Both the position numbers and the translations under genes were made by a program. Of a stretch of 48,612 nt of DNA, positions 1 through 48,612 are shown one piece after another (position 1 is the first letter of the stretch; each line of letters starts with the position of its first letter). Below the pieces are notes generated by a model. The model had not been told where the DNA came from. It saw only the letters and a list, made by a program, of their open reading frames with translations, and did not search any database. Source of the DNA: Oscillospiraceae bacterium (lineage in GTDB: Bacteria > Bacillota > Clostridia > Oscillospirales > Oscillospiraceae); contig CACYLY010000015.1 of NCBI GenBank assembly GCA_902775355.1, positions 1 to 48,612 of the forward strand, written 5' to 3'.

Positions 1-392
1 TCCCCTGCGACGATCATCGTCCCATCCTCGGAATTGTCCAGAAAGTCGCCCGTGATGGTGGCCGCCCGCAGCTCCTCGCCCGGGTTTTCCACGCAGAGGC
101 AGCAGAGGAAATACACCCGGTCGCCCCGAACGGTGAAGTCCGAGAAGAAGGACTTCTCCTCCACCAGCCGGGGAGCGGGCAGGGCCCCCACTGGGCTGAG
201 CGCCGGTTCCCCCCGGGCGGGGGCCGCAGGCTCTTCCCGGGTGGAGGCCGCAGGCTCTTCCCGGGTGGAGGCGGTCGGCTCTGCCTGGGAGGGCGCCGCC
301 GTTTTGCTTTTTGGCGCCAGCAGCAGACACAGGACCAGGGCGGCCAATAATCCCGCCGGGATCAGCCAGAGCAGCCGTTTATTCTTCTTCAT
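1..392 (-). CDS. Membrane-anchored or secreted protein, C-terminus beyond window
   Basis: The reading frame opens with ATG at 392 and is still open at base 1, so only about 130 N-terminal residues are visible. A ribosome binding site (AAAGGAG) lies 6 bases before the ATG. The N-terminus is MKKNKR followed by a hydrophobic stretch (about residues 7-26) with no clear lipobox Cys, so it is an uncleaved signal anchor or a signal peptide. Next comes a low-complexity Pro/Ala/Glu linker with near-tandem eight-residue units of the form EPAASTRE, encoded by 24-bp near repeats around 200-290. The part after the linker (containing FFSDFTVRGDRVYFLCCLCVE, reported here only to position 20 style beta-rich segments) looks like the start of an extracellular beta-rich domain. 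I do not recognise the family. It is separated from the phosphatase gene to its right by a repeat-rich spacer, so it is its own transcription unit. Confidence 0.75.
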   Translation of the reverse strand, partial: MKKNKRLLWLIPAGLLAALVLCLLLAPKSKTAAPSQAEPTASTREEPAASTREEPAAPARGEPALSPVGALPAPRLVEEKSFFSDFTVRGDRVYFLCCLCVENPGEELRAATITGDFLDNSEDGTMIVAG

Positions 393-415
393 GGAAAGCT
401 CCTTTCTCTGCGCCG

Positions 416-517
416 CGCCCGCAGCGCCGAGCATTGCCCGGCATCTTGCTTCCCCCTCCGGGGGAAGTCCCCAGTGCGCACACTGGGGAATAGGGGGCCC
501 CTACCGTCACGGCGCTT
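416..517. repeat. 102-bp direct repeat, copy 1
   Basis: This block recurs at 871-972 in the same orientation with only about three mismatches over 102 bases. It contains two short inverted repeats, CCCCCTCCGGGGG and CCCCAGTGCGCACACTGGGG, so the transcript would fold into hairpins. It does not lie in a credible gene. It looks like a member of an intergenic interspersed repeat family. Confidence 0.85.
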
Positions 518-586
518 GCGTGAGACGCGCCGCGACACCTCCCCCTGTGGGGGAGGCAGGACCGCGCGCCGATGTCCGTCTGCGCC

Positions 587-865
587 GTAGGGGAGGGGCT
601 TGCCTCTCCCGCCGTCCCGCAACCACGCTGCGTCCGCCGTAGGGGCTGGCGCCCTCGACAGCCCGCCGATGTGCGCCAATGTCTGTTTCCTGTCGTAGGG
701 GCGATCCCTTGCGGTCGCCTGCGGAGAACGGTACGACCCCTCCGGCATCCGCCTGGCGGGGGATCGGCGGATGCCACACCCAAGACCCCTTGCACAGGGG
801 AGGTGGAGCGCGCCGATGTCTCGTCCGCGCTCGTAGGGGCGACCTTTGGTCGCCCGCCGATCTGC
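587..865. repeat. Cluster of GTAGGGG palindromic intergenic modules
   Basis: Four modules start with GTAGGGG at about 587, 639, 695 and 832. Each continues into a short imperfect palindrome, for example GGGGCGACC-TTT-GGTCGCCC at 835-855, then GCCCGCCGAT or similar. The same kind of module appears in the opposite orientation at 15740-15940. Open frames across here are present on several strands at once and have no family resemblance, so I read the stretch 393-1104 as non-coding repeat DNA rather than genes. Confidence 0.7.
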
Positions 866-870
866 GCCGA

Positions 871-972
871 CGCCCGCAGCGCCGGGCATTGCCCGGCGTC
901 TTGCTTCCCCCTTCGGGGGAAGTCCCCAGTGCGCACACTGGGGAATAGGGGGCCCCTACCGTCACGGCGCTT
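871..972. repeat. 102-bp direct repeat, copy 2
   Basis: Second copy of the block at 416-517, same orientation, about three substitutions apart. The two copies bracket the GTAGGGG module cluster, so the whole 416-972 segment looks like a composite of repeated units. Confidence 0.85.
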
Positions 973-1008
973 TTGTCGGTATAACGTTCCAGCCGCCCGA
1001 AAGGTTTC

Positions 1009-1056
1009 AAAAAACGCAGATCCTTCCTCTCTATTTTGGAGGGCTCTGCGTTTTTT
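1009..1056 (-). terminator. Intrinsic terminator after the IMPase gene
   Basis: AAAAAACGCAGA at 1009-1020 pairs with TCTGCGTTTTTT at 1045-1056, with an inner CCTTCC/GGAGGG-type stem. Read on the minus strand the hairpin ends in a run of T, placed 50-100 bases after the phosphatase stop codon. The A/T runs on both sides make it work in either direction. Confidence 0.85.
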
Positions 1057-1104
1057 GTCAAGGACAGCCCGCGGGATTTCAGAAATCTTAAGACGCGCGG
1101 CCCT

Positions 1105-1881
1105 TTATTTCGCCATCTCCAGGAATTCTGCCGCTTTTCCGGCCTCGGCGGCCAGGACGGAGGTCTTGGCCCCGGTCCAGGGCAGGGGGCTGCCGTCCAC
1201 GCGGGTGACCTGCCCGCCGGCCTCGGACACGATGAGGGCCCCGGCAGCATAGTCCCAGAGGGAGATGCTCAGCTCGAAGTAGGCCCCGGCCCGCCCCGCG
1301 GCCACACTGCAGAGATCCAGGGCCGCCGAGCCCTGGCGGCGCACGTCCAGCCCGGTGAGATAGCTGCGCCGGGCCAGCTCGAAGGTCCGCTCCGTCAGCT
1401 CCGGGTTGTAGGGCGCGGAGCCGAAGCAGATCACCGTCTCCCCCAGGGGCGCCGGGTCCACATGGATGGGCTTTCCGTTCAGAAAGGCCCCCTCCCCCCG
1501 GACGGCGGAGAACATCTCGTCCACATAGGGGTTGTAGACCGCGGCGGCCTCCACCCTGCCGAAACGGGTGTAGGCCACGGAGATGGCGCTGTGGTTCAGG
1601 CGGCGGACGAAGTTCATGGTGCCGTCGATGGGGTCGATGATGAACAGGTGCTCGGCCTGCAGATCGTCGTGCCGATCGTTCTCCTCGCAGAAGAAGCGGG
1701 CGCCGGGGAGGGCCGCGGAGAGCCGCTCCATCAGCAGCTCCTGGACCGCCCGGTCGTACTGGGTCACCAGGTCCCGGTGGTCGGTCTTGCTCTCGGCCAG
1801 GATGTCATGGGGCTGCCGCATGAGCTTGGCGGCGTCCCATTCAGCCGTCTGGATGGCGGCGCAGATCTCCCGGGGGCTCAT
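1105..1881 (-). CDS. Inositol monophosphatase family protein
   Basis: A 258-residue member of the Mg-dependent sugar-phosphatase superfamily (IMPase/FBPase/CysQ fold), which hydrolyses small phosphate monoesters such as inositol phosphate or PAP. The metal-binding signature DPIDGTMNF is present near residues 82-90, preceded by the acidic FFCEEN that supplies another metal ligand. The C-terminal signature appears as [17 protein letters not shown], the usual WDxAAG motif. Length matches the family. The ATG at 1881 overlaps the metK stop codon (ATGA), so the two genes are translationally coupled. Coupling to metK is suggestive of a role in the sulfur or adenosine nucleotide economy, but the sequence does not separate inositol phosphatase from CysQ-like activity. 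A terminator follows. Confidence 0.93.
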
Positions 1882-2991
1882 GCCCGCAGGCTCTCCACGG
1901 CCTGACGCAGGGCCTCCGTCCGGTCGGTGTTCTCCCAGCGGACCCCCAGGTCCTCCCGGCCCATGTGGCCGTAGGCGGCCAGCTTCCGGTAGATGGGCCG
2001 GCGCAGGTCCAGATCCCGGATGATGGCGGCGGGGCGGAAGTCGAAGACCTGCTCCACGGCCCGGGCCAGGATATCGTCGGAGACGACGCCGGTGCCGAAG
2101 CTCTCCACCAGGATGCTCACGGGCTGGGCCACGCCGATGGCGTAGGCCAGCTGGATCTGGCAGCGCCGGGCCAAGCCCGCGGCTACTACGTTCTTGGCGG
2201 CCCAGCGGGCGGCGTAGGCCGCGCTGCGGTCCACCTTGGTGGGATCCTTGCCGGAGAAGGCGCCGCCGCCGTGGGGGGCGCTGCCGCCGTAGGTGTCCAC
2301 GATGATCTTGCGGCCGGTGAGGCCGGAGTCCCCCTGGGGCCCGCCGATGACGAAGCGGCCGGTGGGGTTGATGAAGCACCAGCTCCAGCATGTCCCGCCG
2401 GATCTGCTCCAGGCTGGCCTCGGGGGCGTGCTGGGTGGAGAGCACAATGGCGTCGATGCGCACCGGGCGGCGGTCCTCGTCGTACTCCACGGTGACCTGG
2501 GTCTTCCCGTCAGGCCGCAGGTAGGGGACCAGGCCCTCCTTGCGGACCTGGGCCAGGCGCTTGGCCAGCTTGTGGCTCAGGGAGATGGCCAGGGGCATTT
2601 TTTCCGGCGTCTCGTCGCAGGCGTAGCCGAACATCATGCCCTGGTCCCCGGCGCCGCCCACCTGGTCGTTGGTGCCCAGGGCGATATCCGCGGACTGCTC
2701 GTCGATGCTGGTGATGACGCCGCAGGTGTCGCAGTCAAAGCCGTACTTGGCCCGGTCGTAACCGATGTCCCGCACCACCTCCCGGACGATCCGGGGGATG
2801 TCCACATAGCACTCGGTGCTGATCTCGCCCATCACGTGCACCAGGCCCGTGTTCACCGTGGTCTCGCAGGCCACGCGGCCGTGGGGATCCTCGGCCAGGA
2901 TGGCGTCCAGCACAGCGTCGGAGATCTGGTCGCAGATCTTGTCGGGATGGCCTTCGGTGACGGATTCAGAAGTAAAGAAATAATGGCTCAT
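1878..2991 (-). pseudogene. metK: S-adenosylmethionine synthetase, frame broken by a short internal deletion
   Basis: MetK makes S-adenosylmethionine from methionine and ATP. The N-terminal part ([18 protein letters not shown]) and the motif [13 protein letters not shown] are classical, up to [12 protein letters not shown]. The rest ([46 protein letters not shown]) continues in a different frame. Compared with the B. subtilis family pattern, about 16 residues (the stretch that normally reads like INPVVPEELIDEETKY) are missing at the join near 2381-2385, leaving a length of 1114 = 3 x 371 + 1. In the shifted frame the N-terminal half reads on through into the IMPase gene. The start is fixed by AAAGGAG 9 bases before ATG 2991. 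Because MetK is normally essential, this is either an assembly error or the cell has another copy. Confidence 0.93.
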
Positions 2992-3316
2992 GATCGATAT
3001 CTCCTTTATTTTTTTTGCCCTTTCGGCGGGAAAAGAAAAGACCCTGTCGGCATCCGACAGGGCGCGTAAAGAGTTTGCAAAGAAGCCTCATCTTTCGTCT
3101 CACCGCCGGATTTGGCACCTTATTACAGGGCGTTTCGCCGAGCCGCTTTGCGGCTCAGTAAAACAGCCGTGCTGTTTTGCCATATATTCATTGTAATAAT
3201 CATCGCGCAAATGATTCTTTGAATCATTTGCCGCCAAACTTGTAGTTTGGCAGCGAAAACAATCGGTTTTCGATTGTTTTCGCCAAGCGATGAGTATTAT
3301 AAGGTGTTCAATTGTG
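2992..3316 (-). promoter_or_regulatory. Structured metK leader, candidate riboswitch or attenuator of unknown class
   Basis: About 320 nt separate the promoter from the metK start. On the plus strand, five perfect inverted repeats follow one another: 3140-3156 (GAGCCGC/GCGGCTC), 3160-3178 (AAAACAG/CTGTTTT), 3207-3231 (GCAAATGATTC/GAATCATTTGC), 3234-3250 (CCAAACT/AGTTTGG) and 3253-3283 (GCGAAAACAATCG/CGATTGTTTTCGC). They are followed in the transcript by about 75 nt of unpaired-looking sequence (rich in GGUGCCAAAUCCGGC and GACGAAAGAUGAGGC) and then a terminator. An upstream CGCCCTGT (complement of 3124-3131) repeats the terminator 5' arm and could pair with its 3' arm. I could not match the SAM-I core pattern. 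Confidence 0.55.
3031..3062 (-). terminator. metK: Intrinsic terminator inside the metK leader
   Basis: CCCTGTCGG and CCGACAGGG (3042-3050 and 3054-3062) form a 9-bp perfect stem with a 3-nt loop. On the minus strand it is followed by TCTTTTCTTTT. It lies about 40 bases before the metK ATG and downstream of the metK promoter, so readthrough must be controlled. Confidence 0.85.
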
Positions 3317-3322
3317 CTGTTG

Positions 3323-3350
3323 ATTATAACAGGCTTTCCCCGTTTGTCAA
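3323..3350 (-). promoter_or_regulatory. metK: metK promoter
   Basis: Minus-strand TTGACA (3345-3350) and TATAAT (3323-3328) are both perfect consensus with a 16-bp spacer. The -35 box overlaps the stop codon of the upstream ribbon-helix-helix gene. Confidence 0.85.
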
Positions 3351-3500
3351 GAGAAATCGTCCCGATTCTCTTTCTTTTGTTCCTCCAGGTCCTGAAGGGC
3401 CAGCTTCACGCGCCTCTTCGACCTGCTCGATCACATCGTTGGGGAAGCGAATGGTCTTGTTGGTGGTGCTCGGTGTTTTCGGAATCTGAAATCTGCCCAT
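3347..3500 (-). pseudogene. Small ribbon-helix-helix-like protein, frame broken
   Basis: The frame from ATG 3500 reads MGRFQIPKTPSTTNKTIRF then PNDVIEQVEEA, which resembles short Arc/RHH-type proteins common on clostridial chromosomes and phages. The normal C-terminus follows in another frame as RVKLALQDLEEQKKENRDDF and stop (TGA 3347-3349). The middle of the fold, normally about 16 residues with a Cys-Thr-Phe-Ser type segment, is absent, and the length is 154 = 3 x 51 + 1. AGAGGG lies 6 bases before ATG 3500. The neighbour metK has a lesion of the same type and size class 0.9 kb away. The family reading is from memory of similar sequences, so the exact function is not established. Confidence 0.5.
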
Positions 3501-3556
3501 AGCCATCCCTCTTTTCCTTGATAGCCCCATTGTAGCAACACATTTGCATCGCATCT

Positions 3557-3575
3557 GCATTGCGTATTGCAATGC
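3557..3575. promoter_or_regulatory. Inverted repeat between divergent small genes, possible operator
   Basis: GCATTGC-GTATT-GCAATGC is a 7-bp perfect inverted repeat with a 5-bp centre. Partial copies (TGCATCGCATC) adjoin it. It sits in the gap between the RHH-like gene and the plus-strand 53-aa gene, where an autoregulatory site would be expected. Confidence 0.4.
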
Positions 3576-3607
3576 AAAGTGCTATCATGGCGGAGAGGTG
3601 ATGAGAT

Positions 3608-3769
3608 ATGGATTTATATAAAACGATGTACCTGCAGCTTTTCAACCGGGTGACTGACGCGCTGGAGCGGCTGGAACGGGGAGACGCGGAAGGCGCAAGG
3701 GCCTTGCTGGTGTCCGCCCAGCAGGAGGCGGAAGCGATATATATGGAAGCGGAGGCGGAAGAAGCGTAA
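3608..3769 (+). CDS. Conserved small protein of 53 residues
   Basis: The product begins MDLYKTMYLQLFNRVTDALE and ends in an acidic Ala/Glu tail (EAIYMEAEAEEA). It is predicted to be almost entirely helical. GGAGAGG lies about 9 bases before the ATG. Short proteins with the pattern Y-x2-MY-x2-LFN-x-VTDAL are familiar from clostridial genomes and prophages next to RHH-type genes, but no function is known to me. It diverges from the broken RHH gene and is followed by the GntR promoter. It is too short to carry an enzymatic domain; a structural or adaptor role is only a guess. Confidence 0.7.
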   Translation: MDLYKTMYLQLFNRVTDALERLERGDAEGARALLVSAQQEAEAIYMEAEAEEA

Positions 3770-3788
3770 AACTTTTTCCGCTTTCCTC

Positions 3789-3817
3789 TTGACAAATATG
3801 TATATACTGTGTATATT
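3789..3817 (+). promoter_or_regulatory. Promoter of the GntR-ABC operon with embedded palindrome
   Basis: TTGACA (3789-3794), a 17-bp spacer and TATATT (3812-3817). The spacer and downstream bases contain GTATATACTG and, inverted, GCATATACAGT at about 3800-3831. This suggests an operator for the GntR regulator encoded immediately downstream, as is usual for YtrA-type repressors. Confidence 0.75.
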
Positions 3818-3846
3818 GTGCATATACAGTAGACACGAGGTGCGAT

Positions 3847-4224
3847 ATGACCATCCTGATCGACAACAAGAGCGGCCGGCCCATCTATGAGCAGATCGTC
3901 TCCCAGCTCCGGGAGCAGATCTTCTCCGGCGCCCTGGCGGAGGACGAGGCCCTCCCCTCCATCCGGGACCTGGCGCGGGACCTGCGCATCAGCGTGATCA
4001 CCACCAAGCGGGCCTATGAGGAGCTGGCCGCCGCGGGGCTCATCTACACCCTGCCGGGCAAGGGCAGCTTCGTGGCCGCCAAAAATATGGAGCTGCTGCG
4101 GGAGGAGCACCTGCGGCAGATCGAGGAGCATCTGAGCGCGGCGCTGAATCTGGCCCGCCTGTCCGGCCTGGGCCGGGAGGAGCTGCGGGAGATGCTGGAT
4201 ACCCTGGAGGAGGAAGAGACATGA
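3847..4224 (+). CDS. GntR family (YtrA subfamily) transcriptional regulator
   Basis: A 125-residue repressor. The winged-helix domain covers residues 7-75 (GRPIYEQIVSQLREQI, then LPSIRDLARDLRISVITTKR and the wing PGKGSFVA). The C-terminal tail is short and helical, as in the YtrA subfamily, which controls the ABC transporter operon it heads. A consensus promoter with palindromic spacer lies upstream. The stop codon overlaps the start of the ABC ATPase gene (ATGA at 4221), so the three genes form one operon. Members respond to cell-wall-active compounds in some firmicutes; the inducer here is unknown. Confidence 0.92.
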   Translation: MTILIDNKSGRPIYEQIVSQLREQIFSGALAEDEALPSIRDLARDLRISVITTKRAYEELAAAGLIYTLPGKGSFVAAKNMELLREEHLRQIEEHLSAALNLARLSGLGREELREMLDTLEEEET

Positions 4225-5048
4225 ACGCCATTGAACTGCACGGACTGGAAAAACACTACAAGGACTTTGATCTGAAGATCGACCTGGAGCTGCCCCAGGG
4301 CTGCATCCTGGGCCTGGTGGGCGAGAACGGCGCCGGCAAGAGCACCACCATCCGCCTGCTCCTGGGCATGACCAGGCCCGACGGCGGCAGCATCCGGGTG
4401 CTGGGGGAGGAACGGGCGGACAAGGAGGAGATCGGCGTGGTGCTGGACGAACCCGCCTATCCCGAGTGCCTGACGCCCCGGCAGCTGGGTCGGGTCATGG
4501 CCGGGATCTTCAGGAGCTGGGATCCGGCGGCCTACGAGGGCTATCTGGAAAAGCTGAGCCTGCCGGAAAACAAGCGCTTCAAGGACTTCTCCCGGGGCAT
4601 GAAGATGAAGCTCTCCATCGCCGTGGCCCTGAGCCACCACCCCAGGCTCCTGGTGCTGGACGAGCCCACCTCCGGCCTGGACCCGGTGGTGCGGGACGAG
4701 GTGGTGGAGCTCTTCGCGGACTTCGCCCGGGAGGAGGACCACTCGGTGCTCATCTCCTCCCACATCGTCAGTGACCTGGAGAAGCTCTGCGACTATGTGG
4801 CCTTCCTGCACAAGGGCCGCCTGCTGCTCTGCGAGGAGAAGGACGCCCTGCGGGAGGAGTACGGTCTGGCCCGGCTGTCCAGGGCGGACTTTGAGGCCCT
4901 GGACCCCGGCGCCGTCATCGGCAGCCGCCGCAGCCCCTACGGGATCTCGGCCATCCTCCGGCGCTCGGCGGCCCCGGCGGGCCTGGCGCTGGAGCCGGTG
5001 AGCATCGAGGATCTCTTTATCCTCATGGTAAAGGAGGGAGAACAATGA
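4221..5048 (+). CDS. ABC transporter ATP-binding protein
   Basis: A 275-residue ATPase subunit of an ABC-2-type exporter. Walker A is GENGAGKST (about residues 36-44), the signature is FSRGMKMKLSIA, and Walker B is LLVLDEPTSGLDP, followed by the switch His in ISSHIVSDLE. The C-terminal 60 residues form the variable tail typical of this class. It overlaps both the regulator gene and the permease gene by 4 bases, so the trio is translated together. The transported compound cannot be told from the sequence. Co-occurrence with a YtrA-type regulator suggests a role in envelope stress or toxic-compound export. Confidence 0.95.
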   Translation: MNAIELHGLEKHYKDFDLKIDLELPQGCILGLVGENGAGKSTTIRLLLGMTRPDGGSIRVLGEERADKEEIGVVLDEPAYPECLTPRQLGRVMAGIFRSWDPAAYEGYLEKLSLPENKRFKDFSRGMKMKLSIAVALSHHPRLLVLDEPTSGLDPVVRDEVVELFADFAREEDHSVLISSHIVSDLEKLCDYVAFLHKGRLLLCEEKDALREEYGLARLSRADFEALDPGAVIGSRRSPYGISAILRRSAAPAGLALEPVSIEDLFILMVKEGEQ

Positions 5049-5662
5049 TCGGTCTTCTGCGAAAGGATCTCTATATGACCTGGGCCTATTGCCGGTCTTT
5101 TGTGGTGATCCTGGGGGTTTTTCTGGGCGTGGGCCTGGTGAACGGGGAGAACAGCTTCTTTGTAATCTACCCCATGATCATCGGCATGATGCTGCCGGTC
5201 AGCATCATCTCCTATGACGAGCGCTTCAAGTGGCACATCGCCTGCGACGCGCTGCCCTGCAGCAGAGCCCAGGCCGTGTCCTCCAAATACATCCTGACCC
5301 TGCTGCTGGTGGGGCTGATTTTTGCGCTGACCATGCTGATCCAGGGGATCCGGCTGAGCCGGGCGGGAGATCTGGCGCAGCTTTGGGAGCTGCCCGGGAT
5401 GCTGCTGCCCGTCGGGCTGGTGGGTCCGGCGGTGCTGCTGCCGGTGATCTTCCGTCTGGGGGTGGAAAAGGGCCGCATCTTTTACTATGTGCTGGTGGGC
5501 CTGGTGGCCGCGTCGGCGGTGATCTTCTCCTCCGGCCAGTTGCCGGAGATCCCCGCCGTCCAGGTGCAGCTGCCCGGACTCGCCCTGGTGCTGGGCAGCC
5601 TGGTCCTCTTCGCCCTGTCCTGGGGCCTGTCCATCGTGCTCTACCAGCGCCGGGAGCTGTGA
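5045..5662 (+). CDS. ABC-2 type transporter permease
   Basis: A 205-residue membrane protein with about six hydrophobic segments. It begins MIGLLRKDLYMTWAYCRSF, the usual cytoplasmic start of small ABC-2 permeases (ABC2_membrane_5 type), then alternates hydrophobic helices up to WGLSIVLYQRREL. It is the membrane partner of the ATPase encoded immediately upstream, whose stop codon overlaps its ATG. A strong terminator lies 19 bases after the stop, ending the operon. Confidence 0.88.
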   Translation: MIGLLRKDLYMTWAYCRSFVVILGVFLGVGLVNGENSFFVIYPMIIGMMLPVSIISYDERFKWHIACDALPCSRAQAVSSKYILTLLLVGLIFALTMLIQGIRLSRAGDLAQLWELPGMLLPVGLVGPAVLLPVIFRLGVEKGRIFYYVLVGLVAASAVIFSSGQLPEIPAVQVQLPGLALVLGSLVLFALSWGLSIVLYQRREL

Positions 5663-5680
5663 GAAAGAAAAAGAGAAAAA

Positions 5681-5722
5681 GATCCCCGTCTTCGCAAAAA
5701 CGAAGGCGGGGATCTTTTCTTT
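5681..5722. terminator. Bidirectional terminator between convergent operons
   Basis: GATCCCCGTCTTCG (5681-5694) pairs with CGAAGGCGGGGATC (5701-5714) with one G-T pair and a six-base loop. The plus side ends in TTTTCTTT; the minus side has an A-rich complement before the stem. It serves the ABC operon and the convergent gene at 5746. Confidence 0.92.
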
Positions 5723-5745
5723 CAGGAAACAGGCCCTTCGGCTAT

Positions 5746-6270
5746 TTATGTCGGTACCGCGACCTCGTTGGTGGAGATCTCCTGGACCTTCAGCCAGGGA
5801 TAGAGCCCCAGGATCAAGAGCTCCCAGCGCATCAGACCCTTCTTGCCGCCCAGGGGCGCCTGGATCTGCAGCGTGGCCTGGGGGAAGCGCAGCACGTTGT
5901 AGGCCCCGTCCAGCTTTTCCAGCCGGTGGATGATCTGGAAGAAGGTGCAGGCCTGCACCAGGGGGACCAGGGGGCTGAGCCGCACGGTGATCAGGGGCTT
6001 CTCCATGGACGCGTCAAAGGACGCCAGGCCATGGGTGCCCAGCATGACAATGATCTGCTCCTTCAGGGAAGCCGGCAGGGCGTCGAAGCGCTCCGGCGTC
6101 AAGGACTCGCCGCCCAGCTTCAGGTTTGGGCTGCTGTTCCGGGCCTCCCGCAGGGCGGCCTCCTCCAGCTGGGCCAGCAGCTGCTGCAGGTCCTCCTTCT
6201 CCTCCGCTTTTTCATACACCAGGGAAATGTCGTCCAGCAGGTACGAGTCCCAGGGGATTTTCCACTCCAT
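5746..6270 (-). CDS. Uncharacterised 174-residue protein
   Basis: I do not recognise this protein. It begins MEWKIPWDSYLLDDISLVYE, has a Glu/Gln-rich helical segment (EEKEDLQQLLAQLEEAAL), then a mixed alpha/beta part ending GLYPWLKVQEISTNEVAVPT. There is no signal peptide and no clear membrane helix. The ATG at 6270 is preferred to 6273 because AGGAGG then sits 6 bases away. It lies 28 bases after the XRE-NTPase-CYTH gene in the same direction, so it is probably its last operon partner and a candidate cofactor of that protein. It ends at the shared terminator. Confidence 0.7.
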   Translation of the reverse strand: MEWKIPWDSYLLDDISLVYEKAEEKEDLQQLLAQLEEAALREARNSSPNLKLGGESLTPERFDALPASLKEQIIVMLGTHGLASFDASMEKPLITVRLSPLVPLVQACTFFQIIHRLEKLDGAYNVLRFPQATLQIQAPLGGKKGLMRWELLILGLYPWLKVQEISTNEVAVPT

Positions 6271-6298
6271 CATGCTCCTCCTTTTCGTATGGGAACGA

Positions 6299-7615
6299 TC
6301 AGGCCTCCGGCTCCTTCAAAGCCAGGGCGGAATTCCGGTAGGCGGGGTCGTTGGTGACCTCCCGGATCAGCTTCAGCCTGGGCGGCAGGCGGATAGGCTC
6401 GTTCTCGTCCCGCAGCTCCAGCTCCATGATGGCCCGGTCGTTCCAGAGGGGATAGATATCGACCTCGTAATAGCGCTCCTCCCAGGTCAGGCAGTAGCGG
6501 GTCTTGCGGATGGGCCGGCGGCTTGGATCCGCGTCCATCAGCGTGCGCAGATACTCGTCCTGACTCAGCCGCTCCTCCATCTCGATGCGGGTGGCGTCGC
6601 TGAGGGTCCGCTTGCGGGTCTTGAAATAGAAGTAGCTGCCCTTCTCGCCCCGCTGCCGGACCCGGACCTCGTACTCGCCCTGGGGGCGCAGGTAGGTCTG
6701 GATGATGTCCACCTTCCGGCAGTTGGGCAGGCTTTCCAGCCACTTGATGTCCGGATATTCGATGAGGAACTTCCGCTCGATCTCCATGGGTCGGGGCTCG
6801 CCCAGGAAGCTGCGGATCTCGGCCACCAGGTGCTTGAGCTTGTCCTCAAAGCTGCCGGTGTTGCCGATCACCCGCAGGTGGGGGTGCCCGGTCCAGGCGG
6901 CCAGGAGCTTGTCGTCCAGGGCCCGGGCCTGCTCGGGGCTCTCGGTGCGGACCTTATTGTTGGCCGTGGTGTAGAAGCGCTCGGCCCCCTTGGCGGCGGT
7001 GACCATGTGGAACACCGCGTCGTAGCGGTCCCGCAGCTCCACCTCCGTCATGGAGAATTCCCGCAGCAGGGCGGCGAACTCCAGCTCGCTCATGTAGGCC
7101 TTGTTGTCCATGGTCCCCCGGTCGCAGACGATCAGCACCTTGTCGGCCTGCAGGCAGCGGGCGGCCTCCTCGAAGACCCTCTCCTTTTCCAGCTGCAGGC
7201 GCAGGATGGCCCGCTGGAACTCCAGGGCGCTGCGGAAAAAGGCCGGCTTCACGCCGCCGCTCATCAGCTCCGTGGCGGTCTCCGGCACGAAGAGCACCGC
7301 GTAGCCCAGCTTGGTGAAGCTGTTCTGGATCCAGCTCTGGCCGGTGGTCTTGCCGGCGCTGGGACCGCCGGTGAGGACGATCTTGGTGATGACGGGGGGC
7401 TTTTTTGCCTCCCGCTTTTTCAGCAGCTCCTCCACCGGCACGCCGTAAAGGGCGGCCAGCTTCCGCAGGTTCTCGGTGCTGGGCTTGGCCCGGCCGTTTT
7501 CCCACTTGGACACGGCCTTGTCGCTGAGGCCCAGGAGCCTGGCCGCCTGGCTCTGGGACAGGCCGGCGGCCTTGCGCAGCTCATAGAGCTCGTTGCCGAA
7601 GGCGTAGTCGTTCAT
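6299..7615 (-). CDS. XRE helix-turn-helix, NadR/Ttd14-like NTPase and CYTH domain fusion
   Basis: A 438-residue three-part protein. Residues 8-62 are an XRE helix-turn-helix (LRKAAGLSQSQAARLLGLSD, then KAVSKWENG). Residues 77-270 are a P-loop NTPase of the AAA_28 kind, with Walker A GGPSAGKTT at 83-91 and a Walker B-like VLIVCDRGTMD near 160-170. Residues 277-435 are a CYTH domain, opened by the diagnostic MEIERKFLIEYP and continuing with the charged tunnel strands (YEVRVRQRG, YYEVDIYPLWNDRAIMELEL). CYTH domains bind triphosphates such as inorganic triphosphate or cAMP-related nucleotides. AAA_28 plus CYTH recalls Ttd14-like proteins; the added DNA-binding domain is unusual. AAAGGAG lies 8 bases before ATG 7615, ruling out the longer upstream frame. 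Confidence 0.88.
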   Translation of the reverse strand: MNDYAFGNELYELRKAAGLSQSQAARLLGLSDKAVSKWENGRAKPSTENLRKLAALYGVPVEELLKKREAKKPPVITKIVLTGGPSAGKTTGQSWIQNSFTKLGYAVLFVPETATELMSGGVKPAFFRSALEFQRAILRLQLEKERVFEEAARCLQADKVLIVCDRGTMDNKAYMSELEFAALLREFSMTEVELRDRYDAVFHMVTAAKGAERFYTTANNKVRTESPEQARALDDKLLAAWTGHPHLRVIGNTGSFEDKLKHLVAEIRSFLGEPRPMEIERKFLIEYPDIKWLESLPNCRKVDIIQTYLRPQGEYEVRVRQRGEKGSYFYFKTRKRTLSDATRIEMEERLSQDEYLRTLMDADPSRRPIRKTRYCLTWEERYYEVDIYPLWNDRAIMELELRDENEPIRLPPRLKLIREVTNDPAYRNSALALKEPEA

Positions 7616-7647
7616 TCTGCTTTCTCCTTTCCGATTCCGGTCATTCC

Positions 7648-10600
7648 TCAGTCGGATCCCTTCTCCGGCTCCAGGATCGTTCTTGCCTGTGCGATCAGCT
7701 CCTCCCGGGAATAGAACGGCGCCGCGAACAAGCCGCTGCGGTAGACGTAGAGGATCATCCTGTCGTCCACGGCGTCGTAGCAGATGGGGGAAGAGTCCAC
7801 CTCCAGGGTTTTCCAACTCTCTGTTTCCAGCAGCATACAGATGGATTCCTGATACAGCCAGTAATCGATAAAAATCAGCATCTGCTTCCGCTCCGGCAGC
7901 TCCTGCACGGAAAATGCGGCGTCTCTGTCCAGCCCCAGGGTACTGTCGCCAAAGTCGGTACGGGCCAGCAGCTCCCCGCTCTCCACATCAAAAAGCAGGA
8001 TTTCCCCATACTGGGTGAAGAGGATCAGGATGCTGTCGTTCCGGCAGAATTCCATGTGGATCACAGAACTCACGGGGATCGGGATCGGGAAGGACCACAG
8101 CGTCTCGCCGCTGTAAAGGTCCAGGATCTCCACCTGTTCTTTCTCCAGCCAGGCCATCCAGGCTTTGTCGACGGGGAAGCCGCAGATCGGTTTTTCTTGG
8201 CTGCCGTCCTCCAGAGGAAGCATGCTTCCGCTCTCCGGATGGAGGAGAAGGAAATGGTATCTTTCGACATCGTTTTCTTTGCTCTGCAGAAGCACCCAGC
8301 CGTTGGCGCCCACGCCGATGCATTTTGCCCATTCCATGCTTTCCGGCAGGTCGACGGCCCTCTGATAGCGCCCGTCATACCAAAAGCAGCATTGGTCCTT
8401 GCTGCATTGGGCGGTGAGGACACGGCCGTCCGCGACCACCGCCGAGAGGAATCCATAATCCGACAGTGTCATTGTCCCGGGATCCCCGGTAAGCCTTTCC
8501 ATCCGGCCTTCCTCCAGCAGGAAGCGCACTCCCCCGCATAGAAGGACACAATCCTCCGTCAGATAGTACTCGTTGGAGTTTTCATAGAATCTTTCCGGCA
8601 AGGGGATGGAAAAAATGTGCTTGTTCCCGTCCCTCAGGTTGAGGACGCAGCCGTCCAGGCTTTCCTCATTGTGGCTGAAGGCTGCCAGCTTTTCCCCGGA
8701 GGGGGAAACTGTCACCGCTGCGCTTTTCGGGATCTCTTCTTCTGCCGCAGCCAGCGAGATCCAGTCCGGGTGCTCCGGCACCTGGATCAGCGCGACGCGA
8801 TACGCTTCCCCTTCCGGCACGACCAGAAAACGGCTGCTTGCGTATCGCTGGCCACGGACCACTGCCTTGCTCACGCTGTACCGGCAGGAAAACGAGTATC
8901 CCGCGTCCTTGGTCAGCATCATGCCTTTCGAGGCAAAGCAAATCAAGCCGCTGTCCAGCACCAGGCCCAGGGAGCCGTTGTCATACAGGGCCCAGCCGCA
9001 TAGATTGCCCTCCAGTTCTATAGCCCAGTTTTCCTTTCCGTTGCCTGCGTTGAAGGAACGCAGACACACCTGCGATCCCAGCAGGACGGAGGAACCGTCC
9101 CACGCCAAAAGGTTCAGTCTGGCCCCCGCCAGGCTGGCGTGGTCGCGGTATTCCATGCCGGTATGGATCTTCAGCGGCTCTTCCCAGTCGTTTTCCGGGG
9201 AGAAGATCTGGAGCGTGATCGGCTCTCCCACAATAGCGCCCGCCACGGCAAGCGAATTCTCCTGAGAAAAGCTGAGTACATAGTCCATGCTCCAGTCCAT
9301 CTTCAGGTCTCCCGACAACATGCGGTAATCCTGCGTTTCCAGGTCCAGGAGCGCCATCAGGATCTCATCGTCCTCATCGTACGAAAATGTCAAAACGGCC
9401 AGATAGCGTTCATCCGGAGAGATCGCGATCTCGAACACGGTACTCATTGCGATTTCGTCTATAGAGAAGGATGCGATTTCACTCCCATCTTCCGCTCTCC
9501 TGACGGAAACAGCGCTGTCGTCGCTCGGGTCCATGGCTATGAAAACAGAACGTTCCTCCCGGGAGAAATAGCCCGACATATTCTCGTCCTGCCAGATGAC
9601 CGCGCCATCCTCCGCGGACAGCACGTACATGCCTCTGCCCCAGCAATCCAGCAGCAGGCGGCTGCTGTCACAGGCCAGTTCCATCCGGTTGAAGCGTTCT
9701 TCCCGGTCGTCGCTCCAGGTCCAGAGGCAGGCGCCGGTATCCAGGTCATAGGCCCGGATACAGCCGAAGGGATCGGCGGTGAAGAGCCGCTTTCCATCCT
9801 GAGATACGATCAGATCCCGGATTTTGACGTCCTGCTCAAAGGAACGGGAATACCTCAAAAACGCGCTGTCATGGAGACCCAACTCCTTCCGCAGGGCGGC
9901 CTCCGCCTCCGGCACATAGGGTCTGTCGTTTCCCTGGGAGGGGAGCGCGTCGATGGCATAACGCAGCGCCGTGTTGTATTTTCCGTCCTGATAGGCGTTT
10001 TCCGACAGCGCCGCCAGAGCCAGGGATTCGTTCCGTCTCGATTCTTCCAGTTGGCGCCGGATCTCGGCGTTGCGGTTGAGGAGCATGCCGATGAAGACGG
10101 CTGCCACCAGCCCCGCCAGGCCCATGAGGATCGCGGCCCTGCGGCGCTTCCAGCGTCTTTCCCGCTGATACAGCTCATCATAGGCGCAGCCCAGCAGGCC
10201 TGCCAGGATCCGCAGGATCTCCACTTTGAATTTTCTCCGCCTTCCCGCGGCCGTGGGTGCGTTCAGGTTGGCGGCCATGGGCTCGTATTCGCCGATGATC
10301 TGCCCGTTTGCATCCCGCACTTCGGTGATCACCCGGGGAAAGGACTCCTCCGGCTTCCCGTCGGCCAGGACCAGCAGCACATGAGCGCGGTCCCGCAGCT
10401 GCAGGAAGATCTCGATCTCCTTCATCACCCACACGGATTTGGCGGTCTCCGGCGTGCAGACCACGATGAGGTACTCGCTGTTCTCCAGGGCATGGCGGAT
10501 ATTGTCCGTCAGCTCGCCGGACAGGGGCAGCTCGTCTTCGTCCCGGAACACATAGCCCAGTTTTCGCTTGCCGTCCCTGCGCAGGGCCCGGGGGATCACA

Positions 10601-10692
10601 AAATGTTCAATGGCGCGGTGCACCTTTTTGGCTGCCTCTTTGTCCAGGGGCAGGTGCCGGTAGCTGATGAAGGCTTTGTACTGTCTGTCCAT
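7648..10692 (-). CDS. TIR domain membrane protein with C-terminal beta-propeller
   Basis: A 1014-residue protein. Residues 5-150 form a TIR domain (MDRQYKAFISYRHLP; YLIVVCTPETAKSVWVMKE). The S-x-x-W-x-x-x-E pattern is visible with W88 and E92, the position of the catalytic Glu in NAD-cleaving TIR domains. A basic patch (QRERRWKRRR, about 176-185) precedes one transmembrane helix (about 187-206), then a helical linker (residues 208-260). The remaining roughly 750 residues are beta-rich with repeated W/D-type blades (for example GKRLFTADPFGCIRAYDLDT), consistent with a WD40 or quinoprotein-like propeller outside or at the membrane. GGAGG is 7 bases before ATG 10692. It is 32 bases upstream of the XRE-CYTH gene, same strand. 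Such TIR-WD40 proteins are common in clostridia; signalling or defence roles are not proven. Confidence 0.9.
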   Translation of the reverse strand: MDRQYKAFISYRHLPLDKEAAKKVHRAIEHFVIPRALRRDGKRKLGYVFRDEDELPLSGELTDNIRHALENSEYLIVVCTPETAKSVWVMKEIEIFLQLRDRAHVLLVLADGKPEESFPRVITEVRDANGQIIGEYEPMAANLNAPTAAGRRRKFKVEILRILAGLLGCAYDELYQRERRWKRRRAAILMGLAGLVAAVFIGMLLNRNAEIRRQLEESRRNESLALAALSENAYQDGKYNTALRYAIDALPSQGNDRPYVPEAEAALRKELGLHDSAFLRYSRSFEQDVKIRDLIVSQDGKRLFTADPFGCIRAYDLDTGACLWTWSDDREERFNRMELACDSSRLLLDCWGRGMYVLSAEDGAVIWQDENMSGYFSREERSVFIAMDPSDDSAVSVRRAEDGSEIASFSIDEIAMSTVFEIAISPDERYLAVLTFSYDEDDEILMALLDLETQDYRMLSGDLKMDWSMDYVLSFSQENSLAVAGAIVGEPITLQIFSPENDWEEPLKIHTGMEYRDHASLAGARLNLLAWDGSSVLLGSQVCLRSFNAGNGKENWAIELEGNLCGWALYDNGSLGLVLDSGLICFASKGMMLTKDAGYSFSCRYSVSKAVVRGQRYASSRFLVVPEGEAYRVALIQVPEHPDWISLAAAEEEIPKSAAVTVSPSGEKLAAFSHNEESLDGCVLNLRDGNKHIFSIPLPERFYENSNEYYLTEDCVLLCGGVRFLLEEGRMERLTGDPGTMTLSDYGFLSAVVADGRVLTAQCSKDQCCFWYDGRYQRAVDLPESMEWAKCIGVGANGWVLLQSKENDVERYHFLLLHPESGSMLPLEDGSQEKPICGFPVDKAWMAWLEKEQVEILDLYSGETLWSFPIPIPVSSVIHMEFCRNDSILILFTQYGEILLFDVESGELLARTDFGDSTLGLDRDAAFSVQELPERKQMLIFIDYWLYQESICMLLETESWKTLEVDSSPICYDAVDDRMILYVYRSGLFAAPFYSREELIAQARTILEPEKGSD

Positions 10693-10787
10693 CTCTTGCC
10701 TCCGCAGTGGTTTTTCTTTGATTATATCGAAAACCCCTGCCGGATGCAAGGCAAAGGCGGCCAAGATTTCCGTCCGTCCCGAAGAAA

Positions 10788-10819
10788 TCGCGCAGGTCTC
10801 TCCGGAGAGACCTGCGCGA
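10788..10819. terminator. 32-bp perfect palindrome, probable terminator of the ECF S-component gene
   Basis: TCGCGCAGGTCTCTCC at 10788-10803 is followed directly by its exact complement to 10819. On the minus strand it is followed by TTTCTTC, only 11 bases after the stop codon of the S-component gene. The stem has no loop bases beyond the palindrome centre and a weak T-run, so it could also be a protein-binding site. Confidence 0.6.
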
Positions 10820-10830
10820 GACGCTGCCGT

Positions 10831-11376
10831 TTACTGTTTTGCCCGACAGAGCTGGGGGAACCGCTTTTGGGCCGGGCGCTCCAGCTTCCAGCACAGGGGC
10901 AGGCTCAGGAGCAGCACCGCGGCGTCGGCCGCGAAGGCGGCGAAGTTCTTTCCCGCCCGCACGGCGAAGGGCTGCAGATACAGCAGGCTCTCCGTCAGGG
11001 ACTTGAGGCCCAGGATGCCCAGGGCGCAGACGGCCGCCGTCAGGGGCACCGCCAGGACCAGCGCCAGGGGGCGGGAGCGCATCTTCCGTGCCGCCCGGGC
11101 GTAAAAACCCAGGGCGAGGCCGATGGGGATGTTCCCCAGGGCCCAGCCGGGCATGCCCCGCAGGCCGCTGATCACCAGGCAGTAGAGGATCACGCCGAAG
11201 AAGCCCACCGCCGTGCCCGCCAGGGGGCCGAAGCACCAGCAGTACACCGCCATCACCACGTAGCCCAGGCAGAGATAGTAGTTTTCGAACACGGGGACCT
11301 GCAGGCACAGGGACAGCACCACGAACAGGGCGACGCCCACCGCCAGCAGCGCCAGCTTTTTCACAGATCCGTTCAT
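10831..11376 (-). CDS. ECF-type transporter S component (vitamin/precursor uptake family)
   Basis: A 181-residue integral membrane protein with about five to six hydrophobic helices and Gly-rich small-residue packing (FGPLAGTAVGFFGVILYCL, GWALGNIPIGLALGFY). Size and pattern match S components of energy-coupling factor transporters, which capture vitamins or queuosine/thiamine-type precursors and share an ATPase module encoded elsewhere. No T component or ATPase gene is adjacent, so it would be a group II system. GGAGGG lies 8 bases before the ATG. I saw no riboswitch upstream, so the substrate is undetermined. Confidence 0.75.
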   Translation of the reverse strand: MNGSVKKLALLAVGVALFVVLSLCLQVPVFENYYLCLGYVVMAVYCWCFGPLAGTAVGFFGVILYCLVISGLRGMPGWALGNIPIGLALGFYARAARKMRSRPLALVLAVPLTAAVCALGILGLKSLTESLLYLQPFAVRAGKNFAAFAADAAVLLLSLPLCWKLERPAQKRFPQLCRAKQ

Positions 11377-11500
11377 TCCGATCCCTCCGAAGCTTGTTGT
11401 CGGGGGGAGCGCTCTCCCTCCCGCAGCTTCAGCCTAACAGAGGGCGGGGCGGCCCGCAAGGGGGCAGGGGGTGAAGAACGGTAGAGCTTGCGCGCCCCCC

Positions 11501-12187
11501 TCAGAGAAAGCAGTCCAGCAGCTCGTCAGAGTCGAAAAGGCGCTGCAGCTCGTCGGCGTGGGAAGCGTGCTCCGGCAGCTGCCGGTACACGGCCAGCAGC
11601 TCCCGCAGCAGCGCGGCGCAGCGCTCCCGGCCGCCGGGGCCGTCCTTGGCCCGCAGGGCAAGCATGGCGGCCAGGATCTCCGCGCAGACCTCCTCGGTCT
11701 TGCGGATCTCCGCCAGGCGCGCCTCCCCGTCTTTCAGAAAGGCCGCGACCTCGGTCTTCAGGAAGTAGAGCTCGGGGAGCCGGGCCAGATACCGCTCCGC
11801 CAGGGCCCCGATCTCCAGCTTTTCCCCGGCCCGCTCGTTGGGGATCACCATCAGCAGGCAGTTCAGCAGGACCTCGTTGTTGGGGTATTTGCGCAGGGCC
11901 TCCCGGTAGAAGGCCTCGGCCCTGGCCGGCTCCCTCCGCAGGGGCACGGATTCGGCGACCAGCGCGTCCACCTCCGCGTCGATGCGGCGGCGGTCAAAGT
12001 CCAGCAGCTCGTCGGTGCTGACCTGGTAAAAGGCGGCCAGGCGCAGGACCATGTCCAGGTCCGGACAGGAGGCGCCGGTCTCCCACTTGCTGACCGCCTG
12101 GGAGGAGAGGTGCAGATACTCCGCCAGCTGTTCCTGGGTCAGCTTCTTCTCTCTCCGCAGGGCGCGGAGCTTGTCTCCCATATCCAT
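11501..12187 (-). CDS. XRE family transcriptional regulator
   Basis: A 228-residue regulator. Residues 4-60 form an XRE helix-turn-helix (MGDKLRALRREKKLTQEQL, then HLSSQAVSKWETG). The rest is helical and Leu-rich with a TPR-like rhythm (EPARAEAFYREALRKYPNN), a common effector half in clostridial XRE proteins. The start at 12187 is chosen because GGAGG sits 8 bases before it. A 9-bp inverted repeat 70 bases upstream may be its operator. Its targets are not evident; neighbours on both sides are on the same strand but unrelated. Confidence 0.88.
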   Translation of the reverse strand: MDMGDKLRALRREKKLTQEQLAEYLHLSSQAVSKWETGASCPDLDMVLRLAAFYQVSTDELLDFDRRRIDAEVDALVAESVPLRREPARAEAFYREALRKYPNNEVLLNCLLMVIPNERAGEKLEIGALAERYLARLPELYFLKTEVAAFLKDGEARLAEIRKTEEVCAEILAAMLALRAKDGPGGRERCAALLRELLAVYRQLPEHASHADELQRLFDSDELLDCFL

Positions 12188-12255
12188 GAGAAAACCTCCT
12201 CTTTCTTTGCTTCGCCTACAGCTTAGCGCCTGCGCCGAAGAAAATCCAGCGTCAA

Positions 12256-12278
12256 CCGGTTGGAGGATTTCCAACCGG
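12256..12278. promoter_or_regulatory. Inverted repeat upstream of the XRE gene, possible operator
   Basis: CCGGTTGGA (12256-12264) and TCCAACCGG (12270-12278) are perfect inverted repeats five bases apart, with further CAACCG/CGGTTG bases outside. The site lies 70-90 bases before the XRE start codon. Confidence 0.4.
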
Positions 12279-12302
12279 CGGTTGATTTTCCGGGCAGAAA
12301 GC

Positions 12303-12327
12303 GCCGGAGGCGCCTCGGGCCTCCGGC
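12303..12327. terminator. Terminator after the GNAT gene
   Basis: GCCGGAGGC and GCCTCCGGC form a 9-bp stem with a 7-base loop. On the minus strand it is followed by GCTTTCT and begins 9 bases after the acetyltransferase stop codon. Confidence 0.65.
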
Positions 12328-12335
12328 GTTTTCGG

Positions 12336-13124
12336 TCATTTCAGCTTTTTGAAGAGCCGGGCGCTCCAGAACTGCATGTTCTGCTCCTCCAGATAGAAAT
12401 TCAGGATGGCCTGCCAGTCCTTGGTGGCGGTGCCCAGCGTCACATAATCCGCCTCGCCCCGGACGCACTCCTCCATATATTGGAAGAGCATCCCGCCGTA
12501 GCCCCGGCCGCGGTACGCGGGGCGCACATAGAACTCCTCCACCTCGAAGCAGGAGGTCCCCTCCTGCATGACGGAGCTGCTCTTTTGGGCCCGTTCCACG
12601 CGGCCGAAGAGATAGCCCCGGATCTCGTCGCCCTTCTCCAGCAGGAAGATCCGGTTGCCCTCGATGTCCGCGGGGGTGTTCTTCCGGTAGCCGTGGCAGC
12701 TGTTCTCCGCCTCCCAGTCGACGGACAGGCGGATCAGCGCCTCCGTCAGTTCCGGGGTCAGCTCCGCCTCCCGGAGCCGAAGTCCCAGATCCTTGGCCTC
12801 CTGGACCAGCCAAAAGAAGTTCTCGGTGATTCCGGCCTGCTCCAGCGCCTGCTCCAGCTTGTCCCGGGGCATCGAAACGCCCTGCTCGGTCAGCCAGAAC
12901 AGCAGAGCGCCCTCCCCGCAGATCTCCGGGGGGACGTTATAGCGCTCCGGCTCCGGGGCCTCGGGGCCCCAGGAACGGACAAGCACCTCGCGCCGGGCGG
13001 GGAAATACTCCGCCTCGCTGCCCACCAGCACCCGCTCTCCGTCCGCCATGGCCTGGATGCTCTCAAACCAGAGGCGCCGGCTCTCCTCCTGCCCGCTTTC
13101 CCGCGGCTGATCCATAGTTTCCAT
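12336..13124 (-). CDS. GNAT family N-acetyltransferase
   Basis: A 262-residue protein. The C-terminal 130 residues are a GNAT domain with the acetyl-CoA binding motif VEEFYVRPAYRGRGYGGMLF and the following ILNFYLEEQNMQFWSARL segment, a usual end of GNAT folds. The N-terminal 120 residues have no motif that I can name and may bind the acceptor. ATG 13124 is 9 bases after AAAGGA; an in-frame TTG at 13130 is a less likely start. The gene overlaps the 3' end of a zinc-ribbon remnant that lies upstream on the same strand. Substrate unknown. Confidence 0.88.
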   Translation of the reverse strand: METMDQPRESGQEESRRLWFESIQAMADGERVLVGSEAEYFPARREVLVRSWGPEAPEPERYNVPPEICGEGALLFWLTEQGVSMPRDKLEQALEQAGITENFFWLVQEAKDLGLRLREAELTPELTEALIRLSVDWEAENSCHGYRKNTPADIEGNRIFLLEKGDEIRGYLFGRVERAQKSSSVMQEGTSCFEVEEFYVRPAYRGRGYGGMLFQYMEECVRGEADYVTLGTATKDWQAILNFYLEEQNMQFWSARLFKKLK

Positions 13125-13350
13125 AAGCAAAAGTCCTTTCCCGGCTCTCAGATCCGGCCGACAATTTCCCGCACGTGGGAACGTGCGGCGCTAAAATGTT
13201 ATTGCCATAATGTATGTTATTTGTCTGATTATGAGAGTCGCTATCTAAGAATAATGATGTACCACAGTACTGACAGCAGACAATGGGGCGTTTGGGATTG
13301 TATTTGAACGCTGCTTCACATCCCGGGCATGTCAGCTTGACAATTCTCAG
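13063..13350 (-). pseudogene. Zinc-ribbon protein remnant with CTG start
   Basis: The frame from CTG 13350 reads (M)RIVKLTCPGCEAAFKYN, then CQYCGTSLFLD, a Cys4 zinc ribbon typical of small clostridial membrane or signalling proteins whose relatives start M-[KR]-V-V-K-L. A consensus promoter (13380-13408) and AGGAGG 9 bases upstream show that it was or is expressed. The start codon is CTG rather than ATG or TTG. After the ribbon the frame has no recognisable domain and runs 62 bases into the acetyltransferase gene. I read it as the 5' end of a decayed or truncated gene; it could also be a functional 95-residue protein with an unusual start. Confidence 0.4.
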
Positions 13351-13379
13351 ATAACGTCACCTCCTCAGATCTTTCTTTT

Positions 13380-13408
13380 ATTATACATTGTTTTGACAAT
13401 AAAAACAA
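13380..13408 (-). promoter_or_regulatory. Promoter for the zinc-ribbon remnant and GNAT gene
   Basis: Minus-strand TTGTTT (13403-13408), 17-bp spacer, TATAAT (13380-13385). It is the only convincing promoter for the genes from 13350 down to 12336. Confidence 0.6.
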
Positions 13409-13450
13409 GCCGCAGAACGGCCTTCTGCGATATCGCAAAAAGGAGATCGG

Positions 13451-13479
13451 TTGCTATTTCGGAAATGACATGATACAAT
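13451..13479 (+). promoter_or_regulatory. Promoter for the leader RNA and the PASTA protein gene
   Basis: TTGCTA (13451-13456), 17-bp spacer and TACAAT (13474-13479). Confidence 0.6.
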
Positions 13480-13485
13480 ACTTTT

Positions 13486-13663
13486 GAGATACATATGATA
13501 GGAGACCTGTGCGCCTGCGCATTGTCCGCCCTGCAAGGGTGCATCCTTTACTTTGGTAAAAATGCACTCTCCAATTTCGTGCACTCTCGTAGGGCAGAAA
13601 TCATATGTGTCGCAGCATCGGAGTTTGCGTTTTTCGTGCGCGGCTTCGGCTGCGCACTTTTTT
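13486..13663 (+). ncRNA. Candidate attenuated leader or small RNA ending in an intrinsic terminator
   Basis: A promoter at 13451 would start RNA at about 13486. It ends at a textbook terminator: GTGCGCGGC (13636-13644), TTCG loop, GCTGCGCAC (13649-13657), then TTTTTT. The stretch between contains paired segments GCCCTGCAAGGGTGCA (about 13531-13546) and TGCACTCTCGTAGGGC (about 13582-13597), which would close a long arm with two inner GTGCA-type half-stems. The terminator lies just 17 bases before the ATG of the next gene, so this is either a stand-alone RNA of about 178 nt or an attenuator controlling that gene. No known family was recognised. Confidence 0.45.
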
Positions 13664-13679
13664 AGAAAGAAGGGATAAA

Positions 13680-15617
13680 ATGAGCGAAAAATACACGTGC
13701 GTCTGCCCGTCTTGTCAGGGGCCTTTTGAAATGCAGAAAAGTGCAGATACTGCGTTTTGCCCGTATTGCGGAAACAAATTCGATCTAAACGAAGAGAACG
13801 CAACGCCCTTCCCATCGGTCAGCGAGGAAGCGCAGGATCCTTCGTCCTCTGCGGAAGAGAGCGGAAAGACCGAAACCATTCGAGCCGCACGGAAGCGGGG
13901 GAACTGGAAAAAGAACGCTATTTATGCATATGTCATCATTGTTCTTTTCCTGAGCTGGACAACGTTTTTGTTCTTCCGATTCGAGGCGGAAAGCAGATTG
14001 ATGCTGCTAAAAGCGGCCATTTTAGCGGTGACCTTGCCTTTGATGGGGCTGTTTTCTTGGCTCTATCTGAGGAAAGTCAGAAGAAGAGAGCAGAACGAGG
14101 CCGAAACAGAATCTGAAAAAACAGAAGGTTTCTTTGTAAAGCTCACCAAAAGGCCGTTGTTTAAGGTTGTTCTGGCATGGATCATTTACCTTGCGCTTAT
14201 CCTTTTGATGTTTTGGCTTGTCCCTTCCACCCCGAAGAGCGCAAATGAAAGCAGCCAGAACCTTCCGGCTGCCCAGGAAAAAACGGATCAAACTCCGGAA
14301 AAACAGAAAGAGGCTCCCAATAAACCGGAAGAATCAAAGCCGGAGGCGCCCGAAGCAGAAGAAACGAAAACTGCGGCTTCCGAAGAACCTGAGGAGACAC
14401 CGGCGATCCAAACCGTCAAACTGTATATCCATGTCCAATCCGATTTGAATCTTGCATTCAGCACATACGACATGGAGATCCTCTATGACGGAGAAGTCAT
14501 AGGAACCGTTAAGAACGGGGAACATTTTACCAAGCTGGTGGATGCGGAAGCGGGAAAGCACGAAATCATAGCCCGCAACGCGGAAAACGAGGAAACGTAT
14601 TCGAAAAAAACCATAGAAGTCAGGGAAGATTCCACTTTCAGGAGCCTTCTCAAACATGACAAGAGCAGCATTAGCTTTACGAACACTTCTACGAAAGCGG
14701 GCATCGCCGAAGCTTCCCTTGAAATGCCGAATGTGGAAGGGCAGAATCTCGCTGTTGCCTTGGAAAGCTTGAAAAAGATCGGCTTTGTAAATGTCGATTA
14801 TGAATCATCCGGAGTCATTTTAGATGCAAACAACTGGAGAGTTGTTCAGCAAGATGTGGCAGCGGGGACGGTTATGGACTGCAACGCCCGCATCCAATTG
14901 GAGTGCATTTCCCTGGACGACTTTTACAGCCAGCAATTCACCGGGAAAACGGTGAACGAGGTCCTTCGGCTGGGAAAGGAAATGGGAATAACGGTCAAGT
15001 TCGAGAACGAATCATGGAAGGACGTTACGGAAGAAGTCAACAAAATGAGCGAGGAGGAAAAGAATACCTGGATCGCAACCAAAGCACGGAAGGAAGCGTT
15101 TGAAACCTCTGCTATCGTAACGATCAAAAACCCCAAGGCCCCTACGCCGACGCCAGAACCGACAGCAACACCGAAGCCAAGCGCAACACCGAAGCCGACA
15201 ACAACACCGAAGCCGTCATCGACTCCTAAACCAGACAATCTCTATTATTCTACAAATAATAGAGAAAAAGCGAAAAAAGGCAATAGTGGAGTGTTTGCGT
15301 ATTGTCGAAGGGGTTCGCAGGTGTCTAATTACTATATTATTGACTTCGAATCAGGATATGTTTACTGGTTTTCTGAGGGAAGCGGGGAAAATACATGTGA
15401 TAGATTGAAGATTGAATCTGGCGACTTAAATTCGGTTCTTATTATTACCTACCACGTGGAGGGTGAAACGTGGTCAGAAGGACTGCATTTTAAATGGAAG
15501 AACATACCAGATACATTGATTGTCCAAGATCAAGATGGCTTCGAACTAGAATACAAACCGACAGATCTAGAGAAAGCAATCAAATTGAGAGATAAACTGA
15601 AAATCGTCGATTATTAA
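13680..15617 (+). CDS. Zinc-ribbon, three-helix membrane protein with PASTA-like domain and Pro-rich linker
   Basis: A 645-residue protein. Residues 7-30 are a zinc ribbon (CPSC at 9-12, CPYC at 27-30). Three membrane helices follow (about 80-100, 108-130 and 158-181). A Glu/Pro-rich linker leads to a PEGA-like beta domain (about 245-320) and a PASTA-like domain (about 348-412, MPNVEGQNLAVALESLKKIG). After another unknown module comes a TPKP hexapeptide repeat linker (about residues 485-520) and a distinct C-terminal domain of about 125 residues. The C-terminal third (from about 15240) is visibly more AT-rich with different codons, as if added from elsewhere. AGAAGGG precedes ATG 13680. The layout suggests envelope sensing; function unknown. 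Confidence 0.85.
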   Translation: MSEKYTCVCPSCQGPFEMQKSADTAFCPYCGNKFDLNEENATPFPSVSEEAQDPSSSAEESGKTETIRAARKRGNWKKNAIYAYVIIVLFLSWTTFLFFRFEAESRLMLLKAAILAVTLPLMGLFSWLYLRKVRRREQNEAETESEKTEGFFVKLTKRPLFKVVLAWIIYLALILLMFWLVPSTPKSANESSQNLPAAQEKTDQTPEKQKEAPNKPEESKPEAPEAEETKTAASEEPEETPAIQTVKLYIHVQSDLNLAFSTYDMEILYDGEVIGTVKNGEHFTKLVDAEAGKHEIIARNAENEETYSKKTIEVREDSTFRSLLKHDKSSISFTNTSTKAGIAEASLEMPNVEGQNLAVALESLKKIGFVNVDYESSGVILDANNWRVVQQDVAAGTVMDCNARIQLECISLDDFYSQQFTGKTVNEVLRLGKEMGITVKFENESWKDVTEEVNKMSEEEKNTWIATKARKEAFETSAIVTIKNPKAPTPTPEPTATPKPSATPKPTTTPKPSSTPKPDNLYYSTNNREKAKKGNSGVFAYCRRGSQVSNYYIIDFESGYVYWFSEGSGENTCDRLKIESGDLNSVLIITYHVEGETWSEGLHFKWKNIPDTLIVQDQDGFELEYKPTDLEKAIKLRDKLKIVDY

Positions 15618-15637
15618 TTAAGTATATATTGTAAAAA

Positions 15638-15670
15638 GGACGCAGGAAAATGAATCCCTGCGTCCTCTTT
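15638..15670 (+). terminator. Terminator after the PASTA protein gene
   Basis: GGACGCAGG (15638-15646) pairs with CCTGCGTCC (15657-15665), followed by TCTTT, 20 bases after the stop codon. Confidence 0.85.
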
Positions 15671-15977
15671 GAATGTGCGTTCTAAAAGGCTTGCGTCCAA
15701 GGCAAAGGCTCTGTTCGTCATCGTAATATTTCGCTGAACGGGAGGGGCAAGCCCCTCCCCTGCGGCGAAGGATGGATGTTTGTGCGAGACGAGGGGCGCG
15801 ACCATGTTTCTTTTGACACAAAGGTCGCCCCTACGGCGAAGGGCCGGGTACCCCGCGTAGGGAGCGATCCCTTGATCGCTCCGCGGACAGGGCACCTGCG
15901 CGAGACGACGGGCGACGGTCGGTCGCACCTACGGCGCAGGCTCTCCGGGTTTAGTGTTTTGAGACGGCCTTCGTTCT
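15671..15977. repeat. Repeat-module spacer, reverse-oriented relatives of the 587-865 cluster
   Basis: About 300 bases with no credible gene. Several short palindromes appear, each joined to CCTACGGCG or CCTGCGGCG: GGAGGGGCAAGCCCCTCC at about 15740-15757, GGGAGCGATCCCTTGATCGCTCC near 15858-15881, and GGTCGCCCCTACGGCG near 15821-15836. CCTACGGCG is the complement of the CGCCGTAGG found at 583-591, so this is the same repeat family in the opposite orientation. Confidence 0.65.
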
Positions 15978-16739
15978 TTACCGCAGGCCGAAGAAGGCCA
16001 GGATGCCGGCGATGACAAAGTCCATCTTCGCCGGGTCCAGGAAGCGGTGATCCGCCCCCTCCACCGGGATGCACTCGATCAGATTCTGGTCGGCGAAGGC
16101 CATGACCGCGTCGGGGGGCACCACCTCGTCCTTCGTCCCCTGGAAGATCAGGATGTCCTCCGCCAGGGGCAGGAAGTCCCGCTGCTGGATGTCCGCCTGC
16201 CGCAGGCTCTCCAGCAGGGCGCCGTCGATCTCCACCTTCCGGTCGAAGCCCACCTGAATGGGCTTGCCCCGCTCCAGGCGCTTCCGGTCCTCCTCGCTCA
16301 TGATGACGCCGGAGAGGACCCGATACATGCACACCGCCGGGCAGCGCAGGGCGACGCGCCGGAAGGGGTTTTCCTGCTCCGACAGGTATTTCAGGAACAG
16401 GTAGCCCCCGAAGCTGGTGGCGTAGGCATAGAGCGCCGCCTCCGGGAAGCGCTCCCGCAGCCAGGCGACGGCCAGGCGCAGGTAACGGTCACAGTCTTCC
16501 AGGCGCAGGAGCTTGCGGACATCGTCCCCGTGGCAGGGCCAGTTGAAGGTCATGAGCACGCAGCCCTTGTTCTTTTCCAGCATGCGCCGGGCAAAGCGCT
16601 CCGCCGCCCGGTTGTCCTTGTGGCCGCCGAAGCCGTGGCCGAAGAGCACGGCGCTGCGTACCTGCGAAAGCTCGTCATAGTAGAGCTTGCAGCGGATGCT
16701 GCAGCCCTCGGCGTTGATGTTGAAATATTTATCCGTCAT
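15978..16739 (-). CDS. Alpha/beta hydrolase
   Basis: A 253-residue serine hydrolase. The oxyanion-hole segment GHGFGGHKDN is near residues 34-43; the nucleophile elbow appears as ATSFGG, the acid as GTKDEVVPP and the catalytic His in VEGADHRFLDP. The elbow has Ala in place of the first Gly of GxSxG. The shape is like cinnamoyl/feruloyl esterases and bacterial peptidase-like hydrolases. It starts 6 bases after the araR stop codon on the same strand and probably shares its transcript. That context makes removal of acyl groups from arabinose-containing oligosaccharides a reasonable inference, not a demonstrated role. The binding site upstream of the ATG is weak (GAGAAG), suggesting translation coupled to araR. 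Confidence 0.85.
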   Translation of the reverse strand: MTDKYFNINAEGCSIRCKLYYDELSQVRSAVLFGHGFGGHKDNRAAERFARRMLEKNKGCVLMTFNWPCHGDDVRKLLRLEDCDRYLRLAVAWLRERFPEAALYAYATSFGGYLFLKYLSEQENPFRRVALRCPAVCMYRVLSGVIMSEEDRKRLERGKPIQVGFDRKVEIDGALLESLRQADIQQRDFLPLAEDILIFQGTKDEVVPPDAVMAFADQNLIECIPVEGADHRFLDPAKMDFVIAGILAFFGLR

Positions 16740-16745
16740 GGCTTC

Positions 16746-17810
16746 TCAGCTGCTTTCTTTTTCCGATAAAAACCAGGGCGCCAGCTGGGACGCGCAGCTC
16801 TCCCCCCGCAGATGCCGGAAGAGCAGCTCCGCGGCCAGGCGGCCCACGTTGTACTGCCGGTGGGAGAGGGAGGTGATCCTGGGCTTGCTCATCTCGCTGT
16901 ACTGGCTGTCGTCAAAGCTGACCACCGCCAGATCCCCGGGCACGGCGATCCCCCTCTCGGTGAGATAGGAGACCAGCCGGGAGGCGATCTCGTCGTTGTA
17001 GCAGACCACGGCGCTGCAGGAGGCCGTGAGCCTGCCCGCCCAGTCCCGGACATAGCTGTCCACCAGGAAGCGCTCCTTCTGGTCCGTGCTGTACCAGAGG
17101 ATCTGGTCGTCCTCCACGGACAGGGCGTGCTCCTGCATGGCTTCCAGATAGCCGGCAAAGCGCTGCCGCCCCTGCAGGTCGTCGTACTTGAAGATCCCGG
17201 CGATCTTCCGGTGGCCCTTCTGATAGAGATAGTCCACCAGCATCCGTCCGCCGCCGCAGTTGTCGTCCAGAACGGAGAGAGTGTCGGGCAGCTGCTCGTA
17301 ATTGCCGTGCATGAACACCAGCGGGATCCCCCGGTCGATCAGCTTCTGATAGAGCTTGATGTTGGGATTGGGAAGTCCCGTCTTGGTGCCCTCCACCAGC
17401 ACGCCGTCCAGATGCTCCATCTCCAGCAGCGTCAGCAGGATCTTCCGCTCGCTGGCGAACTGGTTCCGGGTGGCGAACAGCAGAGGGGCGCTGTTGTTTT
17501 CCGAACAGACGGCCTCGATCTCCCGCAGGATGCTGGGAAAGATATAGTCGCTGATATAGGTGGTGACCACGGCGATGGAGAGCCTGCGGCCCGCCGCCGG
17601 CTCCTTCCGTTCCCGGATATGGGAGCCGCTGCCCTGCCGCCGGTCGATCAGCCGCTCCGCCTCCAGCAGGGAGAGCGCCTGCCGCACCGTCTGCCGGCTG
17701 ACCTGATACTGGGCGCAGAGCGCCTGCTCCGTGGGCAGGGTCCGGGAGTATTTCCCCTCCAGGATGCCGGCCCGCAGCGCGTCGGCGACCATCTGATACT
17801 TCGGATTCAT
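16746..17810 (-). CDS. araR: Arabinose operon repressor, GntR-type HTH with LacI-type sensor
   Basis: A 354-residue regulator. Residues 1-70 are a GntR winged helix (LPTEQALCAQYQVSRQTVRQ, then LIDRRQGSGSHI). Residues 78-354 are a LacI/periplasmic-binding-like sensor (IAVVTTYISDYIFPSILREIE; GDLAVVSFDDSQYSEMSKP). That chimeric build is characteristic of AraR of Bacillus and relatives, which represses arabinose genes until L-arabinose binds. It is divergent from a complete arabinose transport and catabolism operon, which fits exactly. A TTGAAA-17-TATAAT promoter flanked by 10-bp inverted repeats lies upstream and a TTGTTCGTACAA palindrome near the divergent promoter. Confidence 0.93.
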   Translation of the reverse strand: MNPKYQMVADALRAGILEGKYSRTLPTEQALCAQYQVSRQTVRQALSLLEAERLIDRRQGSGSHIRERKEPAAGRRLSIAVVTTYISDYIFPSILREIEAVCSENNSAPLLFATRNQFASERKILLTLLEMEHLDGVLVEGTKTGLPNPNIKLYQKLIDRGIPLVFMHGNYEQLPDTLSVLDDNCGGGRMLVDYLYQKGHRKIAGIFKYDDLQGRQRFAGYLEAMQEHALSVEDDQILWYSTDQKERFLVDSYVRDWAGRLTASCSAVVCYNDEIASRLVSYLTERGIAVPGDLAVVSFDDSQYSEMSKPRITSLSHRQYNVGRLAAELLFRHLRGESCASQLAPWFLSEKESS

Positions 17811-17857
17811 GGCGACACTTCCGTTCTGTCGTTTCTGACTTGGTTTCCCTCGTTTCC

Positions 17858-17901
17858 GATTTGTATTATATGCAGAAACCGATCAAGTTTCAATACAAAT
17901 C
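17858..17901 (-). promoter_or_regulatory. araR: araR promoter flanked by inverted operator-like half sites
   Basis: On the minus strand TTGAAA (17888-17893), 17-bp spacer and TATAAT (17865-17870). GATTTGTATT (17858-17867) and AATACAAATC (17892-17901) are exact inverted repeats that bracket the promoter and resemble AraR half sites (ATTTGTA). Another such half site, AATTTGTATC, lies near 18044. Confidence 0.7.
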
Positions 17902-18109
17902 TTTTGTGAAAGCGCCGGAATCCGGAATTCATCCGTATATCCGTGCCGGGTCTTGTGCAAAGCAACGAAAAATGCGGCCGCTTCAAGCTGGCAGATCCGT
18001 ACATAAAACGGCGGATTTTATACGAATTTTGCAACTTTATCCGAATTTGTATCTGTCGTTTTAAAGAATCAAAAAAATTTGTGTTGTTCAATGGGCCGTT
18101 TTTTATTTT

Positions 18110-18153
18110 TTGTTCGTACAACTGTTGATTTTCTCGTGATTTGGCGGTATTAT
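18110..18153 (+). promoter_or_regulatory. Arabinose operon promoter and AraR operator
   Basis: The near-palindrome TTGTTCGTACAA (18110-18121) matches the TTGT-N-CG-N-ACAA shape of AraR boxes. It is followed by TTGATT (18125-18130), 17-bp spacer and TATTAT (18148-18153). The operator touches the -35 box, so bound AraR would block RNA polymerase. Confidence 0.75.
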
Positions 18154-18217
18154 ATCCGTGGACAGTCCGAACATGATCGGACAAAAAAAGGAAAAAATGA
18201 GAAAGAGGTAAAAAGCT

Positions 18218-19207
18218 ATGCGTAAACTGTTTGCTCTGCTCCTGGCTCTGGCAATGATCCTCGCTCTGGCCGCCTGCGGCAACACCGAAGCCGCGAAGGA
18301 CGACGGCCTGATCAAGGTCGGCATCATCAACCTGGACCCCTCCGAGTCCGGCTACCGTCAGGCCAACGTCAAGAACCTGCAGGACACCTTCACCAAGGAG
18401 AACGGCTATGACGCCACCTTCGTGACCGCCCCCACCGCCGACAAGCAGCTGGAGGCTGCCAGAGGCTTCATCACCGCCGGTGTGAAGTACATCCTGGTTT
18501 CCGCCGCTGAGACCACCGGCTGGGACGAGGTCCTGAAAGAGGCCAAGGAAGCCGGCATCACCGTGCTGCTGTTCGACCGCATGATCGAGTGCGATCCCAG
18601 CCTGTACACCGCCGCCGTCGTCTCCGACATGCGCAAGGAAGGCGAGACCGCCGTTGCCTGGCTGGAGAGCCTGAACCTCCCCGAGTACAAGATCCTGCAC
18701 ATCCAGGGCCAGCTGGGCTCCGCCGCTCAGATCGGCCGCAGCGACCCCCTGACCGAGAAGTGCGCTGCCGACCCCAACTGGACCATCGTCCGTGAAGGCA
18801 CCGGCGGCGACAGCTGGAGCGCCGACGAGGCCAAGAAGATCGCCCAGGCTGCCATCGACGCCGGCGAAGAGTTCAACATCGTCTATGCCGAGAACGACGG
18901 CATGGCGCAGGGCGTTGTCGAGGCTCTGGACGCTGCCGGTATCACCCACGGCGTGAACGGCGACGTCATCATCATGGGCTTCGACTGCAACAAGTGGGCT
19001 CTGGAGAAGCTTCTGGCCGGTGAATGGAACTACGACGGTCAGTGCAGCCCCTTCCAGGCTGTCGAGCTTGACAAGATGATCAAGACCCTGGAGGCCGGCG
19101 GCAAGATCGAAGGCCTGAACGAGCTCAATCAGATCATCTCCGAGGAGAAGGGCTTCGACGCCAAGACCATCACCCAGGCCGACATTGACACCTACGGCCT
19201 CGGCTGA
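18218..19207 (+). CDS. Sugar ABC transporter substrate-binding lipoprotein (arabinose/furanose type)
   Basis: A 329-residue lipoprotein that captures sugar outside the cell. The signal peptide ends in the lipobox LALAAC with Cys20 as lipid anchor. The mature part is a periplasmic-binding-protein fold like YtfQ: ESGYRQANVKN, then ADKQLEAARGFITAGVKYIL, TTGWDEVLKEAKEAGI and VYAENDGMAQGVVEAL. AGAGGT precedes the ATG. Codon use is very uniform (ATC, AAC, CTG, GGC), as in highly expressed genes. It leads an operon with one double ATPase and two permeases, the YtfQRT-YjfF arrangement used for furanose sugars, followed by araABD. L-arabinose or arabinofuranose is thus the probable ligand. A hairpin after the stop may raise its level over the other subunits. 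Confidence 0.9.
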   Translation: MRKLFALLLALAMILALAACGNTEAAKDDGLIKVGIINLDPSESGYRQANVKNLQDTFTKENGYDATFVTAPTADKQLEAARGFITAGVKYILVSAAETTGWDEVLKEAKEAGITVLLFDRMIECDPSLYTAAVVSDMRKEGETAVAWLESLNLPEYKILHIQGQLGSAAQIGRSDPLTEKCAADPNWTIVREGTGGDSWSADEAKKIAQAAIDAGEEFNIVYAENDGMAQGVVEALDAAGITHGVNGDVIIMGFDCNKWALEKLLAGEWNYDGQCSPFQAVELDKMIKTLEAGGKIEGLNELNQIISEEKGFDAKTITQADIDTYGLG

Positions 19208-19252
19208 TTCCTTCCCCGGGAAAGCGAAAGCACCATAAGGTAAATGAACAGC

Positions 19253-19300
19253 GCGGTGTGGAGAAGTGGAGCGATCCGCGATCCACACCGCATTCTTTTA
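19253..19300 (+). terminator. Partial terminator between binding protein and ATPase genes
   Basis: GCGGTGTGG (19253-19261) pairs with CCACACCGC (19283-19291), followed by ATTCTTTTAG. Such a leaky hairpin is common after binding-protein genes and lowers expression of the downstream membrane subunits. Confidence 0.75.
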
Positions 19301-19322
19301 GAGTAGAACAGGAGATGAACGG

Positions 19323-20837
19323 ATGGAAGACGGAATCGTTCTGACCATGCGCGGGATCTGCAAAGCCTTCCCGGGCGTGAAGGCCCTGAACAACGTGGAT
19401 TTCACCCTGCGCAAGGGAGAGATCCACGCGCTGATGGGCGAAAACGGGGCCGGCAAATCCACGCTGATCAAGGTGCTGACAGGCGTCTACGAGAAGGACG
19501 CCGGCAGCATCGCCATCGAGGGCTGCGACGGAGAGGCGAAGATCCACTCCCCCCAGCAGGCCCAGGACATCGGCATCAGCACGGTGTATCAGGAAATCAC
19601 GCTTTGCCCGAACCTGACCGTGGCGGAGAATATGTTTATCGGCAGAGGCAAGGGCGCGATCGTCCATTGGAAGGAGTATGAGAAGCGGGCCGACGAGATC
19701 CTGAAGAGTCTGGGCATCCCCGCCCGGGCCAACCAGGAGCTGTCCCGCTGCTCCCTGGCCGTGCAGCAGATGGTGGCCATCGCCCGGGCCGTGGACATGA
19801 ACTGCAAGGTGCTGATCCTGGACGAGCCCACCTCCTCCCTGGACGACAAGGAGGTGGCCAGGCTTTTCCAGCTCATGCGCGACCTGAAAGCAAAGGGCGT
19901 GGGCATCATCTTCGTCACCCACTTCCTGGAGCAGGTCTATCAGGTCAGCGACCGGATCACCGTGCTGCGCAACGGCGAGCTGGTGGGCGAATACGAGGTG
20001 GAAAAGCTGCCCCAGGTGGAGCTGGTGGCCAAGATGATGGGCAAGAGCCTGGACGATCTGGCCGAGCTGGAGCGCATCGGGCAGAAGGGCGCCGTCTCCG
20101 ACAACTGCGTCTACGAAGCAGCCGCGCTCTCCAGCAGCGAGTGCAGACCCTTTGACTTTCACATCCGGGGCGGCGAGGTGAACGGCTTCACCGGCCTGCT
20201 GGGCTCTGGCCGCAGCGAGAGCGTCCGGGCCATCTTCGGGGCGGACCGGGTCACCGGCGGCAAGGTCCGGGTCCGGGGAAAGGACGTGCGCATCAACAAG
20301 CCCCACGACGCCATGAAAAACGGCATCGGCTATCTGCCGGAGGACCGGAAGCGGGACGGCATCATCGCCGATCTCTCCGTGCGGGACAACATCATCCTGG
20401 CCCTGCAGGTCATTCAGGGCATGAATCATCCCATTTCCCGGGCGAAGGCAGAGGCCTTTGCCGACGAATACATCGCGGCGCTGCAGATCAAGACGGCGTC
20501 GCAGGACACGCCCATCAAGTCCCTCTCCGGCGGCAACCAGCAGAAGGTCATCCTGGCCCGCTGGCTGCTGACCCATCCCCAGTACCTGATCCTGGACGAG
20601 CCCACCCGCGGCATCGACGTGGGCACCAAGGCCGAGATCCAGAAGCTGGTGCTGAAGCTGGCGGAGGAGGGCATGAGCATCACCTTCATTTCCTCCGAGG
20701 TCGAGGAAATGCTGCGCACCTGTTCCCGGCTGATCGTCATGCGCGACCGGAAGATCGTGGGCGAGCTCAGCGGCGACGACCTGACCCAGGCGCAGGTCAT
20801 GAAGACCATTGCGGGAGGCGAACAGACAGATGAGTAA
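19323..20837 (+). CDS. Sugar ABC transporter ATP-binding protein with two ATPase domains
   Basis: A 504-residue ATPase of the carbohydrate-uptake-2 class. The first domain has Walker A GENGAGKST (about 41-49) and Walker B VLILDEPTSSLD; its signature is degenerate (LSRCSLAVQQ rather than LSGGxxQ). The second has a degenerate Walker A (GLLGSGRSES) and a full signature LSGGNQQKV with YLILDEPTRGID. This asymmetry is normal for MglA/RbsA/YtfR-type proteins. AGGAGATGAACGG provides the ribosome binding site. It energises the two permeases encoded next and overlaps the first by 8 bases. Confidence 0.95.
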   Translation: MEDGIVLTMRGICKAFPGVKALNNVDFTLRKGEIHALMGENGAGKSTLIKVLTGVYEKDAGSIAIEGCDGEAKIHSPQQAQDIGISTVYQEITLCPNLTVAENMFIGRGKGAIVHWKEYEKRADEILKSLGIPARANQELSRCSLAVQQMVAIARAVDMNCKVLILDEPTSSLDDKEVARLFQLMRDLKAKGVGIIFVTHFLEQVYQVSDRITVLRNGELVGEYEVEKLPQVELVAKMMGKSLDDLAELERIGQKGAVSDNCVYEAAALSSSECRPFDFHIRGGEVNGFTGLLGSGRSESVRAIFGADRVTGGKVRVRGKDVRINKPHDAMKNGIGYLPEDRKRDGIIADLSVRDNIILALQVIQGMNHPISRAKAEAFADEYIAALQIKTASQDTPIKSLSGGNQQKVILARWLLTHPQYLILDEPTRGIDVGTKAEIQKLVLKLAEEGMSITFISSEVEEMLRTCSRLIVMRDRKIVGELSGDDLTQAQVMKTIAGGEQTDE

Positions 20838-21897
20838 AAAGAAAAACGGCTCCTCCGGCCTGGGGCAGCTGCTGATCCCGCTGATCGCCCTGGGCATCCT
20901 GGTCCTGTTCAATCTGTTCCGTGATATCAGCTTCTTCTCGATCACCCTGCGGGTGAACAACAGCGGCAACATCGTGCTGGCGGGAAACCTGATCAGCATC
21001 ATCGACAACGCCAGCGAGCTGGCCATCATCGCCATGGGCATGACCCTGGTGACGGCGGCCTGCGGCGGGCAGGACATCTCCGTGGGCGCGGTCGCCGCCA
21101 TCTCCGGCGCGGTGCTGGTGAAGGTCCTGCAGGCCCTGGGCGGCATCACCCCGCTGAGCATGCTGCTGGCCTTTCTGGCCGCCACCCTGGTGACCATCCT
21201 CTTCAAGCTTTTTAACGGCACCCTGGTGGCCGTGTTCCGGATCCAGCCCATGATCGCGACCCTGATCCTCTTTTCCTGCGGCCGCTCCATCGCCTACTGG
21301 ATCAACGGCGACGCCACCCCGCAGCTCTACGCCCCCATCATCGATTCCATCGGCAAGACCATCCCCGGCATCCCCATCCCCACCCCGATTTTCGCGGTGC
21401 TGCTGATGGGCCTGCTGCTGATCCTGCTGTTCCGCTTCACCAGCCTGCGGCTCTACACCCAGTCCGTGGGCATCAACCAGGGCGCGGCCCGGCTCAACGG
21501 CATCAACCCCACCACCGTCAAGCTCATCAGCTTCGTGATCCTGGGCGTCTGCGTGTCCGTAGCGGCTCTCCTCGGCGTATGCCGCATGCACCAGCTCAAT
21601 CACAAAAATCTGCTGGTGGACATCGAGATGGACGCCATCCTGGCGGTGGCCATCGGCGGCAACAGTCTGGGCGGCGGCAAGTTCAAGCTGATCGGCAGCA
21701 TTCTGGGCGCCTACATCATCCAGATGCTGACCACCACCCTCTACGCCATGAACGTAAACCCGGTCAACATCAAGGCCTACAAGGCCATCGTCATCATCCT
21801 CATCGTGGTGGCCGGCTCCCCCGTGATCAAGAGGGGGCTCACTGCCCTCTGGAAAAAGCTGCGGACGAACAAGGCGCAGACCGAGGGGGTGAACTGA
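20830..21897 (+). CDS. Sugar ABC transporter permease 1
   Basis: A 355-residue membrane protein of the BPD_transp_2 family with about 8-10 helices. It begins MSKKKNGSSGLGQLLIPLIA. The family signature is visible in ISVGAVAAISG near the second helix and in the cytoplasmic loop MDAILAVAIGGNSLGGGKFKLIGSILGA, split here for reading, which contacts the ATPase. The start at 20830 is supported by GGGAGG ten bases upstream and overlaps the ATPase stop. It forms a heterodimer with the next permease, like YtfT with YjfF. Confidence 0.92.
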   Translation: MSKKKNGSSGLGQLLIPLIALGILVLFNLFRDISFFSITLRVNNSGNIVLAGNLISIIDNASELAIIAMGMTLVTAACGGQDISVGAVAAISGAVLVKVLQALGGITPLSMLLAFLAATLVTILFKLFNGTLVAVFRIQPMIATLILFSCGRSIAYWINGDATPQLYAPIIDSIGKTIPGIPIPTPIFAVLLMGLLLILLFRFTSLRLYTQSVGINQGAARLNGINPTTVKLISFVILGVCVSVAALLGVCRMHQLNHKNLLVDIEMDAILAVAIGGNSLGGGKFKLIGSILGAYIIQMLTTTLYAMNVNPVNIKAYKAIVIILIVVAGSPVIKRGLTALWKKLRTNKAQTEGVN

Positions 21898-23034
21898 GTG
21901 TTCGAGAAGAAAAACGGCGCGGCGCTCCGGACAAGAGAGCCCCTGACCGATACCCAGATGCTGATGTTCATCAGTATCGGTATCTTCGCGGCCATGTATC
22001 TGGCGGCCGTCCTCTTCATGGGCGGCGGTTTTCGGAAGCCGCAGATGTTCTTTGACCTGCTCAACGACAACGCGGCCCTCATCATCATCTCCTGCGCCCT
22101 GACCATCGTCATGATCACCGGCGGCATCAACATCAGCGTGGGCGGCGTCATCGGCCTGACCACCATGGCCTGCGCGATCTTCGTCAACAGCCGGAGCGGG
22201 GAGAGCGGCACGGTCAGCATCCTGCTGACGCTGCTGCTGGCCCTGGGCATCGGCCTGGGCTTCGGTATCCTGCAGGGCTTTCTGGTGGCCCGGCTGGAGA
22301 TCCAGCCCTTCATCGTCACCCTGGCGGGCATGTTCCTGGCCCGGGGCCTGACCACCATCCTCTCCCTGGAGCCGGTCACGGTATCCCACGAGGGCTTCCA
22401 GGCACTGGTGGAAAGCAGGGTGAAGGTCCCCTGGCTGGGCTATGTAGCCCCCAACGGCAACCTGATCCCGGCCAAGATCGAGATCGGGGCCATCGTGGCC
22501 ATCTGCGTGGTGATCCTGATGGCGCTGACGCTGCATTACACCCGCTTCGGCCGGAACGTTTACGCCGTGGGCGGCAATCCCCAGAGCGCCCTGATGCTGG
22601 GCATCAACGTCAAGCGCACCGTCTTCTGGGCCTACGTGATCAGCGGCCTGCTCAGCGGCCTGGCCGGCTTTGTGTTCCTGATGCACAAGCCCGCCGGCAA
22701 CGCCAGCGTGGCCATGCGCAGCGAGATGGACGCCATCGCCGCCTCCATCATCGGCGGCACCCTGCTCACCGGCGGCGTGGGCAATGTGATCGGTTCCTTC
22801 TTCGGCGCCATGATCCTGGCCACCATCCAGAAGATCATCTTCCTGAGTCCGCTGAACGCTTCCTGGTGGCAGGATATGGCCAACGGCGCCATGCTCTGCT
22901 TCTTCATCCTGCTGCAGAGCGTGATCCTCATGCGCAGAAACAACAGCAAAAAAGCGGGAAATCTCCTGAAAAATCTGAAAATACACCGGGCGGACAAGGC
23001 GCCTGCGGGAAAAGAGGATCATCATGAAACGTGA
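21898..23034 (+). CDS. Sugar ABC transporter permease 2
   Basis: A 378-residue membrane protein, paralogue of the preceding permease (YjfF-like). It starts with GTG directly after the upstream TGA. The shared elements are INISVGGVIGLTTMACA, the helix GLGFGILQGFLVARLEIQPF and the ATPase-contact loop EMDAIAASIIGGTLLTGG. The basic tail (RRNNSKKAGNLLKNLKIHRA) is cytoplasmic. Its last codons overlap the start of araA. Confidence 0.92.
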   Translation: MFEKKNGAALRTREPLTDTQMLMFISIGIFAAMYLAAVLFMGGGFRKPQMFFDLLNDNAALIIISCALTIVMITGGINISVGGVIGLTTMACAIFVNSRSGESGTVSILLTLLLALGIGLGFGILQGFLVARLEIQPFIVTLAGMFLARGLTTILSLEPVTVSHEGFQALVESRVKVPWLGYVAPNGNLIPAKIEIGAIVAICVVILMALTLHYTRFGRNVYAVGGNPQSALMLGINVKRTVFWAYVISGLLSGLAGFVFLMHKPAGNASVAMRSEMDAIAASIIGGTLLTGGVGNVIGSFFGAMILATIQKIIFLSPLNASWWQDMANGAMLCFFILLQSVILMRRNNSKKAGNLLKNLKIHRADKAPAGKEDHHET

Positions 23035-24487
23035 ATTCTGGTTTGTGGTCGGCAGTCAGTTCCTGTACGGCCCGGACGTGCTGATCACCGTGGAAAACCG
23101 CGCCAGGGAGATGGCGGCGGAGCTCTCGAAAGCGCTGCCGTACCCTCTGGTCTACAAGGTCACGGCCAAGACCAACAAAGAAATCGCCGACGTGGTCAAA
23201 GAGGCCAATTACCGGGACGAGTGCGCCGGCATCATCACCTGGTGCCACACCTTCTCCCCCTCCAAAATGTGGATCGACGGCCTGCGGGACCTGCAGAAGC
23301 CCTGGTGCCACTTCGCCACCCAGTATAACCGGGAGATCCCCAACGAGGAGATCGACATGGACTTCATGAACCTGAACCAGGCCGCCCACGGCGACCGGGA
23401 GCACGGCTTCATCGGCGCCCGGCTGCGCAAGCCCCGGAAGGTCGTCGCCGGCTACTGGCGGGATGAAAAGGCGCAGAGGCGCATCGGCGACTGGATGCGC
23501 GCCGCCGTGGGCGCGGCCGTCTCCCGGGAGATGAAGGTCATGCGCTTCGGCGACAATATGCGCGAGGTGGCCGTCACCGAGGGCGACAAGGTGGAGGCGC
23601 AGATCAAGCTGGGCTGGCAGGTGAACACCTGGGCCGTGGGCGATCTGGTGAAGGAAATGAACGCCGTCACGGAGGCCGAGATCGACGCCCTGACGGCCGA
23701 GTACGAGGCCGCCTACGACCTGGCGACGGACAACATCGAGGCCGTCCGCTACCAGGCCAGGGAGGAGATCGCCATCCGCCGCATGCTGGACCGGGAGGGC
23801 TGCCGGGCCTTTGCCAACACCTTCCAGGATCTCTACGGCATGGAGCAGCTGCCGGGCCTGGCCGCCCAGCACCTGATGGCTCTGGGCTACGGCTTCGGCG
23901 CCGAGGGCGACTGGAAGGTGGCCGCCATGACTGCCATCCTGAAAGCCATGGGCCGGGGCGGCAACGGCGCCAGCGCCTTCATGGAGGACTACACCTATCA
24001 CCTGGTGGAGGGCCGGGAGTATTCCCTGGGGGCCCACATGCTGGAGGTCTGCCCCTCCGTGGCGGCGGACAGGCCCCGGATCGAGACCCATCCCCTGGGC
24101 ATCGGCATGAACGAGAAGGACCCGGCCCGCCTGGTCTTCGAGGGCAAGGAAGGCCCTGCCCTGGTGGCCTCCCTCATCGACATGGGCGGCAGGCTCCGCC
24201 TGATCGTGCAGGACATCCAGTGCGTCAAGCCCATTCTGCCCATGCCCAATCTCCCGGTGGCCCGGGTGATGTGGCGGGCCATGCCGGATCTCGCTTCCGG
24301 CGTGGAGTGCTGGATCACCGCCGGCGGCGCCCACCACACCGTGCTCAGCTACGACGTCTCCGCCGAGATGCTGCGGGACTGGGCGAGGATGATGGATATT
24401 GAGTTCGTGCACATCACCAGGGACACGACGCCCGAGAAGCTGGAAGAAGAACTGCTGGTCAAAGACCTGATATGGAAGCTGAAATGA
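23024..24487 (+). CDS. araA: L-arabinose isomerase
   Basis: A 487-residue enzyme converting L-arabinose to L-ribulose in the cytoplasm, using Mn2+. The N-terminus ([17 protein letters not shown]) is the typical AraA start. Metal-binding regions are clear: the segment around [20 protein letters not shown] and the C-terminal [13 protein letters not shown]. Length is normal (about 470-500). The ATG overlaps the permease stop, and its own end overlaps araB, so the operon is tightly coupled. Confidence 0.97.
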
Positions 24488-26040
24488 TGGAACTGAAAAA
24501 TACCGTACTCGGCATTGAGCTGGGCTCCACCCGCATCAAGGCCGTATTGATCGACGACAAGCATCTCCCCATCGCCTCCGGGGACTTCGAGTGGGAGAAT
24601 CAGCTGGTGGACGGGATCTGGACCTACTCCATGGACATGGTCCACACCGGCCTGCAGAGCTGCTTTGCCCGGCTGCGGGAGGACGTGAAGGCCAAATTCG
24701 GCCTGGAGCTGACGACCGTGGGCGCCATCGGCGTGTCCGCCATGATGCACGGCTACCTGCCCTTTGACAAGGACGGCAAGCAGCTGGCGGAATTCCGCAC
24801 CTGGCGCAACACCATCACCGGCCCGGCCGCGGAAAAGCTGACGGAGCTCTTCGGCTTCAACATCCCCCAGCGCTGGAGCATCGCCCATCTCTATCAGGCG
24901 ATCCTGAACGGCGAGGCGCACGTGAAGGACATCGCCTTCCTCACCACCCTGGCGGGCTATATCCACTGGCGGCTCAGCGGGAAAAAAGTCATGGGCGTGG
25001 GCGAGGCCAGCGGCATGTTCCCCATCGACAGCGGAAAACTGGACTACGACGAGGGCATGCTGCGGAAATTCAAGGCCCTCACGGGGATCGAGCTTCGCGC
25101 CATCCTGCCCGAGGTGCTGCCCGCCGGCGCCAGCGGCGGCGCCCTCACCGAGGCGGGAGCCCGCTTCCTGGACCCCACGGGCACGCTCCTGCCCGGGATC
25201 CCCCTGGCCCCCTGCGAGGGGGACGCGGGCACCGGCATGACCGCCACCGATTCCGTCCGGGTGCGAACCGGCAACGTCTCTGCCGGCACCTCGGACTTCG
25301 CCATGATCGTCACGGACAAGGCCCTGGGGGTCCACCGGGAGATCGACATGGTCACCACGCCGGACGGGCTGCCGGTGGCCATGGTCCACTGCAACAACTG
25401 CACCAGCGACATCAACGCCTGGGTCAATCTCTTCTCCGAGTTCTGCGAGACGATGGGCCTGGAAACGAACAAGGGCGAGCTCTTTACCCGGCTCTTCCGC
25501 AAGGCCCTGGAGGGGGACCCCGACTGCGGCGGTCTGCTGTCCTTCAACTACTTCTCCGGCGAGGGCGTCACCGATCTGGACGAGGGCCGGCCGCTCTTCG
25601 CCCGGACGCCCAACGCGAAATTCACCCTGGCGAATTTCATGCGGACCCATCTGCTCTCCGCCCTGGCCACCCTGAAGATCGGCCTGGACATCCTGGTGGG
25701 GACGGAGCAGGTGAGCATCGACAAGCTCACCGGCCACGGCGGCTTCTTCAAGACCCCGGAGGTGGGCCAGCGGCTGCTCTCCGCGGCGGTGGGCGCTCCC
25801 GTGTCCGTCATGGAGACGGCGGGCGAGGGCGGCCCCTACGGCATGGCCCTGCTGGGCGCCTACATGCTCTGGAAGGACGAGGGTGAGAGCCTGCCGGATT
25901 ATCTGGACAACAAGGTCTTTGCGCAGGCCAAGGTCTCCACCCTCATGGCGGACGCGGCGGACGAGGCGGGCTTCACCGCCTTCCTGGAGCGCTACAAAAA
26001 GGCGCTGCCCCTGGAGCGCGCCGCCATTGAGGTGCTGTGA
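24484..26040 (+). CDS. araB: L-ribulokinase (FGGY family)
   Basis: A 518-residue sugar kinase that phosphorylates L-ribulose at C5. The N-terminal phosphate loop is [17 protein letters not shown], and [20 protein letters not shown] with [17 protein letters not shown] forms the C-terminal FGGY region. AraB of this clostridial type is shorter than the E. coli enzyme. I place the start at ATG 24484 (ATGA overlap with araA); 24472 and 24487 are possible alternatives. Its position between araA and araD removes most doubt over xylulokinase or other FGGY members. Confidence 0.92.
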
Positions 26041-26041
26041 T

Positions 26042-26737
26042 ATGCTGGAAGAGCTGAAAAAAACCGTCTGTGAGGCCAATCTCCTGCTGCCGAAGCACGG
26101 CCTGGTGACCTTCACCTGGGGCAATGTCTCCGCCGTGGACCGGGAGCGGGGCCTGGCGGTCATCAAGCCCTCGGGCGTGGCCTATGAGGGCATGAGCCCG
26201 GAGGACATGGTGGTGGTGGACCTGGACGGCCGGGTCGTGGAGGGCAGGTGGAAGCCCTCCAGCGATACGGCCACCCATGTGGAGCTGTACAAGGCCTTTC
26301 CGGAGATCGGCGGCATCGTGCACACCCACTCCAGCTACGCCACCTCCTGGGCGCAGGCAGGGCGGGATATCCCCTGCTACGGCACCACCCACGCCGACTA
26401 TTTCTACGGCGACATCCCCTGTCTCCGCTGCCTGACGAAGGAGGAGATCGAGGAGGCCTACGAGCGCAACACCGGCCTTCTGATCGTGGGCGAATTCCGG
26501 CGTCTGGGGAAGGACCCCGCCGCCGTGCCCGGCTGCCTGTGCAAAAACCACGGGCCCTTTGCCTGGGGCAAGGACGCCTTCGAGGCCGTCCACAACGCGG
26601 TGGTGCTGGAGGAGGTGGCCAAGATGGCCTATCGCTGCGAGCGCATCAATCCCCAGGTCCGGCCCGCCCCCCAGGAGCTGCAGGACAAGCACTATCTTCG
26701 CAAGCACGGCAAAAACGCCTATTACGGCCAGGGCTGA
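26042..26737 (+). CDS. araD: L-ribulose-5-phosphate 4-epimerase
   Basis: A 231-residue zinc enzyme of the class II aldolase family that makes D-xylulose 5-phosphate for the pentose phosphate pathway. Zinc-binding His residues are in [20 protein letters not shown] and [10 protein letters not shown], and the second signature is [20 protein letters not shown]. Size and motifs match AraD throughout. It starts one base after the araB stop and is the last gene of the operon. Confidence 0.97.
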
Positions 26738-26758
26738 CGGCCCTCACACGCAAAAACT

Positions 26759-26782
26759 CCCCGGATCCACGAGGATCCGGGG
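26759..26782. terminator. Terminator after araD
   Basis: CCCCGGATCC and GGATCCGGGG form a perfect 10-bp stem with a 4-base loop. The T-run is poor on the plus strand (AAATTATTGATTTT) and better on the minus strand (TTTTTG). Confidence 0.6.
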
Positions 26783-26802
26783 AAATTATTGATTTTGTAT
26801 TC

Positions 26803-26966
26803 ATACTATTCTCTGATAGAAAGCTTGAATCAGATTTGCGAGATGGATTTGTGTCAGGCGAGGCGCCGCCCGCAGGGCATAATGGAGATATATGGCCAAG
26901 GGCGGCAACGAAGCATGGCGCAAATCCAGCCGCAAAGAATTCAAGATTTCTATTAGGGGATAGTAT
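26803..26966. mobile_element. MITE-like element with 28-bp terminal inverted repeats
   Basis: The left end (26803-26830, ATACTATTCTCTGATAGAAA then GCTTGAAT) and the complement of the right end (26966 back to 26939, ATACTATCCCCTAATAGAAA then TCTTGAAT) match at 24 of 28 positions. The 164-bp interior codes for nothing recognisable. The right end touches the stop codon of the hydrolase gene at 26966. Target duplications are not clear. A non-autonomous transposon relic is the simplest reading. Confidence 0.6.
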
Positions 26967-27652
26967 CAGTATACCTGCTTTAGAAAGTCCAGCAGCAGCT
27001 TTCCCATGATCTCGCTGCCGGCGATGTAGCTGCCGTGATCCGCCCCGGGCACGATGACCAGGCGGCTGTCCGGCAGGGCGGCGGCCAGGCGCGCCGTCTC
27101 CTCCGGGAGGATCAGGTCATGCTCCCCGGCGGTGACCAGCACCGGGACGGAGATGTTCCGAAGCGCCGCGGGGTCGATATCCGGCTCGGTGAGCATCAGG
27201 GTGACCAGAGGGTCCGGCTCCTGTTCGTTGAGAGCCGTGAACTCCGCCAGAAAGGCCGGGTCCAGGCCCGCGGGGGAGAGATTGGTCCCGCTGACGGCCA
27301 GACAGCCCAGGGTCCCCGGGTGCCGCAGCTCCAGCAGCAGGCCGATGATGCCCCCGTCGCTGTGGCCGTAGAGGGCGGGCTTTGTCAGCCCCAGGGCCCG
27401 GATAAACTGATACATGTCCTCCGCCATGTCGGCATAGTGGTACTCCGGCAGGGGCGGGTTGGCCCCGTGGCCCCGGGAGTCCGGCGCGCAGACCCGGTAG
27501 CCCGCCTCCGTCAACTGGCGGATCTGGGTGAAAAAGAGCTCGTGATCCTCCCCGTTGCCGTGGATGAGCAGCACCGGCTTCCCCTGGCCGACGACGGCGT
27601 AATGCAGGCTGACGCCGTTGACCTCGATGCAGTTTTCCGCTTCATAGTGCAC
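26966..27652 (-). CDS. Alpha/beta hydrolase
   Basis: A 228-residue hydrolase. LLIHGNGEDHELF supplies the oxyanion region, LYGHSDGGIIGLLL the nucleophile elbow (GHSDGG), AGEHDLILPEE the acid and GADHGSY the catalytic His. The GTG at 27652 is chosen because GGAGG lies 8 bases upstream; the longer frame has no such site. The final codon and stop abut a MITE-like element, which may have supplied or replaced the original C-terminus. It is similar to lactonase or haloperoxidase-like hydrolases; substrate unknown. Confidence 0.87.
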   Translation of the reverse strand: MHYEAENCIEVNGVSLHYAVVGQGKPVLLIHGNGEDHELFFTQIRQLTEAGYRVCAPDSRGHGANPPLPEYHYADMAEDMYQFIRALGLTKPALYGHSDGGIIGLLLELRHPGTLGCLAVSGTNLSPAGLDPAFLAEFTALNEQEPDPLVTLMLTEPDIDPAALRNISVPVLVTAGEHDLILPEETARLAAALPDSRLVIVPGADHGSYIAGSEIMGKLLLDFLKQVY

Positions 27653-27730
27653 TATAAAAACCTCCTCCGGGGGAGCGTTCCTCTCCCTCCGAGACAGCAT
27701 TGTATCCGATCCTCCCCCGGATTGCAAGGG

Positions 27731-27761
27731 ACAGAATAACGCCCCGGCAAAGCCGGGGCGC
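27731..27761. repeat. Direct repeat (terminator-like), left copy
   Basis: ACAGAATAACGCCCCGG followed by GCCGGGGCG matches the block at 27907-27937 except for the loop bases. The two copies bracket an inverted-repeat element. Confidence 0.65.
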
Positions 27762-27766
27762 CAGAC

Positions 27767-27910
27767 AGTAGACAAAGTGGGCTTGCTGTCATCCTGAGCG
27801 AAGCGCAGCGAAGTCGAAGGATCTAAAAAGCCCGTGTTTTCAAGATTTTAGATCTTTCGACTCCGGCTTCGCCTCCGCTCAAGATGACAATCTTTTAGGT
27901 TTATCTACAG
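27767..27910. repeat. Inverted-repeat element of the TGTCATCCTGAGCG family
   Basis: The left arm contains AGTAGACAAA, TGTCATCCTGAGCGAAG, AGTCGAAGGATCTAAAA; the complement of the right arm contains TGTAGATAAA, TGTCATCTTGAGCGGAG, AGTCGAAAGATCTAAAA. The arms pair over roughly 55 bases with gaps. The TCATCCTGAGCGAAGC core is a widely distributed bacterial intergenic repeat. No coding capacity. Confidence 0.75.
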
Positions 27911-27915
27911 AATAA

Positions 27916-27937
27916 CGCCCCGGGTTTCCCCGGGGCG
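27916..27937 (-). terminator. Terminator after the NRAMP-like gene
   Basis: CGCCCCGGG and CCCGGGGCG pair over 9 bp with a 4-base loop. On the minus strand TTATTCTGT follows, and the hairpin is about 20 bases after the transporter stop codon. A near copy lies at 27741-27760. Confidence 0.75.
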
Positions 27938-27959
27938 CTGAAAAGCTTTTGTTTTCCGA

Positions 27960-29267
27960 TCAGGCGAAGAGCTTCATGATGCCGGGGATGATGGTCTTCT
28001 GGAAGGCGGAGACCGTCATGATCAGCACGAAGATGTAGCTGATGGTCATGCAGATGCGCAGGGCGGTGGGGGCCTTGTAGCCCTCGTTCACGTCCTTGCG
28101 CCAGATGAGCAGCAGCACGAAGAGGCCGCCCACCGGAGTGGCGATGGAGGTGGCGATGTTCGCGATCAGGATCAGCTGGGTGGGGGAGCCGTCGTAGCTG
28201 TAGCAGATCGCCATGGCGATGGCAAGGCAGATCAGGCAGCCGAAGCGGATGAACTTGCTCTCCAGGCTGTAGTCCTTCTCCACGCCGGCGCCCAGCAGCA
28301 CCATGCCGCGCTGGGTGTTGGCCAGCAGGGAGGAGAAGCCGGCGCCGACCAGGGCGAAGCCCATGATGTACTTGGCGGCGGGGCCCATGATAGGCTCCAG
28401 CATCTGCGCAAGCTGCTTGGGGGCCTTGATGGCCAAGCCCTGGGGGTTCAGGACGATGGCGCCCACCAGGATGATGGCGCCGGAGATCAGCACCACGCTG
28501 ATCATGTGCACCAGCGCGTCCGTGAGCATGACCCCGTTGAAGAGGTCTTCCTTCTTCCACTTCTTTTCCTTGCCCAGGTAGGTGTTGTAGATGCCGGTGG
28601 TGATGGCGGCGTTGGTGGAAATGAAGGCCAGGGCCGTGCCCAGGCTGCCCTCGGGGACCTTGAAGCCGAACAGACCGCCGAAGAACTTGCCGCCCTCGAA
28701 GCCGACCACGCCGTTTTCGCCGGTGGCCTTGAAGCTGACGCCGAAGAGCGTGATGTAGAAGGCCGCGATCATGATGATGCAGGCGGTGATGAGCTTTTCG
28801 ACCTTGGAGTAGACGTTTTTGGCAAAGTAGGTGTAGATGACGACGCAGATCAGGATCAGCGAGCCGAGCTTCCAGTTGATGCCGAAGATGAGCTCCATGC
28901 CCGCGCCGGAGCCGGAGATGTTGCCCATGGTGAAGAACAGGCAGGCCAGGAACAGCGCAATGCCGACCACGATGGCGCCGGGCTTGCCGAAGTACTTGCG
29001 GATGGCGTGGATGGTGGGCATGCCGGTGGTGATGGCCAGCCAGTTGGTGGTCATGACGAAGGTGATGCCCATGAAGACGATGGGGAACATGAGCCAGATC
29101 AGCGCGTAGCCGTAGTTGGCGCCCAGCATGGCGGCGGTGGTGACCGCGCCGGGGCCGATGACGATGCCCGTGGCGATCAGGCCGGGGCCGATCCGTTTCA
29201 GGAGCTGGCCAATGGGAAGAGTCTTGACGCCTTCGCCGATGAGGCCGGTGCTTTTATTTTCTTCCAT
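27960..29267 (-). CDS. NRAMP-fold transporter lacking the usual metal-binding motifs
   Basis: A 435-residue membrane protein with about 11 helices and the LeuT/NRAMP pattern. In classical NRAMP proteins helix 1 carries DPGN and helix 6 carries MPH. Here helix 1 reads IVIGPGAVTTAAMLG, with Gly in place of Asp and Ala in place of Asn. The helix 6 region reads LAFISTNAAITTGIYNTYLG, without the Met-Pro-His trio. It therefore probably does not carry Mn2+ or Fe2+ in the usual way; NRAMP-related Mg2+ transporters and organic-substrate relatives also lack these residues. It is downstream of a DapA-family aldolase with a terminator hairpin in between, which suggests it imports that enzyme's substrate. 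Confidence 0.82.
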   Translation of the reverse strand: MEENKSTGLIGEGVKTLPIGQLLKRIGPGLIATGIVIGPGAVTTAAMLGANYGYALIWLMFPIVFMGITFVMTTNWLAITTGMPTIHAIRKYFGKPGAIVVGIALFLACLFFTMGNISGSGAGMELIFGINWKLGSLILICVVIYTYFAKNVYSKVEKLITACIIMIAAFYITLFGVSFKATGENGVVGFEGGKFFGGLFGFKVPEGSLGTALAFISTNAAITTGIYNTYLGKEKKWKKEDLFNGVMLTDALVHMISVVLISGAIILVGAIVLNPQGLAIKAPKQLAQMLEPIMGPAAKYIMGFALVGAGFSSLLANTQRGMVLLGAGVEKDYSLESKFIRFGCLICLAIAMAICYSYDGSPTQLILIANIATSIATPVGGLFVLLLIWRKDVNEGYKAPTALRICMTISYIFVLIMTVSAFQKTIIPGIMKLFA

Positions 29268-29293
29268 GCGGAATCTCCCTTTCTTTTGAAAAT

Positions 29294-29331
29294 GCCCTCC
29301 CTATGGGACGTTTTGTTGTCATAGGGAGGGC
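29294..29331 (-). terminator. Terminator or attenuator between aldolase and transporter genes
   Basis: GCCCTCCCTATG (29294-29305) pairs with CATAGGGAGGGC (29320-29331), a perfect 12-bp stem. On the minus strand ATTTTC follows. It would reduce transporter expression relative to the aldolase. Confidence 0.8.
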
Positions 29332-29357
29332 GATCGTTTGCTTCTGTCTCTATGGAA

Positions 29358-30329
29358 TTACTTGAACTGCTCCATGTCGACCGCGGGCAGCTGGCTGCGC
29401 TTGAGGCCGAGGGCGATCCAGTCCTTCTCCTCCTGGTTGAGGGGCAGGACGGGACGGCGCATCAGGCCGCTCTTGAAGATGCCGCGCTGCACCAGGGCTT
29501 CCTTCAGGCGGGCGTGGGCCTCACCGGAGGGCTGGCCGCCGCCGTAGATGGCCTGGGAGATGTGGTAGATGCGGTTGGACCAATCCTGGGCTTCCTTCAG
29601 GGTGTGCTGGGCGGGATTGCGGAAGACTTCCCATGCGCCGCAGATGAGCTCGGGCACGCAGCCGGCAAAGCCGATCAGAGCGCCGTCCATGCCGGGGAAC
29701 CAGGTCACGCACAGGGTCTCGTCGTGGCAGGTGATGAGGGAGATGTCCGGGCACTCCTGACGGAGCAGGCGGACGTCGTGCTCGTAGATGGCGGTCACGC
29801 GGGTGCCGACCTTGATGCACTTGACATGCTCGATCTCCTTGCACATCTTGATCAGGGTCTCAACCGGGTAGAAGGCCTTGGAGGTGGCGGGGTAGAGGTG
29901 GATGATGATGTCAATGTCGGCGCCCTCGGCCACGTCCTTGATGTACTCAAAGGGGGCGTCCGGATGCATGCCGAAGCGGAGCCACATGTGGGGAGGCATC
30001 AGCAGGATGCCGTCAGCGCCGGCTTCCTTGGCTTCCTTGGCCATCTCGATGGACTCGATGGTGTTCTCGCAGTTGACGCCGGAGATGATGGTCATGACGT
30101 CGCCGCACTCCTCGGCGCAGATCTCGGTGACTCTCTTGCGCTCGGCGCGGGACAGGCCGGTGATCTCACCGGTGTGGCCGTTGCAGACCAGGCCTTCGAT
30201 GCCCTTGCCGTAGAAGGTCTTGATCCAGCGGAGGTATTCGCGGAACTCTTTCTCGTTGATGGTGAAGTCGTCGTTGAGGGGGACGGAAACAGCGGGGAAG
30301 ATGGTCTTGAAAGTCTTAACCTTAGCCAT
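29358..30329 (-). CDS. Dihydrodipicolinate synthase / N-acetylneuraminate lyase family aldolase
   Basis: A 323-residue TIM-barrel lyase that uses a Lys Schiff base with a pyruvate-type keto acid. The phosphate/carboxylate loop reads LVCNGHTGEITGLS (family GTTGE), the tyrosine motif is IIHLYPATS and the Schiff-base Lys is in CIKVGTRVTAIYEHD. Divergence from DapA itself (no close DapA motifs after the Lys) and control by a LacI regulator point to catabolic use, for example of a sugar acid or keto-deoxy compound. AAGGAG precedes ATG 30329. The promoter is overlapped by a LacI operator. Confidence 0.88.
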   Translation of the reverse strand: MAKVKTFKTIFPAVSVPLNDDFTINEKEFREYLRWIKTFYGKGIEGLVCNGHTGEITGLSRAERKRVTEICAEECGDVMTIISGVNCENTIESIEMAKEAKEAGADGILLMPPHMWLRFGMHPDAPFEYIKDVAEGADIDIIIHLYPATSKAFYPVETLIKMCKEIEHVKCIKVGTRVTAIYEHDVRLLRQECPDISLITCHDETLCVTWFPGMDGALIGFAGCVPELICGAWEVFRNPAQHTLKEAQDWSNRIYHISQAIYGGGQPSGEAHARLKEALVQRGIFKSGLMRRPVLPLNQEEKDWIALGLKRSQLPAVDMEQFK

Positions 30330-30432
30330 GATATTTATCTCCTTTTCATCAATCAAATAATTTTTTATGATCCGAGTGTCTGCATCCTGCGATCCGCCGC
30401 TCCCTCGCGCGCCGGGTTTGGCTCCGCTGTCT

Positions 30433-30486
30433 GCAAACGTTTGCTCTTGACGATTGCATCTTAGCATGGGGGAAACCTTCTGTCAA
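30433..30486 (-). promoter_or_regulatory. Aldolase promoter with LacI-type operator
   Basis: On the minus strand TTGACA (30481-30486), 17-bp spacer and TAAGAT (30458-30463). The perfect palindrome GCAAACGTTTGC (30433-30444) lies just after the transcription start, a blocking position for the divergent LacI protein. Confidence 0.8.
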
Positions 30487-30623
30487 CAAATCCGGCCCTG
30501 CCTGCAAGATCTTGCATACGCCCTGCAAAAGCTTGCACAAACCAGAATAATACACAGTTTTTGCCCCCTTGCTTTATGCAAAACGCGCAAGGCCGGATTG
30601 TCGGGAAATCGACGGTGGGGGGC

Positions 30624-30665
30624 TTGCGTTCCGGAGAAAAAGGGTGTATACTGCAAACGATTGCA
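30624..30665 (+). promoter_or_regulatory. LacI-gene promoter with operator
   Basis: TTGCGT (30624-30629), 17-bp spacer, TATACT (30647-30652), then TGCAAACGATTGCA (30652-30665), a variant of the same palindrome. GAGTTTGCA follows at 30667-30675 as a further half site. This indicates autoregulation. Confidence 0.75.
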
Positions 30666-30701
30666 AGAGTTTGCATAAAATTGCACAAAGGAGTCGAAGA
30701 G

Positions 30702-31697
30702 ATGGCGACACTCAAGGACGTGGCAAAGCTTGCCAATGTGGACGTCAGCACCGTTTCCCGGGCGCTGAACAACACCTCCTACGTCCATCCGGACACCAAG
30801 GAGCGCATCTACGCCGCCGCCAAGGAGCTGGGCTACCGGCCCAACGCCATGGCAAGAGCCCTGCGGCAGGGCCGGGGCCACGTGCTGGGCGTGGTGGTGC
30901 CCCGCCTGCACCTGACCACCTTTTCCGAGATCCTGCAGGGCATCGAGGCGGAAGCCCAGAAGCAGGGCTACATGACAACCGTCTGTGTGACGGAGGACGA
31001 CCCCAAAATCGAGCGGGACCGGCTGAACCGCCTGCGAGATGGCGGGGCGGACGGCATCATCATCGCCGCCACCGGCCGCAACGGCCGGATCCTCAAGGAC
31101 ATCAAGGCCAGCGGCGTTCCGGTGGTGCAGCTGGTGCGCCGGCAGGAGCTGGAGCTGAGCAGCGTGGTGGCGGACTACGAGGCCAGTGGCCGGGAGGCGG
31201 TGCAGTATCTGTACAAAAAGGGCTGCCGTTCCATCGGGCTGATCGCCGGGGCCCAGCATCTGGCCCCCTACAAGGGCCGCTACGAGGGCTATCGAAAGGC
31301 CGTGGAGGAGTTGGGGCTGGAGGAGATCACCGGCAGCAGCGAGCGCATGGTCACCAGCTTCGGCTACGGCTACGAGAGCGCAAACCGGCTCCTGGACGAA
31401 AACCCGGAGCTGGACGCCATCATCGCCGCGGTGGACGTGCAGGGCCTGGGCGCCATCCGGGCGGCGGCGGAGCGGGGACTGAAGATCCCGGAGCAGATCA
31501 AGATCATGAGCCTCACCGGGCACCGGGTGGGCCGCATGCTGGAGACCACCATGACCTCCATGGAGATGCCCGCCTTTCAGATGGGCGAGAGCGCGGCCAA
31601 ACTGGCGATCGACGAGATCGAGGCCGACCCCAGGCACAAGCCCGCCCGGCGTCATATCAACTTTGCCACCGTGCTGGTGGAGCGGGAGAGCACCTGA
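30702..31697 (+). CDS. LacI family transcriptional regulator
   Basis: A 331-residue repressor. The N-terminal helix-turn-helix is MATLKDVAKLANVDVSTVSRA plus the hinge helix PNAMARALRQG, in canonical LacI form. The sensor half (VLGVVVPRLHLTTFSEILQG, then CRSIGLIAGAQHLAP) has the periplasmic-binding fold. ACAAAGGAG lies before ATG 30702. It is divergent from the aldolase gene, and TGCAAACG-type palindromes sit at both promoters, so its target set is the aldolase-transporter pair and itself. The inducer is unknown. Confidence 0.93.
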   Translation: MATLKDVAKLANVDVSTVSRALNNTSYVHPDTKERIYAAAKELGYRPNAMARALRQGRGHVLGVVVPRLHLTTFSEILQGIEAEAQKQGYMTTVCVTEDDPKIERDRLNRLRDGGADGIIIAATGRNGRILKDIKASGVPVVQLVRRQELELSSVVADYEASGREAVQYLYKKGCRSIGLIAGAQHLAPYKGRYEGYRKAVEELGLEEITGSSERMVTSFGYGYESANRLLDENPELDAIIAAVDVQGLGAIRAAAERGLKIPEQIKIMSLTGHRVGRMLETTMTSMEMPAFQMGESAAKLAIDEIEADPRHKPARRHINFATVLVEREST

Positions 31698-31703
31698 TCC
31701 CCC

Positions 31704-31755
31704 GCAACAGAAAAGGCAGGAGCCGTTTTTCGACGGCTCCTGCCTTTTCTGTTGT
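31704..31755. terminator. Strong bidirectional terminator
   Basis: GCAACAGAAAAGGCAGGAGC continues to CCGT and pairs with ACGGCTCCTGCCTTTTCTGT, giving a stem of more than 20 bp. It separates the convergent LacI and DJ-1/PfpI genes. Confidence 0.92.
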
Positions 31756-31769
31756 GAGAAAACGAAGGA

Positions 31770-32348
31770 TCAGATCTCGATCCTGGCGCCCATGAGCTTG
31801 GCCAGCTCCCGCACGATGGCGGTGTCGGCGGGCCAGGCGGGGGCGGTGACCAGGTTCCGGTCCACCACCGCGTCGGTGACGGGGACGGGGACATAGGTGC
31901 CGCCGGCCAGGGTCACGTCCGGACCCACGGCGGGATAGGCGGTGGCCTTGTAGCCCTTCAGGACGCCGGCGGCGGCCAGCACCTGGGGGCCGTGGCAGAT
32001 GGCCGCCACGGGCTTATTCAGGGCGAAGAACTCCCGCACGATCTCCAGCACCCGCGCGTTCAGGCGGATGTACTCGGGCGCCCGGCCGCCGGTGATGAAG
32101 AGGCCCTCGTAGTCCTCCACCTTCACCGCGTCAAAATCCGCCGTCAGAGCGAAGTTGTGGCCGCGCAGCTCGGTGTAGGTCTGCTCGCCCAGGAAATCGT
32201 GGACCGCGGTGGCAACGGTCTCCCCCGCCTTCTTGTCGGGGCAGACGGCGTCCACCTGGTAGCCCAGAACGCCCAGGGCCTGGAAGGGCACCATGGTTTC
32301 GTAATCCTCGGTGAAGTCGCCGCAGAGAAGAAGAACTTTCTTTGCCAT
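31770..32348 (-). CDS. DJ-1/PfpI family protein
   Basis: A 192-residue protein of the DJ-1/PfpI fold (glutamine-amidotransferase-like). The nucleophile elbow is [18 protein letters not shown] with the reactive Cys-His, and the helper Glu is in [11 protein letters not shown]. Family members act as chaperone-like deglycases or proteases; the activity here is not fixed by the sequence. It has its own promoter (TTGCGT-17-TATAAT), so it is not part of the redox operon to its right. Confidence 0.93.
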
Positions 32349-32393
32349 GCTTGTTTCCTCCTAAATGTTTTATTTTCCGTTAAGGATGCTCTG

Positions 32394-32422
32394 ATTATAC
32401 CAAATCCGCCGGTCGGACGCAA
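32394..32422 (-). promoter_or_regulatory. Promoter of the DJ-1/PfpI gene
   Basis: On the minus strand TTGCGT (32417-32422), 17-bp spacer, TATAAT (32394-32399). AGGAGGAAACAAGC follows before the ATG. Confidence 0.75.
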
Positions 32423-32440
32423 CGGAATGATGGGGCGTGC

Positions 32441-33100
32441 TCAGGGCGCGAAAAGCAGAGAGCAGGCGATCAGCAGCTGGCCGATGTAATACAGGCCGAT
32501 GTTGGTGAAGCGCAGGCTCTTTTTGGTCTCCGGCCCGAAGGTGTTCAGGATCAGCACGAAGTCGCTGACCAGGAAGAACAGGGATCCGGCGGCGAAGAGG
32601 CCGGTAAAAGCCGAGGGCGCGGCGATGAGATTGGCGAAGGCGACGCAGTTGAGCAGCACGATGGCCCCGATGTAGACCACGCCGAAGATCTTGAAGGCCT
32701 TTTTCGCCGTGATCTGCTTGAAGATCCAGATCATCAGCAGCGCCGTCAGGACCAGGCCCAGGATCAGACAGAGGAGCTTGTTTTCGCACTGGGGCAGGAT
32801 CGCCGCCAGATACAGCACGTGCCCGCCGAGAAAGACCAGGATGCCCACCAGGAAGATGAGCTGGCCCTTCTTGGGGAAGACCCAGCGCAGGTTCAGCAGC
32901 ACGTCCGCCGCGCAGCCCAGGGCCAGGCCCAGCACCGCCAGCCTCGCCGGCGGCGTCCCCCGGCTGCAGAGCAGGCCCAGCAGCACGAAGCACAGGGAGG
33001 CCAGTCCCTTCAGCAGCACCGCCGGGACGTATTTCTCCCTGCTCTCCTGCCACAGGAAGAGAGCGGCCAGGACCAGGCACAGGGGGATCAGCAGAAACAT
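32441..33100 (-). CDS. YhhN family membrane protein (lysoplasmalogenase-like)
   Basis: A 219-residue protein with about 7-8 hydrophobic helices. The conserved polar positions of the YhhN/TMEM86 family are visible: an Asp in GCAADVLLNLRWVFP, a Gly-His in FLGGHVLYLAAI and an Asp in FLVSDFVLILN. Characterised relatives cleave the vinyl-ether bond of lysoplasmalogens. It begins 12 bases after the ferredoxin-reductase-like gene and has GGAGGG before its ATG, so it is the last gene of the redox operon. That linkage makes a lipid or isoprenoid substrate for the operon attractive, but this is inference. Confidence 0.8.
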   Translation of the reverse strand: MFLLIPLCLVLAALFLWQESREKYVPAVLLKGLASLCFVLLGLLCSRGTPPARLAVLGLALGCAADVLLNLRWVFPKKGQLIFLVGILVFLGGHVLYLAAILPQCENKLLCLILGLVLTALLMIWIFKQITAKKAFKIFGVVYIGAIVLLNCVAFANLIAAPSAFTGLFAAGSLFFLVSDFVLILNTFGPETKKSLRFTNIGLYYIGQLLIACSLLFAP

Positions 33101-33112
33101 GGCGCTCCCTCC

Positions 33113-34336
33113 TCAGTCCGCCGTGGGGAAGATCTCCAGCTCGATGTCGCTGAGCGGGAAGCTGACGCAGGGGTGGATCCAGTTGAACTTGATGTCGCCC
33201 AGGCGGCGGCCGTCGGCCTCGGCGGGGATATAGACCTGCCCCTTCACCAGGCGGGAGTGGCACCAGCCGCACTCGCCGCTGCGGCAGTGGGCGGGGGCCT
33301 TGATCCCGGCCTTCTCCAGGGCCCAGAGCAGGCTCTCGTCCGCCTTGCAGGGGATCTGGGTCTTCTCGCCCCGGATCAGCACGGTCAGGCTGTACTGCTT
33401 CCCGATCTGGTCCTTGGGGTAGTCCGGATTGTTGACCACGCCCATGTAGTCGCCGGACATCTCCATGCGGTAGAGCCGCTTGGGCAGACCCAGGCGCTTG
33501 CACTGGGCTTCGCCGAAGACATACATGGCCTTGGGGCCGCACATGAACACGGAATAGGGCCCCACGGGGGCGTATTTCTGGATCAGCTCCGCGGTGATAA
33601 AGCCGTGCTCATAGCGGGGCTGCTCCTCGTCGGAGAGGACGTGGACCACCCGGACCCGGCCGCTGCTCCGGGCGGCAACTTCCTCGATCTCCTCCTTCAG
33701 CAGGATGCCGTCGGCCTTCCGGGAACCGTATAGGATGGTCAGGTCAAAGTCCTCGACCCCGTCCACGATGGCCTGGGCCATGGAGTAGAAGGGCGTGATG
33801 CCGGAGCCGCCGGCGATGGCGATCACATGCTTCGCGTCCCGCAGATCCTGGTAGTAGAAGTCGCCCAGGGGGCCGGAGATGTCCACCGCGTCCCCCTCCT
33901 GCCAGTGCTCTAAGATCCAGGCGGAGGCGTAGGCGGGCTGGGTGCGCTTGATGGTGAGGGTGTAGCTGCCCTCCGAACCAAGAGCCTCCCGGGGACCGGA
34001 GCGGATGGTGTAGGGCTTGTGCACAATGGCCCCGTCGATGTTCAGGGCCACCGAGACGTACTGGCTGGCCCGGAAATAGGCCAGGGCCTCCGTGCCCCTG
34101 TCCCTGTCGGGGATCAGGGTGAAGCTCTTGGCGTCGCCGTGGTCGACGACCTTCTGGATGCGGCAGTGCTGCACCGCCGGGTGCAGGCGCCTGCCCAGGA
34201 TATTCGCATTGTAGACGGACTTCGGCAGAATGGCCGGGGCCGCCGCGATGGCCGCGTTCCGGGCCTTGACCTCGCCCAGGAAGGGGAAGGGCGTCAGGCC
34301 CTTGAGGACCTTCTTGTCATAGTTGTATTTCGCCAT
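33113..34336 (-). CDS. Ferredoxin-NAD(P) reductase-like flavoprotein with C-terminal 2Fe-2S domain, copy B
   Basis: A 407-residue electron-transfer protein. The FAD domain (about 95-190) has RASQYVSVAL and the FAD-stacking KPYTIRSG. The NAD(P) domain (about 195-305) has IAIAGGSGITPFYSMAQAI and the end motif VFMCGPKAMY. Residues 325-405 form a plant-type ferredoxin with CRSGECGWCHSRLVKG, and a fourth Cys in IHPCVSF. It starts one base after the stop of the desaturase-like gene and is a paralogue of the protein at 39000-40208. The pair presumably passes electrons to that flavoprotein. Confidence 0.9.
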   Translation of the reverse strand: MAKYNYDKKVLKGLTPFPFLGEVKARNAAIAAAPAILPKSVYNANILGRRLHPAVQHCRIQKVVDHGDAKSFTLIPDRDRGTEALAYFRASQYVSVALNIDGAIVHKPYTIRSGPREALGSEGSYTLTIKRTQPAYASAWILEHWQEGDAVDISGPLGDFYYQDLRDAKHVIAIAGGSGITPFYSMAQAIVDGVEDFDLTILYGSRKADGILLKEEIEEVAARSSGRVRVVHVLSDEEQPRYEHGFITAELIQKYAPVGPYSVFMCGPKAMYVFGEAQCKRLGLPKRLYRMEMSGDYMGVVNNPDYPKDQIGKQYSLTVLIRGEKTQIPCKADESLLWALEKAGIKAPAHCRSGECGWCHSRLVKGQVYIPAEADGRRLGDIKFNWIHPCVSFPLSDIELEIFPTAD

Positions 34337-34337
34337 C

Positions 34338-35888
34338 TCACTTGCCCTCCTTCTTCATGTCCAGCAGCATGTAGCGCGCCTGCTCCGCGCCGGACAGATA
34401 GGCCTGGGAATAGCCGTCCATCTGGGTGCCGTGGCCGCCGCAGAAGCGGAGGCCGTGGATGGTGTAGTCCTCCTTGTGGCCCGTCTGGACCCGGGGGAAC
34501 ATGCCGTCCCAGCCGGCGGGCTCGTAGCCGTACACGTCGCCCCGGGGGGTGCCCAGGTAGCGGGCCCAGGTGGCGGGGGAGGCCACCACGATCTCCTCGA
34601 TATGGCCCTGGAGCCTGCAGCCGGTGACCGCCTCGTAGCGCTCCACGCATTCCCGGGCAATGCGGTCCTTCACCTGGAAATACTCGTCCTCCGTCACCTC
34701 GGCGAAGGGATCGCCGGTGTAGAACTTGGAGAACTGGATGAAGGCCCGGCCCTTGCCGGCGGCGTCGGGGATGGCATTGGTGAGCACCGTGCAGGAGAAG
34801 TCCTTGTGGGTCTCGATCTTGTCGCAGCTGAGGTACTGCTGGCGGTTGTCCGGATTCGAGCGCAGGAAGGTGTCGTAGCCCTTGAGCCCCAGCTCCTCGG
34901 CGCTGGCGTCCAGCCCCAGGCAGACGATGAAGGCCGCCTGGGCGATCTTCTGGGCGTTCATCATGCGCAGGTTCCGCTCCGGGATCTCCCGGTGGTCCAT
35001 CATCCGGTCAAAGACCACATGGGGCATCAGGTTGGAGATCACCCACTCGCAGGGGATGTAGGTCCCGTCGTCCAGCTCCACGCCCCGGACCTTGTTGTCC
35101 TTCACGTCGATTTTTTTCACTTCCGTGTTGTACCAGAGCTCGCCGCCCAGCTCCCGGATCCGGTGGTCGAAGGCCATGGAGATCTCGTGGCTGCGGCCCC
35201 TGGCCACCCAGGGCAGCTGGGTGAGGTAGACATAGGTCATGAAGGCGTAGACCGCGAAGCTCATGTTGGTGGAGTCCGCCGAGACGTAGGTCCAGTAGGA
35301 CTCATAGATCCGCTTGGCCTTCTCCGGCACGTCGATGCGGTCCAGCATCTCCTCGGTGGACACGGGGACCGTGCGCATCAGGTCGTAGTACTTGAGCAGC
35401 ATCTCCACCTTGGCGGGGGGAGAGGGCTCGTTGTCGTGGGCAGCCAGCCAGTCCACCCCGTCGCCGATCATGCGGGCCAGCTCCATCACCGTGGTCATGG
35501 ATTCCCGGCTGCCGGGGACCTGGCGCTCCATCTCGTCGATGAAGGCCTCCACGCCGGCGGGCATGTACACCCGGAAGCCGTTCGGGTCCGTGGCGATGGA
35601 GGCGAAGGACTCGTTGACGGGGCACCAGTCCACGTCCAGCTTGTACTCGTCCTCCAGGAGCTTGCGCACCGCGCCCCGGGGACGGCCCTCCTTGCCGTCG
35701 CCCATCTGGCACAGCTCATGCAGCGTGGCCTCGAACTCATAGGCGCCCCGCCGGAAGCTGGTGGCGCAGCCGCCGGGGAGATTGTGCTTTTCCAGCACCA
35801 GGACCTTCTTCCCCGCCTTTGCCAGGGTTGCCGCCGCCGACAAGCCGCCGTTGCCGGCGCCGACGACAATCACGTCGAATTTCTGCAT
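34338..35888 (-). CDS. Phytoene desaturase / RetSat-like FAD oxidoreductase, copy B
   Basis: A 516-residue flavoprotein of the carotenoid-desaturase and retinol-saturase superfamily. It opens with the dinucleotide-binding motif FDVIVVGAGNGGLSAAATLA and the second GG motif LEKHNLPGGCATSF; the C-terminal FAD motif is HGLRFCGGHGTQMDGYSQAY. Anaerobic members use reduced flavin to saturate or isomerise conjugated C=C bonds in isoprenoid-like molecules. Start 35888 is chosen because AAAGGAGG is 7 bases away. It is paralogous to the protein at 40208-41755, and its partner reductase follows one base downstream. No carotenoid synthase is nearby, so a carotenoid role is doubtful. Confidence 0.88.
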   Translation of the reverse strand: MQKFDVIVVGAGNGGLSAAATLAKAGKKVLVLEKHNLPGGCATSFRRGAYEFEATLHELCQMGDGKEGRPRGAVRKLLEDEYKLDVDWCPVNESFASIATDPNGFRVYMPAGVEAFIDEMERQVPGSRESMTTVMELARMIGDGVDWLAAHDNEPSPPAKVEMLLKYYDLMRTVPVSTEEMLDRIDVPEKAKRIYESYWTYVSADSTNMSFAVYAFMTYVYLTQLPWVARGRSHEISMAFDHRIRELGGELWYNTEVKKIDVKDNKVRGVELDDGTYIPCEWVISNLMPHVVFDRMMDHREIPERNLRMMNAQKIAQAAFIVCLGLDASAEELGLKGYDTFLRSNPDNRQQYLSCDKIETHKDFSCTVLTNAIPDAAGKGRAFIQFSKFYTGDPFAEVTEDEYFQVKDRIARECVERYEAVTGCRLQGHIEEIVVASPATWARYLGTPRGDVYGYEPAGWDGMFPRVQTGHKEDYTIHGLRFCGGHGTQMDGYSQAYLSGAEQARYMLLDMKKEGK

Positions 35889-35911
35889 TCTCATTCCTCC
35901 TTTGAGATAAA

Positions 35912-36265
35912 TCACTCCGGTTCTTCCGGCACCAGGATCTCCCGGATGGTGAAATCCTTGCCGCTGAGGACGGTTTTGTTGAAGCTGCCGCAGTTGGGGC
36001 AATAGCCCTTGTGCTCGATCACGTTGAAGATCTCGTCGCAGTCCTCGCACTCGGCCAGGCCCGGGACCATGTGGATGGTGAGGCCGGCGTTTTCCAGGAT
36101 GCTGCCCTTGACCACCACGGGATAGAGCTCCCGCAGGTAGTCCGGGATCACCAGGGACAGCTCCCCGCAGTCCACCACCACCTCGCAGATCCGGCTCACG
36201 CCGTGCTCGGCGGCGAAGTCCGTCACCGTGCGCAGCAGCTGGCGGACGATGCCGATCTCATGCAT
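35912..36265 (-). CDS. HypA/HybF family metallochaperone
   Basis: A 117-residue protein starting MHEIGIVRQLLRTV, where His2 is the Ni ligand of HypA. The zinc site is CEDC and CPNC (about residues 73-76 and 88-91), followed by SGKDFTIREILVPE, a normal HypA ending. HypA normally inserts nickel into NiFe hydrogenases, yet no hydrogenase or other hyp gene is in the window. The gene overlaps the end of the Fe-S flavoprotein gene by 8 bases and lies in the middle of the redox operon. It may help load metal into an operon product, or its role has shifted. Confidence 0.88.
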   Translation of the reverse strand: MHEIGIVRQLLRTVTDFAAEHGVSRICEVVVDCGELSLVIPDYLRELYPVVVKGSILENAGLTIHMVPGLAECEDCDEIFNVIEHKGYCPNCGSFNKTVLSGKDFTIREILVPEEPE

Positions 36266-38939
36266 CCTTGCCGCCGACCTTCCCGAAGCGCTTCTTCACC
36301 ATGTTCACGCCGATCTTCGGCACGTTCTTCGCCACCCGGCCCAGGGTGTGGAAGTACTCCTTGTTGTCCGCGTCGTGGATCTTCTCCAGGTGGATGGCGT
36401 CGAACCTGCACTTGGTGGTGCAGACGCCGCAGCCCACGCACATGAACTCGTCCACCACCGCCACGCCGCAGCCCAGGCAGCGGGCGCACTCGGCCTGCAC
36501 CTGCTCCTCGGTGAAGCTGCCCCGCAGGTCGTTGAAGCTGGTCTTCGCCGCGGTCCCCTCGGGGGCGGCGGGCTTCTGGCGGGGCGCGCTGTCAAAGCCG
36601 CCCAGGGGGATCTGCGCGGTCCGCTTGTCAAAGGGCCTGTAGTCCCGGTGATCCCGGCCCAGGGTCAGGGTCTGGCCCGGGTGGACGTAGCGGTGGATGG
36701 ACACCGCCGCCTCCTTGCCCGCGGCCACCGCGTCGATGACGAACTGGGGGCCGGTCACCGCGTCGCCGCCGGCGAAGACGTCCGGCACCGCGGTCTGACA
36801 GGTCTCGGGATCGGCGTCCACGGTGCCTCTGGCGTTCAGGCTGAGCCCGATGCCGCCCAGGTCCACCTTCTGCCCCGCGGCGGCCAGCACCGCCGTCACG
36901 GGCACGGTCTCGAATTCGCCGCTGCCCTTCACGCTGCGGCGGCCCCTGGCGTCCGCTTCGCCCGGGATCATCTTCTCCAGCTTCAGAGTTTCGGCCTTAC
37001 CCTCGCCGCCGATCTCCGCGGGGGCTTCCAGGAAGCGGAAGGCCACGCCCTCCTCCCGGGCCTCGGCCAGCTCGTCCCGGTCGGCGGGCATGTCCTCTTC
37101 GCCGCGGCGGTAATACACCGTCACCTTCGCGCCGAGACGGATGGCGGCCCGGGCCACGTCCATGGCCACGTTGCCGCCGCCGATGACGGCGACTTCTTCG
37201 CCGAGCTCCGGCTTCTCGCCCAGGTTCACCCGGCGCAGGAAGTCCACGCCGGAGCTGACGCCGGGAAGGTCCTCCCCGGGAACGTTCAGTTTTGCGCCTT
37301 TGGAGGCGCCTACGGCCAGATAGAAGGCCTTGTAGCCCTCCTGCCGCAGCGCGTCCAGCGTGAGGTCCTTCCCGATCTCCACGCCGGTGCGGAAGACCAC
37401 GCCCAGCTCCCGGAGCACGTCGATCTCGGCACGGATCACGTCCTTCTCCAGCCGGAAGGAGGGGATGCCCAGGGTGAGCATGCCGCCCAGGGCCTGCTCC
37501 TTCTCAAACACGGTGACCGGGTAGCCCTTCAGGGCCAGGTAATAGGCGCAGCTCAGCCCCGCGGGGCCGGCGCCGATGACGGCGATCTTCTCCGGATAGG
37601 GCTTGCCGATCTGGTTGACCATTTTGGGCACGAAGCGGGTCTCGGCGGAGAGCTCCCGCTCGGCGATGTATTTCTTGATCTCGTCGATGGCCACGGGGGC
37701 GTCGATCTCGCCCCGGGTGCAGGCCTCCTCGCACTTCTTGTTGCAGATCCTGCCGCAGACCGCCGGGAAGGGCAGCTCCTTCTTGATGAGCTCCAGGGCC
37801 TCCGCGTAGCGGCCCTGGGAGGCCAGCTTGATGTAGCCCTGCACCGGCACGTGGGCGGGGCAGGCGGCCTTGCAGGGGGCGGTGCCCTCGGGCGTCACGT
37901 CGGTCCGGTCCACCCGGTAGTCCGGGTCATAGCGCTTCGAGGTCCAGAGGGTGTTCCGGGCGGTCTCCGCGGGCCGGGCCTGGGCGGTGGGCCGCTGGCA
38001 GAGCTTCTGGCCCAGCTTCACGGCGTTGAGCTGGCAGTTTTCCACGCACTGGCCGCAGGCCACGCACTTGTCCCTGTCCACCTTGGCGATGTAGTTGGTG
38101 CGAATGGCGTCCGGCGTGCGGAAATAGGCGGCGATGCGCAGGGCGAAGCAGGAGCAGCCGCAGCAGTTGCAGATGGCGGTGGTGTCCTCGTAGCCCGGGG
38201 TCACGTTCAGCTCGTGGACCAGGCCGTTGTCCTCCGCCCGCTGCAGGATCTCATAGGCCTCCTCCTTGCTGATGAGCCGGTGGGCGCCGGTCTCGGAGTA
38301 GTTCACGGCGTTGTCGTTGAGGTACATGCACATGTCCTCTTCCAGGTGGCCGCAGCCCTCTCCCATGAGCCGGCGGGCCCGGCGGCAGGAGCAGGGACCC
38401 ACCGAGACGGCCCAGGCCTCCTCGATGAGCTTGTGCACCTCGTCATAGCTGGCCTTGCGGCTGTTGTTCTCGATGGCGCTCTGCACGGGGATGACCCGCA
38501 TCAGGTTCATGCCCACGTCCATAAAGGGCGCCAGCATGGACACCCGCACCCGGGTGTACTCCTCAAAACACTGACCCAGGACGGGATATTTGTCGCACTG
38601 CTCCCGGTTGGACAGGATCCCCTCCATGATGCCGGGCACCCAGATGGGATAGTACCAGCAGAGCTTGCCGTCCACCTTCCGGCTACGGATCACGCCGGCG
38701 GCCTTCAGCTTGTCCAGCTGGGTCTGGGTGAAGGCCAGGTCCTTTTTCGCCCGGCGGGCGATCTCCTCCGCTGTGCGGTTGGCTTCCAGGCGCATGTGCA
38801 TCATGATCTGGCACATGTCGTCGTCCACGATGGGCTCCAGGATCCGGTATTCCGGGTCCTTGTAGGTGATGCCGGTGTAGGTCAGACTTTCCAGACTGAT
38901 CTTGGTCGCCAGCTTCAGGATATTCGGTCTGTGGGACAT
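36258..38939 (-). CDS. GltD/NfnB-like NAD(P) oxidoreductase with extra N- and C-terminal Fe-S modules
   Basis: An 893-residue flavoprotein. Residues 1-110 have a winged-helix-like segment (TAEEIARRAKKDLAFTQTQL). Residues about 160-320 are Cys-rich: VGPCSCRRARRLMGEGCGHL, then ICNCCGCSCFAL and a 4Fe-4S motif CVACGQCVENC. Residues about 350-790 are a GltD-type module: PCKAACPAHVPVQGYIKLA, CGRICNKKCEEAC, the FAD motif IAVIGAGPAGLSCAYYLA and the NAD(P) motif VAVIGGGNVAMDVARAA. The end carries another ferredoxin-like part (CARCLGCG, then CVGCGVCTTKC). This class passes electrons between NAD(P)H and ferredoxin or other partners. ATG 38939 has AAGGAG eight bases upstream; GTG 38945 is less likely. 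Confidence 0.88.
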   Translation of the reverse strand: MSHRPNILKLATKISLESLTYTGITYKDPEYRILEPIVDDDMCQIMMHMRLEANRTAEEIARRAKKDLAFTQTQLDKLKAAGVIRSRKVDGKLCWYYPIWVPGIMEGILSNREQCDKYPVLGQCFEEYTRVRVSMLAPFMDVGMNLMRVIPVQSAIENNSRKASYDEVHKLIEEAWAVSVGPCSCRRARRLMGEGCGHLEEDMCMYLNDNAVNYSETGAHRLISKEEAYEILQRAEDNGLVHELNVTPGYEDTTAICNCCGCSCFALRIAAYFRTPDAIRTNYIAKVDRDKCVACGQCVENCQLNAVKLGQKLCQRPTAQARPAETARNTLWTSKRYDPDYRVDRTDVTPEGTAPCKAACPAHVPVQGYIKLASQGRYAEALELIKKELPFPAVCGRICNKKCEEACTRGEIDAPVAIDEIKKYIAERELSAETRFVPKMVNQIGKPYPEKIAVIGAGPAGLSCAYYLALKGYPVTVFEKEQALGGMLTLGIPSFRLEKDVIRAEIDVLRELGVVFRTGVEIGKDLTLDALRQEGYKAFYLAVGASKGAKLNVPGEDLPGVSSGVDFLRRVNLGEKPELGEEVAVIGGGNVAMDVARAAIRLGAKVTVYYRRGEEDMPADRDELAEAREEGVAFRFLEAPAEIGGEGKAETLKLEKMIPGEADARGRRSVKGSGEFETVPVTAVLAAAGQKVDLGGIGLSLNARGTVDADPETCQTAVPDVFAGGDAVTGPQFVIDAVAAGKEAAVSIHRYVHPGQTLTLGRDHRDYRPFDKRTAQIPLGGFDSAPRQKPAAPEGTAAKTSFNDLRGSFTEEQVQAECARCLGCGVAVVDEFMCVGCGVCTTKCRFDAIHLEKIHDADNKEYFHTLGRVAKNVPKIGVNMVKKRFGKVGGKDA

Positions 38940-38999
38940 TTTCACCTCTCCTTTTCGGCCGTCGGGCGGGGGACCGGGCGGTCCCCCGCCGCTGCCAAA

Positions 39000-40208
39000 T
39001 CAATAAAACTCTCCCGGGATCTCCAGGACCAGATCAGACGTGGGGAAGCTGCAGCAGGGGTGGATATAGCCGTAGTGCACGTCGGCCCAGCGGCGCATCT
39101 CGTTTTCCTTCGGGATGAACACCGTGCCCTCCAGCAGCCGGGAGCGGCACCAGCCGCACTCGCCCGCCCGGCAGCGGGAGGGGGCCTTGATGCCGGCGCG
39201 CTCGATGGCCACCAGCACCGGCTCGTCCGCAGAGGCGGGAACGGTCCATTCCTCGGGCCCCTGCTTCACCCGAATGCTGAAGCTCTTGCCCTCGGCCTCA
39301 GCAGGGTAGCCCTCGCAGGCCCAGGGGCTCTTGGTCACGTCGATGAGCTTCCGGCGGAAGCGCCGCGGGGGCAGGCCCAGCTCCTCGATCTCCGGCTGCA
39401 GGAAGCGGTACATGGCCTCCGGTCCGCAGAGGAACACGGAGTAGTCCTCGTCCGCCGGCGCGTACTTCCGAATCAGCTCTGCCGTGAGAAAGCCGTGCTC
39501 GAAGCAGTCCCGCTCCTCGTCGGAGAGGACGTAGATCACCTTGAACTTCGGGCAGCTGCGGGCGATCTCGTCCAGCTCGCCCCGGAAGAGCACGTCCTCC
39601 TCCCGGCGGGAGCCGTAGAGCAGGGTCAGGCTGAAGTCCTCGATCCCGTCGGCGATGGCCCGGGCCATGGAGAGGAAGGGGGTGATGCCGGAGCCGCCGG
39701 CCAGGCCCACCACGTGCCCGGCGTCCCGCAGATCCTCATAGTAGAAAAATCCCTGGGGCGCGGAGGCGATGAGCTTGTCGCCGGGCTTCAGGTCCCGCAG
39801 CAGCCGGTCCGCTGCGAAGCCACCGGGATTGGCGCGAATGGTGATGGCGTAGCTGCCGTTCAGCGCCTCCTTGGGGGAGGAGCAGAGGGAATAGGAGCGG
39901 GTGACCAGGCTCCCGTCCAGGGGCAGCTTCAGAGAGAGATACTGGCCGGCGCGGAAGTAGGGCAGGGGTCCGCCGTCCGGACGCTTGAGCACGAAGGTTT
40001 TGGCGCCGCCGCGGGCGATGATGTTGTCCACCGTCAGCTCCAGGGCGTCCGGATGCAGGGCCTTCGCGTTTTCGTTCACCGGGAACGTGCCGGAGATCTC
40101 CTTGGCGGGGGCCTTCTGGATGGCCTTTTCCCGGACTTTCGCCATGTTCTTGAATTTGAGCATGTCCAGCTTGCCGATCAGGCCCACCTTGACGTTCAGA
40201 TCAGACAT
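39000..40208 (-). CDS. Ferredoxin-NAD(P) reductase-like flavoprotein with C-terminal 2Fe-2S domain, copy A
   Basis: A 402-residue paralogue of the protein at 33113-34336. The FAD domain has FRAGQYLSLKLPL and the canonical stacking motif TRSYSLCSSP. The NAD(P) domain has VGLAGGSGITPFLSMARAI and FLCGPEAMYRF. The ferredoxin end has CRAGECGWCRSRLLEG with the last Cys in IHPCCSF. Domain order FAD-NAD-2Fe2S matches phenol-hydroxylase-type reductases in reverse of some family members. The ATG shares a base with the TAA of the upstream desaturase-like gene, so the two are co-translated. Confidence 0.9.
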   Translation of the reverse strand: MSDLNVKVGLIGKLDMLKFKNMAKVREKAIQKAPAKEISGTFPVNENAKALHPDALELTVDNIIARGGAKTFVLKRPDGGPLPYFRAGQYLSLKLPLDGSLVTRSYSLCSSPKEALNGSYAITIRANPGGFAADRLLRDLKPGDKLIASAPQGFFYYEDLRDAGHVVGLAGGSGITPFLSMARAIADGIEDFSLTLLYGSRREEDVLFRGELDEIARSCPKFKVIYVLSDEERDCFEHGFLTAELIRKYAPADEDYSVFLCGPEAMYRFLQPEIEELGLPPRRFRRKLIDVTKSPWACEGYPAEAEGKSFSIRVKQGPEEWTVPASADEPVLVAIERAGIKAPSRCRAGECGWCRSRLLEGTVFIPKENEMRRWADVHYGYIHPCCSFPTSDLVLEIPGEFY

Positions 40209-41755
40209 TACTGCTCCCCTCCTTCCCACGCTTTCAGATCCTTGAGGGCGTTGGCGGCCATCAGCTGGCCGCAGATGATGGTGGCGGAATAGCCGTCGCC
40301 CCGGGGACCGGCGGCGCCGATGGGCCGCAGACCCTTGATGGGATAGTCGGCGCCCAGCATCATCATGCGGGCCATCATGCCGTCCCAATCCCGGGTCTCA
40401 TAGCCGTAGACCGAGCCCTCGGGCACGCCCAGGAAGCGGGCGAAGGTCCAGGGGGAGGCGACCTCCATCTCCTCGATGTGGCCGCAGAGATCGATGCCGG
40501 TCTTTTCCTTCAGGATGCGCAGCCACTTCTTCGCGCCCTCGGTCTTGAATTTGAAGTAGTCCTCCTGCTGAAGCCGGCCCCATTCCTCCGGTGCGCCGAA
40601 GGTGGTGAAGGAGCACACGCAGGTGCCCTCGGGGGAGAAGCCGGGATTGGCGATGTTGTAGCACAGGAAGATGCAGTATTCGTTGGTCTCCATGCCGCCC
40701 AGAATGTTTTTGTACTCCTTCGCGGAGTCGGCGGTGCCGGAGAGGAAGATGCTGTAGTCCGTGATCCCCAGCTCCTCAGGCGCGGCGTCCAGGCAGAAGT
40801 AGGCGGTGTACATCCGCCCGCCCATGATGCGGCCCCGGGCGGCGGAGAGCTTCTTCTCCCGCTCGGGGATCAGCTCCTTGGGCATCATGCTGCCGTAGAT
40901 GATGTCCGGGTTGATGTTGGCCAGGCAGTAGCCGCAGTCGATGTCGCCCAGGTTGGTGCGCACACCGCAGAGCTTGTCCCCCTCAAAGAGGAACTCCTCC
41001 GCCCGGCAGTTGAACCAGATCTCGCCGCCCAGCTCCCGGAAGCGCTCCACCATGGCGGTGGACAGCTCATGGGAGGTGTGGGCCGGGATATAGGCGCTGC
41101 GCTGCACGTACTTGTGCACCATGGCCGCGTAGTGGATAAAGGCCAGATGCTCCATGTCCACGCCCAGATAGCTCCAGTAGGTGGACAGGATGTCCTGCGC
41201 CTTCTGGGGCAGCTTCAGCGCGTCGAAAACCTTCTTGGTGCTGTAGGCGCCGGTGCGCAGCATGTTGGGGTACTTGGCCTGCAGCACCTTGGAATCCGCG
41301 TGGCCCTTGGAGGCCGTGATGTAGGCGATGCCGTCCAGCACCTCCTGGAAGAGGTCGAAGAGCGCCGTCGTCTTTTCCCGGGAGCCGGGGACGTACTCCT
41401 CCATCTTGTCGATAAAGTTCTGGATCCCGGAGGGCATGGTCACGTCCATGGGGCTGCCGTCGGAATAGCGGGAGACGACGCGGAAGCAGTCCCTGCACTC
41501 GTACCAGTCCAGCTTGACGCCGTAGGCGTCCAGGATCCTGCGCACGTCGCCGGGATTGTCGGCCGGGCCGAAATCGCAGAGCTCGTGCAGGGAGGGCTCG
41601 ATTTCAAAGCGGCCGCGGACAAAGCTGGTGGCGGCGCCGCCGGGCACGTTGTGCTTTTCGATCAGCAGCGTTTTCCGTCCGGCCAGCTGACACTGCAGGG
41701 CCGCAGACAGTCCGGCGTTGCCGGCGCCTACGACCACTACGTCATATGTGGGCAT
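40208..41755 (-). CDS. Phytoene desaturase / RetSat-like FAD oxidoreductase, copy A
   Basis: A 515-residue flavoprotein, first gene of the redox operon. It begins TYDVVVVGAGNAGLSAALQC with the second motif IEKHNVPGGAATSF, and ends with LRPIGAAGPRGDGYSATIIC in place of the usual C-terminal FAD motif. It aligns with copy B over its full length (for example LHELCDFG versus LHELCQMG, and HIEEMEVASPWTFARFLGVP versus HIEEIVVASPATWARYLGTP). The two copies have diverged enough to act on different intermediates. AAGGAGG lies 8 bases before the ATG, and a consensus promoter is about 60 bases upstream. Confidence 0.88.
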   Translation of the reverse strand: MPTYDVVVVGAGNAGLSAALQCQLAGRKTLLIEKHNVPGGAATSFVRGRFEIEPSLHELCDFGPADNPGDVRRILDAYGVKLDWYECRDCFRVVSRYSDGSPMDVTMPSGIQNFIDKMEEYVPGSREKTTALFDLFQEVLDGIAYITASKGHADSKVLQAKYPNMLRTGAYSTKKVFDALKLPQKAQDILSTYWSYLGVDMEHLAFIHYAAMVHKYVQRSAYIPAHTSHELSTAMVERFRELGGEIWFNCRAEEFLFEGDKLCGVRTNLGDIDCGYCLANINPDIIYGSMMPKELIPEREKKLSAARGRIMGGRMYTAYFCLDAAPEELGITDYSIFLSGTADSAKEYKNILGGMETNEYCIFLCYNIANPGFSPEGTCVCSFTTFGAPEEWGRLQQEDYFKFKTEGAKKWLRILKEKTGIDLCGHIEEMEVASPWTFARFLGVPEGSVYGYETRDWDGMMARMMMLGADYPIKGLRPIGAAGPRGDGYSATIICGQLMAANALKDLKAWEGGEQ

Positions 41756-41816
41756 TTGTCATTCCTCCTTGTTGTGATTCTTTTTTTGTTTCCGGTGTCT
41801 ATACCAATCCAAGCAT

Positions 41817-41845
41817 ATTGTAGCACAAGTGCCCCGACACTTCAA
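41817..41845 (-). promoter_or_regulatory. Promoter of the redox operon
   Basis: On the minus strand TTGAAG (41840-41845), 17-bp spacer and TACAAT (41817-41822). It is the only clear promoter seen for the seven genes from 41755 to 32441. Confidence 0.7.
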
Positions 41846-41910
41846 TTTGCTGCAGTATCGGAGCGCGACGAAAAATCGCCCCCGGAATTATTCAAAATCA
41901 CGAAAGCGCG

Positions 41911-41939
41911 TTGCTCTTCTCGGCGCTTTGTGCTATGCT
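41911..41939 (+). promoter_or_regulatory. Promoter of the MFS transporter gene
   Basis: TTGCTC (41911-41916), 17-bp spacer, TATGCT (41934-41939). It diverges from the redox operon promoter within 65 bases, so a shared regulator is plausible. Confidence 0.6.
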
Positions 41940-41972
41940 GATACCAACAACGCAGGAAGGGAGCGCAGCAAG

Positions 41973-43319
41973 ATGAACGAGAAGAAAACCGGAGCCGGAC
42001 TTCGCTTCTGGATCCTGGTCTGGGGCCTGGGCCTCATCGGCCAGCTGGTCTGGAACATCGAAAACCAGTGGTTCAACACCTTTGTCTATGCCAAGATCGC
42101 CAAGGACCCCACCATCATTTCCTGGATGGTGGCCGTCTCCGCCTTTGCCACCACGGTTTCCACCTTTCTCTTTGGGACCCTGTCGGACCGGCGGGGCCGC
42201 CGCAAGCCCTTCGTGGCCCTGGGCTACATCCTCTGGGGCATTTTCACCATCCTCTTCGGCACCACGGAGTTCATCACCGCCGGCAGGAGCGCGGACACGG
42301 CCAAGCTCCTGGTGCTGGCCGCCACGGCGGTGGTCCTGGCGGACGCGCTGATGTCCTTCTTCGGCTCCATGGGCAACGACGCGGGCTTCAACGCCTGGCT
42401 GAACGACAACATGAACGACCGCAACCGCAGCGCCATCGGCGCGGCCCTGGCAACCCAGCCCATCCTGGGCACCATCGTGGGCGTGGTGGTGGGCGGCATG
42501 CTCATCGGCAAGAGCGACAACTATATGCTCCTGTTCGTGGTGGAGGGCGGTCTGGCCATCGTCTTCGGTCTGCTGGCCTTCTTCTTCATGAAGGACGTTC
42601 CCGGGCTGAAGCCCAACCGGCAGGGCAGCTTTTCCCGGCAGCTCCTGAGCGGCTTCGACTTCAAGGCCCTGGGCAAGCGGAAGGAGCTGCTGTGGGTCTT
42701 CCTGGTGGTCTGCGTCTACTTTATCGGCTTCAACGTCTACTATCCCCACGTGGGCAACTATATGATCTACTACCTGGGCTTCTCGCCGGACAGCATCGGC
42801 CTCATTCAGGGCATCGCCCTGCTCCTGGGCATGCTCTCGGTGATCCCCGCCTCCATGCTGCTGAACCGGAACAAGTTCGTTCCCGCGGCGGCGCTGGCCG
42901 TGCTGCTGAGCCTGGTGGGCGTGGGGATGCTGGGCCTCGTCGGCCGGCCGGAGAAGGTGGACCCGAGCACCATCCTGAACTGGAACCTGCTGATCGCCAT
43001 GTTCTTCTTCGGCTGCGGCTACATCATGTTCATGCAGGTGAGCTCCGTGTGGATGAAGCAGCTCTTCCCCGAGGAGGCCAAGGGCCAGTTCGAGGGCTTC
43101 CGCATCGTCTTTTTCGTGCTGATCCCCTGGGTGGTCTCCCCCTTCATCGCCAACCCCATCATCAAGCGCAACGGCCAGATCCTGGACCAGGACGGGCTGC
43201 CGGCCTATCTGCCCACCCACGTGCTGTTTCTGATCTCCACGGCGCTGATCCTGCTGACCCTGCTGCCCCTCTTCTTCGCCGCCCGGCACCGCAGGGCCCG
43301 TCTGGAGGCGGAGAGCTGA
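41973..43319 (+). CDS. MFS transporter
   Basis: A 448-residue transporter with about 12 helices. The loop 2-3 signature appears as GTLSDRRGRRKPFVALGYIL. The N-terminus (FWILVWGLGLIGQLVWNIEN, then QWFNTFVYAKI) resembles sugar/cation or SLC45-like MFS members more than drug exporters. ATG 41973 follows GGAAGGGAG. It diverges from the redox operon, so it may import the substrate or export the product of that pathway; the sequence alone does not say which. A strong terminator follows. Confidence 0.88.
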   Translation: MNEKKTGAGLRFWILVWGLGLIGQLVWNIENQWFNTFVYAKIAKDPTIISWMVAVSAFATTVSTFLFGTLSDRRGRRKPFVALGYILWGIFTILFGTTEFITAGRSADTAKLLVLAATAVVLADALMSFFGSMGNDAGFNAWLNDNMNDRNRSAIGAALATQPILGTIVGVVVGGMLIGKSDNYMLLFVVEGGLAIVFGLLAFFFMKDVPGLKPNRQGSFSRQLLSGFDFKALGKRKELLWVFLVVCVYFIGFNVYYPHVGNYMIYYLGFSPDSIGLIQGIALLLGMLSVIPASMLLNRNKFVPAAALAVLLSLVGVGMLGLVGRPEKVDPSTILNWNLLIAMFFFGCGYIMFMQVSSVWMKQLFPEEAKGQFEGFRIVFFVLIPWVVSPFIANPIIKRNGQILDQDGLPAYLPTHVLFLISTALILLTLLPLFFAARHRRARLEAES

Positions 43320-43390
43320 GCGCTGGAAAGCCGAAGGACGCGGGGGAGATCCGAAACCGGGGACCCGGGCGGCCCTTCCGACAGACAAAA

Positions 43391-43445
43391 AACGAGGGAC
43401 GACTCCGTACCGACAGGGTACGGGTTCGTCCCTCGTTCTTTTTTT
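43391..43445. terminator. Bidirectional terminator between MFS and phosphoesterase genes
   Basis: AACGAGGGACGA (43391-43402) pairs with TCGTCCCTCGTT (43425-43436), with an inner CCGTACC/GGTACGG stem, and is followed by CTTTTTTT. A-rich bases on the left make it work for the convergent gene as well. Confidence 0.93.
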
Positions 43446-43453
43446 GCGCTTGC

Positions 43454-44218
43454 TCATTCGGCCAGCGGCTCGTCCTCCAGGACCAGCACGTTGACCCGGC
43501 CGCTGTAGGCGGTGCAGGCGTCCAGCGCGATGACGCCCGGGGCAAAGTAGGGGCTGAAATCCGCGTCGGGGCCGAACTCCGAGCCCTTGTGCTCATAGAC
43601 GGCGTGGCCGTAGGAGCAGTGCCAGTGGCCGCAGAGGATCGTCTTTTCCCCCTCGTAGGACCGGGCCGCGTCCATCCCGTTGGTCCAGCGGGCCATGCGC
43701 CAGTCCTCCGGGCCTGCCTCCCGCCAGTCGGGGCCGTAATTCCAGCTGCCGCGATACTCCCGCATATAGGGGATCCAGCCGTGGACAAAAATGTGGTTCT
43801 CGGTCTCGTAATAGTCGACGGTCGCCGGGATGATCCGCTGATAATAGGGCGTTTTCCGGGCCTGCTCGGCGAAATCCCAGTGCCGGATCCGGGCCATGGC
43901 CGCGTCGAAGCCGGTCAGCTGCAGGGCGGTGCCGTAGGTGCCGTTGCTGACGTGGTGCCTGACGGGCAGACCCTGGTCCACGGTGACCAGGTCCGCGAAC
44001 AGGTCCTCGTGATTGCCCCGGACCAGGATCACCGCGTCCTCCGCCAGGAGCTTCAGGATGAAGTCCTGCATCTCCAAAGCCTCCCGCCCCCGGTCGAAGA
44101 CGTCCCCCAGGATCACCAGCTTGTGCGGTCTGGTCTCTGCGAAATACCCGACCGCCTCCAGGGCCCTGTGAAATTCCGTATAAAAGCCGTGCACATCGGC
44201 GGCGACATAGTAACGCAT
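43454..44218 (-). CDS. Metallophosphoesterase (PPP/PrpE-like)
   Basis: A 254-residue calcineurin-like phosphoesterase. All metal motifs are present: AADVHG (DxH), ILGDVFDRGRE (GDxxDR), VRGNHEDL (GNHE), VHGWIP and CGHWHCSYGHA. Such proteins are serine/threonine protein phosphatases or dinucleotide (Ap4A/ppGpp-type) hydrolases. GGATGGAGG precedes the ATG. It follows the transglutaminase gene on the same strand with a 67-base gap and no clear terminator, so it may share that transcript. Confidence 0.9.
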   Translation of the reverse strand: MRYYVAADVHGFYTEFHRALEAVGYFAETRPHKLVILGDVFDRGREALEMQDFILKLLAEDAVILVRGNHEDLFADLVTVDQGLPVRHHVSNGTYGTALQLTGFDAAMARIRHWDFAEQARKTPYYQRIIPATVDYYETENHIFVHGWIPYMREYRGSWNYGPDWREAGPEDWRMARWTNGMDAARSYEGEKTILCGHWHCSYGHAVYEHKGSEFGPDADFSPYFAPGVIALDACTAYSGRVNVLVLEDEPLAE

Positions 44219-44285
44219 GGCGTGTTGCCTCCATCCTTTCCAGGCGATCCGGTGAAGAGAGTTCGGATATGATCGTCAGCAGACG

Positions 44286-46649
44286 TTACTTCAGACCCAG
44301 CCAGAGCAGCCATTGCCGCGGGGTCCTGGGCCGGAAGCGGGCGGCAAAGGCCCTGTGTCTGGCCAGCTCCGCCTCGCTGGGGGGCTTCTGGCCGAAGAAG
44401 GTCCGGTCATACAGCGCGGCCATCGCCTTCGCCTCGTCTTCGGGAGCGAAGAGATTGCGCCAGGGCAGGCGGGCGAAATACTGCTGCAGGGATTCCGCCG
44501 GCTGACGGGGATAGCCCTTTCCGCTCAGGTCCCGCAGCAGCCGCTCCAGGTCCCACAGAAGCCGCGTGGAGGGATCCGCCTGCGCGTAGCGCCGTTTCTG
44601 CCGCGCCCGCAGCCAAAGCCAGACTGCCGCCAGCGCCGCCACCAGCGCCGCCAGCACTGCGGGGAGCAGGATGGGCGACAGGCTCGTCTGCTCCGGGATC
44701 GGTTCCGGTTCCGGCTCCGGCTCTGGTTCGGACGGCTTGACCTTTCCGCCCGGACCGGCCTGGGCAGGCGTCTCCGAAAGATCCTCGCCGCTCTCCGCCC
44801 CGGGGACGGAGGGTCCCTCCCCGGTCGGGGCCGCGGCGGCCGCGGCCTCCTCGTCCCCCGGCTCCTCGGCGGGCTGCCAACCGACACTGTCCACCGCGTA
44901 ACCGGGGGTCGCCTCCACCGTCACCCAGCCGTAGCCGGCGATATAGCACTCGCACCAGGCATGGGCGCTGCCGGTGCTGAGCTGCGTGAACACGTTGTCC
45001 TCGGTCTGCTCAACCCGGAAGCCCTGAACATAGCGGGCGGGCACGCCGACGCTGCGCGCCAGGAGCACGGCGGCGCTGGCATACCAGGTGCAGTAGCCCT
45101 CCCGGCCCTCGAACAGGAGCCAGTCCAGCATGTTCTCGCCCTTCGGCAACGGGGCGGGCGTCAGCGTATAGCTGTAATTCTCCCGCAGGTAGGCGCCGAT
45201 GGCGGCTGCTTTTTCCCAGTCGCTGCCGCAGCCGGCGGTGATCTCCTCCGCCAGGGCGCGGGCCCGGTCCGAAACCCCCGTGCAGTCCAGATAGACGTTT
45301 TGGATCAGCTCCACCCGCAGGGCGAAGGTCCTTTGCAGATTCACCTCGTCCTTCAGATCCATGCGGAGGCCGGGAAGCGCCTCGGCCACATGGCTCCAGC
45401 GGGGCACCCAGGCCTCGCTGTCGTAGACCGTTCCCTCTGAGGCGGCAATCAGCGCGTCCCGGGTCTGAACGTTGGATTCGAGACAATAGATCCTGTACCA
45501 GGCCTCCTCCTGCTGGAGGTAGTCGAAGAGGGCGCCGACGGGCGCGTCCTGATAGGGGAAGCGTTCCTCGTCGGTGTAGACGCTGGTGGCGTCCATGACG
45601 GTGAACATCGTCCGGATGTTCATGTTTCGATAGTGTATATAGACGCTGTTCGGGCGGAAATAGTCCGAAAAGCCCGTCTGACAGCCCTCCGGACCCAGCA
45701 TCCGCCAGAGGGCGTAGAGGTGCTCGGCGGTGTCCAGCTTCCAATTGAGGAGCCGGGCGTCCTCCTCCTTCAGGGAGGAGCTCCAGCTCCGCCCATCGAA
45801 ATGATCCCAGGCGTTGCCGAAGAGATAGATGGCCCCGTCCGGCGCGGTCTTGGCCTTGGCAAAGACGATGCCCGGGGCTTTTTCCTCGGTGCCCTCGCCC
45901 AGCTCCGCCTCGTCGGAAAATCCGTTGAAGCTCAGGCCGAACTCCCGGTCGCCCTTGAGCCGGTAGTGCAGAATGGTCTCCGCCTGGTGCAGCAGCAGCT
46001 CCACCTTTTCCGCCACGACGTGCAGCAGCGGATAGCCGTAGGGCTCCGCGGGGGTCGGCAGAAAGCCCAGCAGCAGCACCGCCGGCAGCAGACTCAGCAG
46101 CAGAGCGCGCTTCAGCGCGGCGCTGGGCTCCCCGTCCCGCCGGAATCGGCGGATCGATTCGGCCAGAGTCATCAGCAGCTGAGGGATCAGCGCCGCCGGG
46201 ATCAAGCGCGGCAGGGGCCATTCCAGGACCGCAGCCGTGACCCAGAAGGCCAGCCAGGCCAGGCTCAACAGCAATTTGACCCAGTAGAAGCGCAGCAGGG
46301 CCGACAGGGGCAGGGCGGCGGTGGCGCAGAGCAGCAGCAGAAGCAGCTCGCCATAGCCCTGCGCCGTTTCGCCGCGGGAAAGGAGGGCTGTCGCGGTCTC
46401 CAGCAGCAGCTCCCGGTCCGACAGTCTCAGACAGAGTCCCAGGGTGACGAGCCATATCGCCGCAACGGCCCAGAAGCGTCCAAAGCGCTCCCCCACCGCC
46501 AGCAGCCCGCACCAGAGCAGCAGCGCCAGAATGGCCAGCCACCAGCGGCTGTCCACCTGCAGATAGTCCGCCAGGCCCAGGTTGAGGGCGACGCAGAGCA
46601 GCCAGGTCAGCAGCCAGCGGGGAAGCGCGTCCAACAGAGGATGCTTCAC
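44286..46649 (-). CDS. Transglutaminase-like membrane protein (TgpA/DUF3488 type)
   Basis: A 787-residue protein. The first 230 residues hold about six to seven membrane helices. The extracytoplasmic part contains a transglutaminase core: Cys in GREGYCTWYASAAVLLA, His in GSAHAWCECYIAGYGW, and VTVEATPGY, where Glu replaces the Asp of the classical triad, as in some clostridial members. An acidic Pro/Glu linker (SEPEPEPEPEPIPEQ) leads to one more helix and a DUF4129-like tail. The GTG start overlaps the DUF58 stop codon (GTGA). The MoxR-DUF58-transglutaminase trio is common and thought to work at the cell envelope, with MoxR as chaperone ATPase. Confidence 0.92.
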   Translation of the reverse strand: MKHPLLDALPRWLLTWLLCVALNLGLADYLQVDSRWWLAILALLLWCGLLAVGERFGRFWAVAAIWLVTLGLCLRLSDRELLLETATALLSRGETAQGYGELLLLLLCATAALPLSALLRFYWVKLLLSLAWLAFWVTAAVLEWPLPRLIPAALIPQLLMTLAESIRRFRRDGEPSAALKRALLLSLLPAVLLLGFLPTPAEPYGYPLLHVVAEKVELLLHQAETILHYRLKGDREFGLSFNGFSDEAELGEGTEEKAPGIVFAKAKTAPDGAIYLFGNAWDHFDGRSWSSSLKEEDARLLNWKLDTAEHLYALWRMLGPEGCQTGFSDYFRPNSVYIHYRNMNIRTMFTVMDATSVYTDEERFPYQDAPVGALFDYLQQEEAWYRIYCLESNVQTRDALIAASEGTVYDSEAWVPRWSHVAEALPGLRMDLKDEVNLQRTFALRVELIQNVYLDCTGVSDRARALAEEITAGCGSDWEKAAAIGAYLRENYSYTLTPAPLPKGENMLDWLLFEGREGYCTWYASAAVLLARSVGVPARYVQGFRVEQTEDNVFTQLSTGSAHAWCECYIAGYGWVTVEATPGYAVDSVGWQPAEEPGDEEAAAAAAPTGEGPSVPGAESGEDLSETPAQAGPGGKVKPSEPEPEPEPEPIPEQTSLSPILLPAVLAALVAALAAVWLWLRARQKRRYAQADPSTRLLWDLERLLRDLSGKGYPRQPAESLQQYFARLPWRNLFAPEDEAKAMAALYDRTFFGQKPPSEAELARHRAFAARFRPRTPRQWLLWLGLK

Positions 46650-47911
46650 AGCGAGCCCTCCTCTCCGCCGCTCAGGACGGCAATGACGTCCCTGCGGGCG
46701 TTGATCTGGTGGAACTCCAGCCGCTGTACGGCCTCGACCTGGGCCCGCAGCTCTTCCCCGCCGCCGATGCAGAGCAGCGTGACGTCCACGCCCAGGGAGA
46801 TACACCGGGCCACCCGCTGCAGCAGGGCCTCATCCACCTCCCAGGTCAGCAGGATGTAGCGCCGGACCGAACGGCCCTTCGCCAGGTCCCGCTCCATCAT
46901 CTCATCCGGGCGCTGGATCCCGCTGAAGCAGTCGCCGCTCATCAGCGCCCGCAGCTTCAGCAGGTCCCGGCCCGTGCGGACCGTGACGCCGCGGCGCTCG
47001 TCCGGCAGGACGCACAGGGGGATGCCCCGGTGAAGAAACCAGTCCGCCAGGGCCAGGCTGCCCTCCCGGATGCTGTCCTCCACCAGATATTCCTCCTGAC
47101 CCGAAGGCAGGGTATCGCGCAGATCAGGCAGCAGGACCAGCTCGTTCCGGCTCTCCGGCTCGGTGACGCGAAGCATGGGGCGGCCCTGCAGGGCGCTGGC
47201 CTTCCAATGCACCCGGCGCACGTCGTCCCCGGACTGATAGGCCCGGAGCTCGCCGTTGGGCCTGCGCTCACCCAGGTACATCTGCGGGCCGGGGCGGTGC
47301 TCCCGCTCCTCCGGCTGGGCGATCAGCAGCCGCGGCAAATGCAGCAGGCGCGGATCCACCCGCAGCCCCTTCATGGCGGAAAGCCGCCGCTCCGAGAGGG
47401 CAAAGGGGTCGCTGAGGCGCAGCTCCACCGCGCCCAGCTCGGTCTTGCCGCAGTGCAGGCAGCGGGGCGAAAAGCTCAGCTTGCGCGCTTCCCCGGGAGC
47501 GAGAGAGACCCTCTGCCGCTCCGTCTCCCCAAAGCGCACCCGCTCTCCGCCCATCCGGACGGAGATCGACGGGATCGGCAGAATGGAGTCGTTGAACAGG
47601 AGCAGGGTGCAGTCCAGATGGTCGCCCCGCTGGGCCCTGTCCGCCTCCGTGCGCACCACGGCCTGGAAGCGGCGTCCCGCCGTCAGCCGCCAGATCAGGG
47701 CATAAACCGGGGGCAGCAGCGTTGCCCAGAACAGCAGATAGCTTGCGGCGCCGCCCCGATAGCCGATCAGCACCCCGGCCCCGACCACGGCCAGCAGCGC
47801 CAGCAGATGCCGCAGCCGAAGCGGACGCCGCTCCCGACGCCGGTTCTGCTTTTCCGCCCGGCGGAGCCGCCTTTCCGCCCGCCGGGCCCGGCGCGTCGAC
47901 CTGCGGCTCAT
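46646..47911 (-). CDS. DUF58 domain-containing protein
   Basis: A 421-residue protein. A very basic start (MSRRSTRRARRAERRLRRAE) is followed by two membrane helices (about 38-80). The DUF58 signature is GELRAYQSGDDVRRVHWKAS near residue 245, and the remainder has a von Willebrand A-like fold without a clear MIDAS. It overlaps the MoxR gene by four bases (ATGA) and the transglutaminase gene by four bases, so the three are one translational unit. Confidence 0.93.
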   Translation of the reverse strand: MSRRSTRRARRAERRLRRAEKQNRRRERRPLRLRHLLALLAVVGAGVLIGYRGGAASYLLFWATLLPPVYALIWRLTAGRRFQAVVRTEADRAQRGDHLDCTLLLFNDSILPIPSISVRMGGERVRFGETERQRVSLAPGEARKLSFSPRCLHCGKTELGAVELRLSDPFALSERRLSAMKGLRVDPRLLHLPRLLIAQPEEREHRPGPQMYLGERRPNGELRAYQSGDDVRRVHWKASALQGRPMLRVTEPESRNELVLLPDLRDTLPSGQEEYLVEDSIREGSLALADWFLHRGIPLCVLPDERRGVTVRTGRDLLKLRALMSGDCFSGIQRPDEMMERDLAKGRSVRRYILLTWEVDEALLQRVARCISLGVDVTLLCIGGGEELRAQVEAVQRLEFHQINARRDVIAVLSGGEEGSL

Positions 47912-48612
47912 GTTTGGAACACCGGGGGCGCGGGCACTCTGCTGAAGCACTCCTGCAGGGCCTCCGCCGGCGTGACGGAGCGCATGCCGGCGTCCAGCGA
48001 CAGCACCAGGCGGTGGGTCAGCACGGAGGGGACCACCTCCTGCACGTCCTGAGGCGTGACGTAATCCCGGCCTTCAAGCAGCGCCCAGGCGCGGGCGCAG
48101 CGCGCCAGCGCAATGGTGGCGCGGGGGCTGGCGCCCAGGGTCAGGTTCTTGCTCCGGCGGGTCTCGGCCGCGATCCGGACGATATAGTTCATGATCCGGT
48201 CCGTCATGCCGACGGCGGCCGCGGCCTGCTGGAGCTCCAGCACCTCCGGCCCGGTCAGCACGGGCTTCAGGACGGGCCGCTCTGTGCCGGCCAGCCGGTC
48301 GCGCAGCATGTTCAGCTCGTCAGCCTCGGAGGGGTAGCCCATGGAGATGCGCATCATGAAGCGGTCCAGCTGGGCCTCCGGCAGATGATAGGTCCCGGCG
48401 AACTCGATGGGGTTTTCCGTAGCGATCACCATGAAGGGCCGGGGCAGGGGGAACGTGCGGCCCTCGGCGGTCACCTGCCGCTCGGCCATGACCTCCAGCA
48501 GACTCGCCTGGGTCTTGGGGGAGGTGCGGTTGATCTCGTCGGCCAGGACGATGTTGTGCATCACGGGGCCCTCGTGGAACTGCAGCGCTCCCGTGCGCAG
48601 ATCGATGGTGCT
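47908..48612 (-). CDS. MoxR family AAA ATPase, N-terminus beyond window
   Basis: At least 234 residues are visible; the frame is open at the right edge, so the Walker A part is missing. Walker B and following are IVLADEINRTSPKTQASLLE, sensor 1 lies in FMVIATENPIEFAGT, and the arginine-finger/lid parts follow (LPEAQLDRFMMRISMGYP; GASPRATIALARCARAWAL). It is the first seen gene of the MoxR-DUF58-transglutaminase operon and would act as the ATP-driven chaperone for its partners. Confidence 0.95.
   Translation of the reverse strand, partial: STIDLRTGALQFHEGPVMHNIVLADEINRTSPKTQASLLEVMAERQVTAEGRTFPLPRPFMVIATENPIEFAGTYHLPEAQLDRFMMRISMGYPSEADELNMLRDRLAGTERPVLKPVLTGPEVLELQQAAAAVGMTDRIMNYIVRIAAETRRSKNLTLGASPRATIALARCARAWALLEGRDYVTPQDVQEVVPSVLTHRLVLSLDAGMRSVTPAEALQECFSRVPAPPVFQT

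Follow-up and report, generated by a model that had tools for sequence, protein, structure and literature searches.

The window, that is the whole stretch of 48,612 nucleotides analysed here (contig CACYLY010000015.1, Oscillospiraceae bacterium), contains a minus-strand run of seven genes between positions 32441 and 41755. In order of transcription, and with their ORF ends, these are:

40208..41755, minus strand: CRT1, CrtI-fold FAD flavoprotein of 515 aa, proposed C=C reductase (domains and structure model)
39000..40211, minus strand: FNR1, FAD/NAD(P)/[2Fe-2S] reductase of 402-403 aa, proposed electron donor of CRT1 (domains, Cys motif, position immediately after CRT1)
36258..38945, minus strand: hub, Fe-S flavoprotein of 895 aa, or 893 aa with a later start (domains, Nfn/Stn/GltD-like NADPH-flavin core)
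35912..36265, minus strand: HypA-family protein of 117 aa, a hub-linked paralogue (Pfam, conserved MHE start and two CxxC pairs)
34338..35888, minus strand: CRT2, flavoprotein of 516 aa homologous to CRT1 (domains, sequence comparison)
33113..34336, minus strand: FNR2, FAD/NAD(P)/[2Fe-2S] reductase of 407 aa, proposed donor of CRT2 (domains, position immediately after CRT2)
32441..33100, minus strand: YhhN-family protein of 219 aa (Pfam)

The tight same-strand packing described in the first-pass annotation was confirmed: all ORFs are present and the intergenic gaps range from -8 to +54 bases (CRT1-FNR1 -4, FNR1-hub +54, hub-HypA -8, HypA-CRT2 +23, CRT2-FNR2 +1 and FNR2-YhhN +12, in order of transcription). 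A promoter scan identified one sigma-70-like site upstream of CRT1 (41845-41817), with 1.1 such sites expected by chance in the region, and a DJ-1/PfpI gene follows YhhN after 92 bases. On the plus strand, an ORF of 1354 aa (36228-40292) was taken as antisense, the gene caller having picked the minus strand there.

In Pfam, CRT1 and CRT2 match general Rossmann/FAD families, and both score well below the NCBIfam cut-off for the phytoene desaturase model TIGR02734 (44.7 and 81.5 bits, respectively, vs. 238.1). The structure model of CRT1 (pLDDT 90.1, pTM 0.89) shows a CrtI-type fold, its best match being the gamma-carotenoid desaturase 4rep (TM 0.77/0.80), and the PHROGs collection matched CRT1 solely across the FAD motif. 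The CRT family and fold searches (Pfam, NCBIfam, structures) yielded neither a model nor a structure of retinol saturase (RetSat), the enzyme by which the 13-14 bond of retinol is saturated. CRT1 and CRT2 are 37% identical and, as judged from the tree, are old, separate clades that were brought together, by which a recent duplication of the two pairs is ruled out. Both desaturase/reductase pairs reported earlier are present, but they are not fresh paralogues.

FNR1 and FNR2 belong to the FAD/NAD/[2Fe-2S] (PaaE-like) class, as both exceed the Pfam cut-offs for FAD_binding_6, NAD_binding_1 and Fer2, while their scores against the PaaE equivalog TIGR02160 (163.2 bits for FNR1 and 120.2 for FNR2) stay below its cut-off of 420.8 bits. 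The Cys motif of FNR1 is C347-x4-C352-x2-C355. Among the 86 full-length CRTs found in the window and the fetched relatives, 84 have an FNR at most 300 bases behind them, the two exceptions being the last CRT of CRT-FNR-CRT arrays, and every clade of the tree includes CRTs accompanied by an FNR. Distances among CRTs and among their FNRs are strongly correlated (r = 0.93, not controlled for relatedness; largest of 500 permutations 0.11), with r = 0.47 where the CRTs are less than 50% identical. CRT1-FNR1 and CRT2-FNR2 are two instances of one cassette, in which a CrtI-fold flavoprotein is followed by a FAD/NAD/[2Fe-2S] reductase.

The hub and HypA form a third module beside these two. The hub carries the Pfam domains Fer4, Fer4_20 and Pyr_redox_2, and alignment of its residues 355-836 to 9bov, 8oh5 and 9n5u (33-40% identity) reveals an NfnABC-like NADPH/FAD core. 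It misses the NCBIfam cut-offs for GltA (318.9 of 471.75) and PRK12771 (452.7 of 516), matches phrog_6397 across the flavin core (1.1e-36) and has only matches below 60% identity in a plasmid collection, which is also the case for CRT3 (see below). HypA scores 101.2 bits against Pfam PF01155 (cut-off 28.9), narrowly misses NCBIfam TIGR00100 (87.4 of 88.1) and keeps the CxxC pairs C73-C76 and C89-C92. Three HypA paralogues are linked to hubs, and this is one of them; the hydrogenase-side HypA is a different one, on another contig (C17). No hydrogenase or urease genes were found next to HypA among the operon genes and ten other window genes scanned, and a nickel enzyme served by this HypA was rejected, as the operon contains none. 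Since one relative of another genus (G114, L246) has PAI-hub-HypA (PAI being described below) without an adjoining CRT-FNR pair, the hub can be of use in the cassette's absence.

Four other species (L060-L063) share the order CRT1-FNR1-hub-HypA-CRT2-FNR2, with protein identities of 76-91%; in L060, the contig ends within FNR2 and the hub is split into two frame fragments. This recurrence makes the grouping more than chance and provides the conserved clustering in related genomes on which the earlier proposal depended. Parts of the six-gene order are found in five further loci (L059, L080, L109, L111 and L112). YhhN, counted earlier as an operon member, does not belong to the conserved unit: it was not found in the fetched stretches of L061-L063 (L060 ends in FNR2), nor in L143-L160 and L166-L245, and among the other loci searched, one (L075, 42%, Pfam YhhN) has it next to CRT1-FNR1, behind FNR1. 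DJ-1 and a divergent MFS gene were likewise rejected as unit members, as the searched loci of relatives contained no match to either. The G381 family was discarded as a stand-in for Lachnospiraceae, its search having taken in only 11 genomes. The operon is modular, with no fixed seven-gene set.

A third pair, CRT3-FNR3, was found among the relatives, of which 80 loci were kept (L166-L245) and 242 lie beyond these. CRT3 is only 32-35% identical to CRT1 and CRT2. Among the 80 listed, the pair lies directly behind a homologue of PAI, the polyunsaturated fatty acid isomerase of P. acnes, in 67 of 75 loci (PAI is missing directly upstream in the other 8), and an FNR follows CRT3 within 400 bases in all 79 loci with room. 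This homologue (c6 in relatives) matches PDB 2b9w over its full length (E 5.6e-131, residues 2-139 and 166-462). Conversely, of 55 PAI genes from relatives that are almost complete in length, at least 46 are directly followed by CRT3 among the matches listed, and its start became visible behind 4 more after fetching. An acyl-AMP ligase, an ACP and an acyl-ACP thioesterase are located upstream of CRT3-FNR3 in 49 of 55 loci; of 62 listed loci, 33 have a hub no more than 1 kb past FNR3 and 29 have none there. In the source genome, pieces of PAI, CRT3 and FNR3 are on contigs C87/C2. The window operon contains no isomerase, acyl ligase or ACP genes; linkage to a linoleate isomerase, the functional mark of a CLA reductase, was found for CRT3 only and not for CRT1 and CRT2 of the window. 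Ruminant labels are present in 58 of the 80 listed locus titles, a count that has no background rate for comparison; 27 titles name host and gut site, and 31 bear RUG, which we take to be "rumen uncultured genome".

CRT1-FNR1 orthologues (CRT1 75-86% identical) lie within a beta-oxidation cluster in 12 loci, beside an acyl-CoA ligase, an enoyl-CoA hydratase, a 3-hydroxyacyl-CoA dehydrogenase and a thiolase. One of the beta-oxidation genes, c3, had no match in the source genome, a MAG that is 87.5% complete and in which this query had no positive control. For 43 of the 86 CRTs none of the tested neighbours was present within 9 kb, some contigs ending earlier.

From gene neighbourhoods and fold we infer the function of the operon, including substrate class, direction, electron route and the roles of hub and HypA. 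With close to even confidence, and on sequence grounds, we propose that its two CRT-FNR pairs are NAD(P)H-dependent reductases acting on C=C bonds of unsaturated fatty-acyl chains, kin of a putative PAI-linked biohydrogenation reductase. NAD(P)H would reduce the FAD of the FNR, the [2Fe-2S] cluster of which would pass electrons on to the FAD in its CRT partner, a CrtI-type fold working in the saturating direction; the CRT's hydrophobic site would hold the chain while two electrons and two protons are added across the C=C bond. The hub, as an NADPH/Fe-S flavoprotein with Nfn-like core, would supply or balance electrons for both pairs, with HypA as its small metal-binding partner. Because CRT1 and CRT2 belong to different clades, they would differ in the bond or the substrate that they act on, and their low identity to CRT3 means that its substrates may differ from theirs. 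CRT3-FNR3 itself seems to carry out the last step of polyunsaturated fatty acid biohydrogenation, after a PAI-type isomerase. According to the first-pass annotation, CrtI/RetSat-like flavoproteins together with FNRs and an Fe-S hub would reduce a hydrophobic compound with unsaturated bonds; this proposal stands as an inference, but the neighbourhoods of relatives favour fatty-acyl chains over the sterols, bile pigments and isoprenoids it had suggested.

It is rather unlikely that only CRT3 is tied to fatty acids and that the CRT1 and CRT2 cassettes act on other hydrophobic compounds of diet or host, such as retinoids, carotenoids, terpenoid acids or sterol side chains. The carotenoid desaturase-like fold of CRT1 would fit, as would the divergence of CRT clades to 30-40% identity, many of them in other neighbourhoods; the beta-oxidation cluster could also process another carboxylic acid, since its ligase matches fatty, coumarate and steroid ligases. 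In addition, PMC9965710 cites work in which "phytoene dehydrogenase" genes of gut Clostridia were read as making beta-carotene. On the other hand, both informative neighbourhoods (PAI and beta-oxidation) concern acyl chains, and no terpene, carotenoid or steroid gene was present among the identified CRT neighbours, many neighbours having remained without identity. We consider it improbable that the CRTs are redox-neutral or oxidative, that is FAD isomerases or desaturases of acyl chains with the FNR merely keeping the flavin reduced. CrtI relatives do include desaturases and isomerases (NCBIfam family matches) and the neighbouring PAI is itself a FAD isomerase, but PAI already provides an isomerase in CRT3 loci, and net reduction fits better with the NAD(P)H-type [2Fe-2S] reductase found with CRTs in all clades. 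A bolder version of the acyl-reductase proposal, which we regard as quite improbable, is that the hub, with a core closest to the electron-bifurcating Nfn/Stn enzymes, splits NADPH electrons into a stream through FNR and CRT to the C=C bond, an energetically favourable acceptor, and a ferredoxin stream, so that fat hydrogenation conserves energy; for anaerobes of gut and rumen, unsaturated fat from the diet would then be an energy-yielding electron sink, with a CRT-FNR cassette family tuned to different chains and bonds. As YhhN family members are lysoplasmalogenases, the gene that follows FNR2 here and FNR1 in L075 could hint at plasmalogen (membrane ether-lipid) metabolism, with CRTs and YhhN acting on vinyl-ether or alkenyl chains, but its absence from the fetched stretches of most related loci makes this very improbable.

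Microbial biohydrogenation determines which dietary fats reach milk, meat and host. Under the fatty-acyl reductase proposal, the CRT-FNR pairs are good candidates for dietary-fat-saturating gut enzymes, and the PAI-CRT3-FNR3 operon points to specific genes that may carry out the saturation step still missing in many lineages of rumen and gut. If so, some gut Clostridia genes annotated as phytoene dehydrogenases may act on fat, not carotenoids. A 2015 genome study describes the Butyrivibrio reductase as untraceable in KEGG, COG and Pfam (PMC4478896), and the word "reductase" is absent from the main text of a rumen metagenome paper on isomerase genes (PMC10019597). In the accessible portions of the open-licence literature, including PMC12254105, PMC4786556, PMC12870936 and PMC3305423, no link was found between a CrtI-like flavoprotein with FNR and biohydrogenation.

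Several known systems can be compared with the operon. The CLA reductase (rumenate reductase) of Butyrivibrio fibrisolvens resembles the CRTs in the proposed reaction, a comparison by description only; its sequence was reportedly published in Fukuda 2007. Butyrivibrio is named in no title among the 80 CRT3 loci listed (242 further relatives lie beyond these). The enzyme is membrane-associated and couples NADH oxidation to rumenate reduction 1:1, as cited in PMC4478896. The CLA-HY/DH/DC/ER pathway of Lactiplantibacillus plantarum likewise saturates linoleic acid in gut bacteria, but by different enzymes: according to PMC13365329, hydration comes first, followed by a dehydrogenase, an acetoacetate-decarboxylase-type enzyme and an enone reductase. 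PAI (2b9w) is a flavoprotein like the CRTs, and its family includes phytoene dehydrogenase-type enzymes, as stated in PMC2885616; it is, however, an isomerase, and its homologue aligns with CRT3 or CRT1 across the FAD motif only (39% over 49 and 33% over 40 residues, respectively). With the CrtI/CrtD desaturases and CrtISO (4rep, 4dgk), CRT1 shares fold, FAD motif and size, but it is only 17% and 13% identical to 4rep and 4dgk in structural alignment and falls well below the NCBIfam cut-offs; unlike these enzymes, the CRTs are paired with an FNR, and their informative neighbourhoods belong to acyl metabolism. The hub shares the NADPH-flavin core (residues 355-836) with NfnABC, StnABC and GltD, and differs from them by its N-terminal third (about 350 residues, without family assignment) and by its frequent neighbour HypA. 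In the window operon, the CRT-FNR cassette is present in more than one copy and recombined with an Nfn-like hub.

The following features of the window are considered here:
32441-41755, minus strand: operon of CRT1, FNR1, hub, HypA, CRT2, FNR2 and YhhN, with intergenic gaps of -8 to +54 bases
41973-43319, divergent from the operon: MFS transporter gene

The genome from which the window was taken, as contig C15, is a draft of 2.86 Mb (87.5% complete). In family searches, the CrtI-fold flavoproteins CRT1 and CRT2 gave only generic FAD/Rossmann matches, their partner reductases FNR1 and FNR2 matched FAD_binding_6, NAD_binding_1 and Fer2, the hub, an Fe-S flavoprotein, matched Fer4, Fer4_20 and Pyr_redox_2, and HypA and YhhN were both above the Pfam cut-offs. 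Members of the YhhN family are known as lysoplasmalogenases. A structure model of CRT1 (65 sequences; pLDDT 90.1, pTM 0.89) had as its best match the gamma-carotenoid desaturase 4rep (TM 0.77/0.80, 17% identity). The related loci that were searched had no counterpart of the MFS transporter next to a CRT.

CRT1 homologues were present in 85 of 199 related genomes (E <= 1e-30). Sixty stretches, one of only 100 bases, were picked non-randomly from the list of these homologues, followed by a second set of 18, of which 13 came from other families; three rows used for the CRT set contain a stop. Counting the window together with the fetched stretches, a same-strand FNR lies no more than 300 bases behind 84 of 86 full-length CRTs; the two exceptions are the last genes of CRT-FNR-CRT arrays. 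In two such arrays (L148:7308-11611 and L149:3777-8080) one FNR is seemingly shared by two CRTs. Distances among CRTs and among FNRs were correlated over 84 pairs (r = 0.93), the maximum in 500 permutations, which take no account of species relatedness, being 0.11; the correlation was 0.47 among pairs with CRTs less than 50% identical. In a quick-method tree, CRT1 and CRT2 each grouped with their own orthologues, in separate sets of 22 and 12 rows that both had a support of 100; some long branches outside these two sets are uncertain. The two pairs of the window, described as paralogous in the first-pass annotation, are therefore two old CRT-FNR cassettes brought into one operon; orthologues of either CRT were also found without those of the other in the fetched stretches. 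At E <= 1e-40 to CRT3, the CRT of a third such pair, CRT-family proteins occurred in 16 of 391 sampled genomes of the class, the source genome included, and only two others of these (G240 and G441) reached about 60% identity to CRT3, so the distribution of the cassette is patchy. A distant CRT-like flavoprotein (27%) was also seen on a plasmid of Ligilactobacillus acidipiscis, with Frieseomelitta varia as its stated source (NZ_CP113927.1:23371-24882).

The packed operon is real and conserved as modules. The order CRT1-FNR1-hub-HypA-CRT2-FNR2 is kept in four species (L060-L063; in L060 the contig is cut inside FNR2 and the hub is split into two frame pieces), its first four genes in L059 and its last four in L109, L111 and L112. 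YhhN is not part of the conserved unit: among the loci searched, it was found near a CRT elsewhere only in L075. In L080, a distant CRT1-like pair (53%) and aconitase X genes are followed by a hub and HypA 87% and 85% identical to those of the window. The aconitase X large subunit lies shortly behind a CRT1-like/FNR pair in L080 (11740-13416), where the small (swivel) subunit comes next, before hub-HypA, as well as in L084 (11533-12762) and L117. Of the 53 full-length hubs with enough sequence behind them in the loci scanned for hubs, 21 have HypA as the next gene. The source genome encodes four HypA proteins above the cut-off: three adjoin hub-like genes (contigs C12, C15 and C54), and the fourth (C17) adjoins a complex-I/nickel-hydrogenase-type large subunit, HypD and an AIR-synthase-type protein. 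Three more hub-like proteins of this genome (L022, L023 and L024, on C54 and C12), two of them with HypA, had no CRT-FNR beside them in the fetched stretches.

CRT1-FNR1 orthologues (CRT1 identity 75-86%) were found within a beta-oxidation cluster in 12 loci. All 12 contain a GntR/FCD regulator, acyl-CoA ligase, enoyl-CoA hydratase and a divergent 3-hydroxyacyl-CoA dehydrogenase/crotonase; 11 also have a thiolase and 10 a nitronate-monooxygenase-like protein, some contigs ending earlier.

A common CRT of the genus is CRT3 (at least 51 rows among the matches listed, assigned by 32-36% identity to CRT1), located behind a homologue of PAI, a polyunsaturated fatty acid isomerase described in parts of PMC13365329 and PMC2885616. 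This homologue matches the P. acnes isomerase structure 2b9w (E 5.6e-131), titled "putative aminooxidase" in the PDB. Among the matches listed, CRT3 follows at least 46 of the 55 nearly full-length PAI genes of relatives in the same orientation, at a distance of up to 1 kb, and in most loci an acyl-AMP ligase, ACP and acyl-ACP thioesterase are divergent from PAI. Of the remaining nine, four (in G091, G078, G026 and G025) fall outside the fetched set and four show the start of CRT3 in the fetched sequence: L247-L249, at contig ends, and L250, where the match covers only residues 1-146 with the contig continuing and PAI holds a stop. The ninth, in a different genus within the same family (G114, L246:3605-8212), belongs to a PAI-hub-HypA operon that lacks an adjacent CRT or FNR in the fetched locus. 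In the source genome, PAI is split across C87:3357-3560 and C2 (C2:1-2646, L026), CRT3 on C2 is in three reading-frame pieces and the FNR3 frame that follows it is open but only 359 aa long, versus 391-396 aa in other loci; this may reflect either assembly error or decay.

GTDB species genomes were also scanned with CRT3 proteins, and the best 80 of 322 relatives were kept. Their titles name Mogibacterium, Lachnospiraceae, Oscillospiraceae, Ruminococcaceae, Christensenella, unplaced Clostridia and some further groups, and labels with goat, sheep, cattle, roe deer or RUG are frequent. In this best 80 of 322, an FNR follows CRT3 within 400 bases in 79/79 loci with room, PAI is directly upstream in 67/75 (the exceptions being L171-L175, L177, L178 and L193), a hub lies within 1 kb behind FNR3 in 33/62, and 49/55 have the ligase, ACP and thioesterase together upstream. 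The PAI-less CRT3-FNR3 pairs of L171, L172, L174, L175 (8.7-9.8 kb) and L173, from Mogibacterium and other MAGs, have a divergent protein in front (DUF5692 in L171, the sole one scanned) and, where the locus extends far enough, an AMP-binding-type protein. In the Ruminococcaceae MAG RUG11826, a second CRT-FNR pair (L227:19316-21525), 39% identical to CRT1 and with its FNR truncated where the locus ends, lies within 10 kb of the PAI-CRT3-FNR3 operon.

Phytoene dehydrogenase genes of gut Clostridia have been read in carotenoid terms: a report cited in a portion of PMC9965710 holds that these bacteria possess phytoene dehydrogenase and are possible producers of beta-carotene, and extracts of PMC12870936 cite enrichment of such genes in the controls of an atherosclerosis study. 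The general idea first proposed for the window, that an unsaturated hydrophobic compound is saturated anaerobically, stands; among substrate classes, fatty-acyl chains have the best support, most weakly so for the window's own two pairs. Gene content, gene order, fold and conservation are shown, and we infer all of the chemistry of the route: electrons would most likely pass from NAD(P)H to FNR (FAD, [2Fe-2S]), to CRT (FAD) and on to an acyl-chain C=C, and the hub would supply or balance electrons. The gene order at CRT3 loci fits a conversion of linoleate to a conjugated diene by PAI and then to a monoene by CRT3-FNR3. The simplest guess for CRT1 and CRT2 of the window is that they would act on further bonds or chains, since in sister species CRT1 is associated with the breakdown of acyl chains.

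No paper tying CrtI-like proteins and FNR to biohydrogenation was found among open-licence papers. Sections of PMC10019597, the main text of which does not contain the word "reductase", report seven rumen MAGs with PAI genes, of which two belong to Lachnospiraceae, one to Oscillospiraceae and four are unclassified. The isomerase-CRT-FNR-hub operon of the relatives is new here and makes the biohydrogenation reductase testable. According to passages of PMC4478896, the reductase of Butyrivibrio had been purified and its sequence determined, yet it was absent from KEGG, COG and Pfam; NADH and rumenate are used in a 1:1 ratio, which speaks against bifurcation in Butyrivibrio. No solved relative of the N-terminal ~350 residues of the hub was among the matches listed; the hub model (33 sequences; pLDDT 82.3, pTM 0.86) and its sequence, over residues 355-836, resemble the large subunits of NfnABC and StnABC (33-40% identity).
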